Shown in pieces: positions 1 through 64,000 of a stretch of 64,000 nucleotides of DNA. Below the pieces are notes generated by a model that did no database searches, was not told where the DNA came from, and saw only the letters and a program-made list of their open reading frames with translations. Source of the stretch: Terriglobia bacterium (GTDB lineage Bacteria > Acidobacteriota > Terriglobia > Bryobacterales > Bryobacteraceae); NCBI GenBank assembly GCA_021325235.1, contig JAJPHN010000032.1:62001-126000 (forward strand). The letters run 5' to 3'. The first letter of the stretch is position 1, and the number at the start of each line of letters is the position of its first letter. The translations under genes were made by a program, and so were the position numbers.

Positions 1-90
1 AAAGCCCTCGCGCTTGAGCAAAGCGGCTACGACAGAACTATCCACGCCGCCCGACATGGCGACCGCGATCGGCGTATCAGTAAGCGGCAA
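1..90 (-). CDS. mnmA: tRNA-specific 2-thiouridylase MnmA, N-terminal fragment cut by the window edge
   Basis: Only about the first 30 residues are present. Reading leftward they give AVAMSGGVDSSVVAALL, the PP-loop ATP-binding signature SGGVDSS of MnmA/TrmU. The enzyme uses ATP and a persulfide sulfur donor to make 2-thiouridine at position 34 of Lys, Glu and Gln tRNAs. The start is uncertain: a TTG at 90 gives a 14-bp overlap with the end of the upstream cysteine desulfurase gene, and an internal ATG at 57 lies inside the PP-loop and is too late. The overlap with a sulfur-donor gene supports MnmA over other PP-loop enzymes. Confidence 0.8.
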   Translation of the reverse strand, partial: MPLTDTPIAVAMSGGVDSSVVAALLKREGF

Positions 91-1231
91 GCTGCGGCCT
101 CCGCTCACGACTTTTGCGCAAACGCCTGACGATTCCGACTACAGCATCGGCCAGCTGATCCACATCGTGCAAAGTATTACTCCGGCCGAAGGAAAAACGG
201 ACGGAAGAACGCGCCTCGGCAGCGCTTCGTCCCATCGCGAGCAGGACGTGCGACGGCTCAATCGACCCGCTGCTGCAGGCCGAGCCGGTGGAAACAGCGA
301 AGCCGGCTGTATCGAGCGCGATCAGCATCGTCTCGCCCGAGATACCCCGGAACAGAACGTTGCTGGTATTCGGCAGGCGGTCCTCTGTATGCGCATTGAT
401 CTCGATATCGTCCAGTGTTTCGAGAAGCTGGCGCTCGAAGCGGTCGCGCAACGCACCGAGCTCATGCGCTGGATACTCAGCGAGCAGTTTGCAGGCACAA
501 GCGAACGCCATTACCCCGGGTACGCTCTCGGTTCCGGGCCGGCGTCCGCGTTCGTGCCGGCCCCCGAACTGAATCGCGCGGATCGGCGTGTCTTTGCGCA
601 CGAACAAGGCGCCGATGCCCTTCGGCCCGTAAATCTTGTGCGCGCTGATCGAGTACAGATCGACTCCGAGCCGTTCGAGATCCACGGGTATTTTCCCGAA
701 TGCCTGCACACCGTCCGAGTGGAGATAAATCTTCTGGCCGGCCGCGCGTCTGGCTCGCACGACTTCGGCGATTTCACCAATACGCTGTATCGCACCGGTC
801 TCGTTGTTGGCATGCATGACAGAAACCAGCACGGTCTCCTCGCGGATGGCGGCATCGATCTCGCCGGTTAAAGAGCCAGTAAAGGAGACATCGCATCCTT
901 CGCGAGCAAGCTGACGTACCGGCTCGAGCACGGCTGGATGCTCCATGGCCGTGGTTACCACGTGGCGCCGGCTCGACCGATCGCCGCAAGCGATTCCGAA
1001 GATTGCCAGATTGTTCGATTCCGTGCCGCCGCTGGTGAATACCAGCTCCTGCGCTGCACAATTCAGTACCCGCGCGATCGACAGGCGCGACTGCTCCAGC
1101 TGCTTGCGTGCGTCCTGGCCTGCGCGATGACTGCTTGAGGCATTCCCGGGCACTCCGCGTAGTGCCGCCGCGTAAACATCGGCCACCTCGGGCGCCACCG
1201 GCGTCGTCGCATTGTGATCAAAATAGCGCAA
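77..1231 (-). CDS. iscS: Cysteine desulfurase (IscS/NifS family)
   Basis: A 384-residue PLP enzyme of normal family length. It converts cysteine to alanine and leaves a persulfide on the enzyme for Fe-S clusters or tRNA thiolation. Visible signatures are the N-terminal YFDHNATTP, TSGGTESNN near residue 67, the SAHKIYGPKG segment with the PLP lysine K199, and the GSACSSGSIEPSHVL loop with the persulfide cysteine C319. The start is a TTG at 1231; no ATG or GTG lies in frame just upstream, and residues 2-10 already match the family start. It overlaps mnmA by about 14 bp, so its main client is probably MnmA. No IscU or IscR gene is adjacent. The gene diverges from the SAM hydrolase gene across about 60 bp. 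Confidence 0.95.
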   Translation of the reverse strand: MRYFDHNATTPVAPEVADVYAAALRGVPGNASSSHRAGQDARKQLEQSRLSIARVLNCAAQELVFTSGGTESNNLAIFGIACGDRSSRRHVVTTAMEHPAVLEPVRQLAREGCDVSFTGSLTGEIDAAIREETVLVSVMHANNETGAIQRIGEIAEVVRARRAAGQKIYLHSDGVQAFGKIPVDLERLGVDLYSISAHKIYGPKGIGALFVRKDTPIRAIQFGGRHERGRRPGTESVPGVMAFACACKLLAEYPAHELGALRDRFERQLLETLDDIEINAHTEDRLPNTSNVLFRGISGETMLIALDTAGFAVSTGSACSSGSIEPSHVLLAMGRSAAEARSSVRFSFGRSNTLHDVDQLADAVVGIVRRLRKSRERRPQLAAY

Positions 1232-1290
1232 GGAGTGAGTATGAAATCAGCCTGCTGGTAGAGCCGGCTCATCTACAATTTTACCAGCGC

Positions 1291-2088
1291 ATGGCATCTT
1301 CCATCCTCACGCTGATCACCGATTTCGGCGCGAAAGATCACTATGTCGGAACGATGAAGGGCGTCATCCTGAGCATTTTTCCCGACGCGCGGCTGGTTGA
1401 TATCACGCACGAAATCCCGCCTTTTTCCATTCACGAAGGCGCCTACGCCCTGGCACAATCGGTGCCGCATTTTCCCCCGGGAACGGTGCATCTGATCGTC
1501 GTCGATCCGGGAGTCGGAACCAGCCGCCGCGCGATTCTGGCGGAAGCCAACAAGCAATTCTTCATTGCGCCCGACAACGGCGTACTCAGCCTCGTGCTAC
1601 GCAGCTGCCGGACGTATCAAATTCGAGAGCTGACCAATCGCGCGTTGTGGCGACCGTCACTCTCCTCTACCTTTCATGGGCGCGACATCTTCGCCCCGGT
1701 TGCAGCCGTTATCGCCGGCGGCAAATCACAACCCGAAGATGCCGGACCGCTTATCGAGGATCCAATTTTTCTCCCGGATCTCGAGCCGCAGTTGCTCGCC
1801 GACGGTGCATGGCGAGGCGTTGTGCTCAGCGTCGATCACTTCGGGAACGTGATCACAAATTTCGCGCGCGACCGCTTCCTCGAAAACCTTCAAAACGGAT
1901 ACGCGCTCGCCACCGGTTCACACCTGGTCACGCGCTTTCACAAAACCTTCGGCGAGGCGCCGAGTCACGAAATTTTCGCTTACGCGGGTAGCTCAGGCTA
2001 TCTCGAAGTCGGCATAAATCAAGGGAGCGCAGCAGCTTCTCTTGGGCTGCGGGCGGGTGATCCCGTCCAGTTAGGCCGTTTCGGCTAG
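1291..2088 (+). CDS. S-adenosyl-L-methionine hydrolase (adenosine-forming), DUF62 family
   Basis: A 265-residue protein beginning MASSILTLITDFG. Members of this family attack SAM with hydroxide and release adenosine and methionine; relatives are the SAM-dependent chlorinases and fluorinases. Visible motifs are the N-terminal TDFG..D metal/ribose segment, VVDPGVGTSRR, FIAPDNGVLS, FHGRDIFAPVAA and DHFGNVITN, all in family order. The open frame extends upstream to 1108, but the ATG at 1291 starts exactly where homology begins. The next gene is also methionine/SAM related, which fits a link to SAM turnover. Confidence 0.9.
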   Translation: MASSILTLITDFGAKDHYVGTMKGVILSIFPDARLVDITHEIPPFSIHEGAYALAQSVPHFPPGTVHLIVVDPGVGTSRRAILAEANKQFFIAPDNGVLSLVLRSCRTYQIRELTNRALWRPSLSSTFHGRDIFAPVAAVIAGGKSQPEDAGPLIEDPIFLPDLEPQLLADGAWRGVVLSVDHFGNVITNFARDRFLENLQNGYALATGSHLVTRFHKTFGEAPSHEIFAYAGSSGYLEVGINQGSAAASLGLRAGDPVQLGRFG

Positions 2089-2142
2089 GGGTACAATTTA
2101 GGAAATCCAGTTCTCGGGCCGCTCGTTTCCTCGCATTTCCCT

Positions 2143-4029
<1,887 letters not shown>

Positions 4030-4088
4030 ACTATCCAAGTATTCGCGCATAATTCGAAAAACGGTCCGGCAACCGGGCCCGTTCTCTA

Positions 4089-4727
4089 GTGGCAACCGAC
4101 TTACTACAAATCGATCCGGCTCAACCAGATCAGGCCGCGGTGGATCGCGCGGCATATGAAATCCGTCGAGGCCGGGTAATCGGCGTACCTACCGACGCAC
4201 TCTATGTGCTCGTGGCAGATCCGTTTAACCTGCAGGCGGTGGGCAAGGTCTTTGCAAGTAAGGCGCGCGAGGCGGTCCGCTCGCTTCCCCTGGCTGTTTC
4301 CGATGTGCTGATGGCCGAAGATCTCGCGAAGGAACTAAACAGCCGTTTCTATATCCTGGCCCGGCACTTCTGGCCCGGTCCCCTCACCATGATCGTGCCC
4401 GCTGCTGCGAAAGTGCCGCTAAAGGTGACCGGCAACACCGGACGCCTTGCCATGCGCCAGGCAAAATCGCCGATTCTCGACGCTCTGATGGAGAAGATGG
4501 GGCAGCCCCTGATTGCCACCAGCGCCAACCTGTCCGGAAAACCCACCATCTCGAGCGGTATCGATCTGTTTGCCGAGATGGACGGCAGCGTGAGCCTGGT
4601 GCTCGACGGAGGGCTTTGCACCGGCCCGGGCTCGACAACCATCGACATCACCGAACCCTACTGGCGGGTTATCAAAGAAGGCGCCATTTCAGAACGCGAA
4701 ATCGCGGAGCGACTGCAGGCTAACTGA
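4089..4727 (+). CDS. L-threonylcarbamoyladenylate synthase (TsaC/Sua5/YciO family)
   Basis: A 212-residue YrdC-fold protein. It is predicted to make threonylcarbamoyl-AMP from threonine, bicarbonate and ATP for the t6A modification of ANN-decoding tRNAs. Evidence is GVPTDALYVLVADP near residue 32, SKAREAVRSLPLAV, the HFWPGPLTMIVPA segment, the nucleotide-site MRQAKSP, ATSANLSGKP near residue 140 and STTIDITEPYWRVIKEG. Like YciO proteins it is short and lacks the C-terminal Sua5 domain, so true TsaC activity is probable but not proven. The start is a GTG at 4089; the first residues before AAYEIRRGRVIGVPTDAL fit the family. Confidence 0.88.
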   Translation: MATDLLQIDPAQPDQAAVDRAAYEIRRGRVIGVPTDALYVLVADPFNLQAVGKVFASKAREAVRSLPLAVSDVLMAEDLAKELNSRFYILARHFWPGPLTMIVPAAAKVPLKVTGNTGRLAMRQAKSPILDALMEKMGQPLIATSANLSGKPTISSGIDLFAEMDGSVSLVLDGGLCTGPGSTTIDITEPYWRVIKEGAISEREIAERLQAN

Positions 4728-4771
4728 CCGACGCGGCTCGCTGCACGCACCCGCTTCGGTCGCTACCATGC

Positions 4772-4788
4772 TGGCGGCAAAGCCGCCA
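4772..4788. other. Short perfect hairpin in the intergenic gap after the TsaC-like gene
   Basis: TGGCGGC, a three-base AAA loop, then GCCGCCA: a perfect 7-bp stem in the 154-bp gap between 4728 and 4881. No run of T follows it, so it is not a classical intrinsic terminator. It may be a transcript-end stabiliser or chance. Confidence 0.3.
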
Positions 4789-4881
4789 ACTGCATCTGCA
4801 CCGAGTCCTGTTCGCAGAAAGATAAGCTCACGTGCGAAGGTCGCGGGAACTTTTCACCTACTTAGATGCTTCTAAAGCTAC

Positions 4882-6930
4882 ATGAAGCTAGGGGCATTGT
4901 TTCTATCGATTGTGATGGTGGCGTGGTGCGCGGTCGATGTGCCGGTGCGGCGCGTGGTGCTGTACAAGCACGGAGTAGCTTACTTTGAGCGGAGCGGATC
5001 GATACCGGCCGGCGAAGAAGCGCGGCTCGATTTCAAGACCGCAGAGATGAACGACGTGCTGAAGTCGTTCACGGTTTCCGATGCGACGGGCAACCGGCTG
5101 AGCGGTGTTCGGTACGACGCCAATGAGCCGATCGATCAGCAGCTGGCGAAGTTTCCGTTTCGAATTGGGGAGAGCCAGTCAGTAACGGTGTTCCTCGACA
5201 ACATTAAAGGCGCAGAACTGGAGCTGAAGCGCGGGGATCAGAGAATTACCGGAACGATCATGGGGGCGCGCGTGGTGCAGGCGCAGAGTCCGACGGAGCA
5301 ATTGACAATGCTGCTTGCTTCGGGGGAGATCGAGAATTTCGATCTCGGCAGCGTGGCCTCGTTCCGGCTGACGGATGCGGCGCTCGAGGATCAGCTGAAG
5401 CGGTATCTGGCGGCAATGGCGCGCTCGAAATCGGCGGACAAGCGGAGTTTGTATCTGGATTTTGCGAGCAGGGGCGCCAAGGATCTGAGCGTGTCGTATG
5501 TGGCGCCGTCGGCGATCTGGAAATCGTCGTACCGGCTGGCGTTGAAGGGCGATGCCTCGCAGCTCGAGGGCTGGGCCATCGTGGATAACACGACCGATGA
5601 GGACTGGGTGAATGTGAATCTGAGCGTAGTGTCGGGGCGCCCGATTTCGTTCATCAGCTTGCTCGATACCCCGCATTTCGGGAACCGGCAGGTGGCGGAA
5701 TTGCCCGAAGATCGCGCGGCGGGGCCGGTAGTGTACGGGGGCGCGATCGATACTCGGCAGTACGTTGCGAATCAGCTGGTTACGCCGGGGCAGGGTACGG
5801 GGTATCCATCGGGTGTGGCGGGCGGAATGCTGGGCGGCGTTCCGGGTGCATCACCACAAGCACCGCCGCCGCCTCCGGCACAGGCGCCAGTAGGGTCGGT
5901 GGCGCAGAGCGTGGAGGTGCAGGCGTCATCCAATGGCTTTCTGGGCAGCACGGTGGAAGGCGCGACGGGTGAGACGATCGGCGAGCTCTTTGAATACGAT
6001 TTTGCGACGCCGGTGACGATTCGCAAGAACGAGTCGGCGATGCTGCCCTTTCTCCAGACGCGTGTAGCTGCACGCAAATTGCTGATCTATAACAATACGT
6101 CCAGCGAGCATCCGGTGAACGCGGTGGAACTGGCGAATGAGACAGGCAAGACGCTGGATGGCGGTCCGGTGACCGTCTATGACGAGGGCGCGTATGCGGG
6201 CGAGGCGCTGTTTGAGACGGTGAAGACCGGCGATAAACGGCTGCTGGGCTACGCGGTGGATTACGGCACGCGCATTTCGACGACGTTTGACAGCGGAGAG
6301 GAGCAACTGCAGCGCGTGCACGTGCGGGACGGCAATCTGGAGCTGGAATATGCGACGCGGCAGACGGCGGCTTACACGATTCGCAATGTGGATGCGAAAG
6401 CAAAGACGCTGCTGATTGAGGAAACGGTGCAGGAGAACCAGAAGCTGCTCGCGCCGAAGCCGAGCGAGCGCACGGCGAAAGCCTACCGCTTTGAGATCCG
6501 GCTCGGAGCGCACGAGACGCGGGAGCTGAAGGTGGAGCACGAGCTGGCCACCGAGAACGTGACGGTGATCGCGAACGCCACGCCGGATTTCCTGCTTGAG
6601 GTGACGAATGCCGAGATTGGAGAGAGTGCGCGGCGGCAACTGCGGCAGATTGCGGAGCTGAAGCAGCGGATTGTGGATGCGCAGTCGGAGGTGACGGCGC
6701 TCAGAAGCCGGCAGGGAGAGCTCAGCACGGATCAGACGCGTTTGCGAATGAATATCGACAGTCTGAACCGGGTGAAGGGCGAAGAGCAGCAGGTGCGGGA
6801 TTACTCGTCACAGCTGGCGGCGAACGAGGCGGAGTTGCGGAAGCTCACGGGCCAAATCTCGGACGCTGAGAATCGGAAAGCGGCCTTGGAAAAAACGCTG
6901 AGGGATTCGATTGGGAAGCTGCGATTTTAA
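4882..6930 (+). CDS. Exported DUF4139-type protein with C-terminal coiled coil
   Basis: A 682-residue protein with a short Sec signal (MKLGALFLSIVMVAWCAV). The N-terminal region (VRRVVLYKHGVAYFERSG) and the central segments on both sides of a proline-rich linker resemble secreted DUF4139-family proteins related to the MuiA family, whose biochemical role is unknown to me. Residues about 305-335 are a Gly/Pro/Ala-rich low-complexity linker rich in PPPPPA. Residues about 580-675 are a predicted coiled coil (heptad-rich, many E, Q, R, L), ending at ...DSIGKLRF. It stands alone, with 154 bp before it and 75 bp after it. A surface or periplasmic structural role is only a guess. Confidence 0.75.
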   Translation: MKLGALFLSIVMVAWCAVDVPVRRVVLYKHGVAYFERSGSIPAGEEARLDFKTAEMNDVLKSFTVSDATGNRLSGVRYDANEPIDQQLAKFPFRIGESQSVTVFLDNIKGAELELKRGDQRITGTIMGARVVQAQSPTEQLTMLLASGEIENFDLGSVASFRLTDAALEDQLKRYLAAMARSKSADKRSLYLDFASRGAKDLSVSYVAPSAIWKSSYRLALKGDASQLEGWAIVDNTTDEDWVNVNLSVVSGRPISFISLLDTPHFGNRQVAELPEDRAAGPVVYGGAIDTRQYVANQLVTPGQGTGYPSGVAGGMLGGVPGASPQAPPPPPAQAPVGSVAQSVEVQASSNGFLGSTVEGATGETIGELFEYDFATPVTIRKNESAMLPFLQTRVAARKLLIYNNTSSEHPVNAVELANETGKTLDGGPVTVYDEGAYAGEALFETVKTGDKRLLGYAVDYGTRISTTFDSGEEQLQRVHVRDGNLELEYATRQTAAYTIRNVDAKAKTLLIEETVQENQKLLAPKPSERTAKAYRFEIRLGAHETRELKVEHELATENVTVIANATPDFLLEVTNAEIGESARRQLRQIAELKQRIVDAQSEVTALRSRQGELSTDQTRLRMNIDSLNRVKGEEQQVRDYSSQLAANEAELRKLTGQISDAENRKAALEKTLRDSIGKLRF

Positions 6931-7005
6931 GCTCGCTCAGGCTTCCGCGTCCGTTTCAAGGCTCGTGCGAAACGTTTTGGTTTGGCAAACGGTCCCTGTT
7001 GATGG

Positions 7006-8271
7006 ATGCCGCAGGATGAAGCCGAACAGCAGCCGGGCGTGGCGCGGCGGCGGCTGCTGACGGGTACGGCGAGCTATCTTGCAACTGCCATGTTGAACCC
7101 AGCGCACGCTCAGGAACTACCGAGCGCCGAGAAGGCCCCGCGCAATCAGAGCAGGACGGACCCCGGACCGGAGAACCGCGAGCTGCAGGCGGCGAGCCCG
7201 AATGCTTTCCTACCGCCGGAGACAGATCACGGCGAAGTGCAGACGTTCTGGAACTCGTTTTCTTCGGCGCACCGGCGGATACAGGAGGGCGGCTGGTCGC
7301 GGCAGGTAACGGTCGAGGATTTCCCCATCTCGAAGGACATCGCGGGTGTGAACATGCGGCTCACGGCGGGCGGCATTCGCGAACTGCACTGGCATAATGC
7401 GGCGGAATGGGCGCTGATGCTCACGGGCCGCGCGCGCATTACGGCGATCGATGACGAGGGGCGGAGTTTTGTGAAGGATGTCGGGGTAAACGACCTGTGG
7501 TTCTTTCCGACGGGCACGCCGCATTCGATTCAGGGACTCGCGCCCGATGGCTGCGAATTTCTACTTGTGTTCGATGACGGGAAATTTTCGGAAGGCAACA
7601 CGACGCTGATCTCGGACTGGGCACGGCATACGCCGCGCGAAGTACTGGCGAAGAATTTTGGGGTGCCCGAGAGCGAGATTGCGCCGGTGTACACGGTGCC
7701 GCCGGAGGGTCATTATATTTTTCAGCAAGCAGTGCCGCCGGCGCTCGAAGAAGATCAGCGCGCGGCGGCGGGATCGAAGCCGCTTTCTCCGGTAGCGTTC
7801 GATTTTGCGATGCACGCGATGGAGCCGACGTATAAGACGAAGTCGGGCGAAGTGCGGGTGATCGATTCGCGCAATTTCCCGGTTTCGACGACGATTGCGG
7901 CGGCGCATGTGGTGGTGAAGCCGGGCGGCCTGCGCGAGCTGCACTGGCACCAGAACGCGGATGAGTGGCAGTATTACGTGCAGGGTCGCGGCCGGATGAC
8001 GGTCTTCTTCAACGGCGGCAAAGCGCGCACGCAGGATTTCAATGCGGGCGATGTGGGGTATGTGCCGCGCACATTCGGGCATTACATCGAGAACACCGGC
8101 AACACGGACCTGATCTTTCTCGAGATGTTCAAGGCGCCGCGGTTTGAAGATCTGTCGCTCTCGGACTGGATTTCGCACACGCCGCCGGAGCTGGTGATGC
8201 AGCATCTGAAAATCAGCCGCGAGACGCTGGCGCGTATACCGAAGCGGAAATTGCCGGTTGTGCCGGCGTAG
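7006..8271 (+). CDS. oxdC: Bicupin oxalate decarboxylase family protein with Tat-like signal
   Basis: A 421-residue two-cupin protein. Both metal sites look intact: HWH...E with later H in cupin 1 (ELHWHNAAEW, GTPHSIQG, about residues 127-170) and again in cupin 2 (ELHWHQNADEW, FGHYIENTG, about residues 312-355). The family uses Mn to split oxalate into formate and CO2. The active-site lid reads FSEGNTT where Bacillus OxdC, from memory, reads FSENSTF, so the glutamate thought to favour decarboxylation is kept but the loop is altered. The N-terminus has ARRRLLTG followed by a hydrophobic stretch ending near AHAQ, which suggests Tat export of the folded metalloprotein. The next gene follows after 21 bp. 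Confidence 0.88.
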   Translation: MPQDEAEQQPGVARRRLLTGTASYLATAMLNPAHAQELPSAEKAPRNQSRTDPGPENRELQAASPNAFLPPETDHGEVQTFWNSFSSAHRRIQEGGWSRQVTVEDFPISKDIAGVNMRLTAGGIRELHWHNAAEWALMLTGRARITAIDDEGRSFVKDVGVNDLWFFPTGTPHSIQGLAPDGCEFLLVFDDGKFSEGNTTLISDWARHTPREVLAKNFGVPESEIAPVYTVPPEGHYIFQQAVPPALEEDQRAAAGSKPLSPVAFDFAMHAMEPTYKTKSGEVRVIDSRNFPVSTTIAAAHVVVKPGGLRELHWHQNADEWQYYVQGRGRMTVFFNGGKARTQDFNAGDVGYVPRTFGHYIENTGNTDLIFLEMFKAPRFEDLSLSDWISHTPPELVMQHLKISRETLARIPKRKLPVVPA

Positions 8272-8292
8272 CTGGTTATAGAATGTTGGCCA

Positions 8293-9654
8293 ATGATTGA
8301 CCGACGGCGATTCGTGGCATCACTGGCCGGCGCGCTGGGCCTTGCCTTCTGGGACGACCAGACACTCGATGCGATCACTGGCAACGTTAACAGCAATTCG
8401 AAGCCATCCGAGCTGAAGATCACCGACCTGCGCGTGGCGACGATTACGCATGCGCCGATGCGCGATCCGATCCTTCGCATCGACACCAATCAGGGGATCT
8501 ACGGATTGGGCGAAGTGCGGGATGGCGCGAGCCCGACCTATGCGCTGATGCTCAAGAGCCGCATTCTGGGTGAGAACCCGTGCAATGTGGACAAGATTTT
8601 TCGCAAGATTCGGCAGTTCGGCGGAGAGTCGCGGCAGGCGGGGGGAGTGTGCGGGATCGAGATGGCGTTGTGGGATTTGGCGGGCAAGGCGTATAACGTG
8701 CCGGTGTACCAGATGCTGGGCGGCAAGTTTCGCGATAAGATTCGCTGCTATGCCGATACGACGGAATCGGACGATCCGCATATCTACGGCGACCGGCTGA
8801 AGAAGCGTAAAGAGCAGGGCTTCACGTGGCTGAAGATGGATCTGGGCATTGACCTGATGAAGGACAAGCCGGGGATGATCACGCGGCCCGAGGGCGTCTT
8901 GATTACGCAGGGAGCGGATACGCCGCACATGTTCACCGGAATCGAGCTGACGCCTAAGGGCATCGAGACGATGGCGAATTTCGTGTCGGTGGTGCGGGAT
9001 TATGTCGGCTACGATGTGCCGCTTTCGTGCGACCACTTTGGGCATATCGGCGTGAATTCGTGCATTCGGCTGGGCAAGGCGCTCGAGCAGTACAACGTGG
9101 CGTGGCTGGAAGACATGGTGCCGTGGCAATATCCGGCGCTGCTCAAAGAGATCAAGCAGGCGGTGAATATTCCACTGTGCACCGGCGAGGATATTTATTT
9201 GAAGGAAGGCTTCGTCAATTTAGCCGAGCAGCATGCGGTCGACATTCTGCATCCCGATCTGGCGACATCGGGCGGAATTCTCGAAACCAAGAAGATCGGC
9301 GACGCGATTGAGCAGTATGGCATTCCGATGGCGATGCATTTTGCGGGATCGCCTGTGTCCTGCATGGCGAACGTGCACTGCGCAGCGGCGACGAACAATT
9401 TTCTGGTGCTCGAGAACCATTCGGTGGACGTGCCCTGGTGGAGCGATCTGGTGGAAGGCGTGGAGAAGCCGATTGTGAACCACGGGTTCATCGCCGTGCC
9501 GGACGCACCCGGCCTGGGCGTGACACTGAATGAGGCGGAAGTGAAGAAGCATCTGGACGGCGGCTATTTCGATCCGACCGATGAATGGAATAAAGAGCGC
9601 TCGCACGACCGGCTCTGGAGCATGACAGTGCGGGGCACACCGCCGCGGACCTGA
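8293..9654 (+). CDS. Mandelate racemase/muconate lactonizing (enolase) superfamily enzyme with Tat-like signal
   Basis: A 453-residue enolase-superfamily protein. It has an N-terminal capping domain (residues about 38-150), then a barrel with FTWLKMDLG, metal ligand candidates in SCDHFGHIG, WLEDMVPW and CTGEDIY, and a possible catalytic His in MAMHFAGSP. This pattern fits sugar-acid dehydratases of the mannonate/galactonate type, but the substrate is not determined. The first residues MIDRRRFVASLAGALGLAFW form a good twin-arginine signal, which is unusual because most relatives are cytosolic. The gene follows the bicupin gene by 21 bp and ends just before a convergent nitroreductase gene, so the two form a likely operon for acid-sugar or oxalate metabolism. 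Confidence 0.85.
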   Translation: MIDRRRFVASLAGALGLAFWDDQTLDAITGNVNSNSKPSELKITDLRVATITHAPMRDPILRIDTNQGIYGLGEVRDGASPTYALMLKSRILGENPCNVDKIFRKIRQFGGESRQAGGVCGIEMALWDLAGKAYNVPVYQMLGGKFRDKIRCYADTTESDDPHIYGDRLKKRKEQGFTWLKMDLGIDLMKDKPGMITRPEGVLITQGADTPHMFTGIELTPKGIETMANFVSVVRDYVGYDVPLSCDHFGHIGVNSCIRLGKALEQYNVAWLEDMVPWQYPALLKEIKQAVNIPLCTGEDIYLKEGFVNLAEQHAVDILHPDLATSGGILETKKIGDAIEQYGIPMAMHFAGSPVSCMANVHCAAATNNFLVLENHSVDVPWWSDLVEGVEKPIVNHGFIAVPDAPGLGVTLNEAEVKKHLDGGYFDPTDEWNKERSHDRLWSMTVRGTPPRT

Positions 9655-9661
9655 AGGTCCT

Positions 9662-10273
9662 TTATAGCTCCAGCGGGGTGTCCCAGGTGCCATTGAACGT
9701 GATTTCGCTGAGCGGCTTGCGGGTGCGCGGCGTGCGCTCGCGCTCGCGGTAGGGCTCGTCGAGTTTGTCCGGCGAATCGAGGTAGCCGATGGCGACTGCG
9801 GCAACGGGATCGTAGCCTTCCGGGATCTTGAGTGCGGTACGAGCGCGCTCTGGATCGAAACCGGCCATACCGTGGGCGTGCAGTCCGAGCGCCGTGGCTT
9901 GCAGGAAGATGTGCGCGAGGGCGGCGCCGGTGTCGTGCCAGGCGTGGCGGTTTGGTTTGCCCTCCTTGGTATCGCGTTTGGCGACGGTGAGCAGCAAGAC
10001 GGGCGCGGACTTGGCCCATTTCTGATTGCCGGGCAGCAGGACGCCCAGCATTTTTTCAAAGAGCTGCGGATCCGACTTGCGCGCGACGATAAAGCGCCAG
10101 GGCTGCTCGTTACCGGAGGAGGCGGCCCAGCGCGCGGCTTCAAAGATTAGCTTCAAATCGCCATCGGACACGGGGCGATCGGAAAAAGAACGCGGGCTCC
10201 AGCGGGCGCGAATCAGCTTGTGCACTTCGGGCGAAGTATCGGCGCGCTTTTCAACAGGCGGTTCCTCAATCAT
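9662..10273 (-). CDS. Nitroreductase family FMN-dependent oxidoreductase
   Basis: About 203 residues. RARWSPRSFSDRPV near the N-terminus is the family FMN-contact segment, AASSGNEQPWRFIVA is the second signature, and GAALAHIFLQATALGLHAHGMAGF fits the dimer-interface helix. Such enzymes use NAD(P)H to reduce quinones, nitro compounds or enones; the substrate here is unknown. ATG 10273 is preferred, with a GTG one codon upstream as an alternative. Its 3' end lies 7 bp from the convergent enolase-family gene. No signal peptide is seen. Confidence 0.9.
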   Translation of the reverse strand: MIEEPPVEKRADTSPEVHKLIRARWSPRSFSDRPVSDGDLKLIFEAARWAASSGNEQPWRFIVARKSDPQLFEKMLGVLLPGNQKWAKSAPVLLLTVAKRDTKEGKPNRHAWHDTGAALAHIFLQATALGLHAHGMAGFDPERARTALKIPEGYDPVAAVAIGYLDSPDKLDEPYRERERTPRTRKPLSEITFNGTWDTPLEL

Positions 10274-10309
10274 CACTTCTGTTGATGATCGAGGAACGCG
10301 ATTCGATGC

Positions 10310-11605
10310 CTATTGCTGCGTTGCGGTAGAGGCTTGCTGGGCGGCCGGTTGCGTAAGAAGCGAAGTCGTCTCGAGCGCGGGTGCTGCCGGCTTGAAGTAG
10401 TTGGCGAGCGCCAGATTGTGATAAACATTGCCGGCGATGCCGGAAGCGATCGGCCCGCTTACGCCGCGTCCTCCGGTGAGCAGAACAACGACAACCAGCT
10501 TCTTGTCGCCAAACTCGTTGAAGGAGCCGAACCAGCCGAGATGAACGCCGGGCTGCGCGGTGTCGGTGCAGGTACCGGTCTTGCCGAGGATCGTTTCGTC
10601 GAGATTGCTGTAGCCGGCGCGGCGCGCGGTGCCGTATTCGACAGCGCCCATCATGCCGGGCTTGATGGAATCGGCGAGATCGCCGAGATCGAGCTGGCGC
10701 TTGATGCGCGGAACAGATTTTTGGACGTCGTCCTGGCTCTGCGGATATTGCAGGTAGTACATCGTGCCGTTATTGGCCACAGTCGAGATGATGCTGGTGA
10801 GCTCGAGCGGGGTGAGCCGGATGCCATCGCCAAAACTGGTCATCATGCCGACGCCGGACTGTGGAACGTCGCTGGCCAGATAGCCGGGTTGTTCGCCGGG
10901 GATATCGAGACCGGCCTTTTCGCCCATGCCAAACAGCTTGCCGTAGCGTACGACGCGCTCAAAGCCGAGTTCCTGGCCGAGCTTGGCGAAGTACAGATTG
11001 TTGGACATAGCGAGCGCGCGGGTCATGTCCATGGAGGAACGGCGGGAAATGCGGACGTTTGAAGAAGGATCAACCACACCTTCTTTTAGTGATGCCAGTG
11101 AAACCATCACTTTAACTGTGGAGCAGGGCTGGTACGCGCCCCCCAAAGCCAATTTCTGGTTGACGATGCTCAGGATGCGGCCGGTATGCGGATCGGCCAC
11201 AACGACAGTACCGTTATACGGGCCAAGCGCGTCGACGGCTGCCTTGCGGACGGCCAGATCTTCACCATCGACTTTGTCGCCCACCGTGGAATCGGCGTAG
11301 GTCGGCTCGGTCCAGGGGTTATAGAAAACGTGGCGGCCGCGGGTCCGTTTGCGGGCGATCGCCGCGTGCAGATTGGCCCGGTCGGTGGTGTGAAGGATGG
11401 CAGCGCGGGTGACATCGCGCGTAACGGGTGCGGCATTCACGCGCGCAGCGGCGTGGGTCACACGGCGGCGGTGCGTCACGGCGTGGCGTTTGTGTACGAC
11501 TGGTTTGGACGTGGCGGCGGTTGCGGTGCCGAGCAGCGCGCCGAATGCGGCCCATACAAGAACGGGCCGCTGAAGAATTGCGATGTGCTTAGAAAGCAGA
11601 TACAT
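10310..11605 (-). CDS. Penicillin-binding protein with transpeptidase domain only
   Basis: A 431-residue protein with one N-terminal hydrophobic segment (about residues 14-31). A basic His/Arg-rich linker (residues 33-95) comes next, then a penicillin-binding transpeptidase fold. The three catalytic motifs are present: S162-T-V-K165 (PCSTVKV), S201-N-N203 and K342-T-G (GKTGT). The serine acylates the D-Ala-D-Ala stem to crosslink peptidoglycan. There is no glycosyltransferase domain and no clear PBP dimerisation domain, so it is smaller than ordinary class B PBPs. It could also be a PbpA-like or beta-lactam sensor-like protein. A 37-bp gap separates it from the nitroreductase gene. The 126 bp upstream (11606-11731) show nothing I can name. 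Confidence 0.88.
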   Translation of the reverse strand: MYLLSKHIAILQRPVLVWAAFGALLGTATAATSKPVVHKRHAVTHRRRVTHAAARVNAAPVTRDVTRAAILHTTDRANLHAAIARKRTRGRHVFYNPWTEPTYADSTVGDKVDGEDLAVRKAAVDALGPYNGTVVVADPHTGRILSIVNQKLALGGAYQPCSTVKVMVSLASLKEGVVDPSSNVRISRRSSMDMTRALAMSNNLYFAKLGQELGFERVVRYGKLFGMGEKAGLDIPGEQPGYLASDVPQSGVGMMTSFGDGIRLTPLELTSIISTVANNGTMYYLQYPQSQDDVQKSVPRIKRQLDLGDLADSIKPGMMGAVEYGTARRAGYSNLDETILGKTGTCTDTAQPGVHLGWFGSFNEFGDKKLVVVVLLTGGRGVSGPIASGIAGNVYHNLALANYFKPAAPALETTSLLTQPAAQQASTATQQ

Positions 11606-11731
11606 GCCGCTTTTCCCTAACTGACAGAATCCCCATCAAAATCTGGAATACAGATTACTTCTATGGTAAGTACAGCGGCGAGCGCCGTCAACTGAAACAT
11701 TTTGAAACGGTTAACAAAAGTTCACCCGCTG

Positions 11732-12469
11732 TTACGCCGCCGTCCAGCCGCCGTCGATGGTGACCACTGAGCCGTTCATAAAAGCTGCCGCCGGGGATGC
11801 AATATAGACCGCCAAGTCGGCAATCTCCTCGGGCCGCCCCAAACGTCCGAGCGGCTGCCTTTGATTGAGTTCGGCGCGGACCCTATCTTTCTCATGGCGA
11901 TGGTACTTTTCGAGGTATCCCTCGACAAAGGGGGTGTCGACGGTGCCGGGAGCAATGCAGTTGACGCGGATCTGGGTGGGGTAATCGACGGCCAGCTGGC
12001 GGGTCATGGCGTGAATCGCGCCCTTGGTCGCGCAGTAGGCGAAGCGGCGCTTGATGCCGACCATACCGGCCACGGAGCCGATATTGACGATGGAGCCGTG
12101 GCTGGCGAGCAGCAGGGGCAGGGCGGTTTTGATGGCGAGGTAAGTTCCAAGAACGTTGACGCGGAAGAGGCGCTCGAATTCGACGGCTTCAGTTTGTTCT
12201 ACGGTTCCGACGTGACCGATCCCGGCGCAGTTGACCAGAATGTCGAGCCGGTCGATCTGGCGGAAGACGTTTTGGAGAGCGGCTTCGTCGGTGATGTCGC
12301 AGGCGAAGGTGCGGGCGTGAGGGAGCTGGGCCAGTTTTTTTTCATCGAGATCGACGGCGATGAGCTCCGCTCCCGCGGCGTGGAATTTTTCGACGGTAGC
12401 GGCACCGATGCCGCTGGCGCCCCCGGTGACCAGTGCGGTCAAGCCATCCAAACGAAACGAATCGGACAT
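11732..12469 (-). CDS. Short-chain dehydrogenase/reductase (SDR) family oxidoreductase
   Basis: A 245-residue classical SDR. It has TGGASGIGAA (Rossmann dinucleotide site) near residue 13, a conserved acidic residue in AVDLDEKK that favours NAD over NADP, NCAGIG, the catalytic serine in NIGSVAG, YCATKGA (Tyr-x3-Lys) and NCIAPGTVDTPF. The substrate is unknown; glucose/ribitol-type dehydrogenases and 3-oxoacyl reductases share this pattern. The open frame runs upstream to 12601, but ATG 12469 starts exactly at MSDSFRLDGLTALVTGG and is chosen. A purine stretch (AGAAAAAAAC) precedes it. Confidence 0.93.
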   Translation of the reverse strand: MSDSFRLDGLTALVTGGASGIGAATVEKFHAAGAELIAVDLDEKKLAQLPHARTFACDITDEAALQNVFRQIDRLDILVNCAGIGHVGTVEQTEAVEFERLFRVNVLGTYLAIKTALPLLLASHGSIVNIGSVAGMVGIKRRFAYCATKGAIHAMTRQLAVDYPTQIRVNCIAPGTVDTPFVEGYLEKYHRHEKDRVRAELNQRQPLGRLGRPEEIADLAVYIASPAAAFMNGSVVTIDGGWTAA

Positions 12470-12530
12470 GTTTTTTTCTATGGTCGCATCGGGGGTGGGA
12501 AGAGGGCTGATTTTGGGGAGGATCCGAGGG

Positions 12531-12882
12531 CTATTGACGATTCGCGCGCCGGCGCATTTCGCTGTTGAGCAGCTGGACAAGCTCCTGATCGTTCGTCTCA
12601 CGCGCTATCGATGGCCTGCTGGCCGGTATGGCCAAAATGTTTGAACCTTCGTTATCCGAAACTTGGATTTTCCGTTCATTCGCCCGCAACGTGAGACTGC
12701 CACCACGTAGGCTTCTTAACGAAAATGGTGACTTGTCCCGGTACCGGTTTGAGAGTCTTGCGCACTTTGGCAGGGCACCAGATTCCGTCGTCGGAACTCG
12801 GATCACTGAGGAATCCGACGGCTCTTACCTCGTTGAGAGTCGTTCTAGCGTCCGAGCCGCATTGCTCCTTCTTGTTCGGCAA
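12531..12882 (-). pseudogene. Possible decayed or frameshifted hypothetical gene in a low-coding stretch
   Basis: The 543 bp between the SDR start (12470) and the amidohydrolase stop (13012) have lower GC and no full gene. On the minus strand, 12882-12676 reads from a TTG as a protein-like segment containing VRAVGFLSDPSSDDGIW, then PVPGQVTIFVKKPTWW, ending with VAGE and a stop. Just past it a different frame stays open to 12531 (ending ELVQLLNSEMRRRANRQ). The two parts could be one gene broken by a frameshift, or a 68-residue gene plus chance. I recognise no family. Residues 13-55 look like real globular protein; the rest is weak. Confidence 0.35.
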
Positions 12883-13012
12883 AATACTTCAATTACGATC
12901 GCTTGCTTTTCCGTAGTGAAGTCCCCATTTCGAAGTTATCGTTGCCGTTAAGCGACTCGAAGGTACGTCGCCACATTTTGGGTCGCCGACGCTTCCGGCT
13001 CTGGTTCGGCGT

Positions 13013-14308
13013 TTATGGTGTTTTGCTGGCGGGATTTAGATCATCCCAGCGGTGGTCGCCAATCGCTTTGTAATCGGGCGGGAGTTTGCGCCAGTCGGGG
13101 CGGCTGATGCCGTTCAGATCGTACTCGATTTTGCCGCCTTTTACCGTCAGCTCGCATTCGAATTTCTGATTGCCATTCATGCGCGCGCCGTAGCTGTCGG
13201 TGAAGCCGAAATCGCCGTGCTCGATGCGCAGCACGGCAACATCCGCGGGCGCGCCGATGGAAAGATTGCCAAGCTCTTCGTGATGAATTTCGCGCGCGGG
13301 GTGCCACGTAGAGTCAGCGATCACTTCGTCGACGCTCAGCCCAAGCGCCAGGAATTTACTCATCACGTTGAGCATGGTCTTCATGCCGGTGTTCATGCTC
13401 CCGATGTGCAGATCGGTCGAAATAGAATCGGGGCGAAAGCCCTGCTCAATCGCCGGGACTGCGACACGCCAGACGAAGCTGCCGCCGCCGTGGCCGACGT
13501 CGAAGATGACACCGCGTTTGCGGCCTTCGATCATCCCCGGATTCACGTTGCCATCGGGCAGAAGCTCGTCTCGGAGTCCGGAGTAGCAGTGCGTGTAGAT
13601 ATCGCCGGGACGCAGCTTCCGTGTGAGCAGCACATCCAGCGGGCGCTCCTCATGATTGGTGCCGAAATCGACCATCACCGGAATATTGGCAAGTGTGCCG
13701 GCTTTGACGGCGTTTTCCACGGGCGTCCATTCCGGGCCGGCGTAGTGGGCGGTTTTGATGCCGATGATGAGGCCGGGATATTCTCGCGCTACTTCGGCCG
13801 CTGTCTCGGGCACCATGTCGGCGAGATTGTTTTCGTATTTGGGACCGCGCATGCCCGCGCCGACAATATTCAAGAACGCGAGCACGCGCGTCTTCGAACG
13901 ATCGATAATGTGCTCTTTGAAATCGGCAAAATTGCGCGCCCCCGATGAGCCGGCATCGGCGACGCTGGTAACGCCGCTGCGAAAAGTAAAGCCGTCGGGC
14001 CAGACGCTGTTGTCGCCGGCGTAGGAGGCGTGTTCGCCGGTCGAGGCATAGACGTGCACGTGAATATCAACCAGGCCCGGGGTGACGAGCAGGCCGTGCA
14101 CATTGACCGTCTTCAACGCCTGTGCGGGATCGATGTGCTCGGCGACGGCGGCGATCCTGCCGTCTTTGATCGCGATATCGCGCACCGCACTCAGATTGTT
14201 TTTGGGATCGATGACATGGCCGCCCTGAAGCAGCAGATCGTAGCTGGTTTGCGAAGAAGCGGTCATGACGGTGAGAAGCCCGAAAGCAAGGAGAAGGTGC
14301 GGGCGCAT
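13013..14308 (-). CDS. Exported amidohydrolase/deacetylase-family metallohydrolase
   Basis: A 431-residue amidohydrolase-superfamily enzyme with a Sec signal (MRPHLLLAFGLLTVMTASSQ). It starts with the usual small beta domain (YDLLLQGGHVIDPKNNLSAV, GLLVTPGLVDIHVHV). Metal ligands visible are H-x-H in DIHVHV, a candidate carbamylated lysine in IIGIKTAHY, histidines in IYTHCYSG and FDVGHGGG, and the aspartate in STDLHIGSMN. This resembles the dihydroorotase-like amidohydrolase/deacetylase proteins whose substrates are N-acyl amino acids or cyclic amides. Export is unusual for this subgroup and suggests an extracytoplasmic substrate. It diverges from the DUF362 gene, with 86 bp between starts. 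Confidence 0.87.
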   Translation of the reverse strand: MRPHLLLAFGLLTVMTASSQTSYDLLLQGGHVIDPKNNLSAVRDIAIKDGRIAAVAEHIDPAQALKTVNVHGLLVTPGLVDIHVHVYASTGEHASYAGDNSVWPDGFTFRSGVTSVADAGSSGARNFADFKEHIIDRSKTRVLAFLNIVGAGMRGPKYENNLADMVPETAAEVAREYPGLIIGIKTAHYAGPEWTPVENAVKAGTLANIPVMVDFGTNHEERPLDVLLTRKLRPGDIYTHCYSGLRDELLPDGNVNPGMIEGRKRGVIFDVGHGGGSFVWRVAVPAIEQGFRPDSISTDLHIGSMNTGMKTMLNVMSKFLALGLSVDEVIADSTWHPAREIHHEELGNLSIGAPADVAVLRIEHGDFGFTDSYGARMNGNQKFECELTVKGGKIEYDLNGISRPDWRKLPPDYKAIGDHRWDDLNPASKTP

Positions 14309-14394
14309 GGGCGCGAAACCGTCATCGTATCGCGGCGATTGGTAAGAAGGCGATACACTGTGTCCAGTTCATCGCACGAGGAGGGCTAACGACC

Positions 14395-15495
14395 TTGCAG
14401 ACGCCTCGAAGAGAATTTCTGGAATCGGCATTTGCGGTAGCCGCAGCGGCGCTGACGCAATCGGTAAGCCGGGCCGCGACGGTGCAGGGAATACCGGGTC
14501 CGTATCCGGGCCGCGTGGTGGCGGTAGAGCATTCGGGCTGCATCACGGCGGCGGGATACCAGGCCGAGCCGGTGCGCGCCATGGTCGAGCGCGGGATGAA
14601 GGAACTCACCGGCGCTCCCACGGCTCAGGATGCCTGGCGCGCGCTGTTCAACAAAACCGATGTGGTCGGGATCAAGGTGAGTCCGGTGGGCGGTCCGCGA
14701 TTGTGTTCCGATCGCTCGGTGATCCACGCGATTTTTGATGGGCTGAATCAGGCCGGTGTGCCCGATTCGCAGATTGTGGTCTTCAATCGCTATCGCGCGG
14801 AGGCTGTAGACTGCGGGATCGATCAGTGGGTGCGTCCCGGGGTGCGGTTCGCAGCGGCGGCCCCTGCCTACGACAATTCGCAGCTGGGCATCGATGGCTA
14901 CGACGAGCAGCACTATATGGAAATGCCGCTGGTGAAGCCCGGCGACGATCCGGCCGATCCGCGCTCGCGGCGCTCGTATGTGGCGAAGATTGTCACCACC
15001 GATGTGAACAAGATCATCAATCTCCCGGTGCTCAAGCACCATCAATCGGCGGGCGTGACGATCACGCTGAAGAACATGTCCCACGGCTTTGTGAATAACG
15101 TGAATCGCAGTCATTACAGCCCGACCGCGAACTGGTGCGGCAGCTTCATTCCGGCCGTTGTGAGCCTGCCGGTGATCCGCCGGAAGGTGGTCCTGCATGT
15201 GGTGGACGCGGTGCGCGCGCAGTATCACGGCGGGCCGTCGGGGAAGCCGCAGTTTCAGTGGGAGCCGAAGACGCTGTATTTCGGAACGGATCCGGTAGCG
15301 CTCGACAAGACGGGCTGGAAGGTGCTCGATGCCAAGCGCAAAGAGGTGGGCATGGCGCCGATTGCCGTGGCGAAGCCCGATAACGCGAGCACGTTTCTGC
15401 ATTGCCAGGTGGAGCATATCGAGCTCGCGTCGGCGCTCGGACTCGGTGTGTTCGACGATCGCCGGATCCAGGTGAAGAACATCCGGTTGGCTTAA
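14395..15495 (+). CDS. DUF362 domain protein with twin-arginine signal
   Basis: A 366-residue protein. The start is a TTG giving MQTPRREFLESAFAVAAAAL, a strong Tat signal (RREFL). The mature part matches the DUF362 pattern: VVGIKVSPVGGPRLCSDRSV, a candidate nucleophile region with NLPVLKHHQSAGVTITLKNM near residue 205, and LYFGTDPVALDKTGW near 298. DUF362 proteins are often next to ferredoxin domains, but none is present here. The function is unknown. Tat export implies a cofactor or folding in the cytoplasm. It lies 9 bp before the RraA-like gene, so they are probably co-transcribed. Confidence 0.85.
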   Translation: MQTPRREFLESAFAVAAAALTQSVSRAATVQGIPGPYPGRVVAVEHSGCITAAGYQAEPVRAMVERGMKELTGAPTAQDAWRALFNKTDVVGIKVSPVGGPRLCSDRSVIHAIFDGLNQAGVPDSQIVVFNRYRAEAVDCGIDQWVRPGVRFAAAAPAYDNSQLGIDGYDEQHYMEMPLVKPGDDPADPRSRRSYVAKIVTTDVNKIINLPVLKHHQSAGVTITLKNMSHGFVNNVNRSHYSPTANWCGSFIPAVVSLPVIRRKVVLHVVDAVRAQYHGGPSGKPQFQWEPKTLYFGTDPVALDKTGWKVLDAKRKEVGMAPIAVAKPDNASTFLHCQVEHIELASALGLGVFDDRRIQVKNIRLA

Positions 15496-15504
15496 GATCA
15501 GTGC

Positions 15505-16236
15505 ATGAAAAAGATCGTTGCCGCGGGCGCGGTTGCGGCTGCATTGGTGGCTGTGCTGTCGCTGGCGCATGCGGATGTTCCTTCGGGGCAGGACGCGTTA
15601 CTCGAAGGTTTTCGGCTGGTGGAAGTGGCGTCAGTGGCGGATGCCATGGAGCAGTTGTATGGGAAGCGCGCGTACCTGGCGCACGACATGCGGCCGCTTA
15701 ATGCGGCGAAATTTGCCGGGCCGGCCGTAACGGTGCTGCTGAAGAAAGAAGAAAATCACGACGGGGCCAAGGCGCTCCAGGGCATGCTCGACACGATCGA
15801 TGAATCCGCCCCGGGCTCGGTTTATGTGATGGTGCTCGAAGACGGGCTCGATTATGCGGGACTCGGCGGCTTGATGAGCACCGCGATGAAGTATCGCGGC
15901 TTTGCGGGCGCGGTGGTCGATGGCGGCATTCGCGATACGCCCCAGATTACGAAACTGCAGTTTCCGGTGTTCAGCCGCGGCGTGGTGCCCTCGACCACCG
16001 TGAATCATTATCGCTTTGCCGGACGGAATGTGCCGGTGCAATGCGCCGGTGTGGAGGTGCGCGCCGGGGATATCGTGGTGGCGGATCTGGACGGAGTGGC
16101 GATTGTGCCGCGCGAGCATGCAGCGGATGTGTTGAAGAAAGCGCAGCAGCTCGATGAAAGCGAGCACAGCATGTTTCCGTTCATCGAGAAATATAAGTCG
16201 ATTCGCGAAGCGGTGGCGCGCTTCGGGCGGCTGTGA
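15505..16236 (+). CDS. Exported RraA-like protein (HMG/CHA aldolase fold)
   Basis: A 243-residue protein with a Sec signal (MKKIVAAGAVAAALVAVLSLAHA). The body follows the RraA/4-hydroxy-4-methyl-2-oxoglutarate aldolase family: GPAVTVLLK, LGGLMSTAMKYRGFAGAVVDGGIRD (metal/substrate loop GGxxxxxAxxxGxxGxVVDGxxRD), FPVFSRGVVPSTTVNHYRFA and AGDIVVADLDGVAIVP. Cytosolic relatives either bind RNase E or act as Mg-dependent aldolases or decarboxylases. An exported form is not the norm, and a binding or enzymatic role outside the cell is inferred. It probably shares a transcript with the Tat-type DUF362 gene. Confidence 0.88.
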   Translation: MKKIVAAGAVAAALVAVLSLAHADVPSGQDALLEGFRLVEVASVADAMEQLYGKRAYLAHDMRPLNAAKFAGPAVTVLLKKEENHDGAKALQGMLDTIDESAPGSVYVMVLEDGLDYAGLGGLMSTAMKYRGFAGAVVDGGIRDTPQITKLQFPVFSRGVVPSTTVNHYRFAGRNVPVQCAGVEVRAGDIVVADLDGVAIVPREHAADVLKKAQQLDESEHSMFPFIEKYKSIREAVARFGRL

Positions 16237-16578
16237 GGCCTACTTTTTTCAACAACGGCTCCGGTCATCGGATACGACGTCGGCCCCTGTAATCGGCAAA
16301 GTTCTGCCGCCGTAAATGGCGCGCAGGCGTTTCAGGAAATCACGAAGCCGAGGCGGAGTTTGAGACGGTTCCGGAACTAAGCGGGCGATGATGCGCTTGC
16401 GATAGGTAATCGCACCTGGTGACCTTGGCGGAGTAGGCGATCGATTCTTTTGAAGCGGTAGCGCAGATCGCTCACCGAGGCAGTGCGCATGTATAAATGT
16501 TAAATCGAGTCTGCCAGAGGTCTTTACGGGGCTCATGGCTCCGATCGTCGGAAACGAGCTCGGAAGGACAATAGCTCT
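16237..16578. other. 342-bp intergenic gap without a recognised gene
   Basis: A leftward open frame of 111 codons spans most of this gap, but it has no recognised motif, no good ribosome site and an odd composition. A T-rich stretch (CTTTTTT) follows the RraA stop but lacks a convincing stem. TATAAATG near 16493 could be part of a promoter for the next gene. I see nothing else. Confidence 0.4.
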
Positions 16579-17145
16579 ATGCATCGACCCCCTGGAATAT
16601 GCAAGACTGCGCGGATACCGGCGCTGACGGTCGCCCTGGCACTGAGTTGCGCGGCGGCTTCGAACGATCGCGGCAACTGGCGCGATACTCTACGCGATCG
16701 GCTGCCGCTCTATGGGCACCGCAACTGGATCGTGGTGGCCGATTCAGCATATCCGGCGCAGGCGCGGCCGGCGATCGAAACCGTCGTGGCCGATGAGGAT
16801 CAAACCGTGGTTCTGCAAGAGGTGCTACGCGAGCTCGCGAACTCCAAACACGTACGCCCGATCCCCTATACCGACAGCGAGCTTAAATTCCTCTCCGACG
16901 AAGACGTCCCGGGTATCGAAGCCTTCCGGCAGAGCCTTCCAACCCTGCTATCCAACCCGCTTTCGCTGCCGCATGAGCAGATCATTTCGAAGCTCGATGA
17001 AGCCGCGCAGTTGTTTCGGGTGCTGATCATCAAGACCCGGTCCACGCTCCCGTATACGAGCGTGTTCTTGCAGCTCGATTGCGCCTACTGGAGAGCGGAT
17101 TCAGAGAAGAAGCTGCGCGCCCGAATGGGCACCGGGCAAAAGTAG
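16579..17145 (+). CDS. Exported RbsD/FucU-like (ribose pyranase/fucose mutarotase fold) protein
   Basis: A 188-residue protein with a signal peptide ending near CAAASND. The mature part resembles the RbsD/FucU family, which interconverts anomeric forms of sugars. It has LPLYGHRNWIVVADSAYP (the His of the pyranase GHGD motif), ETVVADEDQTVVLQEVL, and a C-terminal FRVLIIKTRSTLPYTSVFLQ segment (aromatic/Asn/Gln ligand region). It is longer than RbsD (about 139 residues) because of an insertion around residues 95-130. Secretion of this fold is unexpected. The neighbour downstream is an unrelated ABC exporter. The family assignment is from memory of similar bacterial proteins. Confidence 0.72.
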   Translation: MHRPPGICKTARIPALTVALALSCAAASNDRGNWRDTLRDRLPLYGHRNWIVVADSAYPAQARPAIETVVADEDQTVVLQEVLRELANSKHVRPIPYTDSELKFLSDEDVPGIEAFRQSLPTLLSNPLSLPHEQIISKLDEAAQLFRVLIIKTRSTLPYTSVFLQLDCAYWRADSEKKLRARMGTGQK

Positions 17146-17180
17146 TCCGTTTTACGCGCCGCTCCCGACATAAATTTGAT

Positions 17181-17208
17181 TTGACATAACTGAACTAAAC
17201 CGTTTAGT
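17181..17208 (+). promoter_or_regulatory. Promoter with overlapping palindromic operator for the ABC exporter operon
   Basis: A -35 box TTGACA at 17181-17186 and a -10-like TTTAGT at 17203-17208 are separated by 16 bp. The -10 lies inside the perfect palindrome ACTAAAC-C-GTTTAGT at 17194-17208. A TetR-family gene ends the same operon, so this is a strong candidate autoregulatory operator: repressor binding would block RNA polymerase. A GAGG ribosome site follows at 17219-17222, seven bases before the ATG. Confidence 0.75.
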
Positions 17209-17229
17209 CTCGTTTCACGAGGACAACCA

Positions 17230-18024
17230 ATGATCGAAGTGCAGAACCTCACAAAGAAGTTCGGCGACTTCACCGCAGTCGACGCCATTTCCTTCGACGT
17301 CGCCGGCGGGGAAATCTTCGCTTTTCTCGGACCCAATGGTGCGGGCAAGACCACCACCATTAAAATGCTGACCACGCTACTCACGCCCACCAGTGGAACG
17401 CTGCGAATCGACGGCCTGGATGTGAGCCGCAATCCGAATGAAGTTAGAAAGCGCTTCGGGATCGTGTTTCAGGACCCGAGCCTCGACGGCGATCTCACGG
17501 CCTGGGAAAACATGGAGCTGCACGGCATCTTCTATCACATGCCGCGCAAACTGCGCATTGAGCGCACCGAGCAGTTGTTGAAATTGTTCGAACTCTGGGA
17601 GCGGCGAAAGGAGCAGGTGAAGCTCTTCTCCGGCGGCATGAAGCGGCGGCTCGAGATTGCGCGCGGTTTGCTGCACACCCCGAAAATTCTGTTTCTGGAT
17701 GAACCGACGCTCGGCCTCGATCCGCAGACGCGCAACCAGCTCTGGATACATGTGAAACATCTGAACCAGACCGAAGGCGTCACCGTCTTTCTGACCACCC
17801 ATTACATGGATGAAGCGGATCGCGTGGCGCAGCGCATTGCGGTCATCGATCACGGAAAGATCGTAGCGCAGGGTTCGCCCAACGAACTCAAGCGGCAAAC
17901 TGAAACCGAGTCGCTCGAAGAAGCGTTTTTGGCGCTCACCGGCTCGACGATTCGCGATGAATCGGCCAATGTCTCGGCCGACCAGATGCGGGCAATGGCA
18001 AGAATGTGGGGGAACCGGCGATGA
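17230..18024 (+). CDS. ABC transporter ATP-binding protein, DrrA/daunorubicin-resistance type
   Basis: A 264-residue ATPase. It has Walker A GPNGAGKTT near residue 39, the Q-loop in FGIVFQDPSLDGDLT, the signature LFSGGMKRRLEIARGL, Walker B KILFLDEPTLGLDP and the H-loop TTHYMDEADR. The order and the short C-terminal extension match DrrA-type exporters of drugs, lipids or antibiotics. It overlaps the permease gene by ATGA (18021-18024), so translation is coupled. Expression should be controlled by the palindromic operator just upstream and the TetR gene downstream. The exported substrate is unknown. Confidence 0.95.
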   Translation: MIEVQNLTKKFGDFTAVDAISFDVAGGEIFAFLGPNGAGKTTTIKMLTTLLTPTSGTLRIDGLDVSRNPNEVRKRFGIVFQDPSLDGDLTAWENMELHGIFYHMPRKLRIERTEQLLKLFELWERRKEQVKLFSGGMKRRLEIARGLLHTPKILFLDEPTLGLDPQTRNQLWIHVKHLNQTEGVTVFLTTHYMDEADRVAQRIAVIDHGKIVAQGSPNELKRQTETESLEEAFLALTGSTIRDESANVSADQMRAMARMWGNRR

Positions 18025-18767
18025 AGGTCATTTACATACTTTGGTTGCGGGAATTGCGGCGCTACAGCCGTTCGCGGGCGCAGTTGATTGCCTCGCTCGG
18101 CCAGCCGTTGATGTATCTGCTCGCGCTTGGCTTCGGACTGGGGCCTGTATTTCAAAAAGCGGGGCAGGGTAGCTATCTGCAGTTCGTGGCGCCGGGCGTG
18201 ATTGCGATGACCATTCTCTTCAGCTCGGTGTTCTCGGGAATCGGCCTGCTCTGGGACCGGCAGTTCGGATTTCTGAAAGAGACGCTGGTTGCTCCGGTGC
18301 CGCGCATTCAGGTCATGCTGGGGCGCACGCTGGGGGCGGCAACCGTGGCCGTCCTGCAAGGGTGCCTCGTGACCATCGTCTGCTTCATCGCCGGTTTCCG
18401 TTTCACGCATCTGGCGCTGAGCCCGCTGGCGCTGGTTTTCATGCTGTTGATTGCCTGTCTGTTCGCTGCGCTCGGCACCGCCATCGGCTCGATGCTGCAA
18501 AACATGCAGGGCTTTCAGCTGATCATGAACTTCCTGGTGATGCCGATCTTCTTTCTTTCGGGCGCGCTGTTTCCGCTGAACGGGCTGCCCAAAGTCCTGG
18601 GTTTCATCACGAGCCTCGATCCGCTGGCTTACGGGGTCGACGGACTGCGGAGCGCGCTGCTGGCGCGCGCGCACTTCGGCATGGCAATCGATGTGGCGGT
18701 ACTGGTAGGTGTGACCATTGTGCTGCTGATTATCGGCAGCCGCCTGTTCGCGCGCATCCAGGCGTAA
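18021..18767 (+). CDS. ABC-2 type permease, DrrB-like
   Basis: A 248-residue membrane protein with about six hydrophobic segments. It matches the ABC-2 permease pattern: a cytosolic N-terminal helix (MKVIYILWLRELRRYSRSRA), ETLVAPVPRIQVMLGRTLG near residue 90, and LSGALFPLNGLPKVL, the conserved segment before the last helices. It is the membrane half of the exporter encoded by the overlapping upstream ATPase gene. The ATG at 18021 sits in the ATGA overlap; a GTG 15 bp upstream is less likely. Confidence 0.93.
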   Translation: MKVIYILWLRELRRYSRSRAQLIASLGQPLMYLLALGFGLGPVFQKAGQGSYLQFVAPGVIAMTILFSSVFSGIGLLWDRQFGFLKETLVAPVPRIQVMLGRTLGAATVAVLQGCLVTIVCFIAGFRFTHLALSPLALVFMLLIACLFAALGTAIGSMLQNMQGFQLIMNFLVMPIFFLSGALFPLNGLPKVLGFITSLDPLAYGVDGLRSALLARAHFGMAIDVAVLVGVTIVLLIIGSRLFARIQA

Positions 18768-18768
18768 G

Positions 18769-19368
18769 ATGCCGCGCACGGCCAGTTCCGAGGCACATCG
18801 CAAGGTGCTCGATGCCGCGGCCGACCTAATCGCGGACCACGGCATCGATGCCACCAGCATGGACGCTATTGCCGCCCGCTCGGGCGTGAGTAAGGCCACG
18901 ATCTACAAGCACTGGGCGGATAAAGAGGCGCTGGTGCTGGAAGTCATGGCCGATCTCATTGGCCTTCGGAACCGCCCCGATTTCAACTCCGGCAACACGC
19001 GCGCCGACATGGAAGCCGTGCTCTCGTACCGCGTGGAGGAGCGCAATGAACTGCGCGATCGTATGACCCCGCACATGATGGCGTATTCGGTGCGGAATCC
19101 GAACTTCGGACAAGCATGGCGGCAAATGGCGATGGATCCCCCGCGCCGCGAACTCCGCGAAGCAATAGCGCGAGGCATCCGGAAAAAAGAGCTGAGTGCG
19201 AAACTCGACATCGAGACTTCGCTGGCTCTGCTGCTTGGGCCGGTCCTCTATTGGAAAATCTTTCTTTCAAAGGACGAGCCGTGCCCGAAGCGGGTGATCC
19301 AGGCGGCAGTAAGCGAATTCTGGACGGCCTACGGAATTCGCCGATCCTCAAAAATACCTAAACTTTAA
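18769..19368 (+). CDS. TetR/AcrR family repressor of the ABC exporter operon
   Basis: A 199-residue regulator. The N-terminal helix-turn-helix is clear (DATSMDAIAARSGVSKATIY, about residues 25-46, then KHWADKEALVLEVM). The C-terminal ligand domain is divergent. It starts one base after the permease stop, so it is the third gene of the operon and probably binds the palindrome at 17194-17208, sensing an exported compound. Some of its length (residues about 100-160) is rich in charged residues, with no special motif. Confidence 0.92.
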   Translation: MPRTASSEAHRKVLDAAADLIADHGIDATSMDAIAARSGVSKATIYKHWADKEALVLEVMADLIGLRNRPDFNSGNTRADMEAVLSYRVEERNELRDRMTPHMMAYSVRNPNFGQAWRQMAMDPPRRELREAIARGIRKKELSAKLDIETSLALLLGPVLYWKIFLSKDEPCPKRVIQAAVSEFWTAYGIRRSSKIPKL

Positions 19369-19418
19369 TCCCGCTGCACCCGATATACACAGCAGGTGTA
19401 GAGAATCACTGTTCGTGT

Positions 19419-20318
19419 ATGAGCCAGGATGTCATGGATCGGGAAACACCGTCGGTCAGCGATGCGGAAGAGGCGTTGCTTGCCATGGCCGTGTCCAACC
19501 CGGACCAGTTTAAGACGTTTTTCCGGCAGATCCGGAAGACGCATCCGCGGGAATCGCTGCGGGTCGCCTTCCGCTATCTCGCCGAGAAGGGTACTGATGA
19601 CTGCGCTCAGGCCTGCCTGCTGCCCTGGCTGCTGATGATTGATTACCTCGACGCGCTGCTCGATCCCGAGTTCGTGCCGGTGGGAACGGCGCAACGCGCA
19701 GCCGACCAGCTGGCCGGGAAGGATCCCCGTTTTTTCATCCACTTTCTGCAGTGGACCAAACGTCCGAATGAAGTGCGCGACCGGCTGCTGCGCGGCCTCG
19801 CCATTACCGATGGGCTGAGCGATGCCAGCGCACTGTTTTCCTGGTTGAAGACGCTGACCGTAGCGCCGGACGAGCGTATGCGGGCGCAGGCCGTCAAGGT
19901 GATCTGCCGGGTGCGCGCCAATCCGTTACTGGTGGAGCGCCAGCTGCAATCGAAGGAATTCCGCGTACGGGCGAATGCCATCGAGGCGCTCTGGGGACTG
20001 CAGACCGAAGAAGCGAAAGCGATGTTCGAGAAAGCGCTCGAAGACACGCACCACCGTGTCATCATGAACGGGCTGATCGGGCTGTTCTACCAAAAGAACG
20101 CGAGCGCATTTCCGAAGATTCTCGAATGCGCGCATCATCCCTTCGAGATGCATCGCGCCGCCGCCATCTGGGCCATGGGCGTAGTGGGCGATCCGAGCGC
20201 CATTCCGGTGCTCACAGCAGTCGCGGAAACCGATCCCTCGGCACATGTGCGCGAGAAAGCCGGTCAGCTGCTCACGAGGCTTTCGGCCAAGGCGAGCGCG
20301 GCGGTTCCGGCGGCCTGA
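19419..20318 (+). CDS. HEAT-repeat protein
   Basis: A 299-residue soluble, alpha-helical protein. From residue 120 on it has successive helix pairs of HEAT/PBS-lyase type: ERMRAQAVKVICRV, EFRVRANAIEALWGL, THHRVIMNGLIGLF, PFEMHRAAAIWAMGVVGD and SAHVREKAGQLLTRL. Such repeats make binding scaffolds; the partner cannot be told. The first 110 residues are also helical but not clearly HEAT. It stands 50 bp after the TetR gene on the same strand and converges on dapB. No signal peptide is seen. Confidence 0.8.
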   Translation: MSQDVMDRETPSVSDAEEALLAMAVSNPDQFKTFFRQIRKTHPRESLRVAFRYLAEKGTDDCAQACLLPWLLMIDYLDALLDPEFVPVGTAQRAADQLAGKDPRFFIHFLQWTKRPNEVRDRLLRGLAITDGLSDASALFSWLKTLTVAPDERMRAQAVKVICRVRANPLLVERQLQSKEFRVRANAIEALWGLQTEEAKAMFEKALEDTHHRVIMNGLIGLFYQKNASAFPKILECAHHPFEMHRAAAIWAMGVVGDPSAIPVLTAVAETDPSAHVREKAGQLLTRLSAKASAAVPAA

Positions 20319-20336
20319 GCGGCAAACCGGCCTTGC

Positions 20337-21014
20337 TCAGCCGAAGAGAACGTCTTCGAAGGTAAACACGCCGCTTTTTCCAAGAAGCCACTGTGCCGAT
20401 TTGAGTGCGCCGCGAGCGAATCCCTCCCGGCTGCGCGCTGCGTGCCGCAGTGTGATCGTGTCGGCGGCGGAATCGAAGCCGATTTCGTGCGTGCCGGGAT
20501 GCTTGCCCGCGCGGTTGGCCGCTACATCGATCGGGCGATCGTAGCCGTGCCCGCGCATGGTCTCAACCAGCGCCAGCAGCGTGCCGGAAGGCGCGTCTTT
20601 CTTCGCGTCGTGGTGAATCTCCCAGGCCCACGCACCGTACTCGCTCTTGTCCCGCAACAATTCGGCCCCGAGAGCCGCAATACGCCGGAAAACCGCAACG
20701 CCGGTGGAAAAATTCGGGCTCCAGACAAGCGCGCTTCCATTCTCTTCGACGGCCTGGGTGATTTCCGGCAATCGTGATAACCAGCCGGTCGTGCCGCAGA
20801 CCGCCGGAATCCGCGCCTTCGCCAGCCGTAGCAGATTTTCCGGCGCTGCTTCCGGCGTGGAAAATTCAATTGCCACATCCGCGCTGATTGCCTGATCGCG
20901 ATCGGCCCGCGTGAGGCGCGCGATCACCTCGAAATCGTATTCCGGCGCAAGCTGCGCGACCAACCTGCCCATCTTTCCATAGCCGACGATCGCGAGTGTT
21001 TTCGTGCTGGACAT
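20337..21014 (-). CDS. dapB: 4-hydroxy-tetrahydrodipicolinate reductase DapB
   Basis: A 225-residue enzyme, short for DapB (about 250-270). It has an N-terminal nucleotide site (LAIVGYGKMGRLVAQL), CGTTGWLSRL, WSPNFSTGVAVFRRI and the family signature EIHHDAKKDAPSGTLLAL near residue 147. It reduces hydroxy-tetrahydrodipicolinate with NAD(P)H in the lysine/diaminopimelate pathway. ATG 21014 lies one base after the lysC stop, so coupling is likely; a TTG three codons upstream would overlap lysC. It is the last gene of the leftward cluster asd-lysC-dapB. Confidence 0.93.
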   Translation of the reverse strand: MSSTKTLAIVGYGKMGRLVAQLAPEYDFEVIARLTRADRDQAISADVAIEFSTPEAAPENLLRLAKARIPAVCGTTGWLSRLPEITQAVEENGSALVWSPNFSTGVAVFRRIAALGAELLRDKSEYGAWAWEIHHDAKKDAPSGTLLALVETMRGHGYDRPIDVAANRAGKHPGTHEIGFDSAADTITLRHAARSREGFARGALKSAQWLLGKSGVFTFEDVLFG

Positions 21015-21015
21015 G

Positions 21016-22383
21016 CTAATCAAAGACCGCCGGATCGAGTTCGCTGAAAAATTCCCGGTGCAGCGCCGCTACGGCTTCCGGTACATCCCGGTCAGCGATC
21101 ACGAATCCGAGATTCAACAGCGATGCACCCTGCGAGATCATGCGCACGTTCAATTTGCTAAGCACCTGAAACGCACGCCCCGCAATGCCCGGCGTATGGC
21201 GTATGTTCTCGCCCACCAGACAAACCAGCGCGTGATCGTTCTCCGCCGTAATCTCTGCAAAGGAGCGGATCTCGTCGGTGATAGCGCGCAGATTCTCCGT
21301 ATTATCCAACGTCAGCGATACGCTCACCTCCGACGTCGACACCATATCCACACTGGTCGTGAAGCGATCGAAAACTTCAAAGATACGCCGCAGGAAACCA
21401 TGCGCCATCAGCATGCGCGTCGAGCGAATATTCACGATCGTAATGCCGCGTTTGCACGAAATCGACTTCACCGGATTCTTTGAGGGCACGGCCTCCGACG
21501 CAATACGTGTGCCGCCGGCCTCGGGACGCCGCGAGTTGAGAATCACCACGGGAATATTCTTCTCCACCGCCGGAAGCACAGTGGCGGGATGCAGCACCTT
21601 CGCACCGAAATAGGCCATTTCGGCAGCCTCGGCAAACGACAAACTCTTCACGCGATGTCCGCCCGCGATGATGCGCGGATCGGCTGTCAGCATGCCGTCT
21701 ACGTCGGTCCAGATTTGGATCTCTTCGGCGTCGATTCCGGCCCCGATGATGGCCGCCGAATAATCGGAGCCGCCGCGGCCAAGCGTTGTCGTCTGTCCAT
21801 CGAGCGTCGAGCCGATGAAGCCGCCCATCACAACCACGGCCTCCTGGGCCAGTGGCGCCACCCGCTCCTTCAGTGCCGCGTACGTGCGCTCGAACAGCGG
21901 ACGCGCTTCCGTGAAGCGTGTGTCGGTTACAATCACACGCCGCGAGTCAACATGTTCCGCACGCATTCCTGCCGCCCGAAACGCGAAGCTCACAATCAGG
22001 CTCGAAAGCCGTTCGCCCGCGCTGGCAATCGCATCCATCGAGCGCAGCGAAAGCTCGCCCACCGCCGCAAGTCCTTTGACAAACTCTTCCAGCCATTCGA
22101 AATGCGAGCGGATGAAGCGCTCGAGATCCGCCGACTCTGCCCCGGCCAGCGGCAATCCGTGCCGGAGATGATCCAGTCGCAGTTCGTCCAGCAACCCGAG
22201 CGCCTGATCGCGCCGCCCCGCCGCAGCTTCACGCGCCATTGCCAGCAGCTTGTTGGTGGTCTTGCCCATGGCCGAAACCACCACCACCGGACGCCGCACT
22301 TCCGCCGCCCGCACAATCTCCGTCACTCGCCGGATCGCGGTTTCCGATTCGACGGACGTGCCGCCGAATTTCATCACGATCAT
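21016..22383 (-). CDS. lysC: Aspartate kinase LysC
   Basis: About 455 residues. The kinase domain has VMKFGGTSVESE at the N-terminus, AVVVMGGFIGST, TLGRGGSDYSAAIIGAGI, and EIQIWTDVDGMLTADPRII. The C-terminal half carries two ACT-type regulatory domains (ITIVNIRSTRMLMAHGFLRR; EVSVSLTLDNTENL), which usually bind lysine or threonine for feedback inhibition. It phosphorylates aspartate, the first step to lysine, threonine and methionine. ATG 22383 is chosen; a GTG at 22401 adds six residues and is also possible. It sits about 30 bp after asd, and dapB follows immediately. Confidence 0.95.
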   Translation of the reverse strand: MIVMKFGGTSVESETAIRRVTEIVRAAEVRRPVVVVSAMGKTTNKLLAMAREAAAGRRDQALGLLDELRLDHLRHGLPLAGAESADLERFIRSHFEWLEEFVKGLAAVGELSLRSMDAIASAGERLSSLIVSFAFRAAGMRAEHVDSRRVIVTDTRFTEARPLFERTYAALKERVAPLAQEAVVVMGGFIGSTLDGQTTTLGRGGSDYSAAIIGAGIDAEEIQIWTDVDGMLTADPRIIAGGHRVKSLSFAEAAEMAYFGAKVLHPATVLPAVEKNIPVVILNSRRPEAGGTRIASEAVPSKNPVKSISCKRGITIVNIRSTRMLMAHGFLRRIFEVFDRFTTSVDMVSTSEVSVSLTLDNTENLRAITDEIRSFAEITAENDHALVCLVGENIRHTPGIAGRAFQVLSKLNVRMISQGASLLNLGFVIADRDVPEAVAALHREFFSELDPAVFD

Positions 22384-22413
22384 GCTGCGCTGAACCGCCA
22401 CCGCATTCGCTCG

Positions 22414-23448
22414 TTAGCCCAGCAGTCCTTCCGACATCATCAGCTCCGCGTTCAGAACAGCGGCACCGGCTGCACCGCGAATCGTGTTGTGCCCGCAGGC
22501 GATGAATTTGATATCGAGTACCGGACACTCGCGCAGCCGGCCCACGAACGCGACCATGCCGTTCTCGCGCGCGGCATCGCGGCGGGGCTGCGGCCGGTCC
22601 GCCTGTGGCATGTAGATCACTGGTTTCGCCGGCGCGCTCGGAAGTTTGCGCTGCTGCGGTACACCGCAAAAGCTCTCGATCGCTCCGCGAATTTCGCCAA
22701 TCGGCGGATGCGAATCGAGTTCAACCGAAGCCGCTACCATGTGTCCGTCCACCACCGGTACCCGGTTGCAGTGCGCGCTGACTCGCGCCTGGTGCGGCGT
22801 CCGCACTTCACCCAGGATCTTCTGCGTCTCCTGCTGCATCTTCTCTTCTTCCGAACCGATGTAGGGAATCACATTCGCCACAATGTCCATCGACGCCACA
22901 CCCGGATAACCCGCGCCCGATACCGCCTGCATGGTGCTCGCGATCACCCGCGTGATGCCGAATCTCTTCAATGGCGCGAGCGCCATCGTCAGCACCACCG
23001 TCGAGCAGTTCGGATTTGTGACGATCATCCCTTTCCAGTTGCGATTCTTCTGCTGCTCGGGGATCAGCGCCAGATGATCGGCATTGACCTCGGGCACGAT
23101 CAGCGGCACGTCAGTCTCCATGCGATGATTGCGTGAATTGGAAACCACCGCGTGACCCGCTTCGGCAAAGGCCCGTTCAATTTCGGTCGCAACCGAAGCA
23201 TCCATGGCGGAAAAAACCAGCGGCGGCGCATTGCCCGGCTTGCATTCCGAGACAGTCACATCCGCAACGCTCGCCGGCATATCGCCATCCAGACGCCAGC
23301 TGGTCGCATCGCGTAGCTTCTTACCGGCTGAGCGATCGCTCGCACCGAGCCATGTGAGCCGGAACCACGGATGTCCTTCCAGAAAACGGATAAAATGCTG
23401 GCCGACCATACCGGTCGCGCCCAGAATGCCAACTTCGATCGGTTTCAT
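22414..23448 (-). CDS. asd: Aspartate-semialdehyde dehydrogenase
   Basis: A 344-residue enzyme. It has an NADP site (VGILGATGMVGQHFIRFL), the active-site C148 in TNPNCSTVV, AVSGAGYPGVASMDI near residue 189, RVPVVDGHMV and, in the C-terminal part, GVPQQRKLPSAPAKP. This is the branch of Asd seen in archaea, fungi and some bacteria rather than the Escherichia coli type, judged from the INPNCST-type motif and the overall spacing. It converts aspartyl phosphate to aspartate semialdehyde and sits directly upstream of lysC. Confidence 0.95.
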   Translation of the reverse strand: MKPIEVGILGATGMVGQHFIRFLEGHPWFRLTWLGASDRSAGKKLRDATSWRLDGDMPASVADVTVSECKPGNAPPLVFSAMDASVATEIERAFAEAGHAVVSNSRNHRMETDVPLIVPEVNADHLALIPEQQKNRNWKGMIVTNPNCSTVVLTMALAPLKRFGITRVIASTMQAVSGAGYPGVASMDIVANVIPYIGSEEEKMQQETQKILGEVRTPHQARVSAHCNRVPVVDGHMVAASVELDSHPPIGEIRGAIESFCGVPQQRKLPSAPAKPVIYMPQADRPQPRRDAARENGMVAFVGRLRECPVLDIKFIACGHNTIRGAAGAAVLNAELMMSEGLLG

Positions 23449-23463
23449 ATTGCGGAGACGGAC

Positions 23464-24468
23464 TCAGCGAGCGAGGCGCTGAACAAGGTTTTTATAAAGG
23501 ATAACGGCTTCGCTCAGCTCGTTCTTCGAAATGCGCTCGTCGGCGGTGTGCGCCACCCGTATGCTGCCCGGACCGATCAGATAGGGCTGACCCCAGGCCC
23601 CGTCGAACGCAGGAATATCGGTCGTGAATGCGACGATGGCCGTCTCAAAACCATCGAGCGCGCCCAGATGCACCGCCGGAATGAACAGAACTTCTTCTGC
23701 CGTTGCCTCCGGCCGGGCTGCCCGTTCGATCTGTTCGCGCAGCGCCGTCACATCGCCGACCACGCGGATGAAAATCTCGGCGCTCGCCTTATCAGGAATT
23801 ACGTTGGGTGCGCGCCCGCCTTCGATGCGTCCGATATTGAGCGTGCTCGGCCCAAGCACCGGATCCACCGGCAGACGAATCTGGCGAATGCGATTCAGAG
23901 CCTCGAGCAGTTTCTCAATGGCCGATTCGCCCAGCTCCGGATACGCCGAATGCGCCATTCGGCCTCGTGCTAGGATCTCGTATCGCAGCGCGCCTTTGGA
24001 GCCGAGCGCCAGTTTGTTTTCGGTTGGCTCGCCGTTGATCAAAAACCGGCTGCCGCGTGGAGCCTTTGCCGCTGCCAGTGCCCCGGCGCTGTTGCGCTCT
24101 TCGCCAACTACGAACAGCAGGCCAAGATTGCGCTGCCCTTCGTTGAGCAGTTCCTCGGCCGCTTTGATCATGGCCGCGATGATGCCTTTCGTGTCGCACG
24201 CGCCGCGGCCGTAGATGTTGTTGTCGTCCTCAGTCGCCGGAATAAAGGGCGGCACGGTGTCCATGTGCGTCGAAAGCGTGACCACCGGATCGTCGAACTG
24301 GACGAAGATGTTGTCGCGCTCCGGTTCCACCGGCATACGTTCCGCGCGCCCGCCAAAACGCGCCCCAAGTTCGCTCAGCGCCGCAAACAGGTAATCGCTG
24401 ACGGCGCGTTCGTTGGGCGTGATCGATTCGATGTCGATCAGCTTGCGGGTGAGTTCGAACAGGTGCAT
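23464..24468 (-). CDS. M20-family metallopeptidase, likely succinyl-diaminopimelate desuccinylase-like (DapE/ArgE)
   Basis: A 334-residue zinc hydrolase. Metal and catalytic residues are visible: STHMDTVPPF near residue 84, GACDTKG (bridging Asp), VGEERNSAG (Glu pair), the dimerisation-domain histidine in ARGRMAHSAYPELGES, and a late VAHTADERI. It is 15 bp upstream of asd on the same strand. With asd, lysC and dapB as neighbours the likely role is removing the acyl group of an N-acyl-diaminopimelate, but the sequence cannot tell DapE from ArgE or LysK. Confidence 0.8.
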   Translation of the reverse strand: MHLFELTRKLIDIESITPNERAVSDYLFAALSELGARFGGRAERMPVEPERDNIFVQFDDPVVTLSTHMDTVPPFIPATEDDNNIYGRGACDTKGIIAAMIKAAEELLNEGQRNLGLLFVVGEERNSAGALAAAKAPRGSRFLINGEPTENKLALGSKGALRYEILARGRMAHSAYPELGESAIEKLLEALNRIRQIRLPVDPVLGPSTLNIGRIEGGRAPNVIPDKASAEIFIRVVGDVTALREQIERAARPEATAEEVLFIPAVHLGALDGFETAIVAFTTDIPAFDGAWGQPYLIGPGSIRVAHTADERISKNELSEAVILYKNLVQRLAR

Positions 24469-24579
24469 GCGTTGCGGAACCGCTCGCGGAAAGTGCAGCG
24501 CTCGAGCGTCGAAGTGAAAGAGTCAGAGTAGCAGAAGCGCCGCTTTGCGATCCTGCAAGCGCCTGGGGCGACGCGGGTG

Positions 24580-25119
24580 CTATTTGGCGCCTTTATCCTT
24601 TTCGGCAATCGCTTTTTCAAGGCGCTTGACTGCGCTCCCCGGCCCGTGCACGCCCTTCACCTTGAACTTCTTCCCGCGGCTCTTGTTGTAGGAAACAAAG
24701 AACTGCTGTACCTGCTCGAGCATGCTCTGGTTGACTTCGCTGATCGAATGCACGTTTTCGTGGCTGTACGAGTGCACCGCCACCGCGATGAGCCGGTCGT
24801 TTTCCGTGGTCTTGCCGTCTTCGGTCTGCTGCGCTTCGATGTAGCCGATCAGCCGGGCGCGCAATACACAGCCGACGTGTGCCGGTTCGTCCATCAGCAC
24901 CATCACGTCCAGCGGATCGCCGTCCTCGGCAATCGTGGACGGGATAAACCCGAAGTCGAAAGGAAAGCTCATCCCTTCCGGCAGCAGACCTCCAAGAGTA
25001 AACGTCTCGGTGTTGGGGTCATAATCGAACTTGTTGCGGCGCCCTTTGGGGGTTTCGATGATGACGCGGCACTCGCGCGTTTTCTTGTCGAGCTCATGCG
25101 GTAAGCTTGCAAGATTCAT
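24580..25119 (-). CDS. ppa: Inorganic pyrophosphatase
   Basis: A 179-residue family I pyrophosphatase. It has KFDYDPNTETFTLGGLLPEGM, then PFDFGFIPSTIAEDGDPLDVMVL with the D-x-D-P-x-D metal motif, followed by the conserved Lys/Asp in DGKTTENDRLIAV and the C-terminal YNKSRGKKFKV. It hydrolyses PPi released by biosynthetic reactions. It diverges from the sigma-factor gene over 44 bp, and is separated from the M20 gene downstream by about 110 bp without a gene. Confidence 0.95.
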   Translation of the reverse strand: MNLASLPHELDKKTRECRVIIETPKGRRNKFDYDPNTETFTLGGLLPEGMSFPFDFGFIPSTIAEDGDPLDVMVLMDEPAHVGCVLRARLIGYIEAQQTEDGKTTENDRLIAVAVHSYSHENVHSISEVNQSMLEQVQQFFVSYNKSRGKKFKVKGVHGPGSAVKRLEKAIAEKDKGAK

Positions 25120-25163
25120 GTCTCATGAATTGTACTGAATGGCGTCCACCATTCGAGTGACGG

Positions 25164-25727
25164 ATGCCGCGTAAGCAGACGCCCGATAGCGAAATCGTTG
25201 AGAAGCTGCGCGCCCGCGACCCGGAAGGGATCGCGGCGGCTTACGATCGCTACGGCCGCATCGCTTACTCGATATTCCTGCGGATCACACACGACAATGC
25301 GGCCGCCGAAGACCTGGTTCAGGAGCTTTTTCTGCGCGTTTGGAACCGGGCCCGCGACTTTGACGCGAGCAAGGGTTCGCTCAGCGTGTGGATTCTTTCG
25401 ATTGCGCGCAATATCGGTATCGACTACGCGCGCTCCGCGCAGTCGCGGTTCCAGAACCGGCTGCGGCCGCTCGACCAAACCGATCCGCTCGCATTTTCGT
25501 ATCAATCGAAGGAGCCGGAACTTTTCGAGAATGCAAAATCCATACGGGAGGCTTTATCCGAATTAACCGCTAATCAGCGCCAGGTGCTCGAGCTGGCATA
25601 TTTTGAAGGATTCTCGCAATCTGAGATCGCCCGCAAACTCCAGCAGCCGCTTGGCACGGTGAAGAGCTGGATGCGCTCCGCGTTAGGCCGGTTGCGCGCT
25701 GCGATGAAGACAGGTGTGACCGAATGA
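25164..25727 (+). CDS. ECF-type RNA polymerase sigma factor
   Basis: A 187-residue sigma-70 family protein. Region 2 is at about residues 20-85 (YDRYGRIAYSIFLRITHDNA, LVQELFLRVWNRARDFD, LSVWILSIARNIGIDYAR). Region 4 is at about 125-180 (LTANQRQVLELAYFEGFSQS, QQPLGTVKSWMRSALGRLR). It lacks regions 1 and 3, as usual for ECF factors. It overlaps the anti-sigma gene by ATGA. In this arrangement the sigma factor usually activates its own operon and an envelope or oxidative response; its regulon is unknown. The 44-bp gap before it is shared with ppa. Confidence 0.95.
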   Translation: MPRKQTPDSEIVEKLRARDPEGIAAAYDRYGRIAYSIFLRITHDNAAAEDLVQELFLRVWNRARDFDASKGSLSVWILSIARNIGIDYARSAQSRFQNRLRPLDQTDPLAFSYQSKEPELFENAKSIREALSELTANQRQVLELAYFEGFSQSEIARKLQQPLGTVKSWMRSALGRLRAAMKTGVTE

Positions 25728-26443
25728 CGCACCCGGAAATGAACGAGCTGTACGAACTCTACGTGCTGAACGTACTGGAACCGGAGCAGGCGCGCGAGAT
25801 CGATGAGCATCTGCGCGATGGCTGCGCCTACTGCAACGAGCATCTGGCGCAGGCGATGAGCGTCGCCGCAGCTCTGTCGGGACTGGCGGAAGAACACGAA
25901 GCTCCAGCGCATCTGAGGCGCCGTGTCTTAGCTGCGGTGAAGCCGGAGATCCGTGGACGTCAGTGGACCTTGGCGATTGCCGCATTGAGCGCGGCGTGCG
26001 CTGCCTTGTTATTGATTGTGCTCTGGACGGGTGTATCGCTGCGCTCCAGCCGCGCGCGCGTTGCGGCGCTTGAAACCGAGCGGCGGCAACTGACGGAAAC
26101 GGTCGAAATCCTGAGCCGTTCCGATACGCGCGCCGTCGAATTCGGTAAAGCGGAAGAACCGCATGGCCGCGTCTTCGTCAACCGCAATCATGGCGTGGTT
26201 TTCGTCGGTTCGAGCTTGCCCCAGATCGCCAGCGACCGCACCTTCCAGCTGTGGCTGATCCCGGCCCAGGGCGCGCCCGAATCGGCAGGCGTGTTCCGAC
26301 CCAATGCAGCGGGCGAATTCGTTCAGGTACGCACCGAGCCGGTAGATCTGACGCGCATTCACGCCGTAGCAGTCAGCGTGGAACCGCCCGGAGGCTCGCC
26401 CGCGCCGACTACTAAGCCGGTGCTGATTGTGCCATTGGGCTAA
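25724..26443 (+). CDS. Anti-sigma factor, RskA-like, membrane anchored
   Basis: A 239-residue protein. The N-terminal helical part (LYELYVLNVLEPEQAREIDE) ends in H29-x4-C34-x2-C37, a zinc-type motif that differs by one residue from the usual H-x3-C-x2-C. One transmembrane segment follows near residues 86-110 (LSAACAALLLIVLWTGV). The outer part resembles the anti-sigma-K C-terminal domain: VFVNRNHGVVFVGSSLPQI, TFQLWLIP and VEPPGGSPAPTTKPVLI. It would hold the overlapping ECF sigma factor inactive until an envelope signal or proteolysis releases it. Confidence 0.9.
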   Translation: MTHPEMNELYELYVLNVLEPEQAREIDEHLRDGCAYCNEHLAQAMSVAAALSGLAEEHEAPAHLRRRVLAAVKPEIRGRQWTLAIAALSAACAALLLIVLWTGVSLRSSRARVAALETERRQLTETVEILSRSDTRAVEFGKAEEPHGRVFVNRNHGVVFVGSSLPQIASDRTFQLWLIPAQGAPESAGVFRPNAAGEFVQVRTEPVDLTRIHAVAVSVEPPGGSPAPTTKPVLIVPLG

Positions 26444-26458
26444 AGCGAATCTGAGTTA

Positions 26459-27190
26459 TCAGAGCATCTGCGGCGCGGCCGCGTTTAGCGTGCGCGCGAT
26501 CCAGTCTGCGTGCGGAATTCCGCTCTGTGCAACAGCTCGCAGCTCTTTATCGAGCGAGTATTCAACCCTCCGGATTTCGGGTCTGAAATCATTGAGCAGC
26601 AGGTAGGCAGCGCGCGGGTCACCATCGTAACTCAGTCCCACGCTTCCGCTATTGACGATCACCTTGTTGAGGTTGAGACCAGTCAGTCTGCGAACAAATG
26701 GCTGGTGAATGTGGCCGTACACAACGATCTCGCGCTCTAAGCAACCATAGGCGCTCTGCATTTCGGAATCGGTCGCCTCGCGCGGTGGTGCTTGCCACAG
26801 ACTCTCCGGACTGGCGTGAACCAGCGCCATGTTCTCGATCACGTGCACGCCCGGCAAAGCTGCCAGCCAGGCGATCCGCTCCATTCCTAACCGTTCGGAA
26901 ACAACCTCTCGCATCTCGCGAATCGCGTCCCAGATCGATGCAGGGGCGGTCGAGCACGCTGCGAAATCATCGAGAGATTCGGGTCTCACGTGCATTTCAT
27001 CCGTGTTGCCAAGCACGCCTGGCCAGCCGAAATCGCGGATCTGATCGACAATCTCCACCGGGCGGGAACCGAAGTCCGCCAGGTCACCGCCGTGCAGAAT
27101 CAGGTCGGGAGACGCGGCACGAAGATCGTTCAGGACCGCTTCAAATGCGGTTCGGTTGCCGTGAATATCGGAGAGGATCGCGATGCGCAT
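26459..27190 (-). CDS. Calcineurin-like metallophosphoesterase (YfcE/MJ0936-like)
   Basis: A 243-residue phosphodiesterase-fold protein. Metal-site motifs are MRIAILSDIHGN (D-x-H), LILHGGDLADFG (GD), VLGNTDEM (GNxD, where the usual GNHD is GNTD), MALVHASPE and VYGHIHQPF (GHxH). The family cleaves small phosphodiesters in vitro; the natural substrate is unknown. Its 3' end is 15 bp from the convergent anti-sigma gene, and nuoI is upstream on the same strand. Confidence 0.9.
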   Translation of the reverse strand: MRIAILSDIHGNRTAFEAVLNDLRAASPDLILHGGDLADFGSRPVEIVDQIRDFGWPGVLGNTDEMHVRPESLDDFAACSTAPASIWDAIREMREVVSERLGMERIAWLAALPGVHVIENMALVHASPESLWQAPPREATDSEMQSAYGCLEREIVVYGHIHQPFVRRLTGLNLNKVIVNSGSVGLSYDGDPRAAYLLLNDFRPEIRRVEYSLDKELRAVAQSGIPHADWIARTLNAAAPQML

Positions 27191-27208
27191 CGGGCGCCAT
27201 CGCTCAGC

Positions 27209-27736
27209 TCAGGTGCGTGTGGAAACCGAAACCGCTTCGCCGGCCCCTGCCGGAATCGGAGTGCGCTGCGAGGGAGCTTTGCCGCCTTCGGGGAGCGGCA
27301 CCAGCATCTGCTCTTTCCGATAGATCAGCGTAGACGTGTTGTAGCTGGCCAGCTCGAAGCCGTGGCCGTGCGTGATGGCGTCGGTCGGACAGGCTTCTAC
27401 GCAGTAGCCGCAGAAGATGCAGCGGTTGTAGTCGATGTTGTAAACCTTGGCGTAGCGCTCGCCGCCGCTGAAGCGTTCCTGCTCGGTGTTTTCCGCGGCT
27501 TCGATATAAATGCAATCCGCCGGACAGGCAGCTGCGCACAGGAAACAAGCCACGCACTTTTCGAGGCCGTTTTCATCGCGCTGCAGCACATGCGCGCCGC
27601 GATAGCGCTCTTCGAGGCGGGCCGGACCGTCCGGATATTCTTCGGTGATCGTCGGCTGCAGCATCTCCTTGAACGTGATGCCCATGCCCTTGGCAATCGC
27701 GGCAGCGCCCTCGAAAATTTCACCAACCTTGGCCAT
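27209..27736 (-). CDS. nuoI: NADH-quinone oxidoreductase subunit I (NuoI)
   Basis: A 175-residue ferredoxin-like subunit with two 4Fe-4S clusters, CVACFLCAAACPADCIYIEA and CIFCGYCVEACPTDAIT. The N-terminus GITFKEMLQPTITEEYPDGP matches the complex I TYKY/NuoI start, which lies at the inner membrane and passes electrons towards quinone. No other nuo gene is in this window, so the subunit is detached from its usual operon. It may be a duplicate that replaces or supplements a copy elsewhere. Downstream is a metallophosphoesterase gene. Confidence 0.92.
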   Translation of the reverse strand: MAKVGEIFEGAAAIAKGMGITFKEMLQPTITEEYPDGPARLEERYRGAHVLQRDENGLEKCVACFLCAAACPADCIYIEAAENTEQERFSGGERYAKVYNIDYNRCIFCGYCVEACPTDAITHGHGFELASYNTSTLIYRKEQMLVPLPEGGKAPSQRTPIPAGAGEAVSVSTRT

Positions 27737-27780
27737 TGCTAGTTACAGGTTAGCGCGTCCGGTGAGAAGATACGAATAGC

Positions 27781-28566
27781 GTGCGCGTTGTTCTGCTGTT
27801 TCTGCTCTCGGCCGCGCTTCTGCTCGGCGAAACCTTCAAGCTGTATTTGAAAGACGGCGGTTATCATCTCGTGCGCGAGTACCAGGTGCAGGGCGATCGC
27901 GTGCGTTTTTATAGCACTGAACGAGACGAGTGGGAGGAGATGCCGGTTTCGCTCGTGGATCTCCCCAAGACCGAGCGCGAGCACAAGGCACGACTAGACG
28001 AAGCACAATCGGAGGCGCGCGCCGAAGACGAGGAAGAGAAGGCCGAACGCGAACAGCAGCGCGAGATCGCCGCGATTCCGATGGATCCCGGCGCCTATTA
28101 CAAGACCGATAAGGATGTGCAGAGCGTGCCCCAGGCCGATTTCCAGGTCGTCACCGATAAGAAGCGGCGAGCCCTGCAGATCGCGAGTCCGGTGCCGCTG
28201 ATTCCGGGAAAAGCGGCGGTGGTGATCAAGGGTGAGCATTCGAAATTCGTGATCAACGACCCGCGGCCGTCGTTCTATTTGCGGCTGGCGAAGGAAGAGC
28301 GCTTCGGGATTGTGCGTGTGACGCCGCACAAGAACACGCGCATCGTCGAGAACATCTCGATTGTTCCGGTTGCCAAACAGGCGATTGAAGAGCGCAAACA
28401 AATGGACACCTTCGACCAGCAGATCGGCGATGGCTTATTCCGCGTCTGGCCGGAGAAGCCGTTGACGCCGGGCGAATATGCGCTCATCGAGTTTACCGAT
28501 AAGGAAGATATGGACGAAGTCGAACTGCTGGTCTGGGACTTCGCCTATCAGCCCGCGGGCAAGTAG
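27781..28566 (+). CDS. Exported hypothetical protein with a charged coiled-coil segment
   Basis: A 261-residue protein with a short signal peptide (VRVVLLFLLSAALLLGE). Residues about 17-65 look like a small beta-rich domain (KLYLKDGGYHLVREYQVQGD). Residues 60-100 are a Glu/Lys/Arg-rich coiled coil. The C-terminal 150 residues read as a beta domain (FQVVTDKKRRALQIASPVPL, GEYALIEFTDKEDMDEVELL). No known family is recognised. It starts 45 bp from divergent nuoI, and its end overlaps the convergent glycosyltransferase gene by 19 bp (28548-28566). The start is a GTG; no upstream ATG is in frame. Confidence 0.7.
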   Translation: MRVVLLFLLSAALLLGETFKLYLKDGGYHLVREYQVQGDRVRFYSTERDEWEEMPVSLVDLPKTEREHKARLDEAQSEARAEDEEEKAEREQQREIAAIPMDPGAYYKTDKDVQSVPQADFQVVTDKKRRALQIASPVPLIPGKAAVVIKGEHSKFVINDPRPSFYLRLAKEERFGIVRVTPHKNTRIVENISIVPVAKQAIEERKQMDTFDQQIGDGLFRVWPEKPLTPGEYALIEFTDKEDMDEVELLVWDFAYQPAGK

Positions 28567-30386
28567 CGAGCGCTGTTGAGCGGCTCCGAAAGCGGCTTGT
28601 TGGTCAGCAGATACTTGCCGCCGCTCTCGGCTACGACGACGTAATTGCGGGCGATCACTCTTTCGATATCGGGCATGAATTCATGCTCGACCAGCAGGTA
28701 GTAGCGGCGTTGCTCACTCCACATACGTTTCAGATCGCTGTCGCCGATAAAGACGTGCGGCGCATCCGGCGCATTGGATCCGTACTCGAGATTGTTGATG
28801 CGGCCGTTCAGCAAATACGCATCGGTGTTGGCGTAGAAGAAGACGGACGAGAAAGCGTAGTACTGATCGGAGACGATCAGCTGGCCTTTGGGCAAGCGGA
28901 GCAGGGCATCGGCGAGCGGCTTTGAGGAGAGATAGGGATCGAAGATGACGAGCGCGAGCCGCGCGGCGTGGAAAAAGATGACCATGGCGATGGCGCTGAC
29001 CAGAATGCGCCGGCGGCGAACGAGGAGCAGTCCCGCAGCCCCGATCAGAGCCGCGATGGCGGCGACAATCAAAGGCGTACGCAAATAGGCGAACGACTCG
29101 AGCGTGAGATCGCCCATGTGTCCGAGAGAAAGCGTGTAGCTTGCCTGATTCTTGATGCGCAGCGCGTCGGAGATATCGCCCGGAGTGGGCAGATTCCAGA
29201 CGTGGACCAGAAGCGCAATCATGGCGGCAAGCGCAAGCGTCCAGAGGGAAGCGAGAAGAATATCGCCGGTGCGGAGCCATTTCTGCGAGCGTTGCTGATC
29301 GGCGGCAATACCGCAACCGAGGAGCAGCGCAAAGGCCGGGTAGATCGGCATGGAATAGTATTCCTGCGTCGAAGAAAGCGTGAAGAAGACCATCACGAAG
29401 CCGATGAGACAAAGCGAGATCAGGCGCAGACGCGAGGCTCGATCTTCGCCCCGATACCGCAATTGAAAGAGCGCGGGCAGATAGACGCTGCCGGGAAATA
29501 GCCAGAGCAGGTTGAACAGCCAGAACCAGAGACGCGGGACGGTGTTGTAATCGTGCGGATAACGGCGGCTCAGGAAGCGCAGGATGTGCTCGTTGAAGAA
29601 CCAGGCCCAGAAGAAGCCGCGATAATGGCCGGGGCCGCTCGTCAAATCGAAGCGGAAATAGGGCGGATTGCGCAGAATGGCGAGAATGTGCCAGGGCGCG
29701 GCGATGGCAAGCAGCGCGAGTATGCCCCAGAACGGCGCGAGTCTGCGATACGTCTCGCGCGCCCGAAGCTGGTGCGTAAAGAACAGGTAGAGAAAGCCCG
29801 CGCCAATCGGGAAAACGACCCCGATAAATCCCTTGAGCAGGATGGCGACACCGATAGCGGCCCAGAAACCAACAGCCCAGAGCCGCGGTTTGGCTTCTCC
29901 CGGATCGAGCGAGCGTAAGAAACACCAAGCCGAGAAGATGATGGCGAGCGTGAGCTGCGAGTCGGCGATGAGAATGCGGGTGAAGAGAAAGAGGCCGATG
30001 CAGCTGGCCACGATCAGGCCCGCGTAGTAGCCGGCTTTGGGTCCAAAACCCCACAAACCGATGCGAAAGACGAGCCAGCAAAGCGCCACATCCAGCAACG
30101 CGAGCGGCAGGCGCGCGGCCCAGTCGTGTACGCCGAAGATCTCGAATGAGATGGCGATGAGCCAGTACTTGAGCGGCGGCTTTTCGAAATATTTCACGCC
30201 ATCGAGACGCGGCGTCACCCAATCACCCGACTTGAGCATGTTGTGGGCGATGGAGGCCTGCACGGAATCGACGTCGTCCATGAGCGCGGGCGGGCTCACG
30301 ATGCAGCCGAGAAAAATGGCCGCGGCAACGAGCAGAACAATCAACTCATAGCGCCGCGCGCGCGGTGCAGAAACGGTCATGGTCAT
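28548..30386 (-). CDS. GT39/ArnT-like membrane glycosyltransferase
   Basis: A 612-residue polytopic protein with roughly a dozen hydrophobic segments in the N-terminal 450 residues. Evidence of the GT39/ArnT-type fold is the first external loop FLGCIVSPPALMDDVDSVQA (an acidic DDVDS motif), GDWVTPRLDGVKYFEKPPLK (Lys/Pro motif KPPLKYW) and FILFTRILIADSQ-type helices. Such enzymes move a sugar from a polyprenyl phosphate donor to lipid A or another acceptor. The C-terminal 150 residues are periplasmic. It shares an ATGA overlap with the LolC/E-like gene upstream, so it is probably part of the same operon; acceptor and sugar are unknown. Confidence 0.85.
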   Translation of the reverse strand: MTMTVSAPRARRYELIVLLVAAAIFLGCIVSPPALMDDVDSVQASIAHNMLKSGDWVTPRLDGVKYFEKPPLKYWLIAISFEIFGVHDWAARLPLALLDVALCWLVFRIGLWGFGPKAGYYAGLIVASCIGLFLFTRILIADSQLTLAIIFSAWCFLRSLDPGEAKPRLWAVGFWAAIGVAILLKGFIGVVFPIGAGFLYLFFTHQLRARETYRRLAPFWGILALLAIAAPWHILAILRNPPYFRFDLTSGPGHYRGFFWAWFFNEHILRFLSRRYPHDYNTVPRLWFWLFNLLWLFPGSVYLPALFQLRYRGEDRASRLRLISLCLIGFVMVFFTLSSTQEYYSMPIYPAFALLLGCGIAADQQRSQKWLRTGDILLASLWTLALAAMIALLVHVWNLPTPGDISDALRIKNQASYTLSLGHMGDLTLESFAYLRTPLIVAAIAALIGAAGLLLVRRRRILVSAIAMVIFFHAARLALVIFDPYLSSKPLADALLRLPKGQLIVSDQYYAFSSVFFYANTDAYLLNGRINNLEYGSNAPDAPHVFIGDSDLKRMWSEQRRYYLLVEHEFMPDIERVIARNYVVVAESGGKYLLTNKPLSEPLNSARYLPAG

Positions 30387-31612
30387 TCGTAGCGTAATGC
30401 CTCGGCGGGAGCAATGCGTGCGGCGCTGGCGGAAGGATGCAGCGTGGCAACCAGGCTGGTCAGCAGCGCCAGACCGGCCACCCAGACTGCATCTGTTGGA
30501 CGGCTAAGGAACGGAACGTAGCTGATCGAGTAGATCTGCTCGTCGAGGCGGATCCAGCGGTAATGATTGCAAAGTGCTGTGACTGAGTATCCGGCGGTCA
30601 GGCCGATGGCGGCGCCGATGCCGCCGATGATCACGCCCTGCAGAACGAAGATGCGGCGGATCTGTTCGCGGCGCGCTCCCATCGACATCAGGATGGCAAT
30701 ATCGCGATGCTTTTCCATCACCAGCATGACGAGCACAACGAGGATATTGAGCGCGGCGATGAGCTCGATCAGGCTGACGGTGATGATACTGACGATTTTC
30801 TCGAGCTTGAGTGCGTTGAGCAGCGGGCGATTCTGCGTCATCCAGGTTTCGGCGATGAGTTTCGGTCCGATGATCGGTGCAGCTTCGCGCGCCACGGCGG
30901 ACGCCTGATACGCATCGTCCAGGCGGAGTTCGATGGCATTCACTACATCGGGCAGATCGAGCACGTGCTGCGCGGCTTTAAGAGTGGTGAACGCCCAGGT
31001 GGAATCGAGATCGTAGAGGCCGGACTCGAAAATGCCGACCACGCGGAACTTGTATAGAGAAGGCGCGATGGAAAACGGGGTGAGCTCGTTGCCGATCACG
31101 GTCACCGGGCTGCCCAAACGAACGCCGACCTGTTCAGCCAGACGCGCGCCGAGAACGATGGAGGTTTCGGCGGTTTTGGAATCGTTGAAATCGGCAAGCG
31201 AGCCTTGTTTGAGCCGTTCGAGCATCTGCGGAACGGGCGCGCCATTGCCGAGCGGAACGCCTTTAAGGATTGCTCCGGCGCTGATCAGCGGGCCGCGCAG
31301 GCCGACCTGATCGTAAAGCCCGGGCGTGACGGTTACGACGTGGGGAATGCGGCGCAGGCGCGGAATGAGCGCCTGCCAGTTCTCGATGCCGAAAGAGGGA
31401 TGGCGTTCCTGGATGCTGACGTGAGCGGTGGCGCTGAGCAGGCTGGCTTCGAGAGTGCTGCTAAAGCCGTTGTTGATCGAGAGCGCAATAATCAGCGAAG
31501 CGACACCGGCGGCGACGCCCAGAATGGAGATGACCGTAATGACGGAGATGACCGTCTGCTTGCGTTTGGCGCGCAGATAGCGAATCGCGACGATCCACTC
31601 GAAGCGCTTCAT
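30383..31612 (-). CDS. FtsX-like ABC permease (LolC/LolE, lipoprotein-releasing family)
   Basis: A 409-residue membrane protein. It has one N-terminal helix (QTVISVITVISILGVAAGV), a long periplasmic domain (residues about 50-265) and three C-terminal helices (ELIAALNILVVLVMLVMEKH, QGVIIGGIGAAIGLTAGYSV, VAGLALLTSLVATLHPSASA). This is the LolC/E layout; LolCDE extracts lipoproteins from the inner membrane. The ATPase LolD is not adjacent. ATG 31612 is chosen, with a TTG directly before it. The gene starts about 9 bp from the end of lysS and overlaps the GT39 gene by ATGA. Confidence 0.88.
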   Translation of the reverse strand: MKRFEWIVAIRYLRAKRKQTVISVITVISILGVAAGVASLIIALSINNGFSSTLEASLLSATAHVSIQERHPSFGIENWQALIPRLRRIPHVVTVTPGLYDQVGLRGPLISAGAILKGVPLGNGAPVPQMLERLKQGSLADFNDSKTAETSIVLGARLAEQVGVRLGSPVTVIGNELTPFSIAPSLYKFRVVGIFESGLYDLDSTWAFTTLKAAQHVLDLPDVVNAIELRLDDAYQASAVAREAAPIIGPKLIAETWMTQNRPLLNALKLEKIVSIITVSLIELIAALNILVVLVMLVMEKHRDIAILMSMGARREQIRRIFVLQGVIIGGIGAAIGLTAGYSVTALCNHYRWIRLDEQIYSISYVPFLSRPTDAVWVAGLALLTSLVATLHPSASAARIAPAEALRYE

Positions 31613-31621
31613 CAAGTCTTA

Positions 31622-33082
<1,461 letters not shown>

Positions 33083-33140
33083 GGATCGGGAGGTCTCCTG
33101 GAAGTTTTATTGTAGAGGCGCGCGAGAGCGACGCCGACAG

Positions 33141-33779
33141 TCAACGGCGGATGATGACTTCGCGCTGGGAGCCGCGAGTGAGGAAGAACTTGAGCGAGGA
33201 GGCGCTGGCAAAGAGGCGCTCGATCGCGCGGTTGTTGAAGTATTGCACGCGCTGCGTGCCGCCGCGCGGCGTCTGGACGAGCGTCTTGCTGTCCTGGATG
33301 CGGTAGTTGTAAAGCGGCACTTCCGAGGCCTTTTCGTCGGCGTTGAAGAAGGCGAGCAGCAGAGCACCGGGACGCATGACGCGCAACAGTTTGGCGATGG
33401 TGTCGTCGAGCAGCGGCGAAACCAGAAACTGCAGCGTATCCCAGACGAGCGCGCCATCGAAGGTCTCGTCCGGGAAGGTGAGCGTCTGCTCGAGGAAGCG
33501 GTGGGCGTTGCTGGCGGCCTGCTGATTTTTGAAAAAATCGGCGCCGAAGCAAGTCTGCATGGTGCCAACGGCATCGTCGGACGAGATGCGATGGCCGAAG
33601 CCGGTGATGAAGCTGACGTTCGCCTGGCTGGCGCCCGACATGTCGAGGATCGACAGGTTTTCGGAGTTCCGCAGCATGTTGCAGAACTCCGAAAAGCCGC
33701 TGCTCGGACGCGTGATCGCCTCGCCGGCAGATCTTTGAGATTTAGCGTTCAGCAACGCTCTAGGTGCACTAAACCTCAT
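33141..33779 (-). CDS. Class I SAM-dependent methyltransferase-like protein
   Basis: A 212-residue protein. ILDMSGASQANVSFITGFGHRI matches the motif I/II region of Rossmann methyltransferases, though the usual GxGxG is here MSGASQ. TFDGALVWDTLQFL and LLRVMRPGALLLAFFN are motif IV and V positions. No substrate can be named. The first 25 residues are unstructured and may not all be translated. It stands between the bactofilin and lysS genes on the same strand with gaps of about 40 and 58 bp, and may belong to the cytoskeleton/envelope operon. Confidence 0.75.
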   Translation of the reverse strand: MRFSAPRALLNAKSQRSAGEAITRPSSGFSEFCNMLRNSENLSILDMSGASQANVSFITGFGHRISSDDAVGTMQTCFGADFFKNQQAASNAHRFLEQTLTFPDETFDGALVWDTLQFLVSPLLDDTIAKLLRVMRPGALLLAFFNADEKASEVPLYNYRIQDSKTLVQTPRGGTQRVQYFNNRAIERLFASASSLKFFLTRGSQREVIIRR

Positions 33780-33818
33780 GCTGGCGATCCGCGCTTGTAT
33801 GCGCCGTCGACCCGGGAA

Positions 33819-34409
33819 TTATCGGGTAGAGGCTCCCGAAGTGGCGGCGGCAGTCTGAGGCGTTTGCGGCGCAGCGGACGGTGCGGTGGAAGTCTGCGCA
33901 GCGGCCTGAGCCGGGACCGGTTTGGCCGGCGCGTTGGGCTTCGAAATATCGATGCTGCCCTTGAAGTAGGCGCCGTCCTCGATCACGATGCGGCTGGTTT
34001 TGATATCGCCGACCAGTTTGGCTTCCTTCTTGATATCGATCTTGTCGGTGGCATCGACGTTGCCGTGAATGGAGCCCTGGATGACGATCTCGCGCGCCTT
34101 GAGGCCGGCCTGCACACGGGCATTGGGGCCGATGGTGAGACGGTGCTCGTGGCACTCGACGGTGCCCTCGACTTCGCCATCGATGGTCAGGTCCTCGCGG
34201 GCAAAGATCTGACCTTTGACGGTCACGTTTTTGCCAAGAATCGCGGGGCCGCCGCGCGTGCCAGTTTCGGGTTCAAAAGTCCGGTGTGGGGTTGCCATGG
34301 TATTGCTCTCTCTTCGTTGGGGTTCCATCTGGGGCGCGGATGTGGGGGCTGTCGAAGGCCGCGATTCGGGCCGTTGCGGCAGCTCATCTTCTCTACGTTT
34401 ACTCCACAT
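33819..34409 (-). CDS. Bactofilin (polymer-forming cytoskeletal protein, DUF583)
   Basis: A 196-residue protein. The central beta-helix (residues about 55-155) shows the repeated 17-21 residue rungs of bactofilins: ILGKNVTVKGQIFAREDLTI, VEGTVECHEHRLTIGPNARV, IQGSIHGNVDATDKIDI, VGDIKTSRIVIEDG, KGSIDI. Both ends are low-complexity (N-terminal Arg/Pro/Ser, C-terminal Ala/Pro/Thr/Gln). Bactofilins self-assemble into filaments and help with cell shape, chromosome placement or polysaccharide synthesis. A ribosome site AGGAG lies 12 bases before the start ATG. It is divergent from a GAF-domain gene, with about 120 bp between starts. Confidence 0.92.
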   Translation of the reverse strand: MWSKRREDELPQRPESRPSTAPTSAPQMEPQRRESNTMATPHRTFEPETGTRGGPAILGKNVTVKGQIFAREDLTIDGEVEGTVECHEHRLTIGPNARVQAGLKAREIVIQGSIHGNVDATDKIDIKKEAKLVGDIKTSRIVIEDGAYFKGSIDISKPNAPAKPVPAQAAAQTSTAPSAAPQTPQTAAATSGASTR

Positions 34410-34527
34410 GTAACAGGTAATCTCCTCGCATTCGCTGCCTACATGGTACTACTCCAGACTGCCGCGATTGTGGCGATGCAGTTACAAGTACGGATAGAAC
34501 CGCGGCCCGCTTGCTTTGGGATAATAT

Positions 34528-35073
34528 TTGGCTGTGAAGGCACGCGAACTCGAACTCAGACTGGAGCGAGTGGAGCAGCAGCTGCGGCTTTTCCAGCGCG
34601 TGAGCCGGCTGATGACGCGGGACATCGATCTCGACGATGTGCTGCATGAGATTGTGAGCCTGATCAGCGATTTTCTGAAGTGCGACTCCTGTCTGATTTA
34701 CCTGGCTGAAGAGGATCAGCTCGTACTTTACGCGACCAGCGATCCGGATCAACGCAGCGTGGGCAAAGTACGGCTGCGAAAATCGGAAGGTCTGACGGGC
34801 TGGGTAGCGCGCGAACGGAGATTGCTGGCGATTTCGCGCGAGGCGTACAGCGATCCGCGGTTTAAATTTTTCAAAGACCTGCCGCAGGATACGTATGAGG
34901 CGTTTCTGTCGGTGCCGATCATTGCGCAGGGCAAGGTAGTGGGCGTGATCAATGTGCAGAACCGGGAGCCGCGCGTGCATTCGGGCGACGACATGGAGAT
35001 GTTGAGCACGATCGGCGAGCAGGTAGGCACACTGCTGCTGTTGTCGAAGCAGAAACTGGCGGAAGCGCGGTAG
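34528..35073 (+). CDS. GAF domain sensor protein
   Basis: A 181-residue protein: an N-terminal helix (ARELELRLERVEQQLRLFQR) followed by a single GAF domain at about residues 40-175. Motifs are DDVLHEIVSLISDFLKCDSC, ILYLAEEDQ-like strand residues, GLTGWVARERRLLAIS, AFLSVPIIAQGKVVGVINVQ and HSGDDMEMLSTIGEQVGTLL. No catalytic domain is attached, so it is probably a small-molecule or redox sensor that works with a partner. The closest in style are GAF proteins near PtsP or nitrogen regulators, but that is inference. The start is TTG 34528 or GTG 34534. Confidence 0.85.
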   Translation: MAVKARELELRLERVEQQLRLFQRVSRLMTRDIDLDDVLHEIVSLISDFLKCDSCLIYLAEEDQLVLYATSDPDQRSVGKVRLRKSEGLTGWVARERRLLAISREAYSDPRFKFFKDLPQDTYEAFLSVPIIAQGKVVGVINVQNREPRVHSGDDMEMLSTIGEQVGTLLLLSKQKLAEAR

Positions 35074-35074
35074 A

Positions 35075-35127
35075 GAGCGGAGGGAAAACACCGCTCCCTT
35101 TGCTCGTGGCTCGGTTTGCTCGTGGCT
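35075..35127. repeat. Intergenic inverted and direct repeats between two convergent genes
   Basis: GAGCGG (35075-35080) pairs with CCGCTC (35091-35096). Downstream a 13-base direct repeat TTTGCTCGTGGCT occurs at 35099-35111 and 35115-35127. The core ACCGCTCCCT (35090-35099) recurs at 37242-37251. This looks like a dispersed intergenic element rather than a terminator, since no T-run is present. Confidence 0.6.
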
Positions 35128-35826
35128 TCAGGCGGCGATGCGTTCTTTACGGAGCTCCCTGGCGCGCATTTTGGCGTATTGTTCGGGGTAGCCGGAGCGG
35201 CGTTCGCCTTCGTCGTAGGCGAGCTGGTACTCGATTTCGTCGAGTGAAAATTCAAAGCCAAATTCGGCGGGGTTGAAGGGTTTCTTCTGGCGTTTGAGGT
35301 CCAGATAGAGACTCATGGCGGCGAAGATGCGCCTGCGTTCGCGCTGTTTGCGTTCGGCCTGGAGAGCTTTGAGCTGTTCGATGTCCTTTTCGAGATGCGA
35401 GCGAAGGCGGTGCTCCTGTAAGGCGAGATTGTTCAGATCGCGGCGGGAGGTCTGAAAGATGTGGGTCTCGAGCAGGGAGGCGCGGAGGTCTTCGGGCTGA
35501 TCGGCGAACATCTCAGCGTGCTGGAGACGGCCGAGGGCGTAGATGCCACTGATGAGGGCCGGGATGCGGCGCAAGCGCCACTGTGTATCGACGAGGGATT
35601 GAACTAGAAGCGCTTCGTCATCGCCGACAGGTTGCCACTTTTTGTGGGCGTTGTCGAGCTGCTGACGGTAGAGAGCGGCATCATCGGCGGGCAGCAGAAC
35701 GGTGGCGCCGGTGAGTGCGTGTTTGATGGCGTTGTGCGAGACCTTGGCTTTTCCCTCGGCGGTTTTGGGGCCGGTGGAGAGTTGGGAATTTGCCCGGTTA
35801 GCGGTTTGTTGTGCTTCGGTTGCCAT
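35128..35826 (-). CDS. Conserved hypothetical protein with STGPKTAEGK N-terminus
   Basis: A 232-residue protein starting at the ATG 35826 (MATEAQQTANRANSQLSTGP). The N-terminus NSQLSTGPKTAEGKAKVSHN followed by AIKHALTG is a pattern I know from many Acidobacteriota and Planctomycetota hypothetical proteins, often found in several copies per genome. The rest is helical (ALLVQSLVDTQWRLRRIPAL; EHRLRSHLEKDIEQLKALQA) and highly charged. No catalytic motif is recognised. The open frame continues 14 codons upstream to 35868, but homology-like sequence starts at 35826. It ends at the repeats above, convergent with the GAF gene. Confidence 0.75.
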   Translation of the reverse strand: MATEAQQTANRANSQLSTGPKTAEGKAKVSHNAIKHALTGATVLLPADDAALYRQQLDNAHKKWQPVGDDEALLVQSLVDTQWRLRRIPALISGIYALGRLQHAEMFADQPEDLRASLLETHIFQTSRRDLNNLALQEHRLRSHLEKDIEQLKALQAERKQRERRRIFAAMSLYLDLKRQKKPFNPAEFGFEFSLDEIEYQLAYDEGERRSGYPEQYAKMRARELRKERIAA

Positions 35827-35927
35827 GACGACGCTGTAGCACGGAAGGAAGAGGCAGATGAGGACCATGCGCCGCGGCGCTGGAGCTCCGCCCTACAAAA
35901 GACGGGGGTTGCGGGGCGGAGAAAAAT

Positions 35928-37205
35928 TCAGAACTTTTGTGAACGGTCGTTGCGGTAGATGTGGCCGCTGCGCATGACGAAGAGAACGCTCTGGGTGGCG
36001 CGGATTTCTTTCAACGGATCGCCGGGAACGGCGACGATGTCGGCCATTTTGCCGGGTTCGAGAGTGCCGAGCTGCGAGTCGAGGCCGAGCAGGGTGGCAT
36101 CGACGGATGTTCCGGCGCGGAGTGCCTGGGCGGGTGTCATGCCGTCCTTAACGAGAAGAACAAATTCGAGCGCGTTATCGCCGTGGGGGTAGACGGCGGC
36201 GTCGGTGCCGAGAGCAATTTTGACTCCGGAGGCGAGAGCGCGGTGCACGAGATCGTCCTGAGCTTTCATGGCGGTGTCGGCTTTCTGCTGGACAAGCGGG
36301 GGGAATTTCGATTCGGCGATGCCGGCGCGCACGGAGAGAGTGGGAACGAGATACGTGCCGTGCTCGCGCATCATGCGGAGGGCTTCGTCGTCCAGAAAGG
36401 TGCCGTGCTCGATGGAATCGATGCCGGCGCGGATGGCTCGCTTGGCGCCTTCGGCACCGTGGGCGTGAGCGGCAGTTTTGCGGCGCAGATCATGGGCAGC
36501 GGTGACAAGCGCGTCGAGCTCGGATTGCGTGAGCTGGGGAGCGTCGACGGCATCGGTGGGGGAGAGCACGCCGCCGGTGGGACAGGTCTTGATGACATCA
36601 GCGCCGTACTTGATGTTGAAGCGGACGGCAAAGCGGGCCTGATCGGCGGAATCGACGACGCCATCTTCGGGACCGGCTTCGTGATTGAGAAACCCGAAGC
36701 GGAAACCGGCGCCATCGTCGCAGTGGCCGCCGGTAGCACCGATGGCGTGCACGGCGACGAGCATGCGCGGGCCGGGGACGACGCCGCTGTTGATGGAATT
36801 GCGCAGGCCGACATCTAGGAAGTCGCTGGAGCCGACGTCGCGCACGGTGGTGAAGCCGGCGAGCAGAGTTTTGCGGGCGTTGAGAGTGGCGCGGATGGCC
36901 TGTTCCGGGATGGTGCGTTCGGTCTGGCGAAGGCGGGCGCCGTTGTAGTCGGGATCGAAGTCCATGGTGAGGTGGGTATGGGCATCGATGAAGCCGGGGA
37001 GGAGCGTGGCGTCGCCGAGGTCGATCACCTGAGCACCGGGCGGGAGAGCGCCGCCGATGGCCGTGATTTTGTCGCCGGAGACGACGATGAGGCCGGGCGA
37101 TACGGCCTGATCGGATTTGCCATCGAAGAGATGCGCGGCTTTAAGGACGTAGGTCTGGGCGGAGAGGGTGAGCGTGCAGGCGAGCAGCGCCAGGACGAAT
37201 CGCAT
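35928..37205 (-). CDS. Exported amidohydrolase (imidazolonepropionase/prolidase-like)
   Basis: A 425-residue amidohydrolase-superfamily enzyme with a Sec signal (MRFVLALLACTLTLSAQTYV). Motifs: LLPGFIDAHTHLT (H-x-H), GFTTVRDVGSS, IKTCPTGGVLSP (lysine ligand region), AHAHGAEGAKRAI, SIEHGTFLDDEALRMM and ALGTDAAVYPHGDNALEF (Asp). The pattern is that of secreted Xaa-Pro/acyl-amino-acid hydrolases rather than imidazolonepropionase itself. It likely hydrolyses small peptides or cyclic amides outside the cytoplasm. No operon partner is adjacent on its strand; a repeat-rich gap lies between it and the TPR genes. Confidence 0.87.
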   Translation of the reverse strand: MRFVLALLACTLTLSAQTYVLKAAHLFDGKSDQAVSPGLIVVSGDKITAIGGALPPGAQVIDLGDATLLPGFIDAHTHLTMDFDPDYNGARLRQTERTIPEQAIRATLNARKTLLAGFTTVRDVGSSDFLDVGLRNSINSGVVPGPRMLVAVHAIGATGGHCDDGAGFRFGFLNHEAGPEDGVVDSADQARFAVRFNIKYGADVIKTCPTGGVLSPTDAVDAPQLTQSELDALVTAAHDLRRKTAAHAHGAEGAKRAIRAGIDSIEHGTFLDDEALRMMREHGTYLVPTLSVRAGIAESKFPPLVQQKADTAMKAQDDLVHRALASGVKIALGTDAAVYPHGDNALEFVLLVKDGMTPAQALRAGTSVDATLLGLDSQLGTLEPGKMADIVAVPGDPLKEIRATQSVLFVMRSGHIYRNDRSQKF

Positions 37206-37240
37206 GATTGATAAGAATACATGCTGGCGACGGGAGAAGA

Positions 37241-37300
37241 GACCGCTCCCTCTGGTCGCGCGCTAAAGCGCCACTTCGGCCCCGGCCAAAAGCTGGCCGG
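37241..37300. repeat. Repeat-rich intergenic element with hairpins
   Basis: The 128-bp gap 37206-37333 holds GACCGCTCCCTCTGGTC at 37241-37257, which shares its core with 35090-35099. It also has a perfect hairpin CCGGCC (37282-37287), AAAAGCT, GGCCGG (37295-37300). Both genes on its sides are leftward; the hairpin lies just after the TPR gene stop and may mark its transcript end, though no T-run follows on that strand. Confidence 0.5.
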
Positions 37301-37333
37301 ATCTGTGATTGGGCACGACGGTCATCGCAAAGG

Positions 37334-38254
37334 TTACGGATTGGTGGTGGATTTGCGGCGGCGGTATTCGGCGAACATTTCGTCGGCTTCGGATTTGCGG
37401 TTGAGTTTGCGGTAGAGGGTGGCGAGGGAGTAGCAGGCGTCGGTGGAGGTGCGGTCGAGGGCGATGGCTTGTTTGTAGTGGACGATGGCGTCGCCGGTGC
37501 GGCCGAGTTTTTCGAGAGCGCGGGCGAGATGGTAATGCGCGATGGCGAGCGAAGGATCGTAGCGGAGAGATTCTTCGAGAGCGGTAACGGCGGCTTCGGG
37601 CTGGTTCATGCGCAGGAGCAGGTAGCCGAGATTGTGCGGGGGCCAGGCTGACGGATGGGGCTGGTTGCGATTGAGGGTTGAGGCTTTCTCAAAGGCGTTG
37701 AGCGAGAGCTGCATCTGGCCCTGCATATCGAAGGCGAGGCCGAGGCTATCCCAGGCGCGGGGTGCGTTGGGATCGAGCTCGACGGCGCGGGTGAGTTTGG
37801 CGACGGCTTCCTGGTAGCGGCGCTGATCGTAGTCGAGGCGGCCGAGCCAGTAGATGTAGATGGCGCGATCGGGATGTTTGCGGGAGAGAGTCGTGAGGAT
37901 CGTGCGGGCGCGATCGTCGTTGCCGAGTTTGACGAGCGCCATGGCGAGGGTGAAGTTGTCGGCCTCACTGAGCGGGTCGGCAGCGGTGAAGTCGCGGACG
38001 GCGGAAGGCATGTCGCCGTTCAAAAATTCGACGTCGGCTGCGAGGGCGAGCAGTTCGGGACGGTGCTCAGGTGTTTCGGCGGATTGCTGCTCGAGCAGCT
38101 GTTTGACGGTGGTGAAGTGAGCGGCGCGGAGCTCGCTGACAGCGCGGCCGGCGCGGGCGGGATCGGGGAAGGCGTGCGCGAGGCGGGCGAAGATGTCGTC
38201 CGACTGCGCGAGGGCAAAGGCGGCTGAGAAGAAAACGAGGAAGGCGAACTTCAT
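37334..38254 (-). CDS. Exported TPR protein (second of an overlapping pair)
   Basis: A 306-residue protein with a signal peptide (MKFAFLVFFSAAFALAQSDD). It carries about six tetratricopeptide repeats from residue 30 on, for example AVRDFTAADPLSEADNFTLA, IYIYWLGRLDYDQRRYQEAV, PRAWDSLGLAFDMQGQMQLS, and LAIAHYHLARALEKLGRTGD. TPRs bind partner proteins. ATG 38254 sits in an ATGA overlap with the upstream TPR gene, so the two are translated together. Next to a TonB-dependent receptor, the pair may form an outer-membrane or periplasmic scaffold, but this is inference. Confidence 0.85.
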   Translation of the reverse strand: MKFAFLVFFSAAFALAQSDDIFARLAHAFPDPARAGRAVSELRAAHFTTVKQLLEQQSAETPEHRPELLALAADVEFLNGDMPSAVRDFTAADPLSEADNFTLAMALVKLGNDDRARTILTTLSRKHPDRAIYIYWLGRLDYDQRRYQEAVAKLTRAVELDPNAPRAWDSLGLAFDMQGQMQLSLNAFEKASTLNRNQPHPSAWPPHNLGYLLLRMNQPEAAVTALEESLRYDPSLAIAHYHLARALEKLGRTGDAIVHYKQAIALDRTSTDACYSLATLYRKLNRKSEADEMFAEYRRRKSTTNP

Positions 38255-39642
38255 GGCTCGGGACGGGCTTCGATGGTACGCAGCATGAGCTCGGCGCGGC
38301 GGGAACGCTGCTCGTCGAGTTTTTTGAGGAGAGCTTCCTGCGATGGTGCGCGCGGATCTTTGGTGCGGCGATAGATGGCGAGCAGTTGCGTGTTGGCCTG
38401 GAAGCTGGAGGGGTCGATGCGCAGAGCGCGGTCGAGCTCGGCGCGGGCGGCGGGGAGATTGTTTTCGTCCATCAGAACGCGGGCGAGCTCGGTGTGAGAT
38501 TCGGCGAAGTTGGGCAGGAGCTGGATGGAACGGGCGAGATGTTCTTTGGCGGAGAGTAACTGATCTTCCTGACGCGCCATGCGGCCGAGAAAGTATTCGG
38601 CGGCGCCGGCGGTGGAAGGATTTTCACTGGCGCGAATCATCTGCTGCTTCGAGCGAGCGAAGTCGCCGGAAGAGTAGTAGGCGATGCCGAGAGCGTAGTG
38701 GCCTTTGATGTTATCGGGCCGGGCGGCGACGAACTTTTCGAAGTAGGAGGCGGAAGTAGCGGCGTCGCGCGTGCTGAGGAGGACGAACCCCATGGCGTAG
38801 TTGTAGTCGGGATTATTGGGAGCGATGGCGAGCGCTTTCTGGAGCGAAGCGCGGGCTTCGAGCGGGAGGTTCATTTTGCTCGCGATCATGGCGAACAGGT
38901 AATGGATGCGGGCGTTGCCGGGCTCGAGATCGCGGGCATGGGCGAGATAGCCGAGAGCGCCTTCTTCGTCGTGGCAGAGATCGGCGAGGCGCGCGAGTTC
39001 GAGTAAGTGCGCGGTGTCATGCGGGTCGAGAGTGGCGACGCGCTCGAGGGTACGGCGGGCGGCTGCGAGTTGATGGAGCTGTTCCTGCGCGATGGCGAGC
39101 TGACGAAGGCCGAAAACTCCGGCCTGGCCCCGCGCGTCGAGCGCTTCAACGAGCGGAATGACGGCGGAAGGCGCGAGGGAAGCGCGTATGGCGGCGAAAT
39201 CGGCTTCGGTGAAATCATCGCGCTGGGCAAGCTGGTGGGCCGCAGCCGGAGAAAGCGAGCGAAAGGCGGAGCAGGCGGGATCGCGGGGTGGCGCGGACTG
39301 GCAGGCGTGGGCGAGATTGTCCCAGGCCGGGATGAGAGCGGGAGAGAAGCGGACGGATTGGGCGAAGTCGGCGCGGGCGAGGTCGATCTGGTTGCGGCGG
39401 GCGCGTACGATGCCGCGGAGGTTGAAGAGGCCGCCAAAGCGCGGATGCAACTGGAGAGCTTTGTCGATGGCGAGCGAGGCGCGATCGAGATCACCGGCCT
39501 CAAGCTGGGCCTGAATGGCGAGCATCTGCTGGTCGAGATCGGCAGCGGCTACAAGAGAAGCGAGCAGCAGGAACAGAATCGCGCGCGGCACTTGTTGTTG
39601 CGATGGTAACAGCCAGCCGACGATCAGAAATAATTCAACCAC
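38251..39642 (-). CDS. Exported TPR protein (first of an overlapping pair)
   Basis: Up to 463 residues. The N-terminus has a hydrophobic segment AILFLLLASLVAAADLDQQM, which would be a signal peptide if translation starts at the GTG at 39591 rather than at 39642. The upstream GTG gives a longer hydrophobic start, and neither has a clear ribosome site. About ten TPRs follow (for example PRFGGLFNLRGIVRARRNQI, PALIPAWDNLAHACQSA, NIKGHYALGIAYYSSGDFAR, SFQANTQLLAIYRRTKD). It overlaps the next TPR gene by ATGA. It is divergent from the TonB-dependent receptor gene, with 122 bp between the starts. Confidence 0.83.
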   Translation of the reverse strand: MVELFLIVGWLLPSQQQVPRAILFLLLASLVAAADLDQQMLAIQAQLEAGDLDRASLAIDKALQLHPRFGGLFNLRGIVRARRNQIDLARADFAQSVRFSPALIPAWDNLAHACQSAPPRDPACSAFRSLSPAAAHQLAQRDDFTEADFAAIRASLAPSAVIPLVEALDARGQAGVFGLRQLAIAQEQLHQLAAARRTLERVATLDPHDTAHLLELARLADLCHDEEGALGYLAHARDLEPGNARIHYLFAMIASKMNLPLEARASLQKALAIAPNNPDYNYAMGFVLLSTRDAATSASYFEKFVAARPDNIKGHYALGIAYYSSGDFARSKQQMIRASENPSTAGAAEYFLGRMARQEDQLLSAKEHLARSIQLLPNFAESHTELARVLMDENNLPAARAELDRALRIDPSSFQANTQLLAIYRRTKDPRAPSQEALLKKLDEQRSRRAELMLRTIEARPEP

Positions 39643-39681
39643 GGGGATGTTAGGAGGCTACAAATTTAGGGGGAACTCGAC

Positions 39682-39710
39682 TTGACCTCGCTCGGGATTC
39701 GCTATATAAC
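39682..39710 (+). promoter_or_regulatory. Sigma-70-like promoter of the TonB-dependent receptor gene
   Basis: TTGACC at 39682-39687 (five of six consensus bases) and TATAAC at 39705-39710 (five of six) are 17 bp apart, 55 bp upstream of the start codon. The leader has a purine-rich ribosome site (GGGGAGCGAGG) just before the ATG at 39765. This is the clearest promoter in the window and suggests strong expression. Confidence 0.7.
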
Positions 39711-39764
39711 TATGTCACTTAGTACCTAGCCGAAACAAAGTACCGAGACGAAAGGGGAGCGAGG

Positions 39765-42700
39765 ATGCCACGACGCATAGGGTTGGGGGCAGCGGTGTTG
39801 CTGCTGGCAGCCGGTTCGCTGTTTGGACAAAGCCAGAACGCGACGCTGGATGGGCAGGTGATTGATAAATCCGGGGCGTCGGTTCCGGGCGCGGCGGTGA
39901 CGATTACGAACGCCGAACGCGCGGTGAGTTCGACCGTGCAGTCGGACAACGAAGGGCGGTTCTCATTTCCCAACCTGGCGCCGGGAACGTATGACCTGAA
40001 CGTAGTGGCGAAAGGTTTTCAAACGTATGTGCAGCATGGCATTCAGCTGCTGGCGAACCAGTCGGCGCGGGTGGATGCGACGTTGGATGTGGGCGAGGCC
40101 TCGACCAAGATCGAAGTGACGGCGGATGCGGCGCAGTTGAATTACGACAACGGCGCGCAGCAAGAAGGCGTACCGCCGCAGATTGTGAATCAGCTGCCAC
40201 TGGAAGTGGCTTCGGGGACGCCGCGCAATGCCGTGCAGTTCCTATCGTTTCTGCCTGGGGTCAATACGGGGACGAGCCCGCAGGCGTTCAATGCGCGCAT
40301 CAACGGCGGATTGAAGATGGGCGACGAAGCGATTATGGACGGCGTGAGCATGCAGGAGGGCACGATGTCGCAGAGCGGCATGGTGTCGTTCTTCGATTTT
40401 CCGACGACGCCGGACATGGTGAACGAAGTGCGGGTGCTGACGTCGAGCTACGAGCCGGAGTACGGAGTGACGACGGGCGGAGAGATTATCGTGACGACGC
40501 GCAGCGGAACGGACCAGTTTCATGGCGGCGGTTTCGAATATTTCCGCAACAAGGTTTTGAACGCGCTGTCATATACGAATCCGCGACCGCCCGGAGATCA
40601 GCGGCCGAAAGATAACGAGAACGAGTTTGGCGGATTTATCGGCGGTCCGGTGAAGCTGTCGTTTCTGCCGTTTGTCTGGGGAGCGAAGCACAAGACGTAC
40701 TTTTTCCACGATGAGGAGTATCTGCGGAGCTTAGGCGGTACGAACCGGCCGCTCTATTCGATTCCGTCGATGCAGGAGCGCAACGGCGATTTTTCGGACC
40801 TGGGGATTCCGATTTACGATCCATACAGCGTTCCGGGGAACCCGCGTTCGGGTTTTCTGGCGAATCCGGCGCAACGGCAACCGTATCCGGGCAATAAGAT
40901 TCCAGTTTCCGAGCAGAGTCCGCTGGCGCAGCAGTGGTTCAAGTATCTGCCGACGCCGACTTCGTCCGGTCCGTACAACAACTTTCTGGGTTTTCCGACA
41001 CCGGACGGAATTCTGGCGAGCACCGATCTGTTTTTATACAAGATCGACCATTACTGGGGCGAGAAGGATCACTTCTTCGTGACGATCTGGCGGCAGAAGA
41101 ATCCGCCGAACGAGCAGTGCGCGCTGCCGGTGATGATCTGCACATCGAGCCCGGCGAAACCGGAAGACGCATGGGTGAACCGGTTCAACTGGGACCACAA
41201 CTTTACGCCGACATTTTTGAGTCATTTCGCTGTCGGGTATGTGAACCGGAATGAAGGATACGGCTCGGTAAGCGGCCAGAATCCGGCGGAGCTGCCGCAT
41301 ATTCCCAATGCCGCGGCGTATTTCGCGTCGCCCGCGGCTAATTTCAGCGCGAGCGGCGTGAGCAACCTGGCGAGCTGGGGCAATACGGCGGGGCCGGGAT
41401 ATCTGAACAAGACGACGCGGCCGAGTTATATCACCAACGAACTGCTGACGTGGGTGCGAGGGGCGCACACGATCAAGTTTGGCGGCGAATTCCGGCATCT
41501 GCAGCAGGTGTTCCGGCAGAACGGGAACCAGTCGGGGACGGTCGGGTTCAGCGATAAATCGACGGGCATCCCGGGGGTGGCGAGCGGAGATCCGTTTGCG
41601 AGCATGTACATCGGAGCAGTGGATAACGGCGGGCTGAGCGTGTACAACGTATCGAAGTACGGCGCCGAGCAACTGGCGTTTGCGCTGCACATTGGCGATA
41701 CGTGGAAGGTGAAGCCGAAGCTGTCGCTGAACTACGGGCTGCGGTGGGACAAGTTCACGCCGACGTTCGAGACGAGCAATCAGCTGTCGTTTTTCAGTTT
41801 TGCGGACAATCCGGGTGCGGGGAACCGGCCGGGCAGCCTGGCGTTTGCGGGATCGAAGTGGGGCTCGGCGAGTTACGGAGCGCGTTATCCGGAGACACCG
41901 TTCAATGGAGGAATTGCGCCGCGACTAGGGCTGGCGTATCAGGTGACGCCGGAGACGGTGGTGCGCGCGGGCTATGGAATTTTCTATACGCAGGCGTTTT
42001 ATCCGGGGTGGGGCGGCGGGATGTCGCTCGATGGATTCAATCCGTCGATCAGCTTCGCGGATTCGCAGAGCGGATATCAGCCGGCGTTCAATCTGGATAC
42101 CGGTTTTCCGGCCTATAGCCGCGCGCCGGATATCAGCGCGACGGCGGACAACGGGAAAGGCGGTCCGAATTACCGGCCGCTGTATGCGAATCATCTGTCG
42201 TACACGCAGCAGTGGAATCTGACGGTGGAGCGGAAGCTGGGAAACAGCGCGATTGCGAGCGTGGCGTATGTGGGGAACAAGGGGACGCATTTGCCATCGC
42301 AGATGCAGCCGCTGAATTATCTGAACCCGTCGCTGCTGACGAGCTTAGGGGCGGCGAAGCTGAATACGGTGTTTACGCCGGGGCAGCCGCTTTTCGGAGT
42401 GAGCGAGCCGTATTCGGGATGGGCGGCGCAGCTGTTGAGCGTGGGGACATGCCAGCCGACGCTGGCGCAGGCGCTGGTGATGTATCCGCAGTATTGCAAC
42501 GGGCTGATCGGCGAGAACGAGAACGAGGGCACGTCGATGTACAACTCGTTCCAGGCGAAGATCGAGAAGCAGTTTTCGGGCGGATTGTATCTGGGCGCGA
42601 ATTACACGTTTGCGCGGCTGATGACGGATGCGTCGTCGAGCACGCAGGCGACGGCGGGGTATGGAGCGATCGGAGCGGTGATCAATCCATTCCAGGGAAG

Positions 42701-43331
42701 CCGGAATTACGCGCTTTCACCGGACGATATCACGCACACGTTTGCGCTGATCGGGACCTATGATTTGCCGTTCGGGCCGGGGAAACGCTGGCTGAGCAGT
42801 TCGGGATTTCTGAGCAACGTGGTGGGCGGATGGATTCTGGCATCGAGTGTGAAGCTGGTTTCGGGAATGCCGTTGTATTTCCGCGATTCGGCGGTGTGCG
42901 GAGTGCCATCGCAGTTCCAGGCGCAGTGTATTCCGGCGATTACGGATCCATCGAAGGTGCTGGCGCAGTCGTGGCCCGGGGTGAATGTGAATGAGCCGAT
43001 GTATAACGCGGCGGCGTTTGAATCGAGCACGCTGTTCGCGAAAGGCGACTATCTGGGGACGGGGCCGCGGGTGAGCAGCGTGCGCGGATCGCCGTATCGG
43101 GACACGAATCTTTCGCTATCGAAGAAGATTGTGATCAAGGAGAAGCTGAACATCGAGGTACGCGCGGAGGCGTTCAACGTGTTCAACAATCATTACTTCA
43201 CCTGCGACGGGCAGGCGTTTGGGGACTGCGTTCCGTTTAACAACGACCCGTCGAGCACGCAATTCGGCGTCTGGAACGGCACGGTGACCGCGCCGAGGAA
43301 CGTGCAGCTGGTGGGACGGATCACGTTCTAG
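39765..43331 (+). CDS. Oar-like TonB-dependent receptor with N-terminal carboxypeptidase regulatory-like domain
   Basis: An 1188-residue outer-membrane protein. It has a signal peptide (MPRRIGLGAAVLLLAAGSLF), a carboxypeptidase regulatory-like Ig domain at about 25-110 (GQVIDKSGASVPGAAVTITN, GRFSFPNLAPGTYDLNVVAK), a plug with GGEIIVTTRSGTDQFHGGGF near residue 245, and a long TonB barrel to the C-terminal aromatic residue (LVGRITF). The type is the giant Oar/SusC-like receptors common in Acidobacteriota, which import oligomers or help adhesion. Its length and the lack of a SusD gene nearby separate it from Bacteroidetes pairs. Divergent TPR genes, a small secreted protein and a winged-helix/TPR regulator surround it. 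Confidence 0.93.
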   Translation: MPRRIGLGAAVLLLAAGSLFGQSQNATLDGQVIDKSGASVPGAAVTITNAERAVSSTVQSDNEGRFSFPNLAPGTYDLNVVAKGFQTYVQHGIQLLANQSARVDATLDVGEASTKIEVTADAAQLNYDNGAQQEGVPPQIVNQLPLEVASGTPRNAVQFLSFLPGVNTGTSPQAFNARINGGLKMGDEAIMDGVSMQEGTMSQSGMVSFFDFPTTPDMVNEVRVLTSSYEPEYGVTTGGEIIVTTRSGTDQFHGGGFEYFRNKVLNALSYTNPRPPGDQRPKDNENEFGGFIGGPVKLSFLPFVWGAKHKTYFFHDEEYLRSLGGTNRPLYSIPSMQERNGDFSDLGIPIYDPYSVPGNPRSGFLANPAQRQPYPGNKIPVSEQSPLAQQWFKYLPTPTSSGPYNNFLGFPTPDGILASTDLFLYKIDHYWGEKDHFFVTIWRQKNPPNEQCALPVMICTSSPAKPEDAWVNRFNWDHNFTPTFLSHFAVGYVNRNEGYGSVSGQNPAELPHIPNAAAYFASPAANFSASGVSNLASWGNTAGPGYLNKTTRPSYITNELLTWVRGAHTIKFGGEFRHLQQVFRQNGNQSGTVGFSDKSTGIPGVASGDPFASMYIGAVDNGGLSVYNVSKYGAEQLAFALHIGDTWKVKPKLSLNYGLRWDKFTPTFETSNQLSFFSFADNPGAGNRPGSLAFAGSKWGSASYGARYPETPFNGGIAPRLGLAYQVTPETVVRAGYGIFYTQAFYPGWGGGMSLDGFNPSISFADSQSGYQPAFNLDTGFPAYSRAPDISATADNGKGGPNYRPLYANHLSYTQQWNLTVERKLGNSAIASVAYVGNKGTHLPSQMQPLNYLNPSLLTSLGAAKLNTVFTPGQPLFGVSEPYSGWAAQLLSVGTCQPTLAQALVMYPQYCNGLIGENENEGTSMYNSFQAKIEKQFSGGLYLGANYTFARLMTDASSSTQATAGYGAIGAVINPFQGSRNYALSPDDITHTFALIGTYDLPFGPGKRWLSSSGFLSNVVGGWILASSVKLVSGMPLYFRDSAVCGVPSQFQAQCIPAITDPSKVLAQSWPGVNVNEPMYNAAAFESSTLFAKGDYLGTGPRVSSVRGSPYRDTNLSLSKKIVIKEKLNIEVRAEAFNVFNNHYFTCDGQAFGDCVPFNNDPSSTQFGVWNGTVTAPRNVQLVGRITF

Positions 43332-43388
43332 GCCGAAGGCGATTCGGCCCCGCGGCACGGCTCTGGAGGTTGTAGTGAGCCGTGCCGC
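43331..43388. terminator. Two tandem perfect hairpins between convergent genes
   Basis: Just after the TonB-receptor stop, GGCCGAA-GGCGA-TTCGGCC (43331-43349) is a 7-bp stem with a 5-base loop. A second, GCGGCACGGCTC (43352-43363) and GAGCCGTGCCGC (43377-43388), is a perfect 12-bp stem with a 13-base loop. They lie in the 94-bp space before the convergent small secreted gene, so they probably end both transcripts. No T-run follows, so the mode is uncertain; a mobile palindromic element is also possible. Confidence 0.55.
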
Positions 43389-43425
43389 TGCGAGGTTGCG
43401 CGTTGCGGTTTAGGGGCTGATTCGG

Positions 43426-43851
43426 TTACTTGGAATCGACTTCGACCAGAGTCTCCTGTTCGGGGGCGGCAGAAGCTTCATCGCTCGGGGCGGGTTTGGG
43501 ACGCGCGAACAAGTACTTCTGGCCGTCGAACTGCGACTGATAGGCATCGACGTAATAGGCGCCGTCGACCTTCACCAGGCGCAGATAGCTGCGGGTGCCG
43601 GTGGCGGGCTGAGTGGTGACCGGCACGGTCAGCCTGGTTTGCGTACCGGTGCGCAGGTAGACGATTTTCTGGCCAAGCTCGGCCGTCGGCACATCGACAC
43701 GGTGGATGCCGGGCTCGAGGACAATGCGTCCCCAATGCGCTTCGACGGGGAGGTTGAAGGTGCCCTGAGCCGCGCTCGCCTGGAGCGCTGCGATCCCGAG
43801 GCCGGCCGCGATAGCCGCGACACGAAATACACGATTTGTTTTATTCGACAT
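43426..43851 (-). CDS. Small secreted hypothetical protein
   Basis: A 141-residue protein with a clear signal peptide (VFRVAAIAAGLGIAALQASA). The mature part looks like an all-beta domain (GTFNLPVEAHWGRIVLEPGI; KIVYLRTGTQTRLTVPVTTQ; SYLRLVKVDGAYYVDAYQSQ) with an acidic/proline tail (DEASAAPEQETLVEVDSK). No family is recognised; similar small beta proteins occur in Acidobacteriota. A good ribosome site (AGAGG) precedes the ATG. It is divergent from the winged-helix/TPR regulator, sharing 184 bp. Confidence 0.8.
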   Translation of the reverse strand: MSNKTNRVFRVAAIAAGLGIAALQASAAQGTFNLPVEAHWGRIVLEPGIHRVDVPTAELGQKIVYLRTGTQTRLTVPVTTQPATGTRSYLRLVKVDGAYYVDAYQSQFDGQKYLFARPKPAPSDEASAAPEQETLVEVDSK

Positions 43852-44035
43852 AGACTTGTTTCCTCTCTGTTACGGGGAACTTGTTCGCTCCGGAAGCCGT
43901 ACATGCCTAAAGACGAAGGAAACGGATGGGGCGACCCTCAGAAGAAAATCAGCAAATGATCAAAGGCGGGCTGACTCGGGGTTGGGAGCGAGTCTGGCAA
44001 GATCAGAGTAAGAAGAAGAAGTTCACGGGTTTGTC

Positions 44036-45391
44036 ATGACGGACCAAGGCTCACCAGTTCGCGCGCGGCGCGTGCGGTTCGGAACGTTCGAGGTGGATTT
44101 CCGCGAACGGGAGCTGCGCAACGGCGGAGTGCGGGTGAATCTGCAGCGTAAGCCGTTTCAGATACTCGAACTGCTGTTGCGTCAGCCGGGCGCGCTGGTG
44201 ACGCGGGAAGAACTGGCGCGGTATCTGTGGCCGGATCTGCATGTGAGTTTCAGCCACAGTTTGAATACGGCGGTGAATACGCTGCGGCAGGCGCTGGGCG
44301 ATTCGCCGACATCGGCGCGATACATTGAGACGCGCTCGGGGCTGGGATACCGGTTTATCGCGAAGGTGGAAGAGATCGCCGAGAACGGGCCGGGTGCAGG
44401 CGTAAAGAAGCGGTACGATTCGCGCGAGGGGCCGTATCAGGACTATCGCAAAGGCAAATACCTGCAAGGCAAGCTGACGCGGGCGGAGCTGGGCAAGAGC
44501 ATTGCGCATTTCGAAGCGGCGATCGCGCAGGACCGGCGATATGCACCGGCGTATGCGGGGCTGGCGGAGACGTACATTTCGTTTGCACTGCTGGGGTTGC
44601 TGCCGCCGCGGGAGGCACGGCGGCGTGCGCAGGAGAATGCGCGCATGGCGCTGGAGATCGATCCGTCGCTGGCGGAGGCGCGGGTGGCGATGGCGCGCGT
44701 GCGGCATCTGCTGGAGCGCGATTGTGAGCAGGCGGAAGCGGAGTGCCTGCGGGCGATCGAGTTAGAGGCGGATCATGTAGAAGCGTATCTGGAGTACGCG
44801 AGCGTGCTGGCGGCGAGCGGAAGAATGCCGGAGGCGCTGCACAAGATGCGGCGGGCGCTCGACGTGGAACCGTTGTCGCTGGCGGTGCTGGCGGAGGCGG
44901 CGTGGATTCATTACGTGAGCCGGAATTTTGAAGAAGCGGCGAATCAGTCGTGGCAGGCGCTGGTGCTCGAGCCGCGTTTTGCGCTCGCGCAGCATACGCT
45001 CGGCCTGGCGTATGAACAGATGGGCATGAGTGACGAAGCGATCACCGAGCTGAATAATGCGCGGCAGTGCTCGGAGAACCATGTGCCGATTCTGGCGGGG
45101 CTGGCGCATGCCCTGGCGCGCTCGGGTAAACGCGAGGAAGCGGAGAGAACGCTGGAAAGCCTGGAGGAGCTGGCGCGCGAGCAGCACGTTTCCGCTTACT
45201 GGCGGAGCATTGCGCATCTCGGGTTCGATTCGGAAAGCGATGCGCTGTCGGCACTGGAGCAGGCGGTGGAGGAAGACGATCTCTGGCTGGTGTGGCTGAA
45301 GGCGGAGCCGCGCTTTGACGGATTGCGCGGCTCGGCGCGGTTTGGACGGGTAGTGGAGCGGCTGGAAGAGCGGTTTTCGTCGAAGGCGTAG
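44036..45391 (+). CDS. OmpR-type winged-helix regulator fused to TPRs
   Basis: A 451-residue protein. Residues about 10-105 are an OmpR/CadC winged-helix domain (VRFGTFEVDFRERELRNGGV, QRKPFQILELLLRQPGALVT, LNTAVNTLRQALGDSPTSAR, YIETRSGLGYRFIAKV). From about 130 on there are tetratricopeptide repeats (APAYAGLAETYISFALLG, HVEAYLEYASVLAASGRMPE, FALAQHTLGLAYEQMGMSDE). There is no membrane segment between them, unlike CadC or ToxR, so it is cytosolic. Proteins of this architecture are frequent in Acidobacteriota, but the signal and target are unknown. It lies next to the TonB receptor and the small secreted gene, which are natural targets. Confidence 0.9.
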   Translation: MTDQGSPVRARRVRFGTFEVDFRERELRNGGVRVNLQRKPFQILELLLRQPGALVTREELARYLWPDLHVSFSHSLNTAVNTLRQALGDSPTSARYIETRSGLGYRFIAKVEEIAENGPGAGVKKRYDSREGPYQDYRKGKYLQGKLTRAELGKSIAHFEAAIAQDRRYAPAYAGLAETYISFALLGLLPPREARRRAQENARMALEIDPSLAEARVAMARVRHLLERDCEQAEAECLRAIELEADHVEAYLEYASVLAASGRMPEALHKMRRALDVEPLSLAVLAEAAWIHYVSRNFEEAANQSWQALVLEPRFALAQHTLGLAYEQMGMSDEAITELNNARQCSENHVPILAGLAHALARSGKREEAERTLESLEELAREQHVSAYWRSIAHLGFDSESDALSALEQAVEEDDLWLVWLKAEPRFDGLRGSARFGRVVERLEERFSSKA

Positions 45392-45406
45392 GAGCGATTC
45401 GCGAGT

Positions 45407-46102
45407 CTACCACTCGACGGGTTTACCGTGTTCGAGTGTCCAGACCTCGATGCCGTCCTTGCCGAGCTGTTCTTTCAGATGTTCGGGGCGGCCGGTGAGA
45501 ACCGGAAAAGTTCCGTAGTGCATCGGAATCACTTTTTTGGCGTTGACGAAACGGGCGGCATAGGCGGCATCGGCCGGACCCATGGTGTAGTAATCGCCGA
45601 TGGGTAGAAACGCAAGCTCGGGCTTGTGCACTTCGCCGATGAGCTTCATATCGCCGAATAAGGCTGTATCGCCGGCGAAATAGGCTTTGCGGTTGTCCTG
45701 GAAAGTGAGCACATAGCCGGCCGCTTCGCCGCCATAGATCAGATTGTTGCCGTCCTTGATGGCGCAGCTGTGGATGGCGTGCGTCATGGTGAGCTTCACG
45801 AAGCCAAGATCGACGGTGCCGCCTTTGTTGATGCCGATCGTGTTGTGCGCGCCGCGTTTTTCAAGCCAGGTAGCGGTTTCGAAGATGGCGACGATTTTGG
45901 GTTTGTATTGTTTGGCGAGCGGAAGCACGTCGCCGGTGTGGTCGGAGTGGGCGTGCGAGACCGCAATGGCGTCGACGCGCGAGACTTTATACGCCTTGGG
46001 GTAGGCGGGGTTGCCTTCAATCCAGGGATCGAGCAGCAGCACTTCACCCGATTCAAACTTCAGTTCAAACGTTGCGTGGCCGAGCCAGTTTATCTGTATC
46101 AT
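45407..46102 (-). CDS. UPF0173 metal-dependent hydrolase (metallo-beta-lactamase fold)
   Basis: A 231-residue protein. The N-terminus INWLGHATFELKFESGEVLL matches UPF0173. Zinc-site motifs are SHAHSDHTGD (HxHxDH), MTHAIHSC, FAGDTALFGD and IPMHYGTFPVLTG. The family is cytosolic and of unknown substrate. The ATGA overlap with the GH3 gene upstream suggests co-translation. Its 3' end is 15 bp from the convergent winged-helix/TPR gene. Confidence 0.93.
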   Translation of the reverse strand: MIQINWLGHATFELKFESGEVLLLDPWIEGNPAYPKAYKVSRVDAIAVSHAHSDHTGDVLPLAKQYKPKIVAIFETATWLEKRGAHNTIGINKGGTVDLGFVKLTMTHAIHSCAIKDGNNLIYGGEAAGYVLTFQDNRKAYFAGDTALFGDMKLIGEVHKPELAFLPIGDYYTMGPADAAYAARFVNAKKVIPMHYGTFPVLTGRPEHLKEQLGKDGIEVWTLEHGKPVEW

Positions 46103-47880
46103 TTCGATCCGTTAGACACTGTTTTGAGCTTTGCCGGTACATCCAGTCCGTCGCCGATTTTGGCGAGGGGTGGAATCGAGACGGGCAGTTTGCCGGTGAT
46201 CGGGATTTCGCCCAGAAGAGCGCGAGCGGCGGCGGCTTCGGAGCTGGTGGCGACGCTGAAGGTGGCGGCGTAAGCGGCGACGGTGGGGAAATCGCGCAGC
46301 AAATACGGGCTGCCGAAGGAGATCAGCGCAACGGGAACGGGTTGTCTGAGCAGCGCCTGGAGAAAGCCGCTGAGACCTCCCTGCAGCGCGACGTTGCCGC
46401 GATTGGCGCCAACCGTGATGAACGCGGCAGCGTAGATCTGTTTGCAGTGCGACATGTCGCTGGCGAACTCGGTGAGAAGAGAGTCGGGCATGGAGGGATG
46501 CGCGACGTAGACCGTCAGCGGGACGGACGCGGCATGGAGCGCGCGGACGAGCGTGGCGCCACGAGTGGAGAAATCGCCTTCGCTCAGGATGGCGAGACAG
46601 CTGGCGTTGCCTCCGGGAGTGGGGCCTTCGGGTATGGGGAAGAGGTGCTGCTCGTCTTTGACGAGCGTGAAGGCTTTGTTGGCGACGTTTTCGGCGAGCG
46701 AGTCGAGTTTCTGAGCATCGAGATCGTCGGTGAGGTGATCGAGATTGACGAAGCGGCTGCGAAAGAGGCCGACGCGCTGCTTGGCGGCCAGCACTTTCTG
46801 CACGCTGGCGTTGATGCGCTGCACGGAGATGCGGCCATGCGCCACGGCGGCGAGGATGTCGCGCACGCAGGCATCGGGATCGGTAGGCATGAGCAGGACG
46901 TCGGCACCGGCTTCGATGGCGCGAACGGCCGCTTCACCGGGCCCGTACATGCCGGCGACGGCCTGCATTTCGAGTGCGTCGGTGACGATGAGACCTTTGA
47001 AGCCAAGCTCGTCGCGCAACAGACCGGTGAGGATGTTGTGCGAGACCGTGGCCGGCATCTGCTCGGGTTCGAAGGCCGGGACGAAGAGGTGCGCGGTCAT
47101 GATGGAATCGACGTTGTGCGCAATGGCGGCGCGGAAGGGCACGAGCTCGACCTGCTCCATCTGGTCTTTGGTGCGATCGATGCGGGGCAGCTCCATGTGG
47201 CTGTCCTGGGAGGCGTCGCCGTGGCCGGGGAAATGCTTGGCGCTCAGCAGAACGTAGTTGGCGGGATCGGAATGCGCGCCATCGATGAAGGCTGCGACAT
47301 CATCGGCGACGGCCTGCGGATCTTCACCGAACGAGCGCGTGTTGATGATGGGATTGTCGGGATTGTTGTTGACGTCGGCGTCGGGCGCGAAGGCCCAGTT
47401 GACGCCGAGTGCGCGTGCTTCGCGGGCAGTGGCGGCGCCTAGTTGTTTGATGGCATCGCGGTCACGGGCGGCGCCGAAAGCCATGAGGTAAGGGAAAGGC
47501 GCGGTCTGGGTGACACGCATGGACGCGCCGCGCTCGAAATCGGAGCCGACGAGCAGCGGAGTTTTGGCGAGCTTCTGGATGTGGTTGACGAAGACGGCGA
47601 GCTCGAAGGGCTGAGCGGGGATGACATCGCCGTTACGGATACGGCCGGCGACGATGAATCCGCCGACGTGGGTTTTGGTGATCCAGTTGAGGAAGCGCTT
47701 GTATTCGGCGTTGTCGCTGGGCGGGTAATCGCCGTAGCCGCGCACGATGATGAGCTGGGCAATGCGATCGCGCAGGGAGAGCTGGCGGAGCAGGGGAGAG
47801 GTGCTGGGGGTCCGGGTTTTGGCCCAGAGAGCGCAGACGGCCAGAAGACAGAGTGCGATGGCGGAACGAAACACGGCCAT
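46099..47880 (-). CDS. Glycoside hydrolase family 3, beta-N-acetylhexosaminidase-like, exported
   Basis: A 593-residue enzyme with a Sec signal (VFRSAIALCLLAVCALWAKT). The catalytic TIM domain has SAKHFPGHGDASQDSHMELP (the NagZ-type KHFPGHG..D.H motif with the Asp-His dyad) and the candidate nucleophile in GLIVTDALEMQAV. The C-terminal part (residues about 390-590) is a second alpha/beta domain as in longer GH3 proteins. Likely substrates are N-acetylhexosaminides from peptidoglycan or chitin, acting in the periplasm. The frame extends 9 bp upstream to a GTG; ATG 47880 is preferred. It overlaps the UPF0173 gene by ATGA. Confidence 0.9.
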   Translation of the reverse strand: MAVFRSAIALCLLAVCALWAKTRTPSTSPLLRQLSLRDRIAQLIIVRGYGDYPPSDNAEYKRFLNWITKTHVGGFIVAGRIRNGDVIPAQPFELAVFVNHIQKLAKTPLLVGSDFERGASMRVTQTAPFPYLMAFGAARDRDAIKQLGAATAREARALGVNWAFAPDADVNNNPDNPIINTRSFGEDPQAVADDVAAFIDGAHSDPANYVLLSAKHFPGHGDASQDSHMELPRIDRTKDQMEQVELVPFRAAIAHNVDSIMTAHLFVPAFEPEQMPATVSHNILTGLLRDELGFKGLIVTDALEMQAVAGMYGPGEAAVRAIEAGADVLLMPTDPDACVRDILAAVAHGRISVQRINASVQKVLAAKQRVGLFRSRFVNLDHLTDDLDAQKLDSLAENVANKAFTLVKDEQHLFPIPEGPTPGGNASCLAILSEGDFSTRGATLVRALHAASVPLTVYVAHPSMPDSLLTEFASDMSHCKQIYAAAFITVGANRGNVALQGGLSGFLQALLRQPVPVALISFGSPYLLRDFPTVAAYAATFSVATSSEAAAARALLGEIPITGKLPVSIPPLAKIGDGLDVPAKLKTVSNGSK

Positions 47881-47910
47881 GCACCTCACTATAGCCAGCG
47901 CGCCGCGGGC

Positions 47911-48000
47911 TCAGAGCTCGGGATGCTCGGAAAGGCTCAGGATGTTTCCATCTGGATCCTTAAACCAGGCGACTCGCGCGCCGGTGGGGGACTGTCTGGT
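47911..48000 (-). pseudogene. C-terminal fragment of a VOC (glyoxalase/bleomycin resistance) gene
   Basis: On the minus strand 48000-47911 reads TGARVAWFKDPDGNILSLSE and ends HPEL-stop. This matches the C-terminus of VOC-family proteins, where the KDPDGN motif carries the last metal-binding region. Only about 30 codons exist; upstream the homology stops near 48000, where a lower-GC segment begins. It is therefore the remnant of a gene cut by insertion or deletion, not a functional gene. The 5' part is not found in the window. Confidence 0.75.
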
Positions 48001-48087
48001 GGAGGCACTATATTAGGTCGCTTACGCTCCCGGCTGCGATTCGAGAGGGAAGCACTTGCCTCGTACTCTCAATTCCTCGGACTGATC

Positions 48088-48519
48088 GTGCTTTGGTTGG
48101 CTGTCGCGTCGCGAGCGGGGCAGCGAGATATTTACGGCGACTGGAAGATAGACAAGGACCTTACAACGGACGGCAGTCCCGCAATAAGTGCAGAGCGGGC
48201 GAGTAGTCTCATTGGTAAAGAATTGCGACTCAAAGCGCACGCGGCAATCTTTGATGGTGACAAGAGCTGTAGCGGTTCTTACGAGCAGGAGGAGATCAAA
48301 TCAGCTGATCAGCTCACAAGATATTTCCGTGGAATTGGGCCATCGGAAATCAAAGCACTCGATCTGGAAATGCCCGTAGCTGTGTACGACATCGTGTGCG
48401 GCCAGGTTTTCCTCAAACGCCCTGACGAGATCATTTTCTACTACGCGGGATTTTTCCTTAGAGCAGTCAGAGTCAAACAGACCCATGCCGAAAGCCGCTC
48501 ACAGCACGGAAAGAATTGA
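48088..48519 (+). CDS. Small hypothetical protein, probably exported or N-terminally damaged
   Basis: The open frame is longer, but its upstream part runs over the VOC remnant and the GH3 gene, so a GTG at 48088 is the first plausible start (about 143 residues). A hydrophobic stretch LGLIVLWLAVASRAGQ crosses this point, so an intact signal peptide would need an earlier start that is not available; the gene may have lost its 5' end. The body (DIYGDWKIDKDLTTDGSPAI; EIKALDLEMPVAVYDIVCGQ; RPDEIIFYYAGFFLRAVRVK) reads as a beta-rich domain with two cysteines (SCSG, VCG). No family is recognised. Its base use is less GC-rich than its neighbours, which suggests transfer. Confidence 0.5.
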   Translation: MLWLAVASRAGQRDIYGDWKIDKDLTTDGSPAISAERASSLIGKELRLKAHAAIFDGDKSCSGSYEQEEIKSADQLTRYFRGIGPSEIKALDLEMPVAVYDIVCGQVFLKRPDEIIFYYAGFFLRAVRVKQTHAESRSQHGKN

Positions 48520-48596
48520 TGCTGCGGGATGCCCGGGACGTTTGCGATATATGGGTCGCTTCGCTTGCCACCCGGTGTGAGCCTTGTAGGTTCGGG

Positions 48597-49043
48597 TCAG
48601 CTGGTTTGAACTTTGCGGGCGCGGGCGCGTTGGGAGGCCGGCGGCTTGCGGGGAATGCTTAACAGACGTTTGGTATGGCGGACGAGCGTGACGACTTCGT
48701 TGGCGCTTTTTTGCAGCACCACGTCGGCGCCGGTGCTGTCGGGCTTCAGGCCGAGATTGTCGGCAAAGCCGGTGAGCAGAATGATCGGTTTGTTGAAACC
48801 GTTCTCGCGCAGGCGCTTGATCAGCTCCAGGCCGTTGACGGGCGACATCTTGTAATCGGTAATGACCAGGTCGAAGCTTTGTTTTTCCACAAGCTTCAGC
48901 GCTTCCGAGCCACAACCGGCCGGAATCACTTTGTAGCCGAGCTCTTCGAGCACGGAGCGGCGAGCAAGAATTCCGTCCGTGTTGTCGTCAACCAGAAGGA
49001 TCGTCGACGGAGACGCGGCGCGAAAGGAAGAACCAGATCGCAT
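48597..49043 (-). CDS. Stand-alone response regulator receiver domain protein
   Basis: A 148-residue receiver domain. It has the acidic pair in ILLVDDNTDG, the phospho-acceptor Asp in DLVITDYKMSPVNGLELI, the Thr in IILLTGFAD and the Lys in VVLQKSANEVV. A basic tail (PPASQRARARKVQTS) follows. There is no output domain and no adjacent histidine kinase, so it probably acts as a phospho-relay or protein-binding switch. ATG 49043 is chosen, with a TTG directly before it. It lies near the VWFA-related gene on the same strand. Confidence 0.9.
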   Translation of the reverse strand: MRSGSSFRAASPSTILLVDDNTDGILARRSVLEELGYKVIPAGCGSEALKLVEKQSFDLVITDYKMSPVNGLELIKRLRENGFNKPIILLTGFADNLGLKPDSTGADVVLQKSANEVVTLVRHTKRLLSIPRKPPASQRARARKVQTS

Positions 49044-49132
49044 CAAGACTCAAAAACGTTAACAGAGCGTGACGCAGAGTGTCAACGCTCCGCTATCCGA
49101 TTCAAACTTCGAAAGATTTAGTTCTTGACAAA

Positions 49133-50287
49133 CTATTCGACTTCGCGGGGCGCTTTGTAACCGGATTTGGCGATGATGGTGTACTTTACGGGCTTGTTCT
49201 TCTCGTCGACGATACGCAGCGGTTCGTTGGTTTCCGGGTTGATGAGCTCGACTTTGATGCGGCGGAATTTACCATCGCGGGCGACGTTGGTCGGGTGATA
49301 GGCGAAGGAGTACTGTTCGCGCATGGCCTGCTCGATCTGGCGAAAGATGGAGGGGTACTCGCCCACAAACCGCGGGAAAAAGCTGAGGCCGCCGGATTCT
49401 TTGGAAAACGTGCGCATTTCGTTATCGGCCTGCAGGAAATCCATGTTGGCGATGGCTGCGCTCATGCCGCCGCGCCCTTCGAGACTCATGCGGGCGATCT
49501 GCAGAATGCTGATGGTGTAGATCGGCACACCCGATTCCTGCAGCGATTTGCGGGCCTGATCGAATGTGATCTTGCTGAAGGTATCGAGGCCCGTGCCGAT
49601 CAGCAGAATCGCCTTGCGGCCCTCGATGCCGGACATGCGATCGGCCATGTCGGTGAGCGCGTCGAAGACGTTCGATTCGCTGAAGCCGGGAATACGCAGC
49701 CGGGACATGGCTTCTTCGGCTTTGCGCTTATCGGGTGAGAAGTCGGAGAGGATGGTGGGGCGCAGATCGTAGGCCACAACGGCGACATTGTCGTCGGGTT
49801 TGAGAGTTTCGAGGAAGGTATAGGACGCCTGCAGCGTTTCGTACCAGCCGTAGCTCCAGAACTGCTGGAACCTCCCGCTGAATTCGATCAGCATGCAGAT
49901 GGTCATGGGCGCTTCGCTCAGGTTGGCCTGGGTGATCTTCTGGGGAACGCCGTCTTCGAGGATGCGGAACTGCTCGGGTTTGAGGTTGGGGATGAAGTGG
50001 TTGTGATTGTCCATCACGGAGACGTCGACGTTGACCGTGACCGCTTCCGATTTGAACGTGGGCGTGTTGGAACTGCTTGGGATGTCCTTCGGCTTGTTGT
50101 ATTCCGAGTGAATGGGCGCTTCAGCGGGGGCGGGCGCCGCGTCGGGGGCGGTGGTGTTGTCGGAGGGTTTCTTGGGTTTGGCGACCGAATCGCTCGATTG
50201 CGATTGCGGCGTCTCCTGGGCGAAGGCGGGCGTGGACAGAACGAGAGCCGAGCTCAGGGCGAGCGCGGCGAGAACACAGTTTTTCAT
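49133..50287 (-). CDS. Exported VWFA-related Acidobacterial-type protein
   Basis: A 384-residue protein starting at the ATG 50287 with a signal peptide (MKNCVLAALALSSALVLSTP, then AFAQ). After a Ser/Pro/Ala linker the VWFA-like region (about residues 75-330) has VTVNVDVSVMDNHNHFIPNL, RILEDGVPQKI, MTICMLIEFSGRF (in place of the usual metal-binding DxSxS), GRKAILLIGTGLD (VWFA core strand) and IYTISILQIARMS. The type matches the VWFA-related Acidobacterial domain (TIGR03436 style), which is multi-copy in these genomes and of unknown function. An open frame continues to 50443, but it overlaps the rhomboid gene and lacks a signal peptide. Confidence 0.88.
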   Translation of the reverse strand: MKNCVLAALALSSALVLSTPAFAQETPQSQSSDSVAKPKKPSDNTTAPDAAPAPAEAPIHSEYNKPKDIPSSSNTPTFKSEAVTVNVDVSVMDNHNHFIPNLKPEQFRILEDGVPQKITQANLSEAPMTICMLIEFSGRFQQFWSYGWYETLQASYTFLETLKPDDNVAVVAYDLRPTILSDFSPDKRKAEEAMSRLRIPGFSESNVFDALTDMADRMSGIEGRKAILLIGTGLDTFSKITFDQARKSLQESGVPIYTISILQIARMSLEGRGGMSAAIANMDFLQADNEMRTFSKESGGLSFFPRFVGEYPSIFRQIEQAMREQYSFAYHPTNVARDGKFRRIKVELINPETNEPLRIVDEKNKPVKYTIIAKSGYKAPREVE

Positions 50288-50312
50288 GATGCGGTACAAC
50301 CTCAGCCGGGCC

Positions 50313-51074
50313 CTAGTGGACCCAGCGATCACGATTCGAATCTTTCTTACGCATGTAAACTTCGAACTTTCTTCGCGCGCGGCGCAGCTTCCAGTCCTTG
50401 TAGCCGGCGAGTACCGGAGTGCTGACCCGGGTCTGGAGTCCACGGCCGCGCAGGATCAGATAGCCGGCGATGAGGCCGCCGACGCAGGCAACGGCTTCCG
50501 AGGCACCCTGGCGCGCGCTAACCGAAAGATACGACTCAATCAGTACCACCGCGCCGATAATCATGACGAAGTACTTAGTCTTGATCGGAATCAGGAAACC
50601 GAACAGCATGGTCTGATTCGGAAACAGCACGCCGTAAGCGACCAGCAGGCCAAAAATGGCACCCGACGACCCAACTACTGGGACGTTTGCTCCGCCGAAA
50701 AGGTAAGCAGCGATGATGACCAAAATGCCGGCCGCGACGCCACAGCTGAAATAAAAGCGCACGAAGCGCGCGGTGCCCCAGGTGCGCTCCAGCTCGGCAC
50801 CGAACATCCACAGGGCCAGCATGTTCCAGACGATATGGAAGAGGCCGCCGTGGATGAAGAGATAGGTGACGAGCTCCCAAATGGCGAAGCGGGTGACGAC
50901 GCGGGCTGGAATGAGCGCGAAATAGCCGAACAGGGAGAGTTCAGGCCGGCTGGCGGCGAGAATAATGCTGAGAACGGAGATGCCGATGGTGGCAATGAGC
51001 AGCCATTTTACGCCGCTCGGCAGCCGATTGGAAGGAATGTACCGGTTCGCATACGAACGCGAGCTGAAGGGCAT
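50313..51074 (-). CDS. Rhomboid-family intramembrane protein with Cys in place of the catalytic His
   Basis: A 253-residue membrane protein with about six hydrophobic segments. It has FIHGGLFHIVWNMLALWMFG (His75/His80/Asn84 region), then VVGSSGAIFG with the candidate nucleophile S137. Where rhomboids have a catalytic His before GG and G (AHxGG...G), this protein reads A196-C197-V-G-G-L-I-A-G. The codon is TGC (complement of 50484-50486), so the usual Ser-His dyad is broken unless cysteine can serve. It may be a pseudo-protease that binds membrane helices, or use a different base. The basic C-terminal tail (KDWKLRRARRKFEVYMRKKD) is cytosolic. Confidence 0.88.
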   Translation of the reverse strand: MPFSSRSYANRYIPSNRLPSGVKWLLIATIGISVLSIILAASRPELSLFGYFALIPARVVTRFAIWELVTYLFIHGGLFHIVWNMLALWMFGAELERTWGTARFVRFYFSCGVAAGILVIIAAYLFGGANVPVVGSSGAIFGLLVAYGVLFPNQTMLFGFLIPIKTKYFVMIIGAVVLIESYLSVSARQGASEAVACVGGLIAGYLILRGRGLQTRVSTPVLAGYKDWKLRRARRKFEVYMRKKDSNRDRWVH

Positions 51075-51140
51075 CGGCTGGGGTATTCCTCACGTCGAGA
51101 ATACCAAAAAGAGTGGTGCCGCTCGTTTGTTAACGAGCGG

Positions 51141-51500
51141 TTATTTTTCTGAGGACTGAACCGAACGGCGGTCAAGGATGACCGCGGCGGCATGGATGGC
51201 GACCGCAATGGCCGACCAGACTAACCAGTTGGATAACGGTCCGGAAGCGAACAGGAAGCTATTCGTCCATCCGAGGCTGGAGGCGAGGCTCCACAGAGCG
51301 AGCGCGTAAGCGGAAAACACCGCCGGACCCATCAGGGCGGAGAGAAGAGTGGCGAATTCCTGGGCCGTATCGGTAGCCCAGACTCCAATTCGGGTCAAGA
51401 AACTGGGCGGCGCGGGTAAAACGGCCGCGCGCTGGGCATCTCTGGCAATTGCTATCGCGGTTGCTGTGGTTCGCGTATCCGGCATCTTTGTAGCCTTCAC
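51141..51500 (-). CDS. Small hypothetical membrane protein
   Basis: A 114- or 119-residue protein, depending on whether ATG 51485 or GTG 51500 is used; an AAGG-like ribosome site precedes 51485. Two hydrophobic segments are visible: LLSALMGPAVFSAYALALWS and LVWSAIAVAIHAAAVILDRR. The N-terminal 45 residues are basic and alanine-rich. No family is recognised. It lies about 65 bp upstream of the rhomboid gene on the same strand and might be co-transcribed. The 255-bp gap above it (51501-51755) shows no credible gene. Confidence 0.6.
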   Translation of the reverse strand: MKATKMPDTRTTATAIAIARDAQRAAVLPAPPSFLTRIGVWATDTAQEFATLLSALMGPAVFSAYALALWSLASSLGWTNSFLFASGPLSNWLVWSAIAVAIHAAAVILDRRSVQSSEK

Positions 51501-51755
51501 TTCCTCTGATGCACGTAAATGACCGAAAGTTCCTCAGGTCCGAAACAAAGTACTTATCGGCTGTTCTAGCCGCTGCTTGAGGGGCAGCGCTATGAAAAAC
51601 GGTAAAAACTGCTGGCCTGCCCGAAAAACTGAACGGGCTATATCGCTCGTGTGGCTTTTAGCGGCGGGAATTCTCAGGCGCTGTAATGGATCGGGCGAAT
51701 TCCGCCGACGTTGGGAATATAGAGTGAGTAAGGAAGTGGAGAGAGCGCAAAAAGA

Positions 51756-52904
51756 ATGAAAAAGATCAAGACAGCGATTGTGGGTACCGGATTCATGGGC
51801 AAGGTGCATACCGAAAATGTGCGCCGGCTGGGGAATGTGGAGGTCGCGGCGGTGGTGGGCAGCCGTCCGGAGACGGCCAGGAAGTTTGCCGAGGCGATGA
51901 GTATTCCGTTCGCAACCGCCAATCTCGAGGACGTGCTGAAGAACAAGGAGATCGACGCGGTGCATATCTGCACGCCGAACGTGGATCACTATCCGCAGTC
52001 GCTGGCTGCGGTGGAAGCGGATAAGGCGGTGCTGTGTGAAAAACCGATGACGCTGAGTGTAGAAGAAGCGAAGAAGCTCGTTGCGGCGGCGGAGAAGAAG
52101 AAGGTTGTGAACTGCGTGCAGCACAACCTGCGCTACTACCCGGTGCTGCAGCAGGCGCGGCAGATGGTTGCCAAGGGCGATCTGGGGGACGTGCTGATTG
52201 TGCAGGGAACGTATTCGCAGGACTGGCTGCTGTACGACACGGACTGGAACTGGCGGCTGGATGCGAAGTCGAACGGGAAGCTGCGGGTGATGGGTGATAT
52301 CGGTTCGCACTGGATGGACATGATTCAGCATCTGACGGGGCTGGAGATTACAGCGGTGTGCGCGGATCTGGCGATTTTCCATGAGCAGCGGAAGCGGCCG
52401 AAGGGATCGGTGGAGACGTTTTCGGGCAAGAAGGGGATACAGGGCGAGTACGAAACGTTCCCGATCGATACGGAAGATTTCGGTATGGTGATGCTGCGGC
52501 TGGGGGCGAAGGCGCGCGGGGCGTTTACGGTGAGCCAGATGTCGGCCGGGCGTAAGAACAAGTTTGCGATCGAGATTTTCGGCACGAAAGCGGGGCTGGC
52601 ATGGGACCAGGAATCGCCGGATACGCTCTGGATCGGGCACCGCAATGAGCCGAATCAGCTGATTGTGAAAGACGCTTCGCTGTTTTATCCGGAAGCGGCG
52701 AAATTTGCCGACCTGCCGGGCGGCCACAGCGAAGGGTACGACGATTCGCACAAACAGGTGTTCAAGAATTTTTATGCACGGGTGGCGGATCCCTCGATGC
52801 CGGTGGATTATCCGACGTTTGCGGATGGATTGCACGGCATGGTACTGCTCGAGGCGGTGGCAGCGAGCGCCGAGAAGCATGCCTGGGTAGATGTGAAGTA
52901 CTGA
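51756..52904 (+). CDS. Gfo/Idh/MocA-family oxidoreductase
   Basis: A 382-residue NAD(P)-dependent enzyme. It has the Rossmann motif KTAIVGTGFMGKVHTENVRR, AVHICTPNVDHYP, LCEKPMTLSVEEAKKLV (EKP), and DIGSHWMDMIQHLTGLEI in the C-terminal sheet domain. The family oxidises or reduces sugars and inositols, or acts in sugar-acid routes. It is the first of three genes in one direction (cupin and GH67 follow), so it may process an uronate released by the GH67 enzyme. The ATG at 51756 follows a GAGAGCGC-like leader. Confidence 0.92.
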   Translation: MKKIKTAIVGTGFMGKVHTENVRRLGNVEVAAVVGSRPETARKFAEAMSIPFATANLEDVLKNKEIDAVHICTPNVDHYPQSLAAVEADKAVLCEKPMTLSVEEAKKLVAAAEKKKVVNCVQHNLRYYPVLQQARQMVAKGDLGDVLIVQGTYSQDWLLYDTDWNWRLDAKSNGKLRVMGDIGSHWMDMIQHLTGLEITAVCADLAIFHEQRKRPKGSVETFSGKKGIQGEYETFPIDTEDFGMVMLRLGAKARGAFTVSQMSAGRKNKFAIEIFGTKAGLAWDQESPDTLWIGHRNEPNQLIVKDASLFYPEAAKFADLPGGHSEGYDDSHKQVFKNFYARVADPSMPVDYPTFADGLHGMVLLEAVAASAEKHAWVDVKY

Positions 52905-52996
52905 ACCGAAGACTAGGCGCGCTCGATTTTTGCGGGAGCGCTGGCCGACAGAAATCGGCGGGTGTCACGCAGGCGAGCGCGCGCCGTCTACCGGGT

Positions 52997-53341
52997 ATGA
53001 GCGATTCTACTGTGACCAAGATCGATTCGCGCCATTCGCCGAAGGGCGAACTGGGGCAGAGGTATCTCGCATCGGGCAAGACGATTTCGATGAGGCTGTG
53101 GGACGAGGCGAGCGGACAGCAACTCGAGCACGATGCGGTTCGGGAGTATGAGGTGGTCGGGTACGTGATCGAGGGCGCGGCGGAGCTCGAGATCGAGGGG
53201 CAGACGATCCGATTGGAGACGGGCGATTCCTGGGTGGTGCCGAAGGGCGCGCGGCATACCTATCGGATTAAAGAACGTTTCAAGGCGGTGGAAGCGACGC
53301 ATCCGCCCGCGCAGGTTCACAACCGGGACGCGAAACTGTAA
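52997..53341 (+). CDS. Small cupin domain protein
   Basis: A 114-residue single cupin. It has TISMRLWDEASGQ, a metal-loop stretch without the usual HxH (EYEVVGYVIEGAAELEIEGQ), and LETGDSWVVPKGARHTYRIK, which holds the final His. The metal site therefore looks partial. Small cupins next to sugar-acid genes often act as isomerases or metal-binding accessory proteins; here the role is a guess. It is 92 bp after the Gfo/Idh/MocA gene and 3 bp before the GH67 gene, so co-expression with GH67 is likely. Confidence 0.85.
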   Translation: MSDSTVTKIDSRHSPKGELGQRYLASGKTISMRLWDEASGQQLEHDAVREYEVVGYVIEGAAELEIEGQTIRLETGDSWVVPKGARHTYRIKERFKAVEATHPPAQVHNRDAKL

Positions 53342-53344
53342 TTC

Positions 53345-55630
53345 GTGCTGCGCGTTTTGGTGATTCTGGTTGCGCTTGGGGCGGAGCTTTGGGCGCAGTC
53401 GCCGGCGCTCGAGTCGGCGGCGCGGGAGTGCCGTCGTGCGGGATTCGATCGGGCAGCTGTTGCCTTTGAAGTCAAGCCGGAACTAGGGCGAGAGAGTTTC
53501 TCGATCGAGCGGAACGGGAAAAAGACCGTCATTGCGGGCGGCGATTCGACGGGCGTGCTGTATGGCGCGTTCGCACTGATCCGTGCGAAGCAGCTGCATG
53601 AAACATTGCCGAAGCGCGAGACTCCCTACGCGCCGATTCGATGGGTGAATCAGTGGGACAACCTGGACGGTTCGATTGAACGCGGCTATGGCGGGCGTTC
53701 GATTTTCTTTGCGAACGGTGCGGTGCTGGCGGATCTGAGCCGGGCTGGTGAATACGCGAGGCTGCTGGCTTCGGTGGGGATCAACGGCTGCACAGTCAAT
53801 AACGTGAATGCGGACGTGCGGGTGTTGTCGCCGGAGTTCTTGAAGCAGCTGGCGCGGATTGCGGATGTGTTTCGGCCGTGGGGCGTGCGGCTGTCGCTGG
53901 CGGTGGATTTTGCGAGTCCGCAGAAACTCGGGGGACTCGACACGTTCGATCCGCTCGATGCGCGCGTGGCGGAGTGGTGGAAAGAGAAGGCTGATGAGGT
54001 CTACCGGGAAATCCCCGATTTTGCCGGGTTTGTGCTGAAGGCGGATTCGGAGGGGCGCGTTGGGCCATCGGCGTATCATCGGACGCATGCGGATGCGGCT
54101 AACGTGCTGGCGCGAGCGCTGGCGCCGCATGGCGGGATTCTTGTTTATCGCGCGTTTGTCTACAACCACCACATGGACTGGCGCGATCTCAAAAACGATC
54201 GGGCGCGGGCGGCGTACGACAATTTTCATCCGCTCGAGGGGGCATTTGATCCGAATGTGGTGCTGCAGATCAAATATGGACCGATCGATTTTCAGGCGCG
54301 AGAGCCGGTTTCGCCATTGATAGGCGGTCTGGCGCAGACGAATGAAGCGCTGGAACTGCAGATCACGCAGGAGTACACGGGGCAGCAGCGGCATTTGTGT
54401 TTTCTGGCTCCGATGTGGAAACAAGTGCTCGATTTTTCATTCGGGCCGGGCGCGAGGGTGAAAGAGCTAGTGGCCGGGAAGACGCACGATCGGCCGCTCG
54501 GGGGCTTTGTCGGCGTGGCGAACGTCGGGAACAGCCCGAACTGGCTGGGAAGTGATCTGGCTCCGGCGAATCTGTACGCCTTCGGACGGCTGGCGTGGAA
54601 TCCGAATCTGAGCGCGGAACAGATTGCGCAGGAATGGACCGAGCTGAACTGGGGGCGCAATGCAAAAGTGGTGCGGACGGTCGACGATCTGCTGCTGCGC
54701 TCGTGGCGGGTGTATGAGCACTATACCGGGCCGCTGGGGCTGGGCACGTTGACCGATATTCTGCACGGGCATTACGGGCCGAATATCGAGAGCGCGGAAC
54801 GTAACGGCTGGGGACAGTGGATTCGCGCCGACCACGAAGGCATAGGCATGGATCGCACAGTGGCCACCGGGACAGGCTTTGTCGGGCAGTATCCGCCGGC
54901 GGTGGCGCGTGTATATGAGTCGCTGGCGACGACGCCGGACGATCTGTTGCTGTTCTTTCACCACGTGCCGTATACATACCGGCTGCATTCGGGTGAAACG
55001 GTGGTGCAGTATGTCTACGATTCGCACTATGCGGCGGCGCATGAGGCGCAGTTGTTTCCGCAGGAGTGGGCGGAGCTGCGGGGGCTGGTGGACGAGACGC
55101 GCTTTGAGCGAGTGCTGGCGCAGTTGACCTACCAGGCGGGACACGCGATTGTGTGGCGGGATGCGATCACGAATTGGTTTGCGCGCGAATCGGGGATTGC
55201 GGATGAGAAGGGGAGAGTGGGGCATTATCCGGGGCGCTATGAGGCGGAGAAGATGCAGCTCGATGGCTATGTAGAATACGACATAACGCCTTGGGAAGAC
55301 GCTTCGGGTGGCAAAGGCGTGGTTTGCAAGAGCGCGAGCTGCACGGCGGCATTGGTATTTCAGGGAGGCGATGGGCGCTATGACCTGGCGGTGCAGTATT
55401 TTGACCTGCCGGGAGGAAGCGCGAAGTTCCGGCTGCGGGTCAATGAGCGGGAAGCTGGTGCGTGGACGGGCGATCTCGAACTACCCTCGAAGATTCCGAA
55501 TGGCGATACGTCCACGCGCTACACGGTGAAAGATGTGAGGCTCAGGCGCGGCGACCGAATCCGTATCGAAGGCATTCCGGATGGGCCGGATTCGGCCGCG
55601 CTGGACTACGTTGAAGTCTGCCCGCAGTAG
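53345..55630 (+). CDS. Exported GH67 alpha-glucuronidase
   Basis: A 761-residue enzyme with a signal peptide (VLVILVALGAELWAQSPA) that removes 4-O-methylglucuronic acid from xylan oligomers. It has PIRWVNQWDNLDGSIERGYG near residue 100. The catalytic residues fit GH67: acid E236 (KADSEGRVGP), D315 (YGPIDFQAREP) and E343 (TQEYTGQ). The D315-E343 spacing of 28 equals that recalled for characterised GH67 enzymes. The start is a GTG at 53345, 3 bp after the cupin gene. The C-terminal 110 residues (YDITPWEDASGGKG; LAVQYFDLPGGSAKFRLRVN) are an extra beta domain. With Gfo/Idh/MocA and cupin it forms a glucuronoxylan-use module. Confidence 0.93.
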   Translation: MLRVLVILVALGAELWAQSPALESAARECRRAGFDRAAVAFEVKPELGRESFSIERNGKKTVIAGGDSTGVLYGAFALIRAKQLHETLPKRETPYAPIRWVNQWDNLDGSIERGYGGRSIFFANGAVLADLSRAGEYARLLASVGINGCTVNNVNADVRVLSPEFLKQLARIADVFRPWGVRLSLAVDFASPQKLGGLDTFDPLDARVAEWWKEKADEVYREIPDFAGFVLKADSEGRVGPSAYHRTHADAANVLARALAPHGGILVYRAFVYNHHMDWRDLKNDRARAAYDNFHPLEGAFDPNVVLQIKYGPIDFQAREPVSPLIGGLAQTNEALELQITQEYTGQQRHLCFLAPMWKQVLDFSFGPGARVKELVAGKTHDRPLGGFVGVANVGNSPNWLGSDLAPANLYAFGRLAWNPNLSAEQIAQEWTELNWGRNAKVVRTVDDLLLRSWRVYEHYTGPLGLGTLTDILHGHYGPNIESAERNGWGQWIRADHEGIGMDRTVATGTGFVGQYPPAVARVYESLATTPDDLLLFFHHVPYTYRLHSGETVVQYVYDSHYAAAHEAQLFPQEWAELRGLVDETRFERVLAQLTYQAGHAIVWRDAITNWFARESGIADEKGRVGHYPGRYEAEKMQLDGYVEYDITPWEDASGGKGVVCKSASCTAALVFQGGDGRYDLAVQYFDLPGGSAKFRLRVNEREAGAWTGDLELPSKIPNGDTSTRYTVKDVRLRRGDRIRIEGIPDGPDSAALDYVEVCPQ

Positions 55631-55637
55631 GCGCGGT

Positions 55638-56501
55638 TCAGACGGCGAGCTTTCGGAGTTGTTCGTCGCTCAGTCGAATATCGGCGGCGGCGATGTTCTC
55701 TTTGAGATGCGCCACTTTCGATGTTCCGGGAATGAGCAGAATGTTGGGCGAGCGCTGAAGGAGCCAGGCCAGGGCGACCTGGTGAGGCGATGCCCCGAGT
55801 TCAGCAGCGACCTCGTCGAGAGCGGCCGATTGAAGCGGGGTAAATCCGCCGAGCGGGAAATACGGAACGAAAGCGATGCCTTTCGAAGCGCAGAGCTCCA
55901 CCAGCGGATCATCGTGCCGGTTCAGTACGCCATAGCTGTTCTGCACGCAGGCGACCGAGCCGAGCCTGAGCGCTTCTTCGAGATGCGCGGCGACGATGTG
56001 GCTGAGTCCGACGTGGCGAATTTTTCCGGCTGACTGTAATTCGAGCATAGTTTCGAACTGCTGAGCGATCGGCGAATAGGAAGGCACGTGCTCGCGCGAA
56101 AAGACGCGCAGGTTGACGATCGGAAGAACGTCGAGATCGAGGCGCTTGCGGTTGTCGTCGACGGCCTGGCGCAGTTCTTCGGGGCTGAGCGCGGGATGCC
56201 AGCCTGCGTCGGGAGTGCGCCGCGCGCCGACTTTGGTGACAATGACCAGATCGCCACGGTAGGGTTTGAGTGTTTCGCGAATCAGGTCGTTGACGACGTA
56301 TGGACCATAGAAATCGCTGGTATCGATGTGGTTGATGCCGGCTTCCATGGCGGTTTCGAGCACGCGGCGTGCTTCGGCGACATCGGCAGGCGGACCGTAG
56401 ATCTGCGGGCCAGTGAGCCGCATGCCGCCGAAACCCATCCGCTTTACGTTGAATTCTCCCGCGAGCGGATAGGTTCCACCCAGCGTGGTTGTGTCGGTCA
56501 T
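55638..56501 (-). CDS. Aldo/keto reductase
   Basis: A 287-residue enzyme. It has the (beta/alpha)8 signatures MGFGGMRLTGPQ, NHIDTSDFYGPYVVNDLI (Asp, Tyr), GDLVIVTKVGA (Lys), IRHVGLSHIVAAHLEEAL, YGVLNRHDDPLVELC and VALAWLLQRSPNILLIPGTS (NADP site). It reduces an aldehyde or ketone with NADPH; the substrate is unknown. ATG 56501 follows a good AAGGAA ribosome site. Its end is 8 bp from the convergent GH67 gene. It is divergent from a TetR regulator, with 59 bp between starts, so that regulator probably controls it. Confidence 0.93.
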   Translation of the reverse strand: MTDTTTLGGTYPLAGEFNVKRMGFGGMRLTGPQIYGPPADVAEARRVLETAMEAGINHIDTSDFYGPYVVNDLIRETLKPYRGDLVIVTKVGARRTPDAGWHPALSPEELRQAVDDNRKRLDLDVLPIVNLRVFSREHVPSYSPIAQQFETMLELQSAGKIRHVGLSHIVAAHLEEALRLGSVACVQNSYGVLNRHDDPLVELCASKGIAFVPYFPLGGFTPLQSAALDEVAAELGASPHQVALAWLLQRSPNILLIPGTSKVAHLKENIAAADIRLSDEQLRKLAV

Positions 56502-56529
56502 GAGCAACAATTCCTTTCGCTTTCACTAT

Positions 56530-56545
56530 CTGAAGAAAGCTTCAG
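56530..56545. promoter_or_regulatory. Candidate TetR operator between the divergent AKR and TetR genes
   Basis: CTGAAG-AAAG-CTTCAG is a perfect 6-bp inverted repeat with a 4-base spacer, centred in the 59 bp between the two start codons. A -10-like TACAAT follows at 56549-56554, only six bases before the TetR ATG, which would make that transcript nearly leaderless. No good -35 is visible. The operator role is inferred from position. Confidence 0.5.
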
Positions 56546-56560
56546 GTTTACAATTCGCAT

Positions 56561-57196
56561 ATGGCGAGCTCTTTGAAAACTGCGCCGAGGCCGCGGAAAA
56601 TGCCGGTTCAGGAGCGGTCGATCGATACCGTGCAGTCGATTCACGAAGCGACTATTCAGGTTTTGCTGCAGGTTGGATCGGAAAAACTGACCACAGTGCG
56701 AGTGGCGGAGCGCGCAGGTGTGTCCGTTGGCACGATGTATCAGTATTACCCGAACAAACAGGCGTTGCTCTATACGGTTCTCGAAGAGCATCTGACGGCG
56801 CTGATGGAAGAAGTCGAGCGTGCTTGCCGGGGGAGCGCGGGCGCGGAGGTGGCGGCGATGGTAGAGAATGTCGTCTCGGCGTTCATTCAGGCGAAGCTCA
56901 GGGTACGGCAGAAATCGCTGGTGCTGTATGAGGTATCGCCGCAGTTCCGGCAGGACGGATTGATGAAGCGCATCGCGAAGCGCGGGCGGCAGGCGATTGC
57001 GGCTATGCTTCGCAGCACGAAGGCAATTCCACCGGAGGAGGTCGAGTTCGCGTCGCTGATGTTTTATTCGACGCTGACCGGGACAGTCGCCACGGTGCTG
57101 GCCAAAGGCGCGCCAGCGAGCATGCTGGAGGCGGCGCGGCGGCATTTGATCGTGATGCTGACGGCGTATCTGACGGCGCTTTCGACCGAAAGCTAA
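56561..57196 (+). CDS. TetR/AcrR family regulator
   Basis: A 211-residue regulator. The N-terminal segment has the helix-turn-helix KLTTVRVAERAGVSVGTMYQ and YYPNKQALLYTVLEEHL, with the recognition helix near residues 57-65. The C-terminal domain (ERACRGSAGAEVAAMVENVV onwards) would bind a small ligand. It is divergent from the aldo-keto reductase gene and probably represses it. A 10-bp gap separates it from the aminotransferase gene, which may be co-transcribed. Confidence 0.93.
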   Translation: MASSLKTAPRPRKMPVQERSIDTVQSIHEATIQVLLQVGSEKLTTVRVAERAGVSVGTMYQYYPNKQALLYTVLEEHLTALMEEVERACRGSAGAEVAAMVENVVSAFIQAKLRVRQKSLVLYEVSPQFRQDGLMKRIAKRGRQAIAAMLRSTKAIPPEEVEFASLMFYSTLTGTVATVLAKGAPASMLEAARRHLIVMLTAYLTALSTES

Positions 57197-57205
57197 AATC
57201 ACGAC

Positions 57206-58381
57206 ATGGCCGTTGCCAGCGCCCGGCGTACCGGGAGCAATCGCATCGCGAATTTCAAAGAATCGGTGATCCGGGAGATGACGCGCCTTGCCCTGGCGCA
57301 CGGGGCGGTGAACCTGGCGCAGGGTTTTCCGGACTTCGCCGCCCCGGCCGAGATTAAAGGCGCCGCGCAGGAGGCGATTGCCGAGGATGTAAACCAATAC
57401 GCAATTACCTGGGGATCGAAGCCGTTCCGACGGGCGATTGCCGATTATTACCGGCGGTTCTACGCTCTAGAGATCGATCCGGAAACCGAGATCACGGTAT
57501 GCTGCGGCGCGACGGAGGGGATGGTCGCCTCGATGCTGGCGCTGCTCAATCCGGGCGACGAGGTGGTGGTTTTCGAGCCGTTTTATGAAAATTACTGGCC
57601 GGATTCGCTGCTGAGCGGGGCGGTTTGCCGGTACGTTCCGCTGCATGCGCCCGAGTGGACCTTCGATCCGCAAGAGCTGCGGAGCGCATTTAATGCAAAG
57701 ACGCGGGCCGTGATTGTGAATTCGCCCAATAATCCAACGGGCCGGGTTTTTTCACGGGACGAGCTCAATGCGATTGCAGAGCTGTGCCGCGAGCATGACT
57801 GCTTCCTGCTCACGGATGAAATTTACGAGCACATCATATTCGACGGCGAGCGCCATATTCCGGCGATGACACTGCCGGGTATGCGAGAGCGCTCGGTGCT
57901 GGTGAACAGTCTGAGCAAGACGTTTTCGGTGACCGGCTGGCGTGTGGGGTGGGTGATTGCGGCGCCGGAGCTGACGGCCTCGATTCGTAAAGTGCACGAT
58001 TTTCTGACGGTGGGCGCGGCGGCCCCGCTGCAGCAGGCGGGCGTAACGGCTCTGGCTCTGCCGGACCGCTATTTCGCAGAGCTGGCACAGACCTACGAGA
58101 CGAAGCGCAATCTGCTGGTCGGGATTCTGCAGAAGGCGGGCTTCCGGTGCTTCCTGCCGAAGGGCGCGTATTACATTTTGTGCGACATCGCGGCGTTCCC
58201 GTTCCGCGACGATGTGGCGTTTTGCAGGCATCTTTTAGAGGTGGCGGGAGTGGCGGCCGTGCCCGGATCAAGCTTTTTCTCGCGGGCGGAAGACGGGGCG
58301 CGGCTGATCCGGTTCTGCTTTGCCAAGAAGCTCGAAACGTTGGAAGCCGCAGCGGAACGTCTCGACCGGCTCACGGGCTGA
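57206..58381 (+). CDS. PLP-dependent aminotransferase (class I/II)
   Basis: A 391-residue fold-type I enzyme. It has LAQGFPDFAAP at the N-terminus, CCGATEGMVASMLAL, VFEPFYENYWPDSLLSGAV, IVNSPNNPTGRVFS (Asn of the PLP site), LLTDEIYEHIIF (Asp), and LVNSLSKTFSVTGWRVGW with the PLP lysine and its following arginine. This is the pattern of kynurenine/methionine-type aminotransferases that accept broad amino donors; the substrate is not fixed. It follows the TetR gene by 10 bp. Confidence 0.94.
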   Translation: MAVASARRTGSNRIANFKESVIREMTRLALAHGAVNLAQGFPDFAAPAEIKGAAQEAIAEDVNQYAITWGSKPFRRAIADYYRRFYALEIDPETEITVCCGATEGMVASMLALLNPGDEVVVFEPFYENYWPDSLLSGAVCRYVPLHAPEWTFDPQELRSAFNAKTRAVIVNSPNNPTGRVFSRDELNAIAELCREHDCFLLTDEIYEHIIFDGERHIPAMTLPGMRERSVLVNSLSKTFSVTGWRVGWVIAAPELTASIRKVHDFLTVGAAAPLQQAGVTALALPDRYFAELAQTYETKRNLLVGILQKAGFRCFLPKGAYYILCDIAAFPFRDDVAFCRHLLEVAGVAAVPGSSFFSRAEDGARLIRFCFAKKLETLEAAAERLDRLTG

Positions 58382-58460
58382 ACGTTCTCTTACCATTTCG
58401 GCAACCCGCTTCAGAGAATTCTCGTCTTTCCTTCGTACTTTAACTGGGTTACTATTTGCC

Positions 58461-61400
58461 ATGGTGAGAGACGCAGGCTCATTCTTTGCCGGGGCGGCGG
58501 CGTTGTTGGCGCTGGCCTGGGGCGCGCAGGCTCAGGTCCGGCAGGCGCGTATCGTTGCACCGATTGACGAAACGCAGTTACAGCGGATTCCGCACAGCAC
58601 CCATCCGCTGGCACGGACGGAGTTTGATAACGGCGCGGCACCGGCGAGCTTGCCATACGACCGTATGCTGCTGGTTTTGAAGCCCGATCCGGCGAAGCAG
58701 TCGGAATTGAGCGCGCTCACGGCGGCACAGTTGGATCCCAAGTCGACGCAATATCACAAATGGCTGACGCCGCAGGAATTCGGGCAGCGATTCGGGGCGG
58801 CGGACGCGGACATCGCGAAGATCACCGGCTGGCTGGCAGGACACGGCTTCAAGGTCACGCGCATTGCGAATGCGAAGAATGTGATCGAGTTTTCCGGCAC
58901 GGCTGGACAGGTATCGCAGGCGTTTCACACAGAGATTCATCAGTATGTGGTGAACGGAAAGCAGCACTGGGCGAACGCCAGTGATCCGCAGATTCCGGCT
59001 GCGCTGACACCGGTTGTGGCGGGCGTGGCGACGCTGCACAATTTCCGGAAGGCGTCGCAGATTTCCTCGATCCGGCCGCAGGCGGTACGGCGGCAAGCGG
59101 GTGTGAAACCCAACGCAACGCTGTCGGACGGGTCGCACGCGCTGGCCCCGATCGATTTCGAAACCATTTACAACATACCTTTCATCAGTAGCGTGGATGG
59201 GACGGGCACCACGATCGCGGTCGTGGCGCGCAGCAACATTCATATTTCTGACATTCAGTCGTTCCAAAGCTCATTCGGTGTGCCAAACAAGCTGCCGCAG
59301 ATTGTGGTGAATGGTACGGATCCGGGCGATAAGCAGGATGGGGATGAAGCGGAAGCGGTGCTCGATACCAGCTGGTCGGCGGCGCTGGCGCCAAATGCGA
59401 CCGTGAAGCTGGTGGTATCAGCATCGACCAACTCGAGCGACGGCGTCGATCTGTCGGAGCAGTACATTGTGGACAACAATCTGGCCGATGTGATGACGGA
59501 AAGCTACGGCGATTGTGAAGCGAACTATTCGCCGGCCGAAGCGCAGTTTTATTTGTCGCTGGCGCAGCAGGCGGCGACGCAGGGTATCACGTATACGGTG
59601 GCGGCGGGCGACTCGGGTGCAGAGGGGTGCGACGATCCCAGCTCGGAGACGGTGGCCACTGGTCCGGTTTCGGTGAACATACTGGCCTCGACCCCGTACG
59701 ACATTGCAGTGGGAGGAACGGAATTCAACGAGAACGGGAATAACGCCTACTGGAACAGCTCGAATGGAACGAACTTCGGTTCGGCGACCGGCTACATTCC
59801 GGAAGTAGCGTGGAATGAGAGCTGCACCGCGGCGCAATGCGGATCATCGAATGCCGGAATCTGGGCGGGTTCCGGTGGCGCCAGCATATTGTTTCCGAAG
59901 CCCTCGTGGCAGACGAATGTGCTGGGCATTCCGAACGACGGTGCGCGCGACGTGCCGGATATTTCGTTCACTTCGGCCGGTCATGATTTTTATCTGTTGT
60001 GCCTGGATGGATCGTGCACTTCGCAGCACGGGCAGAGTTACTTTTCGGGCGTGAGCGGGACGTCGGCGGCTACGCCTTCGTTTGCAGGCATCATGGCGCT
60101 GCTCGTGCAGTACTCGGGAGGCAGGCAAGGACAGGCCGCGGCTAAGCTTTACGACTACGCGAGTTATGAGAATTTTCCCTCGTGCATCGCAGTGACGCCG
60201 GCGGCAGGCTGCGTCTTTAACGATATCGTTCTCGGTAACAATGCCGTACCCGGCGAGGTGAATTACGGCACCATCGCTGCCCAATATCAGGCCGGGGTGG
60301 GATACGATCTCGCCACCGGACTCGGCTCGATCAACGTTGCCAACCTGATGGACGTTTGGGCCGGAACGGCGCACACCCAGCCGGGTTTCGCGATCGGAAT
60401 TGATGTCCCGAGCGTGCAAAACTCGTCGGTGATAGGAACACTCGACTTCCGCGGATGGGCGCTTTCGACGAGTGGCACAATCACTTCCGTTACCACGGCG
60501 ATTGATTCCGTGCCCTATTCACCCGCGGCATTCAACATGGGCGCGCCGTCGTATGTTTGTTCGCTGTATCCGGTAGCGAACTGCAACAACTCAGGATGGG
60601 TCGTGCTGGTCGATACGACGCTGCTCTCCAGCGGCCCACATCAGTTCGACGTAACCGCCACCGCAAGCACGGGTGAAACGTATACGCAGAGCTCGACCTT
60701 TGTCGTGGGGAACTGGGCAGGCAGCAATCCGATGAAAGTGAATATCGACATTCCTGGGCCGAATAGCCAGGCTTTCAGCGGCGTAGCGAGTTTCGCGGGC
60801 TGGGCGATCAGCAGCATCGCTGCCATCAATCAGGTATCCGTCGCGGTAGACGGAGTTTCGTATGGGGCGGGCGTTTATGGTGGGAATCGACCCGACGTCT
60901 GCAACGTTTTTCCGGGCGAAGCAGGGTGTCCGAACGTCGGTTGGAACTTTTCGCTGGATACGACGAAGCTGAGCGACGGCACGCACACCGTGAGCGTGAC
61001 GGCCGAGAGCGCTGGCGGGCAATATACAACCACAGCCACAAGCTTCGTGGTTGCGAATACGCCTTCGAACACGATCATTGTCGCAATTGACTCACCGGCC
61101 GCCAATGGAGGCTCCTTGAGCGGCGGCGTCGGCCTGGGCGGATGGACGCTCGGCAGCACGGTTCCGATCAGCAACGTTGCGGTTTCGATTGACGGAATCC
61201 CGTACGGCAATGCGAATTACGGGGGGAATCGCGCGGATGCGTGTCAGTCGCACGTGGGCGCGCCGGGTTGCCCGAACGTCGGCTGGAACTATTTCCTCGA
61301 TACAACGCAATTGGTGAATGGCTCGCACCTTCTTGCGATTACGGCTTCGACTGCGGCGGGGCAATCCACCGCCGCGACCCGAATGTTTTCGGTGCTTAAT

Positions 61401-62366
61401 GCTCCCGATGTATTTCCGATATCGTTATCTCCATTCCCAGGTCCGAGCGCTTCGGTCGTGATCGGAGCCGTTAATTTCCAGTGCCTGACACACGACGCAA
61501 ATCAAAGCATCGTGAGTGACGTTCTGACGATCGATGGAGGTTCGCCGCCAATCAGAGCTCTCGGCTGGGTGGACACGACTCAGCTCGCGAACGGCTCTCA
61601 TACCATGACTTGTGTGGCGACGGCAGCGGATGGGCGCAAAGGTTCGATTACAAGCCCGTTTACGGTTGCGAACTGGTCCGGTACGAATCCCATGATGCTC
61701 TCGATCGACACGCCCAACGGAAAAGACACGCTGAGCGGAGTGACAGGTATCGGCGGGTGGGTGATCGACCAACTGGCCGGGATTCAAACCGTGGCGATTG
61801 CGATTGACGGCGTTTCGTTCGGTTACGCCAATTACGGCGGGGTGCGAACGGACGTCTGCGCTACGCATCCGAACGCGATTGGATGCCCGAATGTCGGCTG
61901 GAATTTCCTGCTGGATACGACGCTTTTGAGCGACGGAACCCATACGCTGAGCGTTACCGGCACCACAACGGCCGGGCAAAGCTCGACCTTTTTCCAGATC
62001 TTCAACGTCGCGAATCACTCTTCAAACGGCATACAGATGAGTATTGACACGCCGAGTCCGAACCAGGCGCTGACGGGTACGGCGCACGTGGGCGGCTGGG
62101 CAGTGGATCCGAGCGGTGCGCAGATTGTGAGCGCGACGGTGCTCGTCGATGGCGTGGTCAATGGCGTGGCGATCTATGGGGGAACGCGAACCGATGTGTG
62201 CGCCGTGATTCCGTCGGGCGGCGGGTGTCCGAACGTCGGCTGGAATTATCAGCTCGATACAACGCCATTTGCGAACGGACCGCATATGATCGAAGTGCGG
62301 GCGCTATCGGCGAGCGGAGAGAAATACACGGCCTCCCAGACGTTCGTTGTGGCGAATCAACCATAA
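58461..62366 (+). CDS. Exported S53 (kumamolisin-type) serine protease with C-terminal repeats
   Basis: A 1301-residue secreted enzyme. The ATG at 58461 gives the signal peptide MVRDAGSFFAGAAALLALAW; the open frame upstream lacks one. Residues about 35-195 are the pro-activation domain (PYDRMLLVLKPDPAKQ, YHKWLTPQEFGQRFGAADAD). The protease domain has E298 and D302 (EAEAVLDTSW), D384 (AAGDSGAEGC) and S535 (SGTSAATPSFAG), the Glu-Asp-Asp-Ser set of sedolisins, which act in acid. Residues about 640-1300 are six repeat units (separate entry). It probably digests peptides outside the cell. It is 79 bp after the aminotransferase gene. Confidence 0.93.
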   Translation: MVRDAGSFFAGAAALLALAWGAQAQVRQARIVAPIDETQLQRIPHSTHPLARTEFDNGAAPASLPYDRMLLVLKPDPAKQSELSALTAAQLDPKSTQYHKWLTPQEFGQRFGAADADIAKITGWLAGHGFKVTRIANAKNVIEFSGTAGQVSQAFHTEIHQYVVNGKQHWANASDPQIPAALTPVVAGVATLHNFRKASQISSIRPQAVRRQAGVKPNATLSDGSHALAPIDFETIYNIPFISSVDGTGTTIAVVARSNIHISDIQSFQSSFGVPNKLPQIVVNGTDPGDKQDGDEAEAVLDTSWSAALAPNATVKLVVSASTNSSDGVDLSEQYIVDNNLADVMTESYGDCEANYSPAEAQFYLSLAQQAATQGITYTVAAGDSGAEGCDDPSSETVATGPVSVNILASTPYDIAVGGTEFNENGNNAYWNSSNGTNFGSATGYIPEVAWNESCTAAQCGSSNAGIWAGSGGASILFPKPSWQTNVLGIPNDGARDVPDISFTSAGHDFYLLCLDGSCTSQHGQSYFSGVSGTSAATPSFAGIMALLVQYSGGRQGQAAAKLYDYASYENFPSCIAVTPAAGCVFNDIVLGNNAVPGEVNYGTIAAQYQAGVGYDLATGLGSINVANLMDVWAGTAHTQPGFAIGIDVPSVQNSSVIGTLDFRGWALSTSGTITSVTTAIDSVPYSPAAFNMGAPSYVCSLYPVANCNNSGWVVLVDTTLLSSGPHQFDVTATASTGETYTQSSTFVVGNWAGSNPMKVNIDIPGPNSQAFSGVASFAGWAISSIAAINQVSVAVDGVSYGAGVYGGNRPDVCNVFPGEAGCPNVGWNFSLDTTKLSDGTHTVSVTAESAGGQYTTTATSFVVANTPSNTIIVAIDSPAANGGSLSGGVGLGGWTLGSTVPISNVAVSIDGIPYGNANYGGNRADACQSHVGAPGCPNVGWNYFLDTTQLVNGSHLLAITASTAAGQSTAATRMFSVLNAPDVFPISLSPFPGPSASVVIGAVNFQCLTHDANQSIVSDVLTIDGGSPPIRALGWVDTTQLANGSHTMTCVATAADGRKGSITSPFTVANWSGTNPMMLSIDTPNGKDTLSGVTGIGGWVIDQLAGIQTVAIAIDGVSFGYANYGGVRTDVCATHPNAIGCPNVGWNFLLDTTLLSDGTHTLSVTGTTTAGQSSTFFQIFNVANHSSNGIQMSIDTPSPNQALTGTAHVGGWAVDPSGAQIVSATVLVDGVVNGVAIYGGTRTDVCAVIPSGGGCPNVGWNYQLDTTPFANGPHMIEVRALSASGEKYTASQTFVVANQP
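60387..62363 (+). repeat. Six tandem repeat units in the C-terminal half of the S53 protease
   Basis: Units start at about 60387, 60732, 61071, 61413, 61692 and 62028, each about 93-115 residues. The best four (2, 3, 5 and 6) share GGW or AGW near the start, a V.VDGV.YG strand, YGG.R.D.C, then GCPNVGWN, LDTT.L..G.H and VTA. Two cysteines 10-12 residues apart recur in each of these and may form a disulfide. Unit 1 is divergent, and unit 4 lacks the Cys-rich part. GCCCGAACGTCGGCTGGAA-like DNA recurs, so the copies are recent or kept by recombination. Confidence 0.85.
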
Positions 62367-62389
62367 GGCGCTGCTGCCGCGGAAGCGTA

Positions 62390-63136
62390 TCAGCTGCGAT
62401 TGATCAGACTCGCGACGTATCCGGCGCCGAAGCCGTTGTCGATGTTTACGACGGTGACATTGCTGGCGCAGCTGTTGAGCATACCGAGCAGGGCGGCGAT
62501 ACCACCGAAACTGGCGCCGTAGCCGACGCTGGTGGGAACAGCGATTACAGGACAACCGACGAGGCCACCTACGACGCTCGGCAGCGCGCCTTCCATACCG
62601 GCACAGACGATGACCACGCGCGCATGCATGAGCCGCTCGCGTTGATCGAGCAGGCGGTGGATGCCGGCCACGCCGACGTCGCAGATTGCGTCGACCTGAT
62701 TGCCCATGACTTCGGCAGTGAGCTGAGCCTCTTCGAGGACGGGTATGTCGCTGGTGCCCGCGCAGACGACCGCGATCTTGCCCTTGCCGACGATGGTGCG
62801 ATCGCGCCAGACGCGAATCACGCCCGAAGCGGGGTAATGCTCGCTCTCGCCTGCGAGGGAGGCGATGCCCTCGGCCATCTCGGGAGTGGAGCGCGTGATC
62901 AGCAGATTGCTGGATTTTTTCAGCAGCGCGGAGGCAATGCCGACGACCTGCTCGGTTGTTTTGCCCTTGCCGAGAATAACCTCGGGCATACCGTGGCGGA
63001 CGGCGCGATGGTGATCGACTTTGGCGAAACCGAGATCGGCAAAGGGAAGATCGCGCAGCTCTTCGACAGCGGTTTCGACCGGTGTGCTGCCGTTGCGCAC
63101 GCTCTCGAGTAACTGCTGCAGTTGTTGAGTGTTCAT
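62390..63136 (-). CDS. larB: LarB, pyridinium-3,5-biscarboxylic acid mononucleotide synthase
   Basis: A 248-residue protein with a C-terminal AIR-carboxylase (PurE-like) fold. It has [94 protein letters not shown] and [18 protein letters not shown], all in LarB order. In lactate-racemase maturation LarB makes the pyridinium dicarboxylate from nicotinic acid adenine dinucleotide, later turned into the nickel pincer cofactor by LarE and LarC. Neither larC, larE nor larA is in this window. It is convergent with the S53 gene and divergent from the prenyltransferase gene. Confidence 0.92.
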
Positions 63137-63192
63137 AATTCGGTATCGAGGGACGCCGGGTGTATCCCGTAAAATGATAATGCGACAGGCGA

Positions 63193-64000
63193 ATGCGCCC
63201 CTTTTGGAAACGACTGTGTTTGACGCTCGAAATGATCAAATTCGAGCACTCGATTTTTGCGCTTCCTTTTGCGCTCACGGGCGCGCTGCTTGCCTGGTAC
63301 GACAGCGGATTTCAGATCGAGGGGCTTTGGCGGCGTTTCGGATGGATCGTGGTAGCGATGGTTGCCGCGCGTTCGGCGGCCATGACGTTCAACCGCCTGC
63401 TGGACGCACGCATCGATGCGCGTAACCGGCGAACGGCGATGCGGCATTTACCGGCTGGACTGCTTTCGGTGCGATTCGCCTGGGGTTTCACGGCGATCGC
63501 CTGCCTGATCTTTGTCGCGGCGGCGGGAGAGCTTGGCGGCCTGTGCTTCGCGCTCTCGCCACTTGCGCTAGCGATTTTGTTTTTGTATTCGTTCTGCAAA
63601 CGCTTCACGTCGCTGTCGCATTTAGTGCTGGGCTTCTGTCTCGGCATTGCGCCGGCTGCGGCCTGGATTGCGATGCGCGGATCGCTGGACGTTCGCATTT
63701 TGTGGTTGACGGCAGCGGTCATGTTCTGGACGGCGGGGTTCGATGTGATTTACGCCTGCCAGGATTTCGAATTTGATTGCGCCGAAGGCCTGTTCAGTAT
63801 TCCACGGCGCGTGGGTATCGCCAATGCGCTGGGCATCGCGCGTCTGCTGCATCTGGCGATGGTTGGGTGTTTGATTGCGCTCGTGGTGACGTTCCATCTG
63901 GGGGCGTTGAGCATGGCCGGAGTTGCGGCTGTCCTGCTTTTGCTCGTTTATGAGCACGGGTTGGTGAAGCCGAACGACTTGTCGCGCGTGAACGCGGCCT
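63193..64000 (+). CDS. UbiA-family prenyltransferase, possibly MqnP of the futalosine pathway (partial, cut by window edge)
   Basis: About 269 residues are present and the gene continues off the window. The start ATG at 63193 gives [20 protein letters not shown] and then membrane helices. The first Asp-rich motif is [20 protein letters not shown] (near residues 70-90). The second is [20 protein letters not shown] (near residue 182). The Asn-Arg form NRLLDxRID, in place of NDxxDxxxD, is what I associate with the futalosine-pathway menaquinone prenyltransferase MqnP; a 4-hydroxybenzoate prenyltransferase is the alternative. Without the rest of the locus, pathway placement is inference. Confidence 0.87.

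Follow-up and report, generated by a model that had tools for sequence, protein, structure and literature searches.

A probable A-B-C-A-B-C super-repeat of Ig-like units on an S53 peptidase of a Terriglobia bacterium

In the window (the whole stretch of 64,000 nucleotides analysed, from a Terriglobia bacterium, a soil member of the Acidobacteriota), an open reading frame at 58461..62366 (+ strand, as are all features below) encodes a 1301-aa protein ending in tandem repeats, which raises the question of what these repeats are, how old they are and why there are six. The open reading frame, Pfam and PDB alignments place the protein among the S53 (sedolisin/kumamolisin) peptidases and show six Ig-like units at its C-terminal end. 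A probable Sec signal peptide (MVRDAGSFFAGAAALLALAWGAQAQ, judged by eye; 58461..58535) is followed by a Pro-kumamolisin activation domain (residues 69-195; 58665..59045), matched by PF09286 at 103.2 bits (cut-off 23.5), and by the S53 catalytic domain (residues 229-629; 59145..60347). In alignments with kumamolisin and sedolisin, E298, D302, D384 and S535 fall at the places of the catalytic Glu, the Asp, the oxyanion Asp and the Ser (GTSA). The kumamolisin motifs of the C-terminal Ca2+ site also have counterparts in the alignment, FNDIV starting at residue 586 and GYDLATG at residue 614. Thus the earlier note on this DNA was right to call the protein an acid protease. Low-pH activity is reported in an account of the S53 family (PMC6411800), and an acid optimum of the window protease would be a property of the family. 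The propeptide, the catalytic Glu/Asp/Asp/Ser and the Ca2+-site motif are common to the window protein and the references. S53 chains in the PDB (357-571 residues), however, align over the propeptide and catalytic parts only, whereas the window protein has 662 further residues, its Ig-like units.

Six C-terminal tandem units of ~113 aa, as previously proposed, were delimited within 60378-62363: unit 1 (60378..60722), unit 2 (60723..61064), unit 3 (61065..61406), unit 4 (61407..61682), unit 5 (61683..62021) and unit 6 (62022..62363), the last forming the protein's end. Units 2, 3, 5 and 6 do share YGG.R.D.C, GCPNVGWN and LDTT, at an amino acid identity of 43-52%, and when a profile made from five of the window's units was run against six homologous proteases of the genus (L010-L014, L046), it recovered their units with scores of 93-163 bits apiece; the relatedness of the units is far above chance. 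The cysteine pair described for the units is present, but its spacing is not the 10-12 residues given: units 2, 3, 5 and 6 carry C-x8-C (9 residues apart) and unit 1 C-x7-C. Unit 4 lacks the loop and its C-x8-C pair and has a different pair, residues 1008 and 1051 (43 apart), on strands corresponding to B and F of an Ig fold in the six-unit AlphaFold2 model, at a place where its confidence is low. Among 247 unit strings (including trimmed copies from overlapping loci, and with a gap scored as no Cys), 176 had both loop cysteines, 65 neither and only six a single one.

The AlphaFold2 model of unit 5 (pLDDT 96.7, pTM 0.87) was an Ig-like beta-sandwich, and its best PDB matches were Ig-like modules: 6tn6 at the top (Z 13.5, rmsd 2.1, 95 aligned), sulfite dehydrogenase 2ca4 (Z 12.5, rmsd 2.4, 97 aligned), CbhA 3pe9 (Z 11.8, rmsd 1.7, 87 aligned) and the ColG PKD domain 4jrw (Z 11.1, rmsd 1.9, 84 aligned). 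With the mostly paired cysteines, these results bear out the earlier suggestion of a disulfide-stabilised Ig-like beta domain, the disulfide itself being probable. Pfam Big_7 (PF17957; cut-off 24.1 bits) scored 49.2 bits on the full-length protein. Taken singly, only unit 5 among the six passed the cut-off (26.7 bits, with residues 7-91 of its 113 aligned to profile positions 4-70 of 70), while units 2 and 6 reached 20.4 and 23.6 bits and units 1, 3 and 4 were not matched with an E value of 1 or below; across a wider set, Big_7 matched 51 of 78 units at E 0.001 or better. That the earlier note recognised no named family is thus borne out in part: Big_7 covers most of unit 5 but describes neither the Cys loop nor the last strand. 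The 70-position profile shares the beta-sandwich seen in the model; the unit has in addition a Cys loop inserted ahead of the LDTT strand and one more strand at its end. It is a variant form of a known fold, related to Big_7.

The earlier note further read DNA identity between units as recent expansion. This identity is modest, 52-58% across the aligned codons, and fourfold sites among units 2, 3, 5 and 6 agreed in 70 of 181 comparisons (0.39), where codon usage alone predicts 0.37. Agreement at chance level means that the silent sites are saturated and the expansion is not recent. Moreover, the six homologous proteases, found in five other genomes of the genus, each have six units; they are 52-64% identical over their best segment, and their units mostly match by position. 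Position matching was imperfect: same-order matching fell outside the best 36 of 720 in five of 21 S53 array pairs, and the label of unit 2 did not cluster in a 72-unit tree (278 of 500 shuffles as low). The tree and a further comparison of units by position covered 12 arrays (duplicates L040 and L042-L045, truncated L002 and non-genus loci set aside). A recent tandem expansion of a novel domain, to which the long exact motifs of units 2, 3, 5 and 6 might point, is hardly credible given the saturated sites, the position-matched homologues and the Big_7 match.

The number six recurred in the genus: 18 of 20 complete multi-unit arrays had exactly six units, the exceptions being one seven-unit and one two-unit array. 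Two of the genome searches scored the best 23 and the best 11 candidates per genome, and their counts are lower bounds. Six-unit arrays were attached to four partners: besides the S53 protease, these were proteins of the NHL/TIGR03437 and DUF1800 types and one that is unclassified. Descriptions of such an array were absent from the titles and abstract beginnings listed in searches of the open-licence PMC literature, and that literature yielded neither the string GCPNVG nor "higher-order repeat" together with "ig-like domain" and "bacteria".

Within the six, several lines of evidence pointed to a period of three: i) The pairing 1-4, 2-5, 3-6 was the best of 15 both in S53 (seven arrays) and in NHL (nine arrays); ii) Between S53 and NHL, matching shifted by one unit was the best of 1350, and remained so without the loop columns and without the arrays holding loop-shortened units; iii) Profiles trained on S53 placed 49 of 54 NHL units in the expected class and profiles trained on NHL placed 35 of 42 S53 units, where chance would give one third; these figures became 46 of 54 and 34 of 42 without the last four columns. 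These arrays are related by descent within a family, so the independent data are a few families rather than dozens of units. In the window, units 1 and 4 are of class A, 2 and 5 of class B, and 3 and 6 of class C, unit 3 being C by position and read as B by the NHL-trained profiles. Class membership makes only a small difference, some 2-3 points of identity: for S53 and NHL units from different genomes, same-class pairs were 45.8% and different-class pairs 43.4% identical (sd about 6), among pairs with at least 80 shared columns, a limit that takes out window unit 4. Inside one protein same-class identity was 47.0%.

Phase was less regular elsewhere. The two arrays with the unclassified partner (G003) had no clear phase. 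In the sole DUF1800 array, 14/25/36 ranked 3-7 of 15, and the shift expected between NHL and DUF1800 came only at rank 31-133 of 1350. The same phase outside the genus was considered and rejected, as 13 three-unit arrays (L032, L034, L084, L086-L095), taken row by row, had mixed orders (ABC 4, ACB 5, BAC 3, BCA 1). Block transfer of an ancestral six-unit array with matched positions between S53 and NHL was likewise rejected: the same-position median rank was 565 of 720 over 63 pairs, and S53 unit i matched NHL units i+1 (45.9%) and i+4 (46.1%) equally. Taken together, the sequence comparisons indicate that the six units form a super-repeat, ABC-ABC, and this phased six-unit super-repeat is the new part.

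A second mark followed the same period. Tryptophan stood in the tails of 28 of 34 class A rows, 0 of 34 class B rows and one of 34 class C rows, the tail column being empty in 10 class B and eight class C rows, partly from the protein ending there; other aromatics there were one F in class B and four Y, beside the W, in class C. (These and the class counts cover 17 arrays, leaving aside the two six-unit G003 arrays, one of them cut by a contig end, and the seven-unit array.) Class A units usually end in NW, which puts a Trp at every third junction, and this was kept in both large families, S53 and NHL. In the window, unit 1 ends in GNWAG and unit 4 in ANWSG, with Trp codons at the unit 1-unit 2 junction (60714..60716) and, three junctions further on, at the unit 4-unit 5 junction (61674..61676). 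The six-unit AlphaFold2 model had a pTM of 0.34, and its pLDDT fell below 50 at the first A-B junction (residues 113-115); it thus gives no sign of a rigid Trp interface. A rigid array or closed ring as the cause of six is not supported by this model, whose query TM-score in Foldseek was at most 0.22 among the 50 matches listed.

Super-repeats of titin span 7 and 11 domains. In its A-band, tandem Ig/FnIII domains are more alike at equal super-repeat positions than at others, and linker types, including bulky aromatics, recur periodically, according to one account (PMC10665226). The S53 and NHL arrays resemble this in that equal positions are more alike than others and Trp linkers are periodic. 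Titin, however, is a eukaryotic muscle scaffold with two domain types, whereas here one domain type recurs with period three in bacterial proteins that are not known to have a periodic ligand, as a molecular ruler would. When secreted enzymes of bacteria end in tandem Ig-like domains, these are usually regarded as beads that can be swapped for one another. Extracellular bacterial proteins described with Ig-like tandem arrays include LigA/B (PMC7821625), SiiE (PMC6272769) and the extenders of MpAFP (PMC5380327); compared with what these sources describe, the present array sits on a protease or another protein that is not known to be an adhesin, and its units are few, fixed in number and of three position classes. 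Position classes, a periodic Trp and a count of six units (18 of 20 arrays), kept across partners at about 45% unit identity, offer a testable case of whether Ig arrays in bacteria have a higher-order design like that of titin.

These observations are best explained, with a probability of roughly 0.6, by a secreted, self-processing S53 protease whose ABC-ABC Ig-like array serves as an exchangeable stalk or binding arm. The acid protease would be exported and process itself, and its C-terminal half would form an extracellular arm of six Big_7-like Ig-like beta-sandwiches, five of them with an additional loop that a disulfide most likely holds in place. This arm consists of a three-domain block present twice (A-B-C-A-B-C) with Trp at each A-B junction. 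The block is an old, reusable module of the genus, beginning one domain earlier in the cycle in the NHL/TIGR03437 protein (C-A-B-C-A-B) and probably in the protease's phase in the DUF1800 protein. The arm would most likely hold the enzyme at the cell surface, the matrix or a polymeric substrate.

Tandem Ig-like tails are common, and the array may instead be an ordinary, passively amplified tail in which six and the period of three are a meaningless leftover of one old three-unit block duplication (3 to 6). Same-class identity nearly equal within a protein and across families fits an old three-unit ancestor, as do the equal i+1 and i+4 matches, and the six-unit model has no fixed arrangement; but the count of six is kept on four kinds of partner, two arrays excepted, despite divergence to about 45% identity and saturated fourfold sites, and Trp is kept at every third junction in S53 and NHL, so that we regard this reading as possible yet improbable. 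Lectin-like or peptide-binding units, with substrate bound by each Cys loop rather than spaced from it, seem unlikely. They would suit the many invariant columns of the loop R.DVC...P..GCPNVGW and the ricin-type lectin domains that the homologous protease L016 has where the window protease has its units. Yet no unit matched a carbohydrate-binding Pfam family at the thresholds applied, the conserved residues could equally serve folding around the disulfide, and window unit 4 and, in five NHL arrays, unit 5 show that a lost or shortened loop is tolerated. A decidedly speculative extension of the stalk or binding arm is a docking or ruler module of standard length, whose Trp-marked A-B junctions engage a common surface polymer or partner and anchor the various partners at a set distance; if true, bacteria would have a small equivalent of the super-repeats of titin.

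Exchangeability of the arm is consistent with five further S53 homologues of the genus (51-59% identity) that gave no match to the unit profile. In the four of these that were scanned, FG-GAP repeats, ricin-type lectin or choice-of-anchor D domains stand where the window protease has its arm. Thus one genus equips the same protease with alternative C-terminal modules.

The reading frame at 58461-62366 encodes an S53 peptidase of 1301 aa, with a pro-kumamolisin domain at residues 69-195 (Pfam, 103.2 bits) and a stretch (residues 229-629) which aligned with sedolisin in a PDB sequence search (E 2e-21); no NCBIfam model matched the protein. Read against kumamolisin and sedolisin, it retains the acid catalytic set (E298, D302, D384 and S535) and the Ca2+-site motif, and its N-terminus looks by eye like a Sec signal. 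Pro-kumamolisin was matched eight times in the window's genome. For S53 enzymes, low-pH activity and enrichment in archaeal acidophiles are reported in a published study (PMC6411800). The five neighbours scanned (window 55641-64000) were an aldo/keto reductase, a TetR regulator, a class I/II aminotransferase, an AIR-carboxylase-like protein and a UbiA prenyltransferase, with no secretion or surface protein among them. The AIR-carboxylase-like protein may be LarB.

The protease ends in six units, four of which (units 2, 3, 5 and 6) are 43-52% identical to one another. A loop Cys pair is spaced C-x7-C in unit 1 (60378-60722) and C-x8-C in units 2 (60723-61064), 3 (61065-61406), 5 (61683-62021) and 6 (62022-62363). 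Unit 4 (61407-61682) has lost the loop and the loop Cys pair; it carries another pair, 43 residues apart, on strands which in a low-confidence stretch of the model appear to match strands B and F of a classical Ig domain. Of 247 unit strings from the loci collected, which include some trimmed copies where loci overlap, 176 had both Cys, 65 lacked both and 6 had a single one. Thus the loop Cys were gained or lost jointly, the pattern expected of a disulfide.

The domain itself is ordinary. Unit 5 was modeled by AlphaFold2 from 78 aligned units at pLDDT 96.7 and pTM 0.87, with predicted strands at residues 4-10, 20-29, 34-41, 44-48, 50-53, 72-78, 85-95 and 100-109 and a predicted short helix (56-61) carrying the first Cys. 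Its structural matches in the PDB were Ig-like modules of several kinds: the C-terminal module of mannanase 6tn6 (Z 13.5), the C-terminal domain of sulfite oxidase/dehydrogenase (Z about 12), the FnIII-like domain of CbhA (Z 11.8) and the PKD domain of ColG (Z 11.1). Pfam Big_7 (cut-off 24.1 bits) scored 49.2 bits on the whole protein and 26.7 bits on unit 5 alone, over profile positions 4-70 of 70, and reached E 0.001 or better in 51 of the 78 units. Unit 5, for which the earlier note recognised no named family, is therefore largely covered by an existing one and is a Big_7-like Ig domain with a Cys loop added. Taken alone, units 2 and 6 scored slightly below the cut-off, and units 1, 3 and 4 taken singly gave no Big_7 match.

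The array is not a recent expansion, contrary to what had been proposed from the DNA identity between units. At fourfold sites of units 2, 3, 5 and 6, 70 of 181 comparisons agreed (0.39), which is chance level (codon-usage expectation, 0.37). Moreover, the genus has six homologous proteases elsewhere, spread over five other genomes and 52-64% identical to this one in the best-aligned segment, and each of them carries six units. When units were matched between arrays, the same order ranked at a median of 3 among 720 orders in 21 S53 pairs (within the best 36 in 16 pairs, outside in five) and at a median of 2 in 36 pairs of arrays on NHL/TIGR03437 proteins (within the best 36 in all 36). In a tree of 72 units, position labels clustered overall (32 changes versus a shuffled mean of 47.1, with 0 of 200 shuffles as low); the unit 2 label taken singly showed no clustering.

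Counting the window's own, units occur in 14 of the 17 genomes searched in the genus, in at least 72 of 200 in the family and in at least 94 of 396 in the phylum, with unit scores far higher inside the genus. Within it, 18 of the 20 complete arrays of two or more units have six: all seven S53 arrays, nine of ten NHL arrays (the tenth, in the genome G003, has seven), an array on a DUF1800 protein (domain identified by profile) and one on an unclassified G003 protein; the remaining array has two, and a further G003 array, cut by the contig end, falls outside the 20. NHL and TIGR03437 profiles matched L039 only, and the other NHL members were assigned by alignment to it, eight with six units over about 950-1030 residues (48-58% identity) and the seven-unit member at 46% over the 134 residues compared. 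L039 (contig C41, open frame 2649-7670, 1674 residues) is the second six-unit array of the window's genome; compared with the array in the window it is shifted by one register, and there is no Cys loop in its unit 5. In the DUF1800 protein (L050; G002 contig C11, 1253-4936, minus strand) the six units are N-terminal, so the array is not confined to C-termini. Loci fetched outside the genus had arrays of one to five units and other partners; 13 of the 17 named loci came from Acidobacteriaceae, Bryobacteraceae or Terriglobia MAGs and four were proteobacterial or myxococcal. In related genera (L031, L032, L034, L084 and L086-L095) two or three units follow an apparent metalloprotease, with no common ABC order seen among them. 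Judging by the sequence of a few, this partner may be of M36 type.

Several tests support a phased super-repeat, modest in effect, of two three-unit blocks (classes ABC-ABC), in shifted register between S53 and NHL proteins. In centred similarity matrices, the pairing of units 1-4, 2-5 and 3-6 was the top of 15 in both families, and the matching of S53 (14, 25, 36) to NHL (25, 36, 14) was the top of 1350; this matching stayed on top without the loop columns, without arrays holding loop-shortened units, and without both. Class profiles trained on S53 only gave the expected class for 49 of 54 NHL units (46 without the last four columns), those trained on NHL only did so for 35 of 42 S53 units (34), and those trained on both for five of six DUF1800 units. 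Since the expected labels derive from the shift found in the matrices, a cleaner measure is given by the rank of the matching among the 1350. The NHL-trained profiles read the window's array as A-B-B-A-B-C, unit 3 being the misfit. Total class information came to 25.2 bits, more than in any of 300 shuffles consistent with family (mean 19.9, sd 1.0). The DUF1800 array alone ranked the same pairing 3-7 of 15; against S53 it favored shift 0 (rank 1-5 of 1350), and against NHL the implied shift 2 came only at rank 31-133. The seven-unit array fits best as B-C-A-B-C-A-B; its unit 3 is followed by NW and its unit 6 by NF. The two G003 arrays on an unclassified partner yielded no clear phase by pairing tests or class profiles. 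Our search of open-licence PMC literature found no description of such a super-repeat.

An N-W ending marks class A, to which window units 1 and 4 belong: the last column holds Trp in 28 of 34 rows, plus three Tyr and one Phe, versus no Trp and one Phe in the 34 rows of class B (no residue in 10) and, in the 34 of class C, one Trp and four Tyr, the Tyr all in NHL arrays (no residue in eight). At column 25 class A also prefers Ser to Gly, and at column 75 Ser or Thr to Asn. The loop is lost or shortened in the second class A unit both of the window's array (unit 4) and of five NHL arrays (unit 5). The overall difference is small: between genomes, S53 and NHL units of the same class were 45.8% identical and those of different class 43.4%. 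Within one genome both figures were 2-3 points higher, which could reflect gene conversion or shared composition. The six-unit model (AlphaFold2, 17 sequences) gave six Ig domains whose mutual arrangement was without confidence (pTM 0.34), with pLDDT below 50 at the first A-B junction (residues 113-115), and a rigid Trp interface is thus unsupported by it.

Five S53 homologues in the same genus (L015-L019), 51-59% identical to the window protease, gave no unit-profile match. The four scanned ended in other modules: FG-GAP repeats in L015 and L017 and a ricin-type lectin in L016 (Pfam), and choice-of-anchor D in L018 (NCBIfam). As the modules differ among these homologues, the tail is exchangeable, and placement or binding is a more plausible role for it than catalysis. 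For this arm, six Ig domains long, we infer both secretion and disulfide stabilisation. Titin is the best analogy for such a design, as a likeness of position-equal domains that implies no membership: in titin, aromatic or proline linkers recur periodically and domains at equal positions resemble one another (PMC10665226).
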